Position numbers and translations under genes: made by a program
Part shown: one piece after another, positions 1-37,230 of the stretch
Layout of the letters: the number at the start of each line of letters is the position of its first letter
Position numbering within the stretch: position 1 is the first letter of the stretch
Notes under the pieces: model-generated
The model's input: the letters and a program-made list of their open reading frames with translations, nothing else
Told to the model about the DNA's origin: nothing
The model's database searches: none
Source of the DNA: Saprospiraceae bacterium
Lineage (GTDB): Bacteria > Bacteroidota > Bacteroidia > Chitinophagales > Saprospiraceae
Length of the DNA: 37,230 nucleotides
Direction of reading: 5' to 3'
Assembly (NCBI GenBank): GCA_020629915.1
Contig: JAHDCK010000004.1
Location: forward strand, 1-37,230

Positions 1-1359
1 CAACGCCCACAACTCATCATCTTTGGCTGCCTCCTGCAGCTTAAGAGCCGTGAAATAAGGGTCAAAAGAATTACCTGCATCCTCGTGCGTCATATAAGCC
101 CGAAGGAAATATTTGTCTCTTTTTCTATATTCAATTCTATGCTGAAAAAATAAAATATCTCTTAAACTAAAACGGTTATCTCCCTGATATACTGTGGTTC
201 CACTACCAAAATTAGAGGCCAAAATTACCTCTGGGGAATTAAAGGTGGAGTCAGGTTGTGTTCTAAAATGAAAAGCCATACTGGCCTTGTAGTTCTCTGT
301 ATTATAATCTACTAAATCTACTTCTTTATATCCTTCCCGATACCAAATGCCCAATCCCGGATCGACCCAGGGCGCAGCGGTTGACGCATCATTAAGGGAA
401 TAATATTGATCGCCATAGATATTAACAGCATCATATCCACCTGGATTATTGGCGTTTACTCTGGAGCCATCTACTGGATCATAATTATCTGCCTCCCAAT
501 CATTCGCTCGCAGGTAAAACAAGTTTACCTTGTAAGCAAAAAACTCTTGATCATTTTTATTTTTTACAGAATTACCCCAACGAACGGCAGTTTCCAGCAT
601 ATTGCGCTCTCCTCCTTTTACCATAGCAGAAAGACCTTTATGCAGGAATGGATCTTTTGTTTCCATATTGATTACTCCGTTGAAGGCATTTGGCCCGTAA
701 AAAGCGGAGCTTGCTCCTTGAATAATATTCACCCGATTTACATCCAGCTCGGATGCTCCAAGAAAGTTTCCAAGAGAAAAATTCAACCCAGGGGATTGGT
801 TATCCACTCCATCAATGATTTGTAAAGAACGTACCGGACTGGTACTATTGAATCCTCTTGTATTAATTACTTTAAAACCCAAACTTGCTGCCGTCAAATC
901 CACTCCTTTAAGATTACCCAAGCCGTCATAAAAATTGGCAGCTGGCGTTTCTTTTATGGCAATCAAATCCAGAGATTCTACAGAAAGAGGTGTTTCCTTT
1001 AGTTTTTCGGATATGCGCTGCCCTTTTACTTCGACCACAGCAGCCACTACTGATGTACTTCCCATACTTATCCGAACTCTTTCGGCTACGGAGCTAACAA
1101 CAACTTCTTTGTCCTCAAAACCGACGTATGAGACGACAAGCGTAGTAGGTAATGAAGCTACTTTTAATTCAAATTTTCCCTCGTAATCTGTCAGAGTTCC
1201 ATCTGTGGTTCCCTTTATCGTAATATAGGCTGCAATCAGAGCCTCATTCATTGTTTCATCAATGACTATCCCTTTTATCGTTTCCTGGGCAGAGAGTTGG
1301 CTCCCGGAGAGCATTAATAATAATGCCAATAGTATGGTGTATAGTTGGTGTTGTTTCAT
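1..1359 (-). CDS. TonB-dependent receptor, N-terminal part (cut by window start)
   Basis: Open from an ATG at 1359 to the window edge, giving 453 residues with no stop. The protein starts with a signal peptide (MKQHQLYTILLALLLMLSGS, cleavage near SAQ at about 25). A carboxypeptidase-like regulatory beta-sandwich follows at about 26-95 (ETIKGIVIDE..., YEGKFEL, VSYVGFEDKEV), then a plug domain at about 110-240 with NTRGFNS, IIDGVDNQSPG, VNIIQGASSAFYGPNAFNGVINM, then the first barrel strands. This is the layout of Bacteroidota outer-membrane TonB receptors that import large substrates; the substrate cannot be told. The barrel C-terminus is outside the window. It lies downstream of dnaB and a small gene in the same direction, but a 121-bp gap suggests its own promoter. 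No SusD partner is visible on this side. Confidence 0.93.
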   Translation of the reverse strand, partial: MKQHQLYTILLALLLMLSGSQLSAQETIKGIVIDETMNEALIAAYITIKGTTDGTLTDYEGKFELKVASLPTTLVVSYVGFEDKEVVVSSVAERVRISMGSTSVVAAVVEVKGQRISEKLKETPLSVESLDLIAIKETPAANFYDGLGNLKGVDLTAASLGFKVINTRGFNSTSPVRSLQIIDGVDNQSPGLNFSLGNFLGASELDVNRVNIIQGASSAFYGPNAFNGVINMETKDPFLHKGLSAMVKGGERNMLETAVRWGNSVKNKNDQEFFAYKVNLFYLRANDWEADNYDPVDGSRVNANNPGGYDAVNIYGDQYYSLNDASTAAPWVDPGLGIWYREGYKEVDLVDYNTENYKASMAFHFRTQPDSTFNSPEVILASNFGSGTTVYQGDNRFSLRDILFFQHRIEYRKRDKYFLRAYMTHEDAGNSFDPYFTALKLQEAAKDDELWAL

Positions 1360-1480
1360 TAAATTTTGTTTTTCTGGATAATATCAAATGACTATTTGGT
1401 AAAATTAGTTGAATTTTCTCTAATTTTTTAAAGAAAACACATACACTTAAAATGGAGTAGTGATTTTTATAGAATTGTAT

Positions 1481-1960
1481 CTAGGAAATAGCGGAATGGA
1501 AGGCATCAATAACCGATTTACAAGTGATAAACAAAATTTCTCTGCCTTCCTTTGTAATCGTTTCATCTACTTCTGAAAAGGAATCTTCTGCCAAAGCTAA
1601 CAACTCTTCCTGAGGATAATCCTGAAAAAAAATATCCAGTCTCTCTCTGAACTTTCCGGTGGTCTTTTGAAAGACTTCCCAGTTTTTTTCTTCGGCTTCC
1701 CCTATTATTTTAGAATTTAATACCGGAAGTTCCTTGTGTTGTTTTTTGAAGGATTGCCAAATAATTAAAATAATATAATACAAATATTGCTTCTCATCGG
1801 TTTGAAGCAACGGGAATTGATGTTCTGTTATAAAATCAACCAGGGTGGGTTGGGCACTAAAAAGGTCTACCATAAGTTGGCCGCTCTCCGCCTCGGAAAG
1901 CTGCTCCATAGATTCAATAATCTCCCTGATATTTGATTCTGTAATGAATCGGGCTGGCAT
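1481..1960 (-). CDS. Hypothetical protein, 159 aa, downstream of dnaB
   Basis: I do not recognise this family. The 159-residue product is acidic and predicted largely helical (IREIIESMEQLSEAESGQLM, YLYYIILIIWQSFKKQ), with no signal peptide or clear catalytic motif. The short hydrophobic run YLYYIILIIW is probably a buried helix. It starts 9 bp after the dnaB stop on the same strand, so it is almost certainly co-transcribed with dnaB. That spacing, normal codon use and the lack of a plausible alternative frame support a real gene. Function is unknown. Confidence 0.75.
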   Translation of the reverse strand: MPARFITESNIREIIESMEQLSEAESGQLMVDLFSAQPTLVDFITEHQFPLLQTDEKQYLYYIILIIWQSFKKQHKELPVLNSKIIGEAEEKNWEVFQKTTGKFRERLDIFFQDYPQEELLALAEDSFSEVDETITKEGREILFITCKSVIDAFHSAIS

Positions 1961-1969
1961 AACTTTGAA

Positions 1970-3487
1970 TTAAAATGGAATGTCGTCGTTATCTTTATTC
2001 ATTCTGGATTGCATGGTTATCATTCCTCCGGCTTTGGGTTGGTCATCTTCAAAATCGTTGAAGTTGGGATCGTCCAGATTTGTAAATTTGGCAAATTCAC
2101 TGGTAAATTTCATTTTGACCGTGCCTAAAGCTCCATTTCTGTGCTTAGCTAAAATAAGTTCAGATACTCCTTTAAGTGAATTTCCTTCTTCATCTTCCAT
2201 GATATTATAATATTCTGGTCGATAGATAAAAGAAACGATATCTGCATCCTGCTCAATAGCACCAGACTCCCGAAGGTCAGACAACAATGGTCGCTTACTT
2301 CCGCCACGGGTTTCTACTGCACGACTCAATTGAGACAGAGCAATCACCGGAACATTTAACTCTTTTGCCAATCCTTTAAGGGCACGGCTAATAGAACTAA
2401 TTTCCTGCTCCCTGTTACCGCTTTTCCCATCAGTCTTACCTGTCATTAATTGCAAATAATCAATAATAATCATTTGAATATCATGCTGCATTTTCAAGCG
2501 TCGGCATTTAGCCCGAAGTTCAAAAATTCCAATTCCGGGTGTATCATCAATATAGATAGGCATATCACTCATCTTTTCGATGGCGGTATGTAGCTGTTGC
2601 CATTCGTACTCTTCAAGTTTTCCACTTCTGAGTTTAGTCCCGGATATCTCAGCTTCCAAAGATAATAGTCTCTGCACCAATTGGAGATTGGACATTTCCA
2701 AAGAGAAAATAGCAACCCCTTTACCAAAACCCAGCGCTGCATTTCTGGCTAGGGCCAGCGTAAAACTGGTTTTACCCATACCGGGACGGGCCGCTAAAAT
2801 TACCAAATCCGAACCTTGCCACCCGGAAGTCATGCGGTCCAGTTCATCAAATCCGGAAGGTACTCCGGTTAAACCCTCTTCTCTTTCTGCCAGACTTTCC
2901 AGTTGCTTGACGGCCTTACTCATCAACGAACCCATAGGTTCAAAACTGCGGTTTAGGTTCTTTTCTGTAATAGAAAACAAGCCATTTTCTGCTTTATCCA
3001 ATAGCTCAAAAACATCCGTAGTATCTTCATACGCTTCCTTAATGATCCCAGTGGAAACATTAATCAGCTCTCTTTGTATATGTTTTTGCGATATAATTCT
3101 GGCATGATATTCAATATTGGCAGAGGAAGCGACGCGATTTGTCAATTCTACCAAATAATAGGGGCCGCCCACTTTTTCCAGATCTCCACTTTTCTTTAGC
3201 TCTTCGCTGACTGTTAGCAGATCCACTGGTTGGGATTTTTCAAATAAGCGAAGTATCCCCTTGTAAATAAGTTGATGCGCATCTGAATAGAAGCTCTCTG
3301 GCAAAAGGATATCAATGATAGTTGGCAAAGCATCCTTATCCAGCATTAGTGCCCCAAGCACTGCTTCCTCTAAAGGCACAGCCTGTGGCTGTACTTTTCC
3401 AAAAACAAAATTGGAAAGATCCCCCGAATGTTTTCGGCTCAATTGACGTCGTTCGGCGGCTTTTTTTATGGGATCCTTATCTGGCAT
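1970..3487 (-). CDS. dnaB: Replicative DNA helicase DnaB
   Basis: 505 residues, the usual DnaB length. The N-terminal DnaB domain covers about 35-140 (PLEEAVLGALMLD..., SFYSDAHQLIYKGI) and the RecA-like C-terminal helicase domain about 195-470. Walker A is GMGKT at 236-240, Walker B is MIIIDYLQLM at 340-349, and the SQLSRAVE and DLRESGAIEQDAD motifs follow. It unwinds DNA as a hexamer at the replication fork. No intein is present. Its start faces an AT-rich divergent gap with a perfect DnaA box at 3632-3640, and the next replication gene, dnaN, lies 2.5 kb away on the other strand. A small unknown gene follows 9 bp downstream. Confidence 0.97.
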   Translation of the reverse strand: MPDKDPIKKAAERRQLSRKHSGDLSNFVFGKVQPQAVPLEEAVLGALMLDKDALPTIIDILLPESFYSDAHQLIYKGILRLFEKSQPVDLLTVSEELKKSGDLEKVGGPYYLVELTNRVASSANIEYHARIISQKHIQRELINVSTGIIKEAYEDTTDVFELLDKAENGLFSITEKNLNRSFEPMGSLMSKAVKQLESLAEREEGLTGVPSGFDELDRMTSGWQGSDLVILAARPGMGKTSFTLALARNAALGFGKGVAIFSLEMSNLQLVQRLLSLEAEISGTKLRSGKLEEYEWQQLHTAIEKMSDMPIYIDDTPGIGIFELRAKCRRLKMQHDIQMIIIDYLQLMTGKTDGKSGNREQEISSISRALKGLAKELNVPVIALSQLSRAVETRGGSKRPLLSDLRESGAIEQDADIVSFIYRPEYYNIMEDEEGNSLKGVSELILAKHRNGALGTVKMKFTSEFAKFTNLDDPNFNDFEDDQPKAGGMITMQSRMNKDNDDIPF

Positions 3488-3599
3488 TAAGATTACTTTT
3501 TAAAATAATTAAACAGGTAAAACAGCGGGTTGATTTATTGAGGGGTGACAAAACTAATGGTAATTTCCTGAATATTATAACCTGATTATTGGCTACAGA

Positions 3600-3975
3600 A
3601 AGCTCCAAACTGTGGATTTTCTGTGAATCAATGTGGATAAAAATTTTCTGGTTTACATATTAAAATTTTCGACCTCTAAATTATCTATTCAAGTTTTTAA
3701 AATGGTATTCTGGTTTTTTTACTTTATAATATGAAACCCCTTTAAAACAAGTGTTTTTAATATTGATTTTTATCAACTTTAATAAAAACAAATTTATAAC
3801 AATAGAAGTTCCTCTTTAAAGATGCTTCATTTTCATGTGAATAAACCCAAAACTTTATGTTAGTATCTTTTTTGAAATAATTTTAAAAATACTAAAGTTT
3901 TATCAATTTATAAATAAAACTGCTAAAATTTGTAATTATTTTGATGATCTTTTTCCCCAAATTGATAAAACATAT
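3600..3975. other. Candidate replication origin region (DnaA box plus AT-rich stretch)
   Basis: The gene-free gap between dnaB and the next gene (3488-4471) starts with a perfect DnaA box (TGTGGATAA, 3632-3640, the reverse complement of TTATCCACA). Weaker relatives lie nearby: TGTGGATTT at 3611 and TTATCAA-type boxes near 3774 and 3901. The stretch 3660-3975 is extremely AT-rich with long A/T runs, as expected for an unwinding element. A second perfect box lies before dnaN at 5913. Genes diverge from this gap. Together this suits an oriC, but no dnaA gene is in the window and boxes this short can occur by chance, so the call is tentative. Confidence 0.35.
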
Positions 3976-4399
3976 TAAACATTATCACGAGAAGTTTTTT
4001 ATGAAGGACAAATTGTAATTTTAAAAATAGGCAAGGCATTTTCCGAAAAGCATGAATGAGCGAATCCGTAGGATGAAAGTCCTTATTGGTTTTCAAAAAA
4101 TAACCGACGAAAATTTTATAGTGTTTATGCTGTCATCTTAGCCCGGTGTTTCTTGTCAGGCGAGACACCTGACAAGGCGTGTCCCGCCTCGTCAGGCGTC
4201 TCGCCTGACGAAAACTCGAGCGACAATGCCAGACAATAAGCACATTCTTTTCTCGGCGGTTAATTATTTAAGTTCAATAAGGACTTTCAAGCGAATGAAC
4301 CGCAAAGCGGATGGGCGGAATGCTACAGTTGAGGGAAATAACGCAGGATATTTTAAAAATTACAGTTTGGACATAATCAATTTCTCGTGATAATGTTTA
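3976..4399. repeat. 424-bp nested inverted-repeat element
   Basis: The element is bounded by a perfect 18-bp inverted repeat (TAAACATTATCACGAGAA at 3976-3993, its complement at 4382-4399). The arms, each about 180 bp, are diverged inverted copies sharing blocks such as GAAAGTCCTTATTG (around 4074 on the plus strand; complement around 4277-4291). The centre, 4153-4210, is a GC-rich palindrome made of two smaller palindromes built on TGTCAGG...CCTGACA. There is no open reading frame of note. It resembles a non-coding MITE- or REP-like element able to form a large cruciform. A related short motif occurs at 19781-19856. Confidence 0.75.
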
Positions 4400-4444
4400 T
4401 TGGATTCTGTTCATTTTAAGACACCACAACAATTCCATTTACTC

Positions 4445-4452
4445 TAACTTTG
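4445..4452 (+). promoter_or_regulatory. Probable Bacteroidota -7 element (TAACTTTG)
   Basis: TAACTTTG matches the Bacteroidota sigma-A -7 consensus TAnnTTTG and lies 20 bp before the ATG at 4472. No convincing -33 element was found at the usual spacing, so the leader would be very short. Confidence 0.4.
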
Positions 4453-4471
4453 AGATACATATAAATACTCC

Positions 4472-5296
4472 ATGAAATATTTTCTATTACTACCGGCCTT
4501 ATTATTTGTACAATTTTCCTTTAGCCAGGGAGCTATTGATGGTTTTATGAAAGGTAAAGGGGTAATTGACGTTGTCCCTTCATTCGGCTATGAATTTTTT
4601 GATGAATATTACTCCGGGAGCGAGGTTCGTCTTCCAGCAAAAAGCCGGATTCAAAGTTATTCTCTTTACGTTGCCTCCGGACTGACTGATTTTTTAGATG
4701 TAGCTGCGGCTATTCCTTATGTCCGGGCTGATCAAAATAATCGCGGACTCCAAGATGGCCTGCTTTATTTAAAGGGCAGATTTGCCCGGCTAAAAGTTCA
4801 AAAGTCTACACTGGATATCATGGGGGCTATTGGTGGTCACACTCCAATTGCTGATTATGCGATTGATTCTATCAATGCTATTGGAGCACAATTGACCTCC
4901 ATTGAGCCTCGGTTTATCCTTCAAATCAATGATCCAAATGGCTATTTTGCTTCTTTTCAAACTGGTTATAGCATTCGATTGGGCCATGATAGTATTCCGG
5001 ATGTTTTCCCCATTTCCCTCAAAATTGGAGCAGCGACTGCAAAATCTTATACTGACATTTGGCTGGATGCTCAAATTGCAAGAGGCGGAAAAGATTTCAA
5101 CACTTCGGAAGATCCTATCCCACTAAATGAAATTGGGGTTTCTTATTTTAAAATTGGAGGCACCTGGTACAAACCGCTGGGCCATAAGTTTGGTTTTTTT
5201 ATCAATGCCTCCACAACTATTTCCGGAAGGAATATTGGAAAAGCAACCCGAGTAGGTTTTGGGTTCGTTTTTAAAATTTATACCAGGAAATCATAA
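4472..5296 (+). CDS. Outer-membrane beta-barrel protein, transporter-like
   Basis: 274 residues. A signal peptide (MKYFLLLPALLFVQFSFSQG, cleavage after about residue 19) is followed by alternating amphipathic strands and a C-terminal strand rich in aromatic residues (VGFGFVFKIYTRKS), typical of an outer-membrane barrel. Strand patterns (SYSLYVASGLTDFLDVAAAIPYVRAD, YFASFQTGYSIRLGHD) recall the MetA/phenol-degradation-type or transporter-like outer-membrane family, which is only a loose match. It stands alone, with the palindromic element upstream and a gene-free stretch downstream. The exact role is unknown; outer-membrane location is well supported. Confidence 0.82.
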   Translation: MKYFLLLPALLFVQFSFSQGAIDGFMKGKGVIDVVPSFGYEFFDEYYSGSEVRLPAKSRIQSYSLYVASGLTDFLDVAAAIPYVRADQNNRGLQDGLLYLKGRFARLKVQKSTLDIMGAIGGHTPIADYAIDSINAIGAQLTSIEPRFILQINDPNGYFASFQTGYSIRLGHDSIPDVFPISLKIGAATAKSYTDIWLDAQIARGGKDFNTSEDPIPLNEIGVSYFKIGGTWYKPLGHKFGFFINASTTISGRNIGKATRVGFGFVFKIYTRKS

Positions 5297-5427
5297 ACAC
5301 AACTATCAAATCAAAGTTTATCAATTTTTCCCTTCGTCAATACAATAATTGCCTATCCCTCTACCGTTTTGGAGTAGGATTCCATTAAAAAAATCAAAAA
5401 AAAATCATTTCTGCTTTTAATAAAACC

Positions 5428-5883
5428 AAATTTTCTTATATTAGCGCATCGATTTACAACTTATAGTTCTTTAAAAAACAAAAAATACCAAAGATTCATT
5501 ATCCTTTTGAAAATCAGACAGAATCATTGGTTTTTATAAATTTTAGGAAAAATCGGGTTTTTATCAACTGGCTCGAACAGAGTATTGGTAAATATTTTTA
5601 TCTGACTTTCCTAAAACAACCAACAGAGACATGGCCATTTGCCAGTTGGTTGAGTAGTTTTTATCTCTTGGAAAACAGGATGCTGTCTCCACTTTTCCGG
5701 AAGTTTTCAGGTGCCAAATAAAAAATATCCGGAACTTTGGTTATCAAACAAAACAAAAATTTTAATAAGCATTTTTCCAGGACTAAGAACTGCTATTGTG
5801 CTCGCAGAGCACCATCACCTAAAAAAAGAGTCACACTCTGACTCTAAAAGTAGAGGGGTTTCGGGTTTCCGAAGCCCCTTTTT
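5428..5883 (+). ncRNA. Possible small RNA upstream of dnaN
   Basis: The gap 5297-6014 has no convincing gene. It does hold a promoter-like TATATTAG near 5436 with a TTTT about 18 bp before it, several hairpins (CAACCAAC 5617-5624 with GTTGGTTG 5645-5652; GTGCTC-GCA-GAGCAC near 5799-5813; GAGTCA...TGACTC near 5828-5844), and a strong plus-strand terminator at 5855-5883 that no nearby gene needs. A structured transcript of about 430 nt is the best reading. I could not match it to tmRNA, RNase P RNA, SRP RNA or 6S RNA by eye. Short open frames here look random. Confidence 0.3.
5855..5883 (+). terminator. Rho-independent terminator
   Basis: GGGGTTTCGG pairs with CCGAAGCCCC (one G-T wobble) around a GTTT loop and is followed by TTTTT. 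It lies about 570 bp after the outer-membrane protein gene, so it may end a separate small transcript. Confidence 0.8.
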
Positions 5884-5912
5884 CAACATTACAGCAACAG
5901 TTACTAACATAT

Positions 5913-5921
5913 TGTGGATAA
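5913..5921 (-). promoter_or_regulatory. Perfect DnaA box before dnaN
   Basis: TGTGGATAA at this site is the reverse complement of the DnaA box TTATCCACA. It lies about 30 bp upstream of the dnaN -7 element, so it could give DnaA control of dnaN or belong to an origin. Confidence 0.55.
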
Positions 5922-5951
5922 GTAATCGTTCTATTTTACAATGTATTAATG

Positions 5952-5959
5952 TATTTTTG
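5952..5959 (+). promoter_or_regulatory. Probable dnaN -7 element (TATTTTTG)
   Basis: TATTTTTG matches TAnnTTTG and lies 56 bp before the chosen dnaN start. It also supports starting dnaN at 6015 rather than at the in-frame ATG at 5949, which would lie upstream of the transcript. Confidence 0.45.
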
Positions 5960-6014
5960 TTGTCCGATTTTTTCGGGCAATAATTTTTTTTCATCATCAA
6001 TCAGAACGAGCCCT

Positions 6015-7130
6015 ATGAAATTTAGTGTTTCCTCCTCCGATCTGCTCAAAGAATTGCAAAACGTACAAGGTGCTATTGCTTCCAACCCTGTTTTGCCTAT
6101 CCTCGAAGATTTTTTATTTACCCTTGAAGGCGGTAAGTTAACTATAGCAGCTACCGATCTGGAAACTACGATTACAACCCAGCTCGAAGCCCTGTCGGAT
6201 AAAGATGGTAAAGTGGCTATTCCAGCTAAAATATTACTGGATACGCTCAAGGCCCTTCCCGAACAGCCCATCACTTTTAATATTGATGATGAAACTTTTG
6301 GGATTGAAATTACCTCTGCCTACGGTAAGTACAAATTAGCTGGCGAAAATGGTAGCGATTTCCCCAAAATCCCGGAAGCTGAAACTGTAGATACCGTAAA
6401 GCTGGACGCCCAGATATTAACACAGGGCATTAATAAAACACTTTTTGCCACGAGTAATGATGACCTTCGCCCTGCAATGACTGGTGTTTATTTCCAATTG
6501 GATTTTAATAAAATAATTCTGGTAGCGACGGATGCGCACAAATTAGTGAAATATACTTTTTCAAATATAGAAAGTGAAGTTTCTACTTCCTTTATTGTTC
6601 CTAAAAAAGCTTTGAATTTATTGAAAAATGCTTTACCGGGTAGTGGCGAAGTAACCCTCTCATTTAATAAAGCTAATGCTTTCTTTTCTTTTGAGAACAT
6701 CCATTTGGTTTGTCGCCTGATCGATGCTCGGTATCCGGATTACAATGCCGTTATCCCTACTGATAACCCGAACTTACTTACCCTTAATCGGGGAGACTTT
6801 ATGAGTTCGCTGAAGCGTATTGCGATTTATGCCAACAAGACTACAAATCAGGTTATTTTAAATATTACCGACGGAAGCCTTACGGTTTCTGCGCAGGATT
6901 TAGATTTTTCCAATGAGGCAAAAGAGCAAATGACCTGTACTTACACGGGTGATACTCTCACGATTGGTTTTAATGCAAAATTCCTGATAGAAATGCTCAA
7001 TTCTTTGGAGGCAGATGAGGTAAACCTGCGTCTGTCTACACCTACCCGTGCCGGGATTTTAGTTCCAAACGAAGAAGTAGAGGGGGAAGAAATTCTAATG
7101 TTGGTGATGCCAGTCATGTTAAGCAACTAA
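6015..7130 (+). CDS. dnaN: DNA polymerase III beta sliding clamp
   Basis: 372 residues from the ATG at 6015, the normal clamp length. The N-terminus MKFSVSSSDLLKELQNVQGAI and the C-terminus EILMLVMPVMLSN are typical of the family. The three clamp domains are about 1-125, 126-245 and 246-372, with RPAMTGVYF, TDAHKLVKY and CRLIDARYPDYNAVIP visible. The protein forms a ring dimer that tethers polymerase III to DNA and binds other clamp-motif proteins. An in-frame ATG 66 bp upstream adds 22 residues unlike any clamp and lies above the probable promoter, so it is rejected. The gene converges on murA with a 3-bp gap. Confidence 0.97.
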   Translation: MKFSVSSSDLLKELQNVQGAIASNPVLPILEDFLFTLEGGKLTIAATDLETTITTQLEALSDKDGKVAIPAKILLDTLKALPEQPITFNIDDETFGIEITSAYGKYKLAGENGSDFPKIPEAETVDTVKLDAQILTQGINKTLFATSNDDLRPAMTGVYFQLDFNKIILVATDAHKLVKYTFSNIESEVSTSFIVPKKALNLLKNALPGSGEVTLSFNKANAFFSFENIHLVCRLIDARYPDYNAVIPTDNPNLLTLNRGDFMSSLKRIAIYANKTTNQVILNITDGSLTVSAQDLDFSNEAKEQMTCTYTGDTLTIGFNAKFLIEMLNSLEADEVNLRLSTPTRAGILVPNEEVEGEEILMLVMPVMLSN

Positions 7131-7133
7131 TTT

Positions 7134-8441
7134 TTATAGTCGTATTATTTCTGCTCCAATGGCATTCAGACGGGTATCAATATTTTGGTAGCCTCTATCA
7201 ATTTGATGAATGTTGTGAATAATACTTTTTCCTTTAGCAGAGAGTGCTGCTATAAGCAAAGATACTCCTGCTCGTATATCGGGTGAAGTCATTTCTATTC
7301 CGCGGAGCTGAAATTTTCTACCTAAACCAATGACTGTAGCCCGGTGTGGATCACACAAAATGATTTGTGCCCCCATATCAATTAGTTTATCAACAAAAAA
7401 TAAGCGACTTTCAAACATTTTTTGGTGAATAAGTACACTTCCTTTTGCCTGAGTAGCCATAACGAGTAAAATACTCATCAAGTCAGGTGTAAAACCTGGC
7501 CAGGGCGCATCATAAACGGTCATGATAGAACCATCAATAAAGGTTTGAATTTCATAGGTTTCTTGTTCGGGAATAAAAATATCATCTCCTCTCACTTCGA
7601 GTTCTACCCCAAATTTTCTAAAAACAGATAAAATATTTCCTAATTCATTTACTTTAGCAGATTTGATAGTAATCTCTGACTGAGTCATGGCGGCCAATCC
7701 TATAAAACTGCCTATTTCAATCATGTCCGGCAAAATCTCATGGGTTGTTCCTGATAATTTTTCGACTCCTTCTACTTGAATCATATTGGAGCCTACTCCT
7801 GAGATTTTTGCGCCCATGCTATTCAACATTTTACATAACTGCTGGAGGTAGGGTTCGCAGGCTGCATTATAAATAGTAGTTTTACCTTCTGCCAATACTG
7901 CTGCCATAACAATATTTGCTGTTCCGGTTACGGAAATTTCATCCATTAAAATGTAATTCCCTTTCAGGTTTTCGCCGTTGATAAAAAAGGCTCTTTTTTC
8001 TTCATCATAAGTAAAATTAGCATTGAGTTTTTCAAACCCGTTAAAGTGAGTATCCAATCTGCGACGACCAATTTTATCTCCCCCCGGTCTAGGTAAAAAT
8101 GCTCGTTTATATCGGGCTAAAAGGGGCCCAATGAGCATAACAGAACCACGTATGCTTTGAGCATTTTTACGGTATTCTTTAGACTCCAGATAATCCAAAT
8201 CAATATCATCTGCCTGAAACCGAAAGGTACCTAATCCCTGTTTTTCAATTTTTACTCCTAATCCTTCCAACAGTCTCAATAATCGTTTTACATCTCTGAT
8301 TTCAGGAACATTGGTTAGAGTAACTTGTTCAGAGGTAAGCATTACAGCACAAATTACCTGCAGAGCTTCATTTTTTGCTCCTTGGGGGGTTAAATCTCCT
8401 TTTAACTTTTTCCCTCCAATTACTTCAAAAGCATTTTCCAT
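7134..8441 (-). CDS. murA: UDP-N-acetylglucosamine 1-carboxyvinyltransferase MurA
   Basis: 435 residues. The enzyme adds enolpyruvate from PEP to UDP-GlcNAc, the first committed step of peptidoglycan synthesis, in the cytoplasm. The two-domain EPT fold is evident, with QGAKNEALQV near residue 20, RPGGDKIGRRRLDTH at 118-132 and DIRAGVSLLIAAL near the C-terminus. The active-site loop carries Asp122 where E. coli MurA has Cys115, the residue alkylated by fosfomycin. This substitution is known in several lineages and usually keeps activity while removing fosfomycin sensitivity. Transcription is towards dnaN; no clear terminator is seen in the 3-bp gap. Confidence 0.97.
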   Translation of the reverse strand: MENAFEVIGGKKLKGDLTPQGAKNEALQVICAVMLTSEQVTLTNVPEIRDVKRLLRLLEGLGVKIEKQGLGTFRFQADDIDLDYLESKEYRKNAQSIRGSVMLIGPLLARYKRAFLPRPGGDKIGRRRLDTHFNGFEKLNANFTYDEEKRAFFINGENLKGNYILMDEISVTGTANIVMAAVLAEGKTTIYNAACEPYLQQLCKMLNSMGAKISGVGSNMIQVEGVEKLSGTTHEILPDMIEIGSFIGLAAMTQSEITIKSAKVNELGNILSVFRKFGVELEVRGDDIFIPEQETYEIQTFIDGSIMTVYDAPWPGFTPDLMSILLVMATQAKGSVLIHQKMFESRLFFVDKLIDMGAQIILCDPHRATVIGLGRKFQLRGIEMTSPDIRAGVSLLIAALSAKGKSIIHNIHQIDRGYQNIDTRLNAIGAEIIRL

Positions 8442-8460
8442 AGTTTTGGTTTGATTTTAT

Positions 8461-8497
8461 AAAAAAAGACGGCGCGTAATACGAAGCCGTCTTTTTA
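8461..8497 (-). terminator. Bidirectional-looking terminator after the glmS-DUF4290 unit
   Basis: AAAAAAAGACGGC (8461-8473) pairs with GCCGTCTTTTT (8486-8496), with T/A runs on both sides. On the minus strand it ends the glmS-DUF4290 transcript. The remaining sequence between 8498 and 8694 shows nothing I can identify. Confidence 0.8.
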
Positions 8498-8694
8498 TTA
8501 TTTTGGGTTCTTTGACAAATCCTGTGAAAATGGAAGCCGCACCTTTATACTAACTTAAGCGTCAGTAACTTAAAAATTTTAGTCGCTATCGCTTCTCCTC
8601 TTTTCTGCATATTTCGCTTTCACTGGATTTGTAAAAGAACGTTATTTTTAAACAGGATAGACTGTTTAGGTAGAACAGGATTTATTTCTGTTAA

Positions 8695-9408
8695 TTACCT
8701 GTATCTTCTTTTTGTTCCTCCCCCATTTCTGGATTTACGGCCGTTGTTATTGCTATGTTTTCGACTACCGCCTCTTGATTTGTGATGGCCTCCTCCTGAG
8801 GAGGAACGACGATAATTACTTCCTGATCTTTCTGAATGCGAAGAGGATCTTTTTTTGCGATTCATTGTGGAAATTGTATCCAGGTCTGATTCATCCAGAT
8901 GTAATTTTCCATTGGATAACACCTCAAGATCGGCCTTTATTGTATCATCGCTTACGTTCGCATCCCGGTTCCAGGTACGAAAAGCCATTTTCATATAAGC
9001 TCCAATAACCCGTGTGAATGCTTGTTTCTTTTCAGGATCATCCATTTCGATGGCTTTAGCAATCATGTGTTCTACATTTCTGCCATAATGCCTCATGGTT
9101 ATATCCTTTTCCGGGTAGTCAATTTTTTCCGGGCGTTTTTTTACAAACTCTATATCCGGCACCTCTACAGGAGGCTCAATTTTCAGTTCATAATTAGCAA
9201 TTTGAAAAACGTGATGCCACAATTTTGCTCTGTAATCTTCCACATTTCTTGCCTGAGGGTGCATTTGCTGAATGAGATCAATGACTTTTTCTACAAACGC
9301 CATCCTCATTTCTTTATTTTCTATTGTTTTGGCATGTTCCACCAATAATTGAACATTCCGTCCATATTCGGGGATAATCAATTTGGGTTTTTCTGAATTA
9401 TATTCCAT
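8695..9408 (-). CDS. DUF4290 family protein with basic Ser/Gly/Arg-rich tail
   Basis: 237 residues. Residues 1-170 match the Bacteroidota-specific DUF4290 family, with two related halves visible: PEYGRNVQLLVEHAKTI...MHP and MRHYGRNVEHMIAKAIEM...KMAF. The last 55 residues are low-complexity and strongly basic (RKKRSSSHSERSGSNYRRSS, then RGGSRKHSNNNGRKSRNGGG), suggesting nucleic-acid or ribosome binding, which is inference. It starts 24 bp after the glmS stop and is probably co-transcribed with it, ending at the hairpin 8461-8497. Function is unknown. Confidence 0.88.
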   Translation of the reverse strand: MEYNSEKPKLIIPEYGRNVQLLVEHAKTIENKEMRMAFVEKVIDLIQQMHPQARNVEDYRAKLWHHVFQIANYELKIEPPVEVPDIEFVKKRPEKIDYPEKDITMRHYGRNVEHMIAKAIEMDDPEKKQAFTRVIGAYMKMAFRTWNRDANVSDDTIKADLEVLSNGKLHLDESDLDTISTMNRKKRSSSHSERSGSNYRRSSSGGGHHKSRGGSRKHSNNNGRKSRNGGGTKRRYR

Positions 9409-9432
9409 TATATATTTTTAAAATACTTACAA

Positions 9433-11277
9433 TTATTCTACTGTTACAGATTTCGCCAGATTTCGGGGCTGATCAACATCACATCCTCTCATTACAGCAA
9501 TGTGATAAGACAAGAGTTGTAAGGGAATCACGGAAATTAAAGGGGTGAATGGTTCGGCCGTATCCGGAATCTCTATAGTATAATCTGCTAATTGAGATAT
9601 CACCTTTTCTCCTTTGGTAACTATTGCAATGACTTTTCCTTTTCTGGCTTTTACTTCCTGAATATTGCTGACAATTTTTTCATAAGAACTTTTATTGGTA
9701 GCAATAATTACAACTGGCATATTTTCATCTATCAAAGCAATTGGGCCATGTTTCATTTCTGCTGCAGGATACCCTTCTGCGTGAATGTATGAAATTTCTT
9801 TAAGCTTCAATGCTCCTTCCAATGCGACTGGAAAATTATATCCTCTACCGAGATAGAGTGCATTAGATGAATCTTTCATCTCTTCTGCTATATACTTAAT
9901 CTGATTATTACAGCTGTCTAAAACTTCCTGAATTTTACCTGGGACATTTTCTAACTCCCGTGCCAATTGTTGGTAGTAAGAAGTCTTAATAGTTCCACGT
10001 TTATTTGCCAAGCTCAGTGCCATTAGCGTCAATAAAGTCACTTGCCCCGTAAATGCTTTTGTAGAGGCGACTCCTATTTCAGGGCCGGCATGAATATAAG
10101 AACCTGCGTCAGTTAATCGGGCTATTGAGGAACCGACAACATTTACAATTCCATATATTAAGGCTCCTTTTTCTTTAGCCATTTCTAACGCAGCAAGCGT
10201 ATCTGCTGTTTCTCCGGATTGAGAGATAGCTATGACAACATCTTTTTCTCCAATAACAGGATTCCGATATCTAAATTCGGAGGCATATTCTACTTCCACA
10301 GGGATACGAGCCAATTCTTCAATTAAATATTCAGCGATTAAACCGGAATGCCACGATGTACCGCAAGCTACAATAATTATTCTATCCGCATTGACCATTC
10401 TATTTGCATGTTCTTCAACTCCTCCCAGACGAATAAGATTTCCTTTTTTAGAATTTAAACGGCCTCTCATGCAATCCGCTACTCTTGTAGGTTGCTCATA
10501 TATTTCCTTGAGCATATAATGATCATACCCTCCTTTCTCCAAAGCTTCAATCTCAATATCCAGTTTTTGAATAAAGGGCGTTTGCACCTCATTTTCGATA
10601 GTTTTTATAGTAATTTGTCCATCTCTTGTAACGGTAACAATTTCTCTTTCTTTAAGATATACCACCTCCTTTGTATATTCTACAATAGGACTGCCATCTG
10701 AAGCAATAAAAAATTCTCCTTCTCCAATTCCAACCACTAACGGACTACCTTTACGAGCTGCCACAATTTTATTGGGGTCTTCTTTATCTAAAACAACAAT
10801 GGCATACGCTCCAATAACTTTAGTAAGTGCTAAACGAACGGCTTCTTCCAAGGGTAAATTTTCCTTTGTCTGAATAGCCTCTATCAAGTGAATAAGCACT
10901 TCTGTGTCTGTTTCGCTCTCAAAAGTATGCCCTTCTTTGATTAGAACTTCTTTTATATGAGCATAATTCTCAATTATTCCATTGTGAATTATTGCTAATC
11001 GTTTATTCCCTGAAAGATGTGGGTGTGCGTTGACATCATTAGGTTCACCGTGGGTTGCCCACCGGGTGTGACCAATCCCTATTGTTCCACTTACGTCTTC
11101 GTCACCTATATGATCCAGTAAATCCTGAACCTTTCCTTTACATTTATAAGTTTTCAAACCCCAATTGTTCAAGGCAACCCCTGCGCTGTCATATCCTCGA
11201 TATTCCAGGCGCTTAAGACCGTTAATCAAAATTGGAAATGCTTTTTTGGGGCCGATATAACCGACTATTCCACACAT
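9433..11277 (-). CDS. glmS: Glutamine-fructose-6-phosphate aminotransferase (isomerizing)
   Basis: 614 residues, full length. It makes glucosamine-6-phosphate from fructose-6-phosphate and glutamine, feeding UDP-GlcNAc synthesis. Cys2 (MCGIVGYIG) is the N-terminal glutaminase nucleophile; HTRWATHGEPNDVNAHPH and IIHNGIIENY belong to the glutaminase domain (about 1-240). Two SIS domains follow, with ACGTSWHSG, ISQSGETADTLAAL, AEMKHGPIALI and the C-terminal LAKSVTVE. No glmS ribozyme is seen in the 100 bp upstream, as expected for this phylum. MurA, the next user of the UDP-GlcNAc pathway, lies one gene away but in a separate transcript. Confidence 0.97.
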   Translation of the reverse strand: MCGIVGYIGPKKAFPILINGLKRLEYRGYDSAGVALNNWGLKTYKCKGKVQDLLDHIGDEDVSGTIGIGHTRWATHGEPNDVNAHPHLSGNKRLAIIHNGIIENYAHIKEVLIKEGHTFESETDTEVLIHLIEAIQTKENLPLEEAVRLALTKVIGAYAIVVLDKEDPNKIVAARKGSPLVVGIGEGEFFIASDGSPIVEYTKEVVYLKEREIVTVTRDGQITIKTIENEVQTPFIQKLDIEIEALEKGGYDHYMLKEIYEQPTRVADCMRGRLNSKKGNLIRLGGVEEHANRMVNADRIIIVACGTSWHSGLIAEYLIEELARIPVEVEYASEFRYRNPVIGEKDVVIAISQSGETADTLAALEMAKEKGALIYGIVNVVGSSIARLTDAGSYIHAGPEIGVASTKAFTGQVTLLTLMALSLANKRGTIKTSYYQQLARELENVPGKIQEVLDSCNNQIKYIAEEMKDSSNALYLGRGYNFPVALEGALKLKEISYIHAEGYPAAEMKHGPIALIDENMPVVIIATNKSSYEKIVSNIQEVKARKGKVIAIVTKGEKVISQLADYTIEIPDTAEPFTPLISVIPLQLLSYHIAVMRGCDVDQPRNLAKSVTVE

Positions 11278-11378
11278 ATCTGTTTTCTTTCATGCTTTAC
11301 TCTAGTAGAGAAGCAAATTATTAAAAATTGACTGAAAATTGACTTATGACAGAAGGGCTATTCTATTCCCTTCAAAAA

Positions 11379-12740
11379 TTATTCCTGTAATTGAGTATAG
11401 GTTAAACGAAGCTCCATAGGGTATTTCGTATTTCGAGGATCTCCTATTCTAAAATGATTTGCAATTTCGGCTTTGGGGTAAGTGGTCAGATACAAATCAG
11501 CATCTTCTAATGTCCCATCTACCAATTGTTGCATATAGGAACTAATATTCATCTTATATTCAAGACGTGAAACACCGTCAACTGTCACCTCTTCTTTTGC
11601 TCCACCAAATAACTCCAAAATGCTGCTTCCTGCTGAAAGGCTGGATGCTATGGCATCTTCTACCCATACTAACCGCTCGGTTTCTGAACTTCTTACTCTT
11701 AATAATAACTGATCCGGAGCATCAAAACTAGCCGGATTTTCCGGCATTGGTCCGCTTACGACTAACTCTGCTTTGTTTACAATTATATTTTTCAAATTAG
11801 AAGCGTAGGGAAAATTGATTTTTGTATTTAGCCCTGCCATGGACTGAACCAAACATAAGCTATCCGGGCTGTCAGATTTATTTATATAACCCTCTTCTGC
11901 TTCTGAATTACTATAATCGTGATTAAAGTTAACTAATTTTGTATTACCATTCACTATGAGGTAATCAAATGTTTTGTGTAAAGTATCCCCATTAGAATAA
12001 TCTGTATAAAAAAGTGTCATTTCGCTTAGAGAGTGAGGGATTTGAAAGCTTATCATAACCGTATTATTATTCTCTCCACTTATTTTTAATCCTTTAAAAA
12101 AGTCAAGAAAATCATCATCTGTCTCGTAGTTATCAGGTAAAGCATTAAATAGCTCCTCTCCCAAATCATCCATTCTAACTCTTAAATGCGGCAATAATTT
12201 TACAGAATCAACGAGAATTGTGTCATCTAATTGAGGAATTATATTATCCAAAGTGGCCACTACCTCTCCTGTCTCAAATTCCTGATCGGAATAATAGGTT
12301 TCTGTAGAAGGCATATCTTCTATAACTCTCTCAACTTTATAAGATTGATTATTTGTGAGTGCCCCATAAGCATTCTCCAGACGATACCTCAGCTTTAATA
12401 CCAAGGAATCAAAAACAAAATCACTGCCCTGCTGCCCCACAAATTCCGGATTCAGAATAGTTGGAATAAATTGAACATAAGTAGCCGCAGTAGAACTACC
12501 AAAGAGGGGATCTTCTAGTCGCCCTACCATATAATACCTCAGTTGACTTTGAACACTTGGATTATACGTTTGAACGCTATCCCCAAGCACTGTTACGGCC
12601 TGGATAGTCATTGTATCCGAAAAAAAGGCATCGGGTTGATCATTTTCTACCAACTCGGAGCCAATCAAAGTAGGTTCATTACAGGATGTCCCGAATGTAT
12701 ATAACAAACCCAGCAATAATAATAATTTGAAATTCTTCAT
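11379..12740 (-). CDS. DUF4270 family lipoprotein
   Basis: 453 residues. The N-terminus (MKNFKLLLLLGLLYTFGTSC) is a lipoprotein signal with the acylated Cys at 20, followed by NEPTLIGSELVENDQ, typical of DUF4270 proteins in Bacteroidota. The rest is beta-rich with Asp/Ser-rich segments and repeated statements of strand-turn pattern (FDSLVLKLRYRLE, LHKTFDYLIVNGNTKLVNFN). It is probably anchored in the outer membrane; the role is unknown. In this phylum DUF4270 genes often sit beside the small glycogen-synthase-like gene and panC, as here. A terminator at 12824-12855 separates it from the preceding gene. Confidence 0.88.
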   Translation of the reverse strand: MKNFKLLLLLGLLYTFGTSCNEPTLIGSELVENDQPDAFFSDTMTIQAVTVLGDSVQTYNPSVQSQLRYYMVGRLEDPLFGSSTAATYVQFIPTILNPEFVGQQGSDFVFDSLVLKLRYRLENAYGALTNNQSYKVERVIEDMPSTETYYSDQEFETGEVVATLDNIIPQLDDTILVDSVKLLPHLRVRMDDLGEELFNALPDNYETDDDFLDFFKGLKISGENNNTVMISFQIPHSLSEMTLFYTDYSNGDTLHKTFDYLIVNGNTKLVNFNHDYSNSEAEEGYINKSDSPDSLCLVQSMAGLNTKINFPYASNLKNIIVNKAELVVSGPMPENPASFDAPDQLLLRVRSSETERLVWVEDAIASSLSAGSSILELFGGAKEEVTVDGVSRLEYKMNISSYMQQLVDGTLEDADLYLTTYPKAEIANHFRIGDPRNTKYPMELRLTYTQLQE

Positions 12741-12823
12741 TCCCTGGTTTAGGATTTTACTATGTCAATGAATAATGACATGCTTTAAACAACTCCCGCT
12801 ATACGGAATGCAGCAAGAAAATG

Positions 12824-12855
12824 AAAAAGGAAAGTTTATGAAAACTTTCCTTTTT
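12824..12855 (-). terminator. Terminator of the glycogen-synthase-like gene
   Basis: AAAAAGGAAAGTTT (12824-12837) pairs with AAACTTTCCTTTTT (12842-12855). The minus-strand reading has a T-rich tail just after the stop of the gene ending at 12868. The A/T runs on both sides make it usable in either direction. Confidence 0.8.
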
Positions 12856-12867
12856 ATATGAAAACTT

Positions 12868-13674
12868 TTAAGATTCTTCTCCAAGAAGTGTTTTATAAAA
12901 ATCAAGATAAGAAGGTAAATATTCTTCTTCGTGATTGAGCGTCGGAAGCTCTAAATCTTTGGCTTCTTTTGTCACTTTATCTTCTGCTTCACTCCCTAAA
13001 ATAATTCCGTCCGAAAAATTGAAAGCTCCTTTGTGCAAAGTAATCCCGGAACCATTTTGGTATTTCACCAAATCTTCTTCCGTCAGGTTATTGATGGATG
13101 CTTTGGAGGCAAATTCATTATCCAAAGAACTTTCAAACGGACTATTATATACGGAATAAACCACTTTTGAATCTTTAAAAATGGGTTCGTCCTTGTAGGC
13201 CGTTTTCAGGTAGAGCGGGATCAAACTCGTCATCCATCCGTGACAGTGAACAATATCCGGGCTCCATCCAAACTTTTTAACCGTTTCGATTACACCTTTG
13301 CAGAAAAAAACCATTCTATCCACATTGTCATCAAATGGTTTTCCATCCGGATCTTCAAACACAGACTTGCGTTTAAAAAAGTCTTCGTTATCTAAAAAGT
13401 AAACCTGCATTCTGGCACCGGGCAAGGAAGCTACTTTGATGATTAACGGAAAGTCATCATCATCTACGATGATGTTCATCCCGGACAGGCGCACAACTTC
13501 GTGCAAGCGGTGTCTTCGTTCATTAATAGTTCCGAAGCGCGGCATCAATACCCGAATTTCCATTCCTTTGGACTGGACAAATTCCGGTAATTTACGGGCA
13601 ATTTCAGATATTTCGGATAGTGCAGTATAAGGCTGCATTTCCTGGGTGACTATCAGTACTCTCTTCTTCGACAT
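12868..13674 (-). CDS. Stand-alone glycogen/starch synthase N-terminal (GT5) domain protein
   Basis: 268 residues, about half a normal glycogen synthase (about 470). Only the GT5 N-terminal Rossmann domain is present: RVLIVTQEMQPYTALSEISE, EIRVLMPRFG, VYFLDNEDFF, PDIVHCHGWMTSLIPLYLK, SKVVYSVYNSPFE, SDGIILGSEAEDKV. The usual KTGG sugar-nucleotide motif near the N-terminus is replaced by TALSEI, and the C-terminal GT1 catalytic domain is absent. The gene is intact, with its own terminator, so it is a short family member rather than a broken gene. This short form next to panC and DUF4270 is a recurring Bacteroidota arrangement. Catalysis is doubtful; the role is unknown. Confidence 0.85.
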   Translation of the reverse strand: MSKKRVLIVTQEMQPYTALSEISEIARKLPEFVQSKGMEIRVLMPRFGTINERRHRLHEVVRLSGMNIIVDDDDFPLIIKVASLPGARMQVYFLDNEDFFKRKSVFEDPDGKPFDDNVDRMVFFCKGVIETVKKFGWSPDIVHCHGWMTSLIPLYLKTAYKDEPIFKDSKVVYSVYNSPFESSLDNEFASKASINNLTEEDLVKYQNGSGITLHKGAFNFSDGIILGSEAEDKVTKEAKDLELPTLNHEEEYLPSYLDFYKTLLGEES

Positions 13675-13937
13675 AAATCTCTTCTGACTTAATTAAGTAA
13701 CCGTTCTCAATAATGCTTTGAACGACTTTTTAATTTCAAATTAGACAAATATTATTACGTTCAGTTACTTACTTTCCCTTTAGAATTTTTTGAATAAATC
13801 CCGTTGGGAAGGATTATTATTTTTGGAAACTGTAAATTAGCGTGCAAATTTAAGCATTTTTCCAGACTTGTAATAATTTGATTACATCTGTCATGGAGAA
13901 ATCAACCTATTCATTTTCCTTTTATAAACAAATTTTC

Positions 13938-14792
13938 ATGCTTCAGTTCAAAGCTGTCAAAGAGCTTCAGGATGTCATTTCCAATTATAAATCACAAGGC
14001 AAAAGCATTGGATTTGTGCCCACTATGGGCGCATTACACAAGGGGCATTTATCACTGATAGAGCATTGTAAAAAAACAGTGGACATTGCTGTTTGCAGTA
14101 TTTTTGTCAATCCTACACAGTTTAATGACCCGAAAGATTTGGAAAAGTATCCTCGTACCATTTCTAAAGACACCGAGCTATTGGAAAAGGTTGGTAATGA
14201 TATTGTTTTTATTCCGACAGTTGAGGAAGTTTACCCTGAAAATCTGGATACTTCGCTTGAACTGGACTTCGGAAAACTGGCAAATGTTATGGAAGGAGCC
14301 TTTCGACCCGGACATTTCGACGGCATGGCGCAAGTGGTTAATCGCTTGTTGGAAATCGTCCTGCCAGATTATCTTTTTATGGGTCAGAAAGATTATCAGC
14401 AGTTTGCTATTGTTCAGGACATGCTTCGGCAGCTTAAGTCTCCAATACAACTTGTGATGGGAGCTACGATTCGGGAAGAAGATGGACTGGCCATGAGTTC
14501 CCGAAATGTGCGCCTGACTCCGGAGGAACGACAAAAAGCGGTTTTAATTTCTAAAACACTAAAAACCGCCATGCAAGAACTCAATCAGCTTCCACCTTTG
14601 CAGGTAAGGGAACGCTCTTTGCAGCGTTTGAATATCCCGGAATTTAAAGTGGATTATTTTGAAATAGTGGATGGAATTTCACTGCAACCCGTAGAAAGTA
14701 TAATAAATAGTAAAACCGTAGTGGCCTGTACGGCTGTTTATTTGGGAGCAGTGCGGTTGATTGATAATATGATTTACGAAATAAACCCCTAG
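13938..14792 (+). CDS. panC: Pantothenate synthetase
   Basis: 284 residues from the ATG at 13938 (MLQFKAVKELQDVI), the normal length. It joins pantoate and beta-alanine using ATP, the last step of vitamin B5 synthesis. The nucleotide-binding HIGH-like motif is PTMGALHKGHLSLI, followed by SIFVNPTQFNDPKDLEKYPR, RPGHFDGMAQVVNRL, MGQKDYQQFAIVQDM and the KMSKS-like loop AMSSRNVRLTPEER. An in-frame ATG at 13878 would add 20 residues with no family match and is not preferred. It is followed after 4 bp by a membrane-protein gene, so the two are co-transcribed. panD is not adjacent. Confidence 0.96.
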   Translation: MLQFKAVKELQDVISNYKSQGKSIGFVPTMGALHKGHLSLIEHCKKTVDIAVCSIFVNPTQFNDPKDLEKYPRTISKDTELLEKVGNDIVFIPTVEEVYPENLDTSLELDFGKLANVMEGAFRPGHFDGMAQVVNRLLEIVLPDYLFMGQKDYQQFAIVQDMLRQLKSPIQLVMGATIREEDGLAMSSRNVRLTPEERQKAVLISKTLKTAMQELNQLPPLQVRERSLQRLNIPEFKVDYFEIVDGISLQPVESIINSKTVVACTAVYLGAVRLIDNMIYEINP

Positions 14793-14796
14793 TTGA

Positions 14797-15870
14797 ATGA
14801 ATCAGCGTTTAATTGATATATTAAAATTTTTGGTTTTCCTGAGTATTGGGCTGGGGATTTTATACTTTGTTTATAACAGTCAGAATGCGGCCTTTCAGGA
14901 ACAATGCCGCCTGGATAATATACCGGCCAGCGAGTGCAGTCTGACGGATAAGTTGATCTCGGATTTTAAAAGTGTGAATTACTGGTGGATTCTCGCGGTG
15001 CTGGCAGCTTTTATGATCAGCAATGTTAGCCGGGCTCTGCGCTGGAATATGTTGATTTATCCCCTGGATTACCGCCCGAAAGCAGCCAATACTTTTTTTG
15101 CGACGATGATTGGCTACTTTGCCAACTTGGGGTTGCCGAGGATGGGCGAGGTCATTCGGGCAGGGACAATTACACGTTACGAAAAAATTCCATTGGAAAA
15201 AGTAATGGGAACCGTCGTCGTGGATCGGGTGATGGATGTGATTTGTCTTTTGGTGGTCATTGGATTGACCTTTTTATTAGAATTTGATCGGCTTTGGGGT
15301 TATCTAAGTGTGAATGCGCAACTGGGCAATAAAGCTTCCTTTTTCACAAGTCCGATTTTCCTTGGGGCAATTAGTTTTTTTGTTTTTATTATAATTCTAT
15401 TTTATATTTTTAGAAAATCAATTTTAGAATCTGCTCTTTTTAAAAAAATAAAAAATCTCGTTCTGGGATTTTGGGAAGGGATAAAGACGATTGCCAAGCT
15501 GGATAATGTCGCTTTGTTTTTATTCCATACCATCGTCATCTGGCTGATGTATTACCTGATGACTTATTTGGCATTTATGTCTTTTGCCCCCACGGCACAT
15601 TTAGGGCTGAGTGCAGCATTGCTTGTCTTCACTTTTGGTGCACTGGGGATCGTGATTCCCTCGCCGGGCGGAATGGGAACCTATCATTTTTTGGTGATTG
15701 CTGCGTTGACCTTGTATGGAATAAGCGGAGATGATGCCTTTTCGCTGGCAAATGTTTTATTTTTTTCCGTGAATATGTTTTGTAATATTTTCTTTGGAAT
15801 TGTGGGCCTGATAGTATTGCCTATTATAAATAAAAATTATATACCAAAACTTCCGGCTACTTCGACTTAG
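14797..15870 (+). CDS. LPG-synthase-TM / UPF0104 family flippase-like membrane protein
   Basis: 357 residues with about eight membrane segments (LIDILKFLVFLSIGLGILYF, WWILAVLAAFMISN, VMDVICLLVVIGLTFLL, FLGAISFFVFIIILFYIF, VALFLFHTIVIWLMYYLM, ALLVFTFGALGIVIPSPGGM, VLFFSVNMFCNIFFGIVGLI). The motifs NVSRALRWNMLI, GYFANLGLPRMGEVIRAG and PSPGGMGTYHFLVI are typical of the family that includes the MprF membrane domain and AglD. It is thought to move lipid-linked molecules across the inner membrane; the substrate is unknown. There is no aminoacyl-transferase domain. It starts 4 bp after panC and overlaps the convergent pcm gene by 14 bp at its end. Confidence 0.88.
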   Translation: MNQRLIDILKFLVFLSIGLGILYFVYNSQNAAFQEQCRLDNIPASECSLTDKLISDFKSVNYWWILAVLAAFMISNVSRALRWNMLIYPLDYRPKAANTFFATMIGYFANLGLPRMGEVIRAGTITRYEKIPLEKVMGTVVVDRVMDVICLLVVIGLTFLLEFDRLWGYLSVNAQLGNKASFFTSPIFLGAISFFVFIIILFYIFRKSILESALFKKIKNLVLGFWEGIKTIAKLDNVALFLFHTIVIWLMYYLMTYLAFMSFAPTAHLGLSAALLVFTFGALGIVIPSPGGMGTYHFLVIAALTLYGISGDDAFSLANVLFFSVNMFCNIFFGIVGLIVLPIINKNYIPKLPATST

Positions 15871-16507
15871 TGCCTTCCAGAAAGGGAACAAAACGAAAAT
15901 TTCCATGCGTTTCTTCTACAAACTCCGTTTCAGATACCCGCAAAATTTTTAGCATTTTTTGGCCTTCTATTCCACCGACCGGGATGACTAAAATACCCCC
16001 AATGGTTAATTGCAGTTTGAGTTGCTCCGGCACGATGGGTGCGCCTGCTGTCACCAGAATCCTGTCATAAGGTGCCATTTCTAACAATCCCTTGTGCCCA
16101 TCCCGGAAGTAAGGCCGGATTCTCTTCAGGCCCAATATTTCAAATACTTTTTTTGCTTTTATGTGTAATTTTTCAATTCTTTCAATGGTAAAAACCCTTC
16201 CGCCTAACTTATCCAAAACAGCCGCCTGATACCCGGACCCCGTTCCGATTTCGAGGATTTTATTTCGTTTTTGCACTTCGAGTAACTGGGTTTGAAAAGC
16301 TACAGTAAAAGGTTGAGAGATAGTTTGGTCTTCGCCAATGGAAAAGGGTTTGTCTTCATAGGCATGTTCTTCAAAAGCCATATCCATGAAAAAGTGGCGG
16401 GGAATTTGATTCATAGCTTCCAGGACTCGCTCCTCTTTGATGCCTTTTTCTCTTAGGTTGTCTATGAGTTGCTGACGCATTCCTATATGTCTGTAAGTGT
16501 CTTTCAC
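15857..16507 (-). CDS. pcm: Protein-L-isoaspartate O-methyltransferase
   Basis: 216 residues, normal length. It methylates isoaspartyl residues with S-adenosylmethionine to start repair of damaged proteins in the cytosol. Visible motifs are MNQIPRHFFM, GEDQTISQPFTVAFQTQLL, the SAM-binding EIGTGSGYQAAVL, VFTIERIEKLH, DGHKGLLEMAPYDRILVTAGAP and GGILVIPVGG. It converges with the membrane-protein gene, sharing the last 14 bp of both reading frames, with no room for a terminator between them. Confidence 0.96.
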   Translation of the reverse strand: MKDTYRHIGMRQQLIDNLREKGIKEERVLEAMNQIPRHFFMDMAFEEHAYEDKPFSIGEDQTISQPFTVAFQTQLLEVQKRNKILEIGTGSGYQAAVLDKLGGRVFTIERIEKLHIKAKKVFEILGLKRIRPYFRDGHKGLLEMAPYDRILVTAGAPIVPEQLKLQLTIGGILVIPVGGIEGQKMLKILRVSETEFVEETHGNFRFVPFLEGTKSK

Positions 16508-16583
16508 TTGGATTATTTTAGGTCAAAAATGAGGTTTTAAATTTATTTTCTTTCTAAAATTTAAATAAAAAAATATTTCTGCA

Positions 16584-16613
16584 TTTATAAAAAGTTGATT
16601 TTCCGTATCTTTG
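16584..16613 (+). promoter_or_regulatory. Promoter of the phosphohexomutase gene
   Basis: TTTA (16584-16587), 18 bp, TATCTTTG (16606-16613): a perfect Bacteroidota -7 element with a near-consensus -33. It lies about 60 bp before the ATG at 16675. Confidence 0.7.
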
Positions 16614-16674
16614 CGCCGCTTTTAATGCGCCCTGTCAAAAACCACTTCTATCAAATCACCACACAAACCAAATT

Positions 16675-18072
16675 ATGAGTACAAAAATTAAATTCGGGAC
16701 GGATGGTTGGAGAGCCATTATTGCTAAAGATTATACTGTAGCAAACGTCATGCGTGTAGCAGAAGCTACCGGGCGGTTTATTCTGCAAAATGAAGGAGAC
16801 AAAGTAGTTATTGGACACGACTGCCGGTTTGGCGGAGCGATGTTTGCGGAAGCTACTGCGCGTGTGATGGGAGCCTTAGGCGTTAAGGTTAATCTGGCTA
16901 AAGGATATGTTTCCACACCTATGGTTTCTCTGGGAGTTGTAAAAACCAAATCCAATTTAGGTGTAGTCATTACAGCGAGCCACAACCCTCCTTCTTATAA
17001 CGGATTTAAATTAAAATCTTCCTTTGGCGGGCCGAGTGTCCCGGCTGATGTAGCGAAAGTGGAAGCGATGATCCCGGATGCTTGCACTTTGACCCTGCCT
17101 ACGCTGGATGAAATGTATGAAAACGGATTGTTGAATTATATCGATCTGGAAGGTATTTATTTAAAACACGTAGCAGAGAATTTTGACCTGGATGCGATAA
17201 GAAATTCTAATATAAAAATTGCTTATGATGCAATGTACGGAGCGGGCCAAAATGCCATGAGAAAATTATTCCCGCAGGCCGTCCTGCTTCATTGCGATGA
17301 GAATCCTTCTTTCAGAGGACAAGCACCGGAGCCAATCCATCGGAACCTGAAAGAATTGGCAGATACCATAAAAAATGATCCTTCTATTGATGTTGGCATT
17401 GCCAATGACGGGGATGCGGACAGGATTGGAATGTACGATGGAGATGGGGAATTTGTAGACAGCCACAGAATACTACTTCTTTTGTTATATTATTTATATA
17501 ATTATAAAAAAGAAACCGGGAAAGTTATCGTTACTTTTTCAGTAACAGATAAAATGAAAAAACTGGCGGACTCCTACAATCTGGAAACGGAAGTCACTAA
17601 GATCGGTTTTAAATATATTGCCGAAATTATGATCAAAGAAGATGTCCTCGTAGGCGGGGAAGAATCTGGCGGCTTGGCAGTGAAAGGACATATTCCTGAG
17701 CGGGACGGCATTTGGAATGGCTTATTGATTTTGGAATTTATGGCCAAGACGGGTAAATCTTTGAAGGAGTTGATCCAAATGGTTTATGATGAAGTGGGTT
17801 CTTTTGCTTTTGATCGGGATGATTTGCACATTGCCGAGGAGAAAAAGCAGGCCATTATTGCGGATTGTAAAGCGAATAAATTCGAGCAGTTTGGTGATTA
17901 TTCTATAAAAAATGTAGAGTCCATCGATGGTTTTAAGTTTTGGACAAACGATAGCGAATGGGTTATGATTCGGCCTTCCGGGACTGAGCCTGTTTTGCGG
18001 GTTTATGCTCAGGCTTCCTCCATGGAAAATGTCCGAAAATTGCTGGATGCGACTCATGCGACGTTGAAATAA
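16675..18072 (+). CDS. Phosphoglucomutase / phosphomannomutase family protein
   Basis: 465 residues with all four domains of the alpha-D-phosphohexomutase family. The phosphoserine loop is TASHNPPSYNGFK with Ser102, the metal-binding loop NDGDADR has Asp245, Asp247 and Asp249, the sugar-binding loop is GEESGG, and the phosphate-binding loop is RPSGTEPVLRVYAQ. It interconverts hexose-1- and hexose-6-phosphates; whether glucose, mannose or glucosamine is preferred cannot be told, so no symbol is given. A clear promoter lies upstream and the DUF2279 gene begins 4 bp after the stop. Confidence 0.95.
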   Translation: MSTKIKFGTDGWRAIIAKDYTVANVMRVAEATGRFILQNEGDKVVIGHDCRFGGAMFAEATARVMGALGVKVNLAKGYVSTPMVSLGVVKTKSNLGVVITASHNPPSYNGFKLKSSFGGPSVPADVAKVEAMIPDACTLTLPTLDEMYENGLLNYIDLEGIYLKHVAENFDLDAIRNSNIKIAYDAMYGAGQNAMRKLFPQAVLLHCDENPSFRGQAPEPIHRNLKELADTIKNDPSIDVGIANDGDADRIGMYDGDGEFVDSHRILLLLLYYLYNYKKETGKVIVTFSVTDKMKKLADSYNLETEVTKIGFKYIAEIMIKEDVLVGGEESGGLAVKGHIPERDGIWNGLLILEFMAKTGKSLKELIQMVYDEVGSFAFDRDDLHIAEEKKQAIIADCKANKFEQFGDYSIKNVESIDGFKFWTNDSEWVMIRPSGTEPVLRVYAQASSMENVRKLLDATHATLK

Positions 18073-18076
18073 TCTC

Positions 18077-19081
18077 TTGAAAAAACATTTTATTAAATAT
18101 ATTTTTCTATTTTTTGTCCTTTTCTTTTCTCTGGGAATGGAAGCCCAAAGTCAGGGGCGACTCAATCAGTTATTTACTCCGGCAGATACTTTCAACAAGG
18201 CTCGGTTTTGGGCCTTGAATGGGACGGCTGCTGTGGGTTATTCCGGTGCGGTTTATGGTTTAAGTCAAATTTGGTATGCTCAGTTTGAGCAGTCTTCTTT
18301 TCATTTTTTTAATGATATGGGAGAATGGAAAGACATGGACAAAGCCGGGCATCTCTTTACGGCGTACTTTGAAACGAAGTGGGCGACACAGGCTTATCGC
18401 TGGACAGGCGTAGAGAATAAAAAAGCAATTTGGTTGGGTGGAATGGTCGGTACTTTATTTCAAAGTACGATAGAAGTGATGGATGGATTTTCCGCAAAAT
18501 GGGGGTTTTCCCTTGGCGATTTTGCTTTTAATACCGCTGGTTCGGCTCTGTATATGGGTCAGGAATTTACCTGGGGGGAGCAACGGATTTTATTAAAATA
18601 TTCTGCGCATTTGGTGGATCATCCTGACTTGACAGTTGCTCATTCGGATGGAACGCGTTATCCGCTTCGGCAAAGAGTAGATGAATTGTATGGAACGAGT
18701 TTTCCGGAGTTGATTTTGAAAGATTATAACGGAGTGACGGTTTGGGTATCCGGAAATATTCATGCTTTTTTACCTGAAGATAAAAAAGGAAGATTTCCGC
18801 CCTGGCTGAATGTCGCGGTAGGTTATGGAGCCGAAAATATGTATGGCGGCTTTGCTAATGAATGGGAAGATGAGGCGGGACGTACTTTTATTCTACCCTC
18901 AAATGACCTCGAACCGGTTCGGCAATTTTACCTGGCTCCTGATATTGATTTTACAAAAATTAAAACCAGGCACAAATCCCTGAAATTTTTCTTTTCTTTG
19001 CTAAACGTTTTAAAAATGCCTTCCCCTGCGCTTGAATTAAATTCAAAAGGAAAATTAAAATTCCACCCCTTTTATTTTTAG
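18077..19081 (+). CDS. DUF2279 family exported protein
   Basis: 334 residues using a TTG start (KKHFIKYIFLFFVLFF...), 4 bp after the mutase stop; no upstream ATG gives the signal peptide, which ends near MEAQSQ. The region 50-190 matches DUF2279 (YfiM-like): FFNDMGEWKDMDKAGHLFTAY, WLGGMVGTLFQSTIEVMDGFSAKWGFSLGDFAFNTAGSALY. Here Asp/His pairs (DKAGH) and small hydrophobic helices suggest an envelope protein. The C-terminal third (VAVGYGAENMYGGFANEW) looks barrel- or membrane-associated. Co-transcribed with the mutase. Function is unknown. Confidence 0.87.
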   Translation: MKKHFIKYIFLFFVLFFSLGMEAQSQGRLNQLFTPADTFNKARFWALNGTAAVGYSGAVYGLSQIWYAQFEQSSFHFFNDMGEWKDMDKAGHLFTAYFETKWATQAYRWTGVENKKAIWLGGMVGTLFQSTIEVMDGFSAKWGFSLGDFAFNTAGSALYMGQEFTWGEQRILLKYSAHLVDHPDLTVAHSDGTRYPLRQRVDELYGTSFPELILKDYNGVTVWVSGNIHAFLPEDKKGRFPPWLNVAVGYGAENMYGGFANEWEDEAGRTFILPSNDLEPVRQFYLAPDIDFTKIKTRHKSLKFFFSLLNVLKMPSPALELNSKGKLKFHPFYF

Positions 19082-19092
19082 CTAACGTACTG

Positions 19093-19109
19093 CGACCGCG
19101 CTGCGGTCG
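19093..19109 (+). terminator. Hairpin after the mutase-DUF2279 unit
   Basis: CGACCGC pairs with GCGGTCG around GCT, 12 bp after the stop, followed by TTTGGTTTACTTTTTT. The T tract is broken, so termination is probably partial and the next gene at 19147 may be read through. Confidence 0.5.
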
Positions 19110-19146
19110 TTTGGTTTACTTTTTTAATTATTTATTTTAAAAACTA

Positions 19147-19644
19147 ATGAAAACGATCACCTTAACCTTTGATTTGTTTCTTGAATTATTCCCGGAAGCG
19201 GACTTGCCTTTAACTTTTTCTACAGAAACGCACCACCAGATCAATGCAGAAAATAACCCGATGCCCGTTCCCTTTATGGAACATTTTATTGCACCGCTGC
19301 TGGATAATCCAATTGATGAGTTTACAGAAGTTACGCCTTGTTTTCGGTTAAAAGATACGTATGATTTTCATGCCTTTATTTTTTGGGTGGGTGATTTACT
19401 TACTAAAAAGTTTTACCTGGCTACTTTTGATAAAAAGGGAAATCTCATTGATAAAACTTTCCTAGCCGGAACTATTTCAGATAAGCACCTGTTAACTCAG
19501 GTAGTAGCAACCATAGAAGATGATTGGCTGATTTATGTTGCAGAAGGCTACTCCGACCTACGCGATCTCTCCCGATTTGATGCTTCCTCCAATAAAATAT
19601 TTAATTTAGAATTGTTAGGTGATGGTAAAATTGTAAAAATTTAG
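19147..19644 (+). CDS. Hypothetical protein, 165 aa
   Basis: I do not recognise this family. The 165-residue acidic protein has no signal peptide or membrane segment. It reads as a mixed alpha/beta cytosolic protein (MKTITLTFDLFLELFPEADLPLTF, FHAFIFWVGDLLTKKFYLATFDKKG, TQVVATIEDDWLIYVAEGYSDL). The start is supported by an A-rich leader and a unique open frame. It lies 66 bp after the DUF2279 gene on the same strand and is followed by a gene-free stretch. Confidence 0.7.
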   Translation: MKTITLTFDLFLELFPEADLPLTFSTETHHQINAENNPMPVPFMEHFIAPLLDNPIDEFTEVTPCFRLKDTYDFHAFIFWVGDLLTKKFYLATFDKKGNLIDKTFLAGTISDKHLLTQVVATIEDDWLIYVAEGYSDLRDLSRFDASSNKIFNLELLGDGKIVKI

Positions 19645-19780
19645 GAGTATTCTCCTAATTTACTCCGTCTTAGGTATAGTTATGGTTATATTAGGGTTTG
19701 TCTCTGTTGTGCAATTTGCTTAGAAATTGTTTTTATAATCGTTATTTTCCTGTGATATGGCTTTGAGGTCCTGCGTTTTC

Positions 19781-19856
19781 TGTCAGGCAAGGACGCGTGA
19801 CGGAGCATCACCCCCTGGCTGCCTTCCGATGGAGCTGTCAGGTAGGACATCTGACA
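19781..19856. repeat. REP-like TGTCAGG...CTGACA motif pair
   Basis: The 384-bp gap 19645-20028 has no gene. It contains TGTCAGGCAAGGACGCGTGA at 19781 and, inverted in sense, TGTCAG-GTAGGACAT-CTGACA at 19836-19856. The second closely resembles the core of the nested palindrome at 4153-4210. The two loci suggest a dispersed palindromic family in this genome. Confidence 0.5.
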
Positions 19857-19916
19857 AGAAAAGAGGAGGACAAAACATTTTTGGTTCTGTATGATTTCAT
19901 TTGGTTTCTAATATGG

Positions 19917-19949
19917 AAATCTGCCATTTTTTGAAAAAATGGCAGATTT
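19917..19949. terminator. Perfect bidirectional hairpin before rnr
   Basis: AAATCTGCCATTTTTT (19917-19932) is followed after one base by its exact complement (19934-19949). With T/A tracts inside the stem it can stop transcription in either direction and separates the upstream genes from rnr. Confidence 0.7.
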
Positions 19950-20028
19950 AACAACAAGGCATTAATGCTTACTGACTAAAAGAAATCACATTGACCCACA
20001 TTTTAAAAATATTATTAAAAAATTATAA

Positions 20029-22182
20029 ATGTCAAAAAAGAAAAAAAGTATAAAAGGACAAAAACTGAATTCCCATGCACTGGGCGGTGAAATTGTCAAA
20101 TTATTTAAAAGACATCCGAAAAAACGCTTTACGGCACGACAAATTATAAAGAAATTAAAAATTGAAAATAATAAAGATTCTGTAGAAGGCGCACTGGAAA
20201 AATTGCTGTCTAAAGGGAAAATCTTTGAGGCGAAAGCCGGAACGTATGCCATCGATCGGAATACGAAAACATCAGATGGTGGCCTAACGGAAGGCGTAGT
20301 GGATATGACCCGGCAGGGAGATGCTTTTGTCATTACGGATGACCTTTCCATGGATATTCACGTTTCTGCCCGAAAGCTGAACTCGGCACTGGATGGCGAT
20401 CGGGTGCGGGTGCAATATTATTTTAATAAAACCGGCAAGAAACCTGAAGGGGAAGTTATGACCGTGGTAGAACGCCGTACTGAACATTTCATAGGCGACC
20501 TTCAACTCTCCAAAAATTTTGGATTTGTTATACCTGACAACTACAAGGCCGCCATGGATATTTATGTTCCGCTGGAGGAAATTAACGGGGCGAAGAACGG
20601 CGACAAAGTAATTGTGAAAGTTACCCAATGGGCTAGCGGCAAAATGAAAAGCCCGGTGGGAACGATTACGGCTTCGCTCGGACAGGAAGGCGATAACGAA
20701 ATTGCGATGAAGTCTATATTGGTGCAAAAAGGTTTTGACCTGAGTTTCCCCAAGGAGGTTTGGAAAGAATCCGAAGCATTGGGAGAAGAGATTTCTGAGG
20801 ATGAAATTGCAAAGCGTCGGGATTTTAGAACGATTACGACGTTTACAATCGACCCGGATACGGCTAAGGATTTTGATGATGCTCTTTCCTTGGAATATTT
20901 AGAAAATGGCGATTATGAAATTGGGGTGCACATTGCAGATGTAACGCATTATGTTCGACCCAAAACGGAATTGGACAACGAGGCTTATCGTCGTTCTACT
21001 TCGGTTTATTTGGTGGATCGGGTATCTCCGATGTTGCCGGAGAAATTATCGAATGGTTTGTGTTCGCTGCGACCGAATGAGGACAAGCTGACTTTTTCTG
21101 CGGTTTTTACCTTTGATAAAAATGATAAAATCACGAAGAAGTGGTTTGGGAAAACGATCATTCATTCGGATCGGCGTTTTACCTACGAGGAAGCGCAGGA
21201 AAGAATTGAGTCTGGTGAAGGCGATTTTGCTTCGGAGATCCGCAAGCTGAATCGGGTGGCACTGAAGCTCAGAAAAGCCAAATTTAAAAAAGGAGCGATT
21301 GCCTTTGAGTCGCCGGAAGTCAAATTCAAACTGGATGAAGATGGAACGCCCTTGTATGTTTATGTCAAGGAGCGGAAAGAGGCGCACATGATGATTGAAG
21401 ATTTTATGTTGTTGGCTAACAAGGAAGTGGCTAAATATATTTATAAAAAAGGGAAGGACGCACAGGAAGTCCCTTTCGTTTATCGGGTACACGATTTGCC
21501 GGGGCCGGATAAGCTGGGAGAGTTTGCGCGGTTTGCTGCGGAGATGGGTTTTAAAATGGATCTTTCGACGCCTCAGCAAATTGCCAAGTCTTTTAATCGG
21601 CTAGCATTGGAAAAAGAAAAACATCCACAGTTGGAAATCCTGGCACCGCTCGCTATCCGAACGATGGCCAAGGCGGAATATACGACTGAAAATATTGGTC
21701 ACTACGGTTTGGCATTTGAGTTTTATGCGCATTTTACCTCTCCTATCCGCCGATATGCGGATGTGTTGGTGCATAGAATTTTAGAAAAAAATCTGGACGG
21801 AACCTATCGGGAAAATAAAGCAAAGCTGGAAGCGAAGTGCAAGCACATTTCTCAGCAGGAGCGCAAGGCGATGGAGGCCGAGCGGGAATCTGTCAAATAC
21901 AAGCAGGTGGAGTTTATGGAAAATCATATTGGGGATGAATTTGACGGATTGATTTCCGGGATGATTGACCGGGGATTTTTTGTAGAAATTATAGAAAACC
22001 GCTGCGAGGGATTGATTGGGTTTGAGCAATTGAATGAGGGTTTTGCGCTGAGTGAAGGAAGGATGAAAGCCACGGGCAGAAAGTCCGGCCGGGTGATAAA
22101 AATGGGTGATACGGTTCGGGTAAAAATTACGGGAACGGATTTATCCAGGCGATTGATTGATATGGAGCTGGTTTCGGAGTAG
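20029..22182 (+). CDS. rnr: Ribonuclease R
   Basis: 717 residues. This 3'-5' exoribonuclease degrades structured RNA. Layout: a Lys-rich N-terminus with a winged-helix region (about 15-75, KRFTARQIIKKLKIENNKDS), cold-shock domains (about 85-230), the RNB catalytic domain (about 265-590) and an S1 domain at the C-terminus (about 630-715, GDEFDGLISGMIDRGFFVEI). The catalytic Asp cluster is DPDTAKDFDDAL with Asp275, Asp281, Asp283 and Asp284; PIRRYADVLVHR closes the active site. Isolated by a strong hairpin upstream; a kinase gene with its own promoter follows. Confidence 0.97.
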   Translation: MSKKKKSIKGQKLNSHALGGEIVKLFKRHPKKRFTARQIIKKLKIENNKDSVEGALEKLLSKGKIFEAKAGTYAIDRNTKTSDGGLTEGVVDMTRQGDAFVITDDLSMDIHVSARKLNSALDGDRVRVQYYFNKTGKKPEGEVMTVVERRTEHFIGDLQLSKNFGFVIPDNYKAAMDIYVPLEEINGAKNGDKVIVKVTQWASGKMKSPVGTITASLGQEGDNEIAMKSILVQKGFDLSFPKEVWKESEALGEEISEDEIAKRRDFRTITTFTIDPDTAKDFDDALSLEYLENGDYEIGVHIADVTHYVRPKTELDNEAYRRSTSVYLVDRVSPMLPEKLSNGLCSLRPNEDKLTFSAVFTFDKNDKITKKWFGKTIIHSDRRFTYEEAQERIESGEGDFASEIRKLNRVALKLRKAKFKKGAIAFESPEVKFKLDEDGTPLYVYVKERKEAHMMIEDFMLLANKEVAKYIYKKGKDAQEVPFVYRVHDLPGPDKLGEFARFAAEMGFKMDLSTPQQIAKSFNRLALEKEKHPQLEILAPLAIRTMAKAEYTTENIGHYGLAFEFYAHFTSPIRRYADVLVHRILEKNLDGTYRENKAKLEAKCKHISQQERKAMEAERESVKYKQVEFMENHIGDEFDGLISGMIDRGFFVEIIENRCEGLIGFEQLNEGFALSEGRMKATGRKSGRVIKMGDTVRVKITGTDLSRRLIDMELVSE

Positions 22183-22230
22183 AAATTCTTATACGAAGAA
22201 TACGGTTTTGATGTACCTTTCATTTGTTTT

Positions 22231-22259
22231 TTTGAGATTAGCAATTTTTAGTATATTTG
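22231..22259 (+). promoter_or_regulatory. Promoter of the histidine kinase gene
   Basis: TTTG (22231-22234), 17 bp, TATATTTG (22252-22259), matching the Bacteroidota -33 and TAnnTTTG elements, about 50 bp before the ATG at 22308. Confidence 0.6.
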
Positions 22260-22307
22260 AGAAAACATTAAAGCTCCCTCTGTTACACATCGCAATATTC
22301 TAATTGA

Positions 22308-24404
22308 ATGGCAACCGCACTTCGACATTGGTGGGACACAATTTCAAATCTTGGTATTCAGGAGGAGTTCCCTCACCTGAAGAAAAAACGCATACGTTTT
22401 ATTAACCAGCTATGCGTCATCGCGAACACCATTAATATTGTTGTTTTAGTTACTTATGTTTTCCTGGGAGAATTTTCCAGCAGCTTTGTTGTAGTCGCCA
22501 GTATTATTTTTAATGCTATTCCCATTATTCTTAATATAAATTATTTTTACAAGGGAGCGGCAATATTTTTTCTCAGTCAACTTTCATTGATTACGATTTC
22601 TCTTGCCTTTTCTATCGGGGAAAAAGCTCAACCGGAGATTGTGTTTCTGCTGTTGCCTGTCGTTATTTTAATTTTATTTTCGGAGCGATGGCTTCAGTTC
22701 TTCCTTTTTATTTTGAATGCACTTTTTTACCTCACCTGCATTTATATATATAATAATTTTGAACCTGCTATTTCCATTGGTTACCCCACGGCGGTGCGTG
22801 TTTTCAATTTTCTAACCATTTCGGGTCTGGTCTTTTTTCTGATTGATTTTTTCTTCTCGGAGGTACAGCGATCCGCGGATACGGCCAATCAGTTATTGGA
22901 GGAAATCCAAACTAAGAACGTGAAAATTGAACAGCGGGAAAGAGAGATGAAAATCATTACGGATGCTTTGCCTGCCTGCATTTCGCATGTAGGAGAAGAT
23001 TATAAGTATAAATTTAATAATGCTACTTATGAAAAGTGGTTTGGAATAAACCCAACTGAAACGGTGGGCAAACACATTCAGGAGGTGATTGGGGATAAAA
23101 CTTTTAAGGAGGAAAAAACGCTGTTTGACACGGCGCTCTCCGGTAATCTGGTGACCTATGAAAAAGTGGGTACCTTCTCTAATGGCGAACAAAGGATGAT
23201 GCAAATTTCTTTTATCCCGGGATTAAAACAAAATAAAAAACATTCAAGTTTTTTTGTTTTTATTGAGGATGTCACGCTACTGAAAACACAGGAACAAGAA
23301 TTAAAGAAAGCCAATGAAGAGTTGATTGCCGGGATGGGTATTGTAAAAAAAGCGAACGCTGCTGCGCTTGCTAATGAGCGTTATATCAAATCCATTATTT
23401 CTCAAATGCCGATCATCCTTTTTGTGCTTGAACCCACCGGGCAGATCAAATTGATGGAAGGAAGTGGTTTGGATAGTTTGAATCTACATTCCGGGGAGAT
23501 GATTGGGCAGTCTGTTTATACTTTGGGTGGAATGATAGATGAAAAAGTTTCTGTAGAAAAAGCTCTACAAGGAGAAAAAGTTTCTTTTGAGTCCTGGACA
23601 AATAATCTTTGTTTTGATACAACTTTTTCTCCTGTGTTTGATGAAAATAATCAATTTTTATATACAATTGGCATATCTGTTGACATTACCGAGCGGGAAA
23701 TTATACAGCAGAAACTGGAAGAGTCCAACGAGTCGTTGAAAAATTTTGCTTATGTGGCCTCGCATGATTTGCAGGAACCCTTACGGATGATTCACGGTTT
23801 TGGGCAGTTGTTGGAAATGGAAAACAAAGATAATCTGGATGACGAAAGCAAGCAGTATATTCACTTTATGACAGATGCTGCCAGCCGGATGTCCAAGCTG
23901 CTCAACGACTTGCTTGATTATTCTACCCTAGGAAAAGGATTTGAGAATCCGGAGGAAATCCAATTGGATGCAGTCTTGGAAGATGTGAAAAATAATTTAA
24001 AACTCAAGCTGGAGGAAACCGGAACCAAACTCCTTTACGATGCTCTTCCTAGTGTGGCAGGTTTTCATTCTTTACTGGCTCAATTATTTCAAAATATTAT
24101 ATCTAATGGAATTAAATTCCAGAAAAAAGCTAATGTCCCCGAAATAAAAATCTCTACAAAAACGGAAGGGAATTTTTACTACATCACCATTGCAGACAAT
24201 GGCATTGGAATAGAAGAAGAAAATATATCAAAAATATTTGGTATTTTTAATCGCCTGCACAAAAAGACGGAATTTAAAGGGTCGGGAATTGGATTGGCGA
24301 CTTGTAAAAAAATTGTTGAGAAACACGGCGGAAAAATCTGGGTGACTTCGGTTTACGGCGAAGGCACCACTTTTCATTTTACCTTACCCATCTTTAGAAA
24401 ATAA
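22308..24404 (+). CDS. Six-TM PAS sensor histidine kinase
   Basis: 698 residues. Six hydrophobic segments at about 30-190 (LCVIANTINIVVLVTYVFLG, FVVVASIIFNAIPIILNINY, IFFLSQLSLITISLAFSI, IVFLLLPVVILILF, WLQFFLFILNALFYLTCIYI, VFNFLTISGLVFFLIDFFF), then a coiled linker, two PAS domains (about 215-325 and 355-465), a HisKA domain (FAYVASHDLQEPLRMIHGFG, phosphoacceptor His486) and a HATPase domain (NIISNGIKFQ, DNGIGIEEENISKIFGIFNR, GSGIGLATCKKIV). It should autophosphorylate in response to a membrane or PAS-bound signal. No response regulator is adjacent, so it is an orphan kinase. Convergent with pth, 2 bp apart. Confidence 0.94.
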   Translation: MATALRHWWDTISNLGIQEEFPHLKKKRIRFINQLCVIANTINIVVLVTYVFLGEFSSSFVVVASIIFNAIPIILNINYFYKGAAIFFLSQLSLITISLAFSIGEKAQPEIVFLLLPVVILILFSERWLQFFLFILNALFYLTCIYIYNNFEPAISIGYPTAVRVFNFLTISGLVFFLIDFFFSEVQRSADTANQLLEEIQTKNVKIEQREREMKIITDALPACISHVGEDYKYKFNNATYEKWFGINPTETVGKHIQEVIGDKTFKEEKTLFDTALSGNLVTYEKVGTFSNGEQRMMQISFIPGLKQNKKHSSFFVFIEDVTLLKTQEQELKKANEELIAGMGIVKKANAAALANERYIKSIISQMPIILFVLEPTGQIKLMEGSGLDSLNLHSGEMIGQSVYTLGGMIDEKVSVEKALQGEKVSFESWTNNLCFDTTFSPVFDENNQFLYTIGISVDITEREIIQQKLEESNESLKNFAYVASHDLQEPLRMIHGFGQLLEMENKDNLDDESKQYIHFMTDAASRMSKLLNDLLDYSTLGKGFENPEEIQLDAVLEDVKNNLKLKLEETGTKLLYDALPSVAGFHSLLAQLFQNIISNGIKFQKKANVPEIKISTKTEGNFYYITIADNGIGIEEENISKIFGIFNRLHKKTEFKGSGIGLATCKKIVEKHGGKIWVTSVYGEGTTFHFTLPIFRK

Positions 24405-24406
24405 TA

Positions 24407-25027
24407 TTATTTTTTATTGAATTTATTCATGGTAAATTGCAATCCGATTGTTCCAAATGCCTTGATGGTTTCGGTGGCGTGTTTGATAATTTCCGGGAGT
24501 TTATCTCTTTCCGCCTCCGACCACTTTCCCAGTACAAAATCGACCTGCTGTCCTTTGTGATAATCATTTCCAATGCCAATTCGAAGGCGCGCGTAATTAT
24601 TTCCACCCAATAATTGATCTATATTTTTTAATCCATTGTGTCCGCCATCTTTTCCTTTTCCTCTCAGGCGTTGTTGGCCAAATTGAAGATTCAAATCATC
24701 CAGAACGACCAGTAGGTTACTCCGTTGAATATTTTTTTTGGTCATCCAGTGGCGAACGGCTTTTCCGCTCAGGTTCATATAGGTGGAGGGTTTTAATAAA
24801 ACGAAGGTGCGCCCCTTGTGCTTGAATTCAGCGAGGTCGCCGTGAGAATCATTTTTAAAGGTTACCTCAAACTCTTTAGCCAAAGCATCCACTACATCAA
24901 AGCCAATATTATGTCGGGTATGGTCGTAATCTGCGCCCATGTTGCCTAGCCCTGCAATCAGGTATTTCATAGGATCGGGTTCCGGTTTTTTAAATAAATT
25001 TCCAAACAAGTTTTTTAACCAACTCAT
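24407..25027 (-). CDS. pth: Peptidyl-tRNA hydrolase with short N-terminal extension
   Basis: 206 residues. It recycles peptidyl-tRNA by cutting the peptide from tRNA. Core motifs start at Met20: KYLIAGLGNMGADYDHTRHN with catalytic His39, LLKPSTYMNLSGKAV, VVLDDLNLQFGQQRLRGKGK and GGHNGLKNID. The first 19 residues (MSWLKNLFGNLFKKPEPDP) are an amphipathic extension absent from most Pth proteins; translation from Met20 (ATG 24968-24970) would give a standard 187-residue enzyme. The start remains open. It converges on the kinase gene. Confidence 0.95.
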   Translation of the reverse strand: MSWLKNLFGNLFKKPEPDPMKYLIAGLGNMGADYDHTRHNIGFDVVDALAKEFEVTFKNDSHGDLAEFKHKGRTFVLLKPSTYMNLSGKAVRHWMTKKNIQRSNLLVVLDDLNLQFGQQRLRGKGKDGGHNGLKNIDQLLGGNNYARLRIGIGNDYHKGQQVDFVLGKWSEAERDKLPEIIKHATETIKAFGTIGLQFTMNKFNKK

Positions 25028-25068
25028 GCTTTTGGTTTTAGTGCAAAGTTAATGCCTTTTAATGTAAG

Positions 25069-25099
25069 TTGAGATAAATACTAAAAATTCCTACCTTTG
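25069..25099 (+). promoter_or_regulatory. Promoter of the amidase-GNAT operon
   Basis: TTG (25069-25071), 20 bp, TACCTTTG (25092-25099), a good match to the Bacteroidota promoter. It places the transcript start near 25106 and so excludes the in-frame TTG start at 25097 for the following gene. Confidence 0.7.
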
Positions 25100-25171
25100 T
25101 TTATTGTAAACAACCAGAATCTTGAACGCTCTCCGGCACCATCACTTTTAATTCTTTCAAGCTTATCTGTT

Positions 25172-26386
25172 ATGTCATTTTTTATTAAAATTTCTTTTAT
25201 TTTAAAAATATTATTTCTTGTTTCAATTTCCTGCTTTGCACAGGAAATTGAATTTATACAAACGCAAGCGCAAAAAGGCGATGGTGTTTTTAAAATTTTG
25301 GATCGCTACCAAATAAAAGGCAATAAATGCAATATTAAAAAATTCTATTCTATAAACAAGCTCAAGAAAAAGAGTACCATAAAGATTGGAAAAACATATT
25401 ATTTACCCATATATAATTATGCCTATGATGGAAAATCCATCCGCACAACGATTGGGATCGATGATTGGGACAGAGCGGTGCGCATCAAGCAGTTTAATGA
25501 GTCGCTTCGACAAGCCGGGGTAAAATCCGGAGGGTCTTATGACAAGTCCAAAATTCTTTGGGTCCCGCATCATGAGTTGGACTGTAAAACACCGGCGGCC
25601 GCTATCGTCATGGATAATAAAAATGTGGGGGAGAAAAAAAATAAGGCTGGCGAGTATCCTATCTTTGGGAAAAATCATAAAAAATTAAAATCTATAAGTA
25701 AAAAACTTAAGGGAAAAGTTTTTTACATCGTAGGAGGACATGGCGGGCCTGACCCCGGTGCCGTTGGCAAGCGAAGTGGGAAAAATTTGTGTGAGGATGA
25801 ATATGCTTATGATGTAGCCCTTCGCCTGACCAAAAAATTGATGGAAAACGGTGCTACGGCCTATATGATTACCCGGGATGCCAACGACGGGATTCGCTCC
25901 GGGGAGATTCTCCCTTGTGACTCAGATGAATATTGCTGGAAGAATTTGCAAATTCCAAGAAGTCAAAAGCCCCGTCTTTTTCAGCGATCAAATGCCATTA
26001 ATCAATTATATGAAAAACACAAAAAACTAGGGCAGCACCAACAATATGCCGTCGTGATTCACGTAGACTCCCGAAGTAAGGGTGAGCGAATCGATGTGTT
26101 TTTCTATCATCATCCAAATAGCAATAAAGGAAAAAAATTAGTAGAAACGCTTCATGGAACGATTGCCAAAAATTATAAAAAATACCAACCTAAGCGCGGT
26201 TATAAAGGTGTCGTCAAGGCTCGTGATTTGCACATGCTTAGGGAGACCACTCCAACAACTGCATTTATAGAATTAGGAAATATACGAAATAAAAATGACC
26301 AAAAGCGTTTTATTCTGGAAGCGAATCGGGAAGCATTAGCTAAGTGGCTTTATGAAGGCCTGGAAAAAGCAACCCTCAAAAAATGA
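25172..26386 (+). CDS. N-acetylmuramoyl-L-alanine amidase (Amidase_3) with LysM-like domain
   Basis: 404 residues from the ATG at 25172, which gives a clean signal peptide (MSFFIKISFILKILFLVSIS, cleaved near CFAQ) and follows the promoter. A LysM-like segment at about 28-75 (GDGVFKILDRYQI...FYSINKL...IGKTYYLPIY) would bind peptidoglycan. The Amidase_3 domain covers about 180-400, with zinc ligands in VGGHGGPDPGA and EDEYAYDVALRL and at VVIHVDSR, and the catalytic Glu in AFIELGNI. It cuts the amide bond between MurNAc and the stem peptide in the periplasm. The stop overlaps the next start (ATGA), so it is co-translated with the GNAT gene. Confidence 0.93.
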   Translation: MSFFIKISFILKILFLVSISCFAQEIEFIQTQAQKGDGVFKILDRYQIKGNKCNIKKFYSINKLKKKSTIKIGKTYYLPIYNYAYDGKSIRTTIGIDDWDRAVRIKQFNESLRQAGVKSGGSYDKSKILWVPHHELDCKTPAAAIVMDNKNVGEKKNKAGEYPIFGKNHKKLKSISKKLKGKVFYIVGGHGGPDPGAVGKRSGKNLCEDEYAYDVALRLTKKLMENGATAYMITRDANDGIRSGEILPCDSDEYCWKNLQIPRSQKPRLFQRSNAINQLYEKHKKLGQHQQYAVVIHVDSRSKGERIDVFFYHHPNSNKGKKLVETLHGTIAKNYKKYQPKRGYKGVVKARDLHMLRETTPTTAFIELGNIRNKNDQKRFILEANREALAKWLYEGLEKATLKK

Positions 26387-26880
26387 TTCGGTTAGGAATT
26401 TTGGAAGAGTCTGAAAAAATATTCAGCCTCTATCAGGCTTGCCGGAAAGAAATGGAACGGCAAGGATTTTTCAACTGGCATGATGATTACCCAAATCTTC
26501 AAACCATTGAAAAAGATATTCGTGAAAAAACAATTTTTGTTTTTGAATTAGAACAACATATCGCCGGAGTTATCACCTTAAACGAAACAGAAGATCCTGA
26601 ATATAAAAAAATTAAATGGTTGACGCCCAAAGAGAGGAGTTTAATTGTTCATCGTCTGGCTGTGCATCCGAATTTTCAGGGAAAAGGTTTGGCTTCAAAG
26701 CTGATGGATTTTGCGGAAGAAAAAGCAAGGGCGGAAAACTATCTTTCGGTTCGGCTGGATGCTTACAGCATCAATGAACGATTATTAAATTTTTACATAA
26801 AAAGAAATTATATCCAATTGGGCGAGGTATTTTTTGAAATGCCCGAATCTTTTATATGTTTTGAGTGGGTGTTAAAATAA
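26383..26880 (+). CDS. GNAT family N-acetyltransferase
   Basis: 165 residues. The acetyl-CoA binding motif is VHRLAVHPNFQGKGLASKLM, followed by SVRLDAYSINERLLNFYIKRNY, typical of GNAT motifs A and B. The N-terminal half (EKIFSLYQACRKEMERQGFFNWHDDYPNL) resembles small-molecule acetyltransferases. The substrate is unknown. Its start overlaps the amidase stop by 4 bp, and a perfect 17-bp terminator hairpin begins within its last codons. Confidence 0.93.
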   Translation: MIRLGILEESEKIFSLYQACRKEMERQGFFNWHDDYPNLQTIEKDIREKTIFVFELEQHIAGVITLNETEDPEYKKIKWLTPKERSLIVHRLAVHPNFQGKGLASKLMDFAEEKARAENYLSVRLDAYSINERLLNFYIKRNYIQLGEVFFEMPESFICFEWVLK

Positions 26881-26912
26881 GAGAAGCCGGACTTTGTCCG
26901 GCTTCTCTTATT
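26876..26912. terminator. Strong bidirectional terminator at the island boundary
   Basis: AATAAGAGAAGCCGGAC (26876-26892), a TTT loop and a perfect 17-bp complement (26896-26912), followed by TTTTT on one side and A-rich sequence on the other. It ends the amidase-GNAT operon on the plus strand and the MORN gene on the minus strand, marking the edge of the minus-strand accessory island. Confidence 0.92.
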
Positions 26913-26924
26913 TTTCAACATTTT

Positions 26925-28811
26925 CTATTTCAAATATTCAGATCTAAATTCCTGTACATTTAAAATATCTCCAAGGCGTTGTCGGCCATTTTTCAATTCT
27001 TCAACCAACTTTCCGGTATCCCGAACCACTCTTGAAGGACTTGTTTTAGCTGCCTCTAAATAAGCATTTAAATACTCCTCTTCCCTAAAGAAGAAAGTAC
27101 GGAACAGCCAATACAATGCTTCGGGAACAACCTCCTTAACCAAAGAAAGATTTTTTTGATGAAGCTCGTCCGTGATCTTTACATTTACATTTTTGTTTAT
27201 TAAATTTTTCACATTCGGCTTTCGTTCGTAGTTATATTGTAATAACTCAATTATCCATTTTGCTCGTTGAAAAAACTCAAGGGCAGGCCCTTGAATTACC
27301 GTGCATCTCAGTTGATACTCATTCAACCGACCTCCGTTGATTTGGACATCGCTCAGGCTGTTCCCTGTGAGGCTGACATTGGATTTAGAATTTTCAAATA
27401 TAGTTTGAGAAAATTTTTGGGTGGTAACGATACTCGCCACTTCGTAGGCATAGGCTCCTCCGAGTAAATAAATCAGCGAACTCAAATCCTTCGCAGCTAC
27501 TTTTTTCAAGCCATTTCCCCAGGAGTAATTCGGATTTCTGTATTCATTTAAATATATGTAATTTTTATTATCCGGATTGCTATTGTAGTCATATAGTCCG
27601 TAGTGCAAGCTGAAATTTTCCCGGTATCCGCCCCCCTTTAAATCATCCAGGCAGACCGTTCCTGTAAACCATTCCAGGAAATGATCCGCCGGGAATATAT
27701 TTTGAGCACTTAATATAGCTTCTTCTACGATATTAAAATCTTCATCTTCCTGCCCGGCCACTTTAACCGGGTGTGTTTGCCAGAACAACCATTTTGGAAA
27801 ATTGTATTTTCCGAAATTATATATAACATCCTGCAACTCTTCGGGCATGTCTACACCCCATAAATCCCTGAACTTCTTATTTAATTTTTTAATATCAAAA
27901 ACAACTTCATCCCCTTGAGTCTTTTCCAGAATTGTTTCCAATTCTTTTTCCTTCAAAAAATCGGAAGGGTTTGATCCAAAACTTTTATCTATATTAAAAT
28001 CAGGGATGGGTGTTCCGTGGCGATTGGTCTCAACCCCCTCCTTATTGAAATATTGACTTGATCTGATTCGCCCATCTTCAAATTCCTGAACTACTTTGCT
28101 TACCTCTTGTTTAGCCTCGTAGGGAAATCGAATAGAGGTTCTTTCATTTGAACGATAATGTGTAATGGTCCCGTGTTGTTTATCGGCCCTGTAATTTCCT
28201 TCCTGTGCTACTGTACCATTTGTATGGAATAATTTATAGGCTCCATTTTTTTGTCCGTCAGTATAATTTTCCTCGGACAACATAAAACCTTTATTATTAT
28301 ATGTTTTCCACAAACCCATTTCTGCGTCATTATCATTCATCTCACCGGACCGCCAGGTTCCTCTGTAATTATTGTAATAAGAATTTCTTGGCACTTCTTT
28401 GGGACGCAGGACGATAGGAGATCCATTGCGTTGAAAATAATTGGCTTCTGCAAATTTTCCATCTTCGTATTCGTAAACGACTTTCCAGACCCGCCAGTGC
28501 ATATTTCTCAAAAACCCTAAATCCGTCCGCCCGGTGCAGCGCTGGAAAACGCGTTCGCCTGTTGGTAGTCCATTTTCATATTTCCTATTATCATATACTT
28601 CTCCATTTGTATGATAAATTTTTCTTATGCCGTGTCGCTCCCCTTTTTCATTGTATTCTACTTCCATATATAACTCTCCACCGCGACGCCACCACTTCCA
28701 CAGACCGATTTGTTTTCCTCCTTTTTCTTCTCCATGCTTCCAATACCCCGTGGAAGTATCCCATTGAGCGGTATTGGGCACACTATTTGGACGATTAGGT
28801 AAATTAGACAT
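26925..28811 (-). CDS. MORN-repeat (YwqK-like) protein with unknown C-terminal domain
   Basis: 628 residues. The first 270 hold about six MORN_2/YwqK-type repeats (GLWKWWRRGGELYMEVEYNE, GIRKIYHTNGEVYDNRKYEN, GLWKTYNNKGFMLSEENYTD, GAYKLFHTNGTVAQEGNYRA, GTITHYRSN..., EFEDGRIRSSQYFNKEG). From 280 to 628 is a mixed domain I do not recognise (LWGVDMPEELQDVIYNFGKYNFPKWLF, WFTGTVCLDDLKGGGYRENF, AKWIIELLQYNYERKPNVKN). LWGVDMPEELQDVIYNFG recalls SMI1/KNR4-like starts, but weakly. No signal peptide or membrane segment. It lies 448 bp downstream of the retron RT on the same strand and could be a cargo or partner gene; the link is inference. Confidence 0.8.
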   Translation of the reverse strand: MSNLPNRPNSVPNTAQWDTSTGYWKHGEEKGGKQIGLWKWWRRGGELYMEVEYNEKGERHGIRKIYHTNGEVYDNRKYENGLPTGERVFQRCTGRTDLGFLRNMHWRVWKVVYEYEDGKFAEANYFQRNGSPIVLRPKEVPRNSYYNNYRGTWRSGEMNDNDAEMGLWKTYNNKGFMLSEENYTDGQKNGAYKLFHTNGTVAQEGNYRADKQHGTITHYRSNERTSIRFPYEAKQEVSKVVQEFEDGRIRSSQYFNKEGVETNRHGTPIPDFNIDKSFGSNPSDFLKEKELETILEKTQGDEVVFDIKKLNKKFRDLWGVDMPEELQDVIYNFGKYNFPKWLFWQTHPVKVAGQEDEDFNIVEEAILSAQNIFPADHFLEWFTGTVCLDDLKGGGYRENFSLHYGLYDYNSNPDNKNYIYLNEYRNPNYSWGNGLKKVAAKDLSSLIYLLGGAYAYEVASIVTTQKFSQTIFENSKSNVSLTGNSLSDVQINGGRLNEYQLRCTVIQGPALEFFQRAKWIIELLQYNYERKPNVKNLINKNVNVKITDELHQKNLSLVKEVVPEALYWLFRTFFFREEEYLNAYLEAAKTSPSRVVRDTGKLVEELKNGRQRLGDILNVQEFRSEYLK

Positions 28812-29036
28812 AGATTTTTTATTTTATTTATAATAAATTTCAATATTCCAAAAGCAGCAAATTAAAAAGGAGGTATGCCGCCTTCCATCCACCCCATACA
28901 CGGACAGTTAGCGGTCATACCATTTCCAAAAACCAACTAAACACAATTTACTTTTTGCCTATACAATTTTTTCGATTACCAATGCTTTGACTTAAATAAT
29001 TAACCTGCGAACTTTTGAAAAACGAAAAAAATAGAA

Positions 29037-29166
29037 TTGTCATTTCGACGACAGGAGAAATCTCGTTTAAAAATGGAAATCTGATTCCTAGAAAATCTCA
29101 GAAGTCAAAAACAGGGAGCTGTTCCTTGCGTTTAGACGAGATCTCTCACCTTGTTCTAGATGACAA
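29037..29166. repeat. Imperfect inverted repeat of the GTCATTTCGACGA type
   Basis: The 448-bp gap 28812-29259 has no gene. It holds an imperfect palindrome: TTGTCATTTCGACGACAGGA (from 29038) and, inverted, TTGTCATCTAGAACAAGGTG ending near 29166, each running on to a TCTCGT block. Repeats of the form GTCATTTCGA...GAGAAATCTC are familiar from many Bacteroidota genomes as dispersed palindromic units. It separates the retron RT from the MORN gene and may lower read-through. The rest of the gap shows nothing I can identify. Confidence 0.65.
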
Positions 29167-29259
29167 AATATTATATGTTTTCTTTTAATTAAAACATTGT
29201 TTCATCGGTTATTTTTAAAAGCCAAAAACATCGATAACATTTATTTTCATATATTAAAA

Positions 29260-30807
29260 CTACCACACTTTCCACCAAGGCTGTTGGTTCTGTCCTGGTG
29301 ATTCGGCGATGGCATTATCCGAGGCAGCAGCAGCTCTCTCTTTTACTGCCGCTGCCTCTTTTCTCATTTGGCTCTTTGAGATTCGCTTGGGTCTCAGGGC
29401 ACTAATTGCAGGATCGGCAAGCAGTGCCTTTACTTTTTCCAGATAAGGTTTTCCTTTTTCCGGATTTATATCATATACGTGTTGCGCATATCCCTGAATA
29501 GTATTCAGAAGGTGCCCGTCACCCCATTTTTTTCCTTCTATACCATTTTTTTCTATTTGATAAAGCAATGCCCGGAACTTGCGGAGCGTTTTTCTATCTA
29601 CATTCATCTTTTCATTGACGACAATTCCCGTTACTTCTTTTCTTCGGCCATTGCGCATCACACGGATTTTCTTTGGGTGTAATTTAAATCCTTCGTCTTC
29701 TACAATCTCCTTCACCTGCCACAAAATCCGGCTGACTTTTTCCACCGAATTTCCGGAAGCAGAAAAGGTCAAATCATCAGCATATCTCGTATATGTAAAT
29801 CCTAACTTATTGGCAACGCCTTCAAAGCGGCGATCCATTTTATAACAAATTATATTTGTAATCGCCGGACTTGTCGGTGCGCCTTGCGGCAAAAAGCGAC
29901 TGCCTTTTGACACATAATATTTTTGTCTATCCATTTCTACTTCATCTACTTCTGGTTCTGTACACAGCAATCCAAAAATCGTAGCAATCTGCTCTGAGTA
30001 TCCCAGGCTCTTGAACATACCTTTTACACGCTTGTAGGAAACCGAAGGAAAAAAATCTTTCAAATCCAAATTTATTACAACATCTTTTCCTATATGTTTT
30101 TCCGCATTACTTTTTATAGAACGCTCCGGCACAAAACCATGTGCATGTTCATTTATTTCTAATTTGTATAAAATATTTTCCAATATCCAATATTGCGCTG
30201 CTTTCAGATACGGCATTGGAGCCGAGATCATTCTTTGACCTCCGGATTTTTTAGGAAGGAAAAATCGCTTGTAGTGATTAGTTTTAGATGTTTTTCTCGT
30301 ATAAGTCAAAAATCTAAGTTTCCCAATCGTCAACCCCATCGCTTCTGCCAAAGCCGGCATATCCTCAAATAAAGGAAGATTATTGATATGTAATTTTTCC
30401 TTATCATTTTCCGTTTTAATCAGCCCTGCACTCACACCTTCTCCCAGATATGAAATATCTTTTGTCTTTTTCTCTGCCCAGGCTGCGGCTCTCTCCTGGC
30501 GTTCCTTTTCTCTTCTCTCCTTAGTTTCTTCCCGGCGTTTTTTGGCATCGGCCATTCGCTTATCACGCATCTCCTTGAGCATCGCTTCCTTGTTACGCAT
30601 TTTGCGTTGGGTACTCAGGAGGTCATTTAATTCTCGTCGGAGCTTGCCCTCTTTTTCAATCAACTCCTTTGCCACGCTCGGTTTTTCTTCATCTTCTGCC
30701 CAAAAGCCCAACCGGATCATTTCCGATAAAATAAATTCCTCCCGGGAAGTTTGCCGGATTTGATCGTACAGTTGTTGTCGGGTACGGATTGGTGTGTCGT
30801 TAGCCAT
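29260..30807 (-). CDS. Retron-type reverse transcriptase with charged N-terminal extension
   Basis: 515 residues; typical retron RTs have about 300-400. The RT core is about 160-410. Retron hallmarks in order are HAHGFVPERSIKSNAEKHIG (222-240, with the NAxxH motif at 234-238), NLDLKDFFPSV (catalytic Asp248), LPQGAPTSPAITN (306-318), RYADDLTFS (341-349, catalytic Asp344 and Asp345) and the retron VTG motif at 392-394 (RRKEVTGIVVN). Residues 40-120 form a highly charged coiled coil (KKRREETKERREKERQERAA), and the tail 470-515 is basic then Ala/Gln-rich, ending WWKVW. It lies 53 bp after the last of four retron-like ncRNAs and should copy them into msDNA. It lacks the maturase and endonuclease domains of group II intron RTs. 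Expected role: retron defence system. Confidence 0.93.
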   Translation of the reverse strand: MANDTPIRTRQQLYDQIRQTSREEFILSEMIRLGFWAEDEEKPSVAKELIEKEGKLRRELNDLLSTQRKMRNKEAMLKEMRDKRMADAKKRREETKERREKERQERAAAWAEKKTKDISYLGEGVSAGLIKTENDKEKLHINNLPLFEDMPALAEAMGLTIGKLRFLTYTRKTSKTNHYKRFFLPKKSGGQRMISAPMPYLKAAQYWILENILYKLEINEHAHGFVPERSIKSNAEKHIGKDVVINLDLKDFFPSVSYKRVKGMFKSLGYSEQIATIFGLLCTEPEVDEVEMDRQKYYVSKGSRFLPQGAPTSPAITNIICYKMDRRFEGVANKLGFTYTRYADDLTFSASGNSVEKVSRILWQVKEIVEDEGFKLHPKKIRVMRNGRRKEVTGIVVNEKMNVDRKTLRKFRALLYQIEKNGIEGKKWGDGHLLNTIQGYAQHVYDINPEKGKPYLEKVKALLADPAISALRPKRISKSQMRKEAAAVKERAAAASDNAIAESPGQNQQPWWKVW

Positions 30808-30859
30808 GTTGAATTGATTTTTATATTATAATAAAATCCTATAAAATATATTCAAAAAA

Positions 30860-31080
30860 AGCAGCAGGGGAAATCCCTTCGAACAATCTCAGAACCAGAG
30901 TCATCAGCTCCACAGAGGTAGTACCTATATGCGATATTTGCTTCGAGGAAGCCCTACCGAAATGTCGCATATAGGTACTACCTCTAACAATAAAGATGAG
31001 TCTGGTGAAGCAGGTTTGGTCTTTTTTCAGTAATGACGAAACATCATTTAAAAGCAAGGTTTTAAGATCCCACTGCTGCT
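30860..31080 (-). ncRNA. Retron-like ncRNA A (a1-msr-msd-a2), nearest the RT
   Basis: Read on the minus strand. The a1 stem AGCAGCAG (31073-31080) pairs with a2 CTGCTGCT (30860-30867), with further GGGA/TCCC and CCTT/AAGG pairing inside. The conserved AACCTTGC (31054-31061) is the candidate branch region. The msr hairpin AATGA-TGTTTCG-TCATT is at 31032-31048. A stem with one mismatch (30995-31005 with 30895-30905) encloses the 72-nt msd hairpin at 30914-30985, whose apex carries a GCTTC-CTC-GAAGC mini-hairpin. The conserved GGAGCTGAT (30903-30911) and TTCGAAGG segments follow. The a2 strand runs straight into a T7 tract, so the closing stem could also act as a terminator or attenuator before the RT gene. 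Confidence 0.88.
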
Positions 31081-31088
31081 GTTCCAAA

Positions 31089-31113
31089 TGCTGCCAGGCA
31101 AAACCCGGCAGCA
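31089..31113 (-). other. Spacer hairpin between ncRNAs B and A
   Basis: TGCTGCC pairs with GGCAGCA around an 11-nt loop, directly after the 3' end of ncRNA B and just before a1 of ncRNA A. There is no T tract. It may mark a processing site or block read-through structure between units. Confidence 0.5.
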
Positions 31114-31115
31114 AC

Positions 31116-31412
31116 GGAAACAAGCAAACTATATAAGTTTAATTTTAATTCAACTTAATTTTCCTTCGATACATTCTTAGAACGGTGTCCATCAGCTCCA
31201 GAGTAGTTGGGGACCCTGGGGTTTAGATGTCGGGGTAGATCAGGAGGAACGAGTGGGATACCCCGACACGAACCGGCTGAGCCTCAGGGTCCCCAACTAC
31301 ACCCAAAAAAGATGGACGCGGTGAAGTCGCTTTAGTTCATATAACAATAATGGCGATACACCATTGTTTTGTTTTTCAACAAAAGGCAAGGTTTTACTTA
31401 TTGCTTGTTTCC
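31116..31412 (-). ncRNA. Retron-like ncRNA B
   Basis: Read on the minus strand. A perfect 12-bp a1/a2 stem (GGAAACAAGCAA at 31401-31412, complement at 31116-31127) is continued by ATAAGT/ACTTAT. Then come the conserved AACCTTGC, an extra hairpin (31367-31384), the msr hairpin AATGG-TGTATCG-CCATT (31349-31365) and the GTCCATC/GATGGAC closing stem (31187-31193 with 31311-31317). The 98-nt msd hairpin at 31203-31300 has two perfect stems of 16 bp and 10 bp separated by an asymmetric bulge. Its 21-nt loop contains TCCCACTCGT, the exact complement of a segment in the msd loop of ncRNA D. GGAGCTGAT is at 31191-31199. Confidence 0.88.
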
Positions 31413-31456
31413 TGTTATGTCAATTTTTAAAATAGTTTATTTTAAAATTCAAAATA

Positions 31457-31480
31457 AGTGCCCGCCCTTCAGCGGGCACT
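31457..31480 (-). terminator. Possible terminator between ncRNAs C and B
   Basis: AGTGCCCGC pairs perfectly with GCGGGCACT around a 6-nt loop; the minus-strand reading is followed by TATTTTG. It could end a D-C transcript, making B-A-RT a second unit. The surrounding spacer 31413-31636 also holds a hairpin at 31610-31633 (ATGCCCGTAA/TTATGGGCAT) just after the end of ncRNA C, and a 65-codon open frame I do not trust. Confidence 0.55.
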
Positions 31481-31636
31481 GACAAGTTATATATAAAAGG
31501 GCAAAATGAGAATGAGCTTAATGTTTCCTGACTTTTGGATTCTATTATCTTTTGCTGAAACAAACTAAAGTTTGTTGTACTTTTCATTTTACCTTGGTTT
31601 ACCAAAATGATGCCCATAACGTTTTACGGGCATGTG

Positions 31637-31876
31637 TTGAAAACACGGATTGCGCCTAATCCCTTCGAACAATCTCAGCACTTGACTCATCAGCTCCATA
31701 GAGGGAGTACCTATATTCGGTATTTGCTTCGAGGAAGCCCTACCGAAATGCCGAATATAGGTACTCCCTCTTACAAAAAAGATGAGTTGGGTGAAGCAGG
31801 TTTGGTCATTTTACAGGAATGACGATACATCATTCTAAAAGCAAGGTCTTGGACGACGCTTCTCCGCCTGTTTCAA
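31637..31876 (-). ncRNA. Retron-like ncRNA C, paralogue of A
   Basis: Read on the minus strand. The a1/a2 stem is imperfect: TTGAAACA (31869-31876) with TGTTTTCAA (31637-31645), then CGGA/TCCG and GCG/CGC inside. The conserved ACCTTGC (near 31841-31847), msr hairpin GAATGA-TGTATCG-TCATTC (31817-31835), ACTCATC/GATGAGT closing stem (31685-31691 with 31781-31787), GGAGCTGAT (31689-31697) and TTCGAAGG are all present. The 72-nt msd hairpin at 31700-31771 differs from that of A at six bases that form exactly three compensated pairs; its apex is identical to A. Confidence 0.88.
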
Positions 31877-31890
31877 TTTTTTAATATATA

Positions 31891-32215
31891 AGAATAAAAA
31901 ACCTTCGAAACAACACTCAGAACTAAATGAATCAGCTCCACTCCCACTGTGTCTACCTAAATAGTAGAACTTACAAGGAGTGTCCCACTCGTCACCGTTA
32001 GTAAGTTCTACTATTTAGGTAGACATAGGTGGGATAGAAAAAGATTCCTATTTAGTGAATATGTAATTTGCCATTTTACCAGAGCGACGAATCATCGCTT
32101 CTATTTCTTTTACAAAGTATCGGAAGCTTTAATTTCCCGAATCATCGAGATTGGGGTTTTAATGGAGTAAAAATCTCCCTGACCTGGTAAAAGAAATTTG
32201 CAAGGTTTTTATTCT
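31891..32215 (-). ncRNA. Retron-like ncRNA D, first in the array, with extra 5' domain
   Basis: Read on the minus strand. A ~14-bp a1/a2 stem with one bulge is formed by AGAATAAAAACCTT (32202-32215) and its partner at 31891-31905. Next comes an extra 95-nt domain (32103-32197) closed by a perfect 11-bp stem (ATTTCTTTTAC/GTAAAAGAAAT) and holding two smaller hairpins. The msr hairpin AGCGA-TGATTCG-TCGCT is at 32083-32099. A closing stem (31921-31933 with 32043-32056) surrounds the 93-nt msd hairpin at 31942-32034. This has a 6-bp outer stem, a 2- to 3-nt internal loop, a perfect 25-bp inner stem and a 26-nt loop with ACGAGTGGGA, the complement of the B loop. GGAGCTGAT (31931-31939) and TTCGAAGG follow. 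Confidence 0.86.
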
Positions 32216-32274
32216 CTTTATTAGAATATTTCAAATTTGGTCAGCAACATCTTTATGTTTGCTTGTCTCTATAT

Positions 32275-32282
32275 CAAAGATA
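32275..32282 (-). promoter_or_regulatory. Probable promoter of the ncRNA array
   Basis: On the minus strand TATCTTTG is a perfect Bacteroidota -7 element, about 60 nt before the start of ncRNA D and after the stop of the SWIM gene. No strong -33 element is visible at the usual spacing. It suggests that the array and RT can be transcribed apart from the WGR and SWIM genes. Confidence 0.5.
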
Positions 32283-32322
32283 CGATTACATTTTGACTTT
32301 TTATAACTTTTTTGCTAAAAAA

Positions 32323-33987
32323 TTAAGCTGAAATCGCATTTTTTTTCGTTTTATTATGCTTCATGCGCAAAGCCAGAATATGCTCGCAAGGCCCTTTTTT
32401 TAATTTATTAGAATTATAAAAATAGCAATCACAAACGGCATGCTTCATACGCTCGTCGCTGTCGATTACCAATTCCGGGTGATGTGTGCGATAGCGATCT
32501 TTCACCGACCCGGTCAACTTCAACCCAACCCCGGAAACGATATCTGCGGCTACATGGATTTCTCCCTGCAATAATCGATTGGCATCTTTTTCCCTTGGAT
32601 TGGCGAAGCGGAGTTGGCTCATCGGCAAAGGCTCCCGGCTGAGTTCCCTGACGCGATAAACATTCTTATCTAAATCATATATGACTCTTCCTGCTTGCGT
32701 ATAAGCTGACAAGGCTCCGGCCACGACGTCCTTTTCGAGGTCAAGTCGCTTAGCCAGGGACTCGGAAGTTTCCGACCAGTTTTCCTTGAGGGAGCTATAT
32801 ACTAATTTTTTTGTCATATTATCGACTTCCATGCGAGGAGCCATCAAATCAAAATTGCCTGCGCGCGACCAGTCATTGGCTGTCCATCCGGAAAGTCCCA
32901 GGGTAAAATTCATATCGCCCAGATCCGCTACGTAAAAAGAGGGCAACCCTGTCCCAAGCAAATGAACCCGGAACTTTTTCGTAATCGGAATCAGTCGCTC
33001 CAAAATCAACAGACGACGACGACCCCAAACGCGTACTTCTCTTTCCTCTTTACCCGGATAAATCGAGCGCGGACATTCCAATTCATAATTCCACGGTTCA
33101 AATATGATTTTTATTGGTTCTCCGGGTTTTAAAATATACTTCATGGAGCGAGGGCTTTTCTTCGCCCGATATCTTCGCAACATTAAACATATATTATAAA
33201 CATCCATTGGGTGTAAATCAAAAGATTCGGCGGGTAAGGTCATCGCAGAACTCACCTGCAAAAATCCACGCACCCAACTTTCCGGTAAATCAATTTTAAC
33301 TTCTTTATATAAGTCTTCTTCTCCTGTTTGAATTTCAAATCCACTTGGGTCCACCCGGAAATCGGTGTCTTTATAATTTCTGATTTTTTGAAATTCGTTG
33401 TACAATGCCGCAGAGTAATCAATGTTAGTTGTACCGCATTCAAACTCATTCACATTTTTAAAAACATTATAATTCGCACCCAGTTTCCCGTAAGTCGATT
33501 CGTCCTGGCTGAAACATTCAAAAAACATTTCATCCGGATGAACGGTGATCACGGGGTCCAGCACAAACCAGGCATCGTAATCTCTTTTATAAATATATTG
33601 AAAATAATTACTTTTAGCGCGATTGTATGGAGCCAGAACAGATTGCTTTTCTCTATATACATCATTTAGGTCTGTTTGCAAAACCTTGATGCGATTTTCC
33701 ATATCTTCCTTTCCTTCCATCAGCTTGGCCATATATTCGCCCAACCAGATTTCTTCCTGTTGAGCGGCCCACTCTTTGTACTCCGTTTTGTCTTTGGGCT
33801 TGAATCGCAAATCCGAAACAACGACATCGTGCAAAGCAGAGATGGCTTCCCGAAAAGGAATATTTTTAGATAATTGCCCAACAAAAAAAGTAGGTTGGCG
33901 AAGCGTATCCGGAGCGAAGGAAATCCCGGTTTGTCCGGCATTGCTGGTCACGGTTGAACTTCCTCCATATTTATAATTAAAAAGCAT
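32323..33987 (-). CDS. SWIM zinc-finger protein, retron-associated
   Basis: 554 residues. The C-terminus carries a SWIM zinc finger, Cys519-x-Cys521-x12-Cys534-x-His536 (CDCYFYNSNKLKKGPCEHIL), a fold that binds DNA or proteins. Before it, about 410-465, is a winged-helix-like segment (SETSESLAKRLDLEKDVVAGALSAYTQAGRVIYDLDKNVYRVREL). The larger N-terminal part (about 1-400) has a coiled coil near 75-115 and no family I can name. No signal or membrane segment. It starts 61 bp after the WGR/HEAT gene and ends about 110 bp before ncRNA D, so it sits inside the retron locus and is a likely partner or effector; that role is inference. Confidence 0.87.
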   Translation of the reverse strand: MLFNYKYGGSSTVTSNAGQTGISFAPDTLRQPTFFVGQLSKNIPFREAISALHDVVVSDLRFKPKDKTEYKEWAAQQEEIWLGEYMAKLMEGKEDMENRIKVLQTDLNDVYREKQSVLAPYNRAKSNYFQYIYKRDYDAWFVLDPVITVHPDEMFFECFSQDESTYGKLGANYNVFKNVNEFECGTTNIDYSAALYNEFQKIRNYKDTDFRVDPSGFEIQTGEEDLYKEVKIDLPESWVRGFLQVSSAMTLPAESFDLHPMDVYNICLMLRRYRAKKSPRSMKYILKPGEPIKIIFEPWNYELECPRSIYPGKEEREVRVWGRRRLLILERLIPITKKFRVHLLGTGLPSFYVADLGDMNFTLGLSGWTANDWSRAGNFDLMAPRMEVDNMTKKLVYSSLKENWSETSESLAKRLDLEKDVVAGALSAYTQAGRVIYDLDKNVYRVRELSREPLPMSQLRFANPREKDANRLLQGEIHVAADIVSGVGLKLTGSVKDRYRTHHPELVIDSDERMKHAVCDCYFYNSNKLKKGPCEHILALRMKHNKTKKNAISA

Positions 33988-34048
33988 ATTTTTAAGTTGT
34001 AAGTTTATAAATAATATTCAATAAAACACTATTAATGTTTTAATAAAA

Positions 34049-37000
34049 TTAACTTTCTATATATTCTTCAATTTCATTTATCTTAACGACTGTTTTCAGG
34101 TGTGGGTATTTGCCCTGAATGTCTCGCAAAATTTCGATGCATCTGGCCTTGTCTCCAATCGCCATCGTAGCAGAAATTCGGTTGATAATTTGAGTAACTT
34201 CGGTGGCCATTTCTGTATCGCTCATCGCCTCTTTGTGCAGGAAATTAAGGATGCGATTTTTAGCTACTCTTCCTTTGTTCACTTTAGACAAAACAGTTAT
34301 AAAATATAATTCTAACTGTTTGACATGAGCGAGGTTACCGACAGCAAATTCTTCCAGATATTCAGATGCGAATTTTTGTAATTCGACTGCCGGATGCTGG
34401 CTGAGCTTCAGGAGATATTCCGTTCCGTTTTCCTGCTTGAAAAAACGGGAGATCAACTCCTTCCCAAAGGTCTGAACATCTGCTCGAACGGAATCGCAAA
34501 TGCCAATTAAAATTTCCGGCGTCCAGTCTTTATCTGTGAAATTCGTTCTAAAATAATCAACGGCAAATGCGCGGGAATCATCCCATTTAGAATCCAGCAA
34601 ACGAATCGCTTCTTCTCTTTCATAACGCATTCTACCTATATCATTTTTAAACATATTCCAGGCCGTTTGTCTTGCCTCGAACAATTCGTGATTGGCCAGG
34701 CGAATAATATTCCGCACGGACAAACTCTCTGGTTTCACATATTTTTTAACCAGATTTATCCCCAGAACCTGCGCTGGCTGGCGTTTTGAGTTCAATAAGC
34801 GAAAAATCATTTTGCGATCAATCATATGCAAATGTCTTTCGAGATCCTGCGCTAATAATTTAGAGATTTTCTCATGCGTACCTTTCACTTTTTCTTTTCT
34901 CAGCAAAATAGCAGCGTAACGCTTCACCATCAATTCGGCAAAGGAATCAGATTTTTTAATATTCTCTTTTATCAAAAGCATAGCTTCCAGTCGAATATCT
35001 TCATATTTAGACAAACTTAATTCGATTAGCCATTCGCCTTTTTCCAGTAAAACATCTTCGCCTAATTTCTCCAGCAAATCCAACCCGATTTGGCGCATTT
35101 CCTGATTTTCATTTTCAAGGAGATGTTTCCAAATTTCATCCGGCAATTCTGTCGCAGGTTTTTGATGATTTACAATAATTTTTCCTCCGAGTGCCTGAAC
35201 TTTTGTCAATTTATGTCCAAGCAAATCATTGACAATATTCCAACTCAGTCGCTTCATTTTCTCCGGAAAAACTCTTAGTAAAATATTCCCTGCATCATCA
35301 ATTTTATCATTTGATTTATCAGAGTTCATCGACATGATTTGAGCAATCGTTTTTACAATTAAAACCTGTTGTTTTTCATCCGATAAACTACTACTATTTT
35401 TCTTCAATTCAACTCCGATCCATTTACGATTACTTTCGTGTTTGCTGCAAATCATTTCCAGCAAGAAATTAACATCACTATAATACGTATTTGAATTTTC
35501 ATTCACCCATTGCTGGGCTGTTGCTCTAACCTCGGGCAAAGTACAGTTCAACATCACTGCAACCAATCTTCCGTCGGGACGTTTTCCTTCAAATTTTTTA
35601 GCGGCAATTTCATTCGCCAACTGGTTTGTAATTTTAAACGGTTTTTCAAATAATCGAATAATCAAATCCAAGTCAAACTTATTGATTAATTCTTCATATT
35701 TTTCGTTTTTCTTAAAGGCTTGTACTGCAAATTCATGCACCCATTCTGACTGACTTTCCATAAGTAAATGGATATATCCTTTAGGCTGCGCATCCCACAA
35801 TTCCGGAAAAGCTTCTTCCCGCACATCTGGCTTTTGTTCTCCTGGCAAATGTTTTCCCCGACAAACCCAGGCTGCACTCGCCCCGGATCGCATTTGATAA
35901 CGCTCGCTATTTCCTAATAAAATTCCGGAAAAGGCCAGAGACTCTGCGTACTTATCATAATGAACGGTGTGCTTTATATGCCTTCGGATTTGGCTATTGT
36001 ACAACCAATTGATCGTCCGACGGATATTACCCGCATCTTTTTCATCTATATAAGGTAATAAAATACCAACGGCCATTGGAACATACTCCGGACTCCCGGC
36101 TTCCCCCAATCTCCTCACGGTACGCCAGACTCGCTTCTTGAAGTAACCTTTAGTTTTATCTGAAAAAGCAATTCGGCTATTGGTCTTTTTGACTTCTTCT
36201 TTAATATTCACCCGACCGACTCTGGAAACATAAGTATGACTTCCATATTTTGGATTTCTATACATAAAGTTTTCCTGATCCATCCGGTAAGCTAACAGAC
36301 CAAAAACAGGTGCATCATAGCGATATTCGGCTGCTTTAAAGATATATCTTATATATTTGAAATATTTTGCCTTTACCGGCAGTTCTTTCAAAATATCAAA
36401 AAGCGGCTGGCGTACAATTGGATATTCCTGGATGAGGAGATATGTTTTATATAAAAATTCTACAGACGCATCTTTAGCCTTCGCATATAAAAAAGCATTA
36501 ATTTGTCTTTTAACCTCAGAAGCTTCACCTGACTCAATAGCCTTTTTCAATGGCCCCGGTAATTCAAAATATAATTTTTCTTTTAATGTTTTTTGAGCCT
36601 GGCTTTCCGGCAATTGGAGGGTAGCCAGATCCGCCATTCGTTTCACGGTTGCAGATTTTGACAATTGCGCAAAAGCACGAATTTGAGCCCCTTGTTCCTC
36701 TGTCCCAATTCTACCTAACGCATATAAATAACTATACTGCGTCATTTCATCCATACCAATTCCCTTTAGAGCAATTAAGCCCGGAAGCGCCTCTTGAATA
36801 TGCAATTCTCCTATACGCCAAAACACGCGGGATAATGACCAGCCAGGATTTTGCACCTTGCCATTTTTACTCACCCAATGGTTGAGATGTTTTAAAATAT
36901 GTGCTTTTTGCGATTGCTTTCTTTCTGCTGAAAGCACTTTGAATGGAGGCTGAAAACCCGTTTCGGATTCGTATCCTTTTGATAGTTGAAAATCAATCAG

Positions 37001-37192
37001 GTTTTCAAAAATGCGCTGGGCATGAGCAAAAGAAACGGGGCGATCTGTTTTATCACCGGATTTTAGCTCGCTGCCTTTCTCTCCAAAGAAAAACTGAACC
37101 ATGTACTTGCCTGACGCAACCGCAGCCAGTGCAACTTCATAGATTTTGTTTTTTCCTGAATGAAATAACTTTTTTCTTTTTAAAAATTTCAC
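34049..37192 (-). CDS. WGR-like domain and HEAT-repeat protein, retron-associated
   Basis: 1047 residues from a GTG at 37192. The frame stays open to the window edge with no ATG, so the true start may lie beyond it. Residues 1-75 resemble a WGR domain (NKIYEVALAAVASGKYMVQFFFGEKG, then FAHAQRIFENLIDFQLSKGY), but the WGR signature itself is degenerate (FGE). The remainder is a long run of HEAT/ARM-type helical repeats (LPGLIALKGIGMDEMTQYSYLYALGRIGTEE, EIWKHLLENENQEMRQIGLDLLEKLGEDV, RYEREEAIRLLDSKWDDSRAFAVDYF). WGR domains bind nucleic acid in PARP and MolR-type proteins. It heads the minus-strand WGR-SWIM-ncRNA-RT block and may sense or dock nucleic acid for the retron; this is inference. Confidence 0.87.
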   Translation of the reverse strand: MKFLKRKKLFHSGKNKIYEVALAAVASGKYMVQFFFGEKGSELKSGDKTDRPVSFAHAQRIFENLIDFQLSKGYESETGFQPPFKVLSAERKQSQKAHILKHLNHWVSKNGKVQNPGWSLSRVFWRIGELHIQEALPGLIALKGIGMDEMTQYSYLYALGRIGTEEQGAQIRAFAQLSKSATVKRMADLATLQLPESQAQKTLKEKLYFELPGPLKKAIESGEASEVKRQINAFLYAKAKDASVEFLYKTYLLIQEYPIVRQPLFDILKELPVKAKYFKYIRYIFKAAEYRYDAPVFGLLAYRMDQENFMYRNPKYGSHTYVSRVGRVNIKEEVKKTNSRIAFSDKTKGYFKKRVWRTVRRLGEAGSPEYVPMAVGILLPYIDEKDAGNIRRTINWLYNSQIRRHIKHTVHYDKYAESLAFSGILLGNSERYQMRSGASAAWVCRGKHLPGEQKPDVREEAFPELWDAQPKGYIHLLMESQSEWVHEFAVQAFKKNEKYEELINKFDLDLIIRLFEKPFKITNQLANEIAAKKFEGKRPDGRLVAVMLNCTLPEVRATAQQWVNENSNTYYSDVNFLLEMICSKHESNRKWIGVELKKNSSSLSDEKQQVLIVKTIAQIMSMNSDKSNDKIDDAGNILLRVFPEKMKRLSWNIVNDLLGHKLTKVQALGGKIIVNHQKPATELPDEIWKHLLENENQEMRQIGLDLLEKLGEDVLLEKGEWLIELSLSKYEDIRLEAMLLIKENIKKSDSFAELMVKRYAAILLRKEKVKGTHEKISKLLAQDLERHLHMIDRKMIFRLLNSKRQPAQVLGINLVKKYVKPESLSVRNIIRLANHELFEARQTAWNMFKNDIGRMRYEREEAIRLLDSKWDDSRAFAVDYFRTNFTDKDWTPEILIGICDSVRADVQTFGKELISRFFKQENGTEYLLKLSQHPAVELQKFASEYLEEFAVGNLAHVKQLELYFITVLSKVNKGRVAKNRILNFLHKEAMSDTEMATEVTQIINRISATMAIGDKARCIEILRDIQGKYPHLKTVVKINEIEEYIES

Positions 37193-37230
37193 AGTTTGCT
37201 GTTTTGATTGTTTTGTAACTATTTTGATTA

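Follow-up and report, generated by a model that had tools for sequence, protein, structure and literature searches.

Tandem arrays of diverged ncRNA units upstream of type XIII retron reverse transcriptases in a Saprospiraceae bacterium and its relatives

Retrons are treated as one reverse transcriptase (RT) plus one template, and the usual layout of a retron locus has a single ncRNA per RT, a feature that does not define type XIII. The retron classification behind type XIII is reportedly that of Mestre et al. 2020. For several retrons of other kinds the trigger is known: Retron-Asa1 and Retron-Squ1 are activated when a phage methylates GATC in their RT-DNA (PMC12548924), Ec86 responds to Dcm-like methylation and Eco8 to the binding of SSB (PMC13158370). 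In the methylation-triggered retrons Asa1, Squ1 and Ec86, a reverse-transcribed stem able to carry a modification site provides the trigger (PMC12548924, PMC13158370), and this is where they would resemble the locus described here. They have one ncRNA, whereas window-type arrays have several stems, in which GATC is nearly absent and GTAC and CTAG are enriched.

The window, by which we mean the whole stretch of 37,230 nucleotides that was analysed, contains an RT with the motifs NAxxH at residue 234, YADD at 342 and VTG at 392, for which the second-best PADLOC model, RT_other, scores 307.6 bits as against 643.6 bits for RT_XIII. Because the RT, the SWIM protein and the WGR/HEAT protein match PADLOC type XIII models over approximately their full lengths, we assign the locus to type XIII (PADLOC RT_XIII, SWIM_XIII, WGR_XIII, HEAT-ARM_XIII). 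The earlier note had mentioned a retron class with WGR/HEAT and SWIM partners, and PADLOC gives that class its name; the class, one of bacterial anti-virus elements, is thus already known. The three full-length protein matches and the order WGR, SWIM, ncRNA, RT are as in other type XIII retrons, and the window differs in having four ncRNA units instead of one. The features are listed below; scores for 5' and 3' blocks come from profile HMMs trained on units of other genomes only, to avoid circularity, and CM scores from a covariance model (CM) built from 32 units of other genomes.

29260-30807, minus strand: retron reverse transcriptase, 515 aa (PADLOC RT_XIII, 643.6 bits, residues 4-490)
30860-31080, minus strand: ncRNA unit A, a1 at 31068-31080, a2 at 30860-30871 (CM 99.1 bits, E 2.4e-24, 30877-31058; own a1/a2 -27.2 kcal/mol)
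30914-30985, minus strand: msd hairpin of unit A, arms 30960-30985 and 30914-30939 (inverted repeat, 96% complementary over 26 nt)
31032-31048, minus strand: msr hairpin of unit A, AATGATGTTTCGTCATT (fold; helix 1 covaries across units)
31116-31412, minus strand: ncRNA unit B (CM 20.9 bits, E 2.6e-4, 31164-31380; a1/a2 repeat)
31203-31300, minus strand: msd hairpin of unit B, arms 31277-31300 and 31203-31226, with a second stem inside (inverted repeat; fold)
31457-31480, minus strand: hairpin resembling an intrinsic terminator, between units C and B (10-pair stem, then TATTTT; consensus match only)
31637-31880, minus strand: ncRNA unit C (CM 85.8 bits, E 6.1e-21, 31663-31845; own a1/a2 -24.4 kcal/mol)
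31700-31771, minus strand: msd hairpin of unit C, arms 31746-31771 and 31700-31725 (inverted repeat)
31891-32215, minus strand: ncRNA unit D (own a1/a2 -15.1 kcal/mol; 5' block E 0.0057, 3' block E 0.0026)
31947-32028, minus strand: msd hairpin of unit D, arms 32001-32028 and 31947-31974 (inverted repeat, 96% complementary over 28 nt)
32323-33987, minus strand: SWIM_XIII partner protein P0002, 554 aa (798.6 bits)
34049-37192, minus strand: WGR_XIII partner protein, 1047 aa, WGR domain and HEAT/ARM solenoid (1056 bits to WGR_XIII)

Units A to D lie on the minus strand in the intergenic region that separates the SWIM gene from the RT gene. Each has a CTTGC start (31058, 31390, 31845 and 32204), of which T2, T3, G4 and C5 are invariant in the unit alignment, followed by an msr hairpin of the form TGWWTCG (TGTTTCG in A, TGTATCG in B and C, TGATTCG in D), a long msd hairpin and a 3' end of the pattern GGAGCTGAT...CGAAGG. 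The msd stem of unit C differs from that of unit A in both arms, with the pairing retained. Unit B has an enlarged msd, and its a1/a2 pair is a perfect 12-bp repeat lying farther out (31401-31412/31116-31127). The most diverged unit is D, in which some 95 additional bases, a second CGATGATTCG among them, separate CTTGC from the msr hairpin; its msd stem, a1/a2 and 3' block are all intact. The start motif, msr hairpin, msd hairpin and 3' block that the earlier note ascribed to every unit were thus all found, and only the end of unit B had to be corrected, which is TATCGAAGG and not TTCGAAGG.

The units greatly exceed what chance would give: with either block model, the four units are the best four matches in the 37 kb, all on the minus strand (E 3.6e-12, 3.3e-10, 4e-5 and 0.0057 for the 5' block; 4.4e-5, 0.0026, 0.012 and 0.08 for the 3' block). 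The covariance model scores unit D at 8.8 bits (E 0.33) in the whole window and at 11.8 bits (E 0.0023) in an unfiltered search of the intergenic region only. Since an unrelated plus-strand match at 29981, inside the RT gene, outranks D in the whole-window search (12.1 bits, E 0.047), the call of unit D depends also on its 5' and 3' block matches. In units A, C and D, a1 pairs best with its own a2, at the energies listed above; off-diagonal combinations reach -4 to -17.5 kcal/mol. Rfam models searched against the window gave no match. HMMs, covariance model, repeats and folds agree on four complete, diverged ncRNAs at these positions beside a single retron RT, as had been proposed from the bare sequence, and we are highly confident that the array exists and is of retron nature.

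In the relatives, profiles were used because an exact search for GGAGCTGAT fails there, the family consensus being GAGTTGA. The sample consisted of the DNA upstream of the RT in 48 type XIII loci from GTDB genomes, together with more genomes from the same family, class and phylum. The covariance model found 104 units in 894 kb, 101 of them outside the window in 66 other loci, and these 101 without exception share the strand of the RT and lie at most 3.2 kb upstream of it. No units were detected by the model at the non-type-XIII RT loci L049-L053. One unit is present in 43 of the 66 other loci, two in 15, three in 4 and four in 4 (L012, L084, in which one unit is cut by the contig end, L086 and L136). 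Arrays of two to four units are therefore a recurrent property of the class, occurring in 23/66 other loci, about a third. Because of these 23, the class cannot be defined by the number of units; because of the 43 with a single unit, the array is not essential to it. Single units occur in Chitinophaga, Niastella, Runella and campylobacterial loci, and two or more in many Saprospiraceae relatives and several Calothrix. The units of L012, like those of L099, resemble one another in score. In the literature searched, which took in neither Mestre 2020 nor the 2024 census of retrons, we came across no account of natural arrays of ncRNAs, and a prior report is possible.

Some loci depart from the common arrangement. 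In L138 and L140, the sole ncRNA unit precedes the SWIM gene, at a distance of about 1.95 kb upstream of the RT. In the Calothrix loci L030, L035 and L037, which have a 2.6-kb gap between SWIM and RT, the SWIM-proximal unit was found and the RT-proximal one was not. Partial msr-like hairpins without a clear msd hairpin stand near the RT in L001 (GAATGTTGCTATCGGCATTC, about 480 bases upstream) and L088 (GAATGCTGCCATCGGCATTC, about 320 bases upstream); they could be either decayed units or a regulatory element.

The search upstream of related RTs that had been suggested as a check revealed a structure that is significant and covarying. In the 32 units from foreign genomes, both partners vary in 12 of the 17 predicted pairs; the covariation score is 0.554, whereas shuffles give 0.225 and slid controls no more than 0.141. 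For all 104 units the figures are 14 of 17 pairs and 0.616 (shuffles 0.216, slid controls at most 0.133), but the 32-unit value is the cleaner number, since the 104-unit alignment is fitted to the structure. The flanks of a unit also belong together: over 71 units, own a1/a2 flanks average -24.5 kcal/mol versus -11.2 for other partners, and in 54 of the 71 the pairing lies at least three standard deviations beyond that of shuffled flanks.

Together, these data suggest a model that we consider somewhat better than an even guess, in which one RT serves four tandem msr-msd units and produces several msDNAs with a shared frame and differing stems, forming a multi-trigger sensor or antitoxin; the earlier note had likewise thought of several sensors, baits or antitoxins. 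Every unit would fold as a separate ncRNA closed by its unit-specific a1/a2 stem, with the G of CTTGC as the likely, candidate branch site. The RT would recognise the msr hairpin and the enclosing stem and copy the long msd hairpin of each unit into msDNA, transcription and reverse transcription being assumed by analogy with known retrons. The resulting msDNAs would have a common RT-binding frame and loop and different double-stranded stems of 20-35 bp. RT-msDNA complexes probably keep the WGR/HEAT and SWIM proteins inactive, as in better studied retrons, and the stem would be exposed to phage enzymes such as methyltransferases, nucleases and DNA-binding proteins. Several stems could then widen the set of triggers, with damage to or modification of any one of them freeing the effector. 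That more phage functions would be sensed with several stems than with one is a step that we regard, by analogy with the retrons above, as a serious possibility, falling just short of what we would favour.

The copies might instead only raise the amount of msDNA, the differences between stems being irrelevant. Units do arise by local duplication, which in a tree of the scaffolds (few columns, many open forks) groups units 1 to 4 of L012, three units of L099, those of L132, and C and A of the window (u2 and u4), and in another retron type toxicity grows with retron copy number (PMC12548924). However, a mere effect of dosage predicts similar stems, whereas within arrays the scaffold identity averages 0.78 and the stem arm identity only 0.53, near that of random stem pairs (0.47), and stems have diversified in single-unit loci as well. 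We consider this explanation unlikely.

According to another explanation, only the RT-proximal unit is functional and the rest are decaying duplicates. It would fit the top CM score of unit A in the window, the far lower scores of B and D, and the additional partial msr-like hairpins beside the RT in L001 and L088. Yet the distal unit C is intact at 85.8 bits, and long paired msd stems are kept in all four window units. In the scaffold tree, moreover, the order of units 1 and 2 is kept across species in L016/L020/L023, in L091/L092 and in Calothrix. In the first of these groups, unit-1 scaffolds are 98-100% identical and unit-2 scaffolds 88-97%, at a synonymous divergence so wide that conserved codons share only 44-53% of their third bases. 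Scaffolds that are near-identical despite this divergence indicate purifying selection on both units and speak against a single working unit accompanied by relics. The units of Calothrix likewise both keep 88-100% scaffold identity, and the spacers there cannot be aligned. It is thus quite improbable that a single unit per array does the work.

A third alternative holds that the stems are mere spacers, which vary by neutral drift with compensatory change or by selection against recombination between copies. The msd stems (20-35 bp) are hypervariable and their complementarity is always maintained, as this explanation would have it, and the stems tried match neither phage nor host DNA: the unit A stem is found just once in its genome when 2 mismatches are allowed, viral contigs contain no exact 20-mer of either of two window stems, and a comparison of the unit A msd with phage records gave no meaningful match. 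The rate of change speaks against it. Between the Calothrix loci L030 and L032, 3 of 128 scaffold positions and 16% of fourfold sites differ, and the stem core differs at 12 of 13 positions on both arms with zero mismatches; in the L032 comparisons, the rate of change in stem cores exceeds that at fourfold sites (P 1.6e-6 to 1.8e-10). No significant excess over fourfold sites is seen in the remaining Calothrix pairs, so that a single lineage, L032, provides the evidence for stem replacement. The composition of the stems is also unlike drift. Of 74 stems that are less than 75% alike, 29 contain GTAC (6.4 expected), 44 ACTA (12.6), 45 GGTA (11.5) and 17 CTAG (6.6); GATC is found in one stem, AGCT and ACGT in none. 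Compared with other hairpins of the same loci, stems contain 21.8 versus 0.8 GTAC per kb and 10.7 versus 0 CTAG. Avoidance of recombination is not needed to explain the diversity, since single-copy loci diversify too. Overall, stems serving as nothing but spacers seem a poor prospect to us. That the units are regulatory hairpins of the operon and not retron ncRNAs, an idea to which the terminator-like hairpins in the intergenic region lend something, is very hard to believe given the retron-type layout with unit-specific a1/a2, msr and msd, the strict co-occurrence of units with the RT, and, in L138 and L140, the location of the unit ahead of the SWIM gene.

Further regularities were seen in the stems. 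A C[GAT]GT motif stands at the stem top in 93 of 116 units, and in Calothrix stems TA positions are constant and the flanking C and G swap. TA steps follow a weak 3-bp rhythm (46% vs 37.7%, 8/1000 shuffles), and a clear 3-bp periodicity of TA was rejected on account of this weakness. The idea that the stem words are the rarest words of the genome was not supported (Spearman -0.11 for 4-mers), and the window stems tried gave no matches that would support stems as phage spacers. No type XIII RT was detected on viral contigs with the peptide patterns used, and phage records yielded distant RTs only, with no spread of type XIII seen.

It is conceivable, though doubtful, that the stem repertoire of type XIII retrons is renewed as whole cassettes, both arms being replaced together in an unchanged scaffold, and that the array is a set of diversifying dsDNA sensors. 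The source of a new cassette would possibly be the hairpin cDNA of the RT itself or exchange between units. Should renewal proceed in this way, phage DNA-modifying or DNA-binding enzymes might be the targets of the array, a suggestion that we make just as tentatively.

The partner proteins offer a few hints as to the output of the system. The SWIM protein has a CxC...CxH motif that is invariant in 28 homologues. Its AlphaFold2 model is of low confidence (pLDDT 61), and the top structural matches, over residues 41-369, are all sliding clamps (PCNA/DnaN, from PDB and viral libraries; Foldseek E 1.8e-5; VIA Z 13.6, rmsd 7.9 A over 177 residues), so that a sliding-clamp-like fold is a low-confidence lead rather than a finding. 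The model of the WGR/HEAT protein is confident (pLDDT 87), and its best structural matches are HEAT/ARM solenoids, of HEAT type only. A search for enzymatic domains in the SWIM and WGR/HEAT proteins of this locus found none. In L102, on a distant branch whose RT is 42% identical and still matches RT_XIII, two additional genes lie between SWIM and RT (L102:2530-3771 and L102:1476-2429, both minus strand); one encodes a WGR protein that carries a PARP catalytic domain (Pfam E 4.3e-25), the other a further WGR protein. The position of the WGR-PARP gene suggests that ADP-ribosylation may be an output in this branch; the covariance model found no ncRNA of the window-type family in L102. Directly downstream of the RT in the window lies a gene for a MORN-repeat-like protein (P0004, 26925-28811, minus strand), which was not found at any of the related loci.

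Engineered retron arrays for multi-site editing have reportedly been presented by Gonzalez-Delgado et al. 2024, as cited in PMC12262390. They would share with the present arrays the use of several donors with one RT; theirs are man-made, whereas the present ones are natural. CRISPR and TIGR arrays are likewise tandem and combine a constant frame with variable inserts. Here, however, the unit is a whole ncRNA of 180-300 nt, its variable part is a self-complementary hairpin, and the window stems tried gave no match to invader DNA.

For genome editing, the arrays would be a natural source of templates and of spacing rules where one RT is to make several ssDNAs. If our reading is true, they also offer a direct test of how the sequence of the stem sets trigger specificity, and natural arrays with hypervariable stems would mark the msd stem as the evolving, phage-facing part of these retrons.
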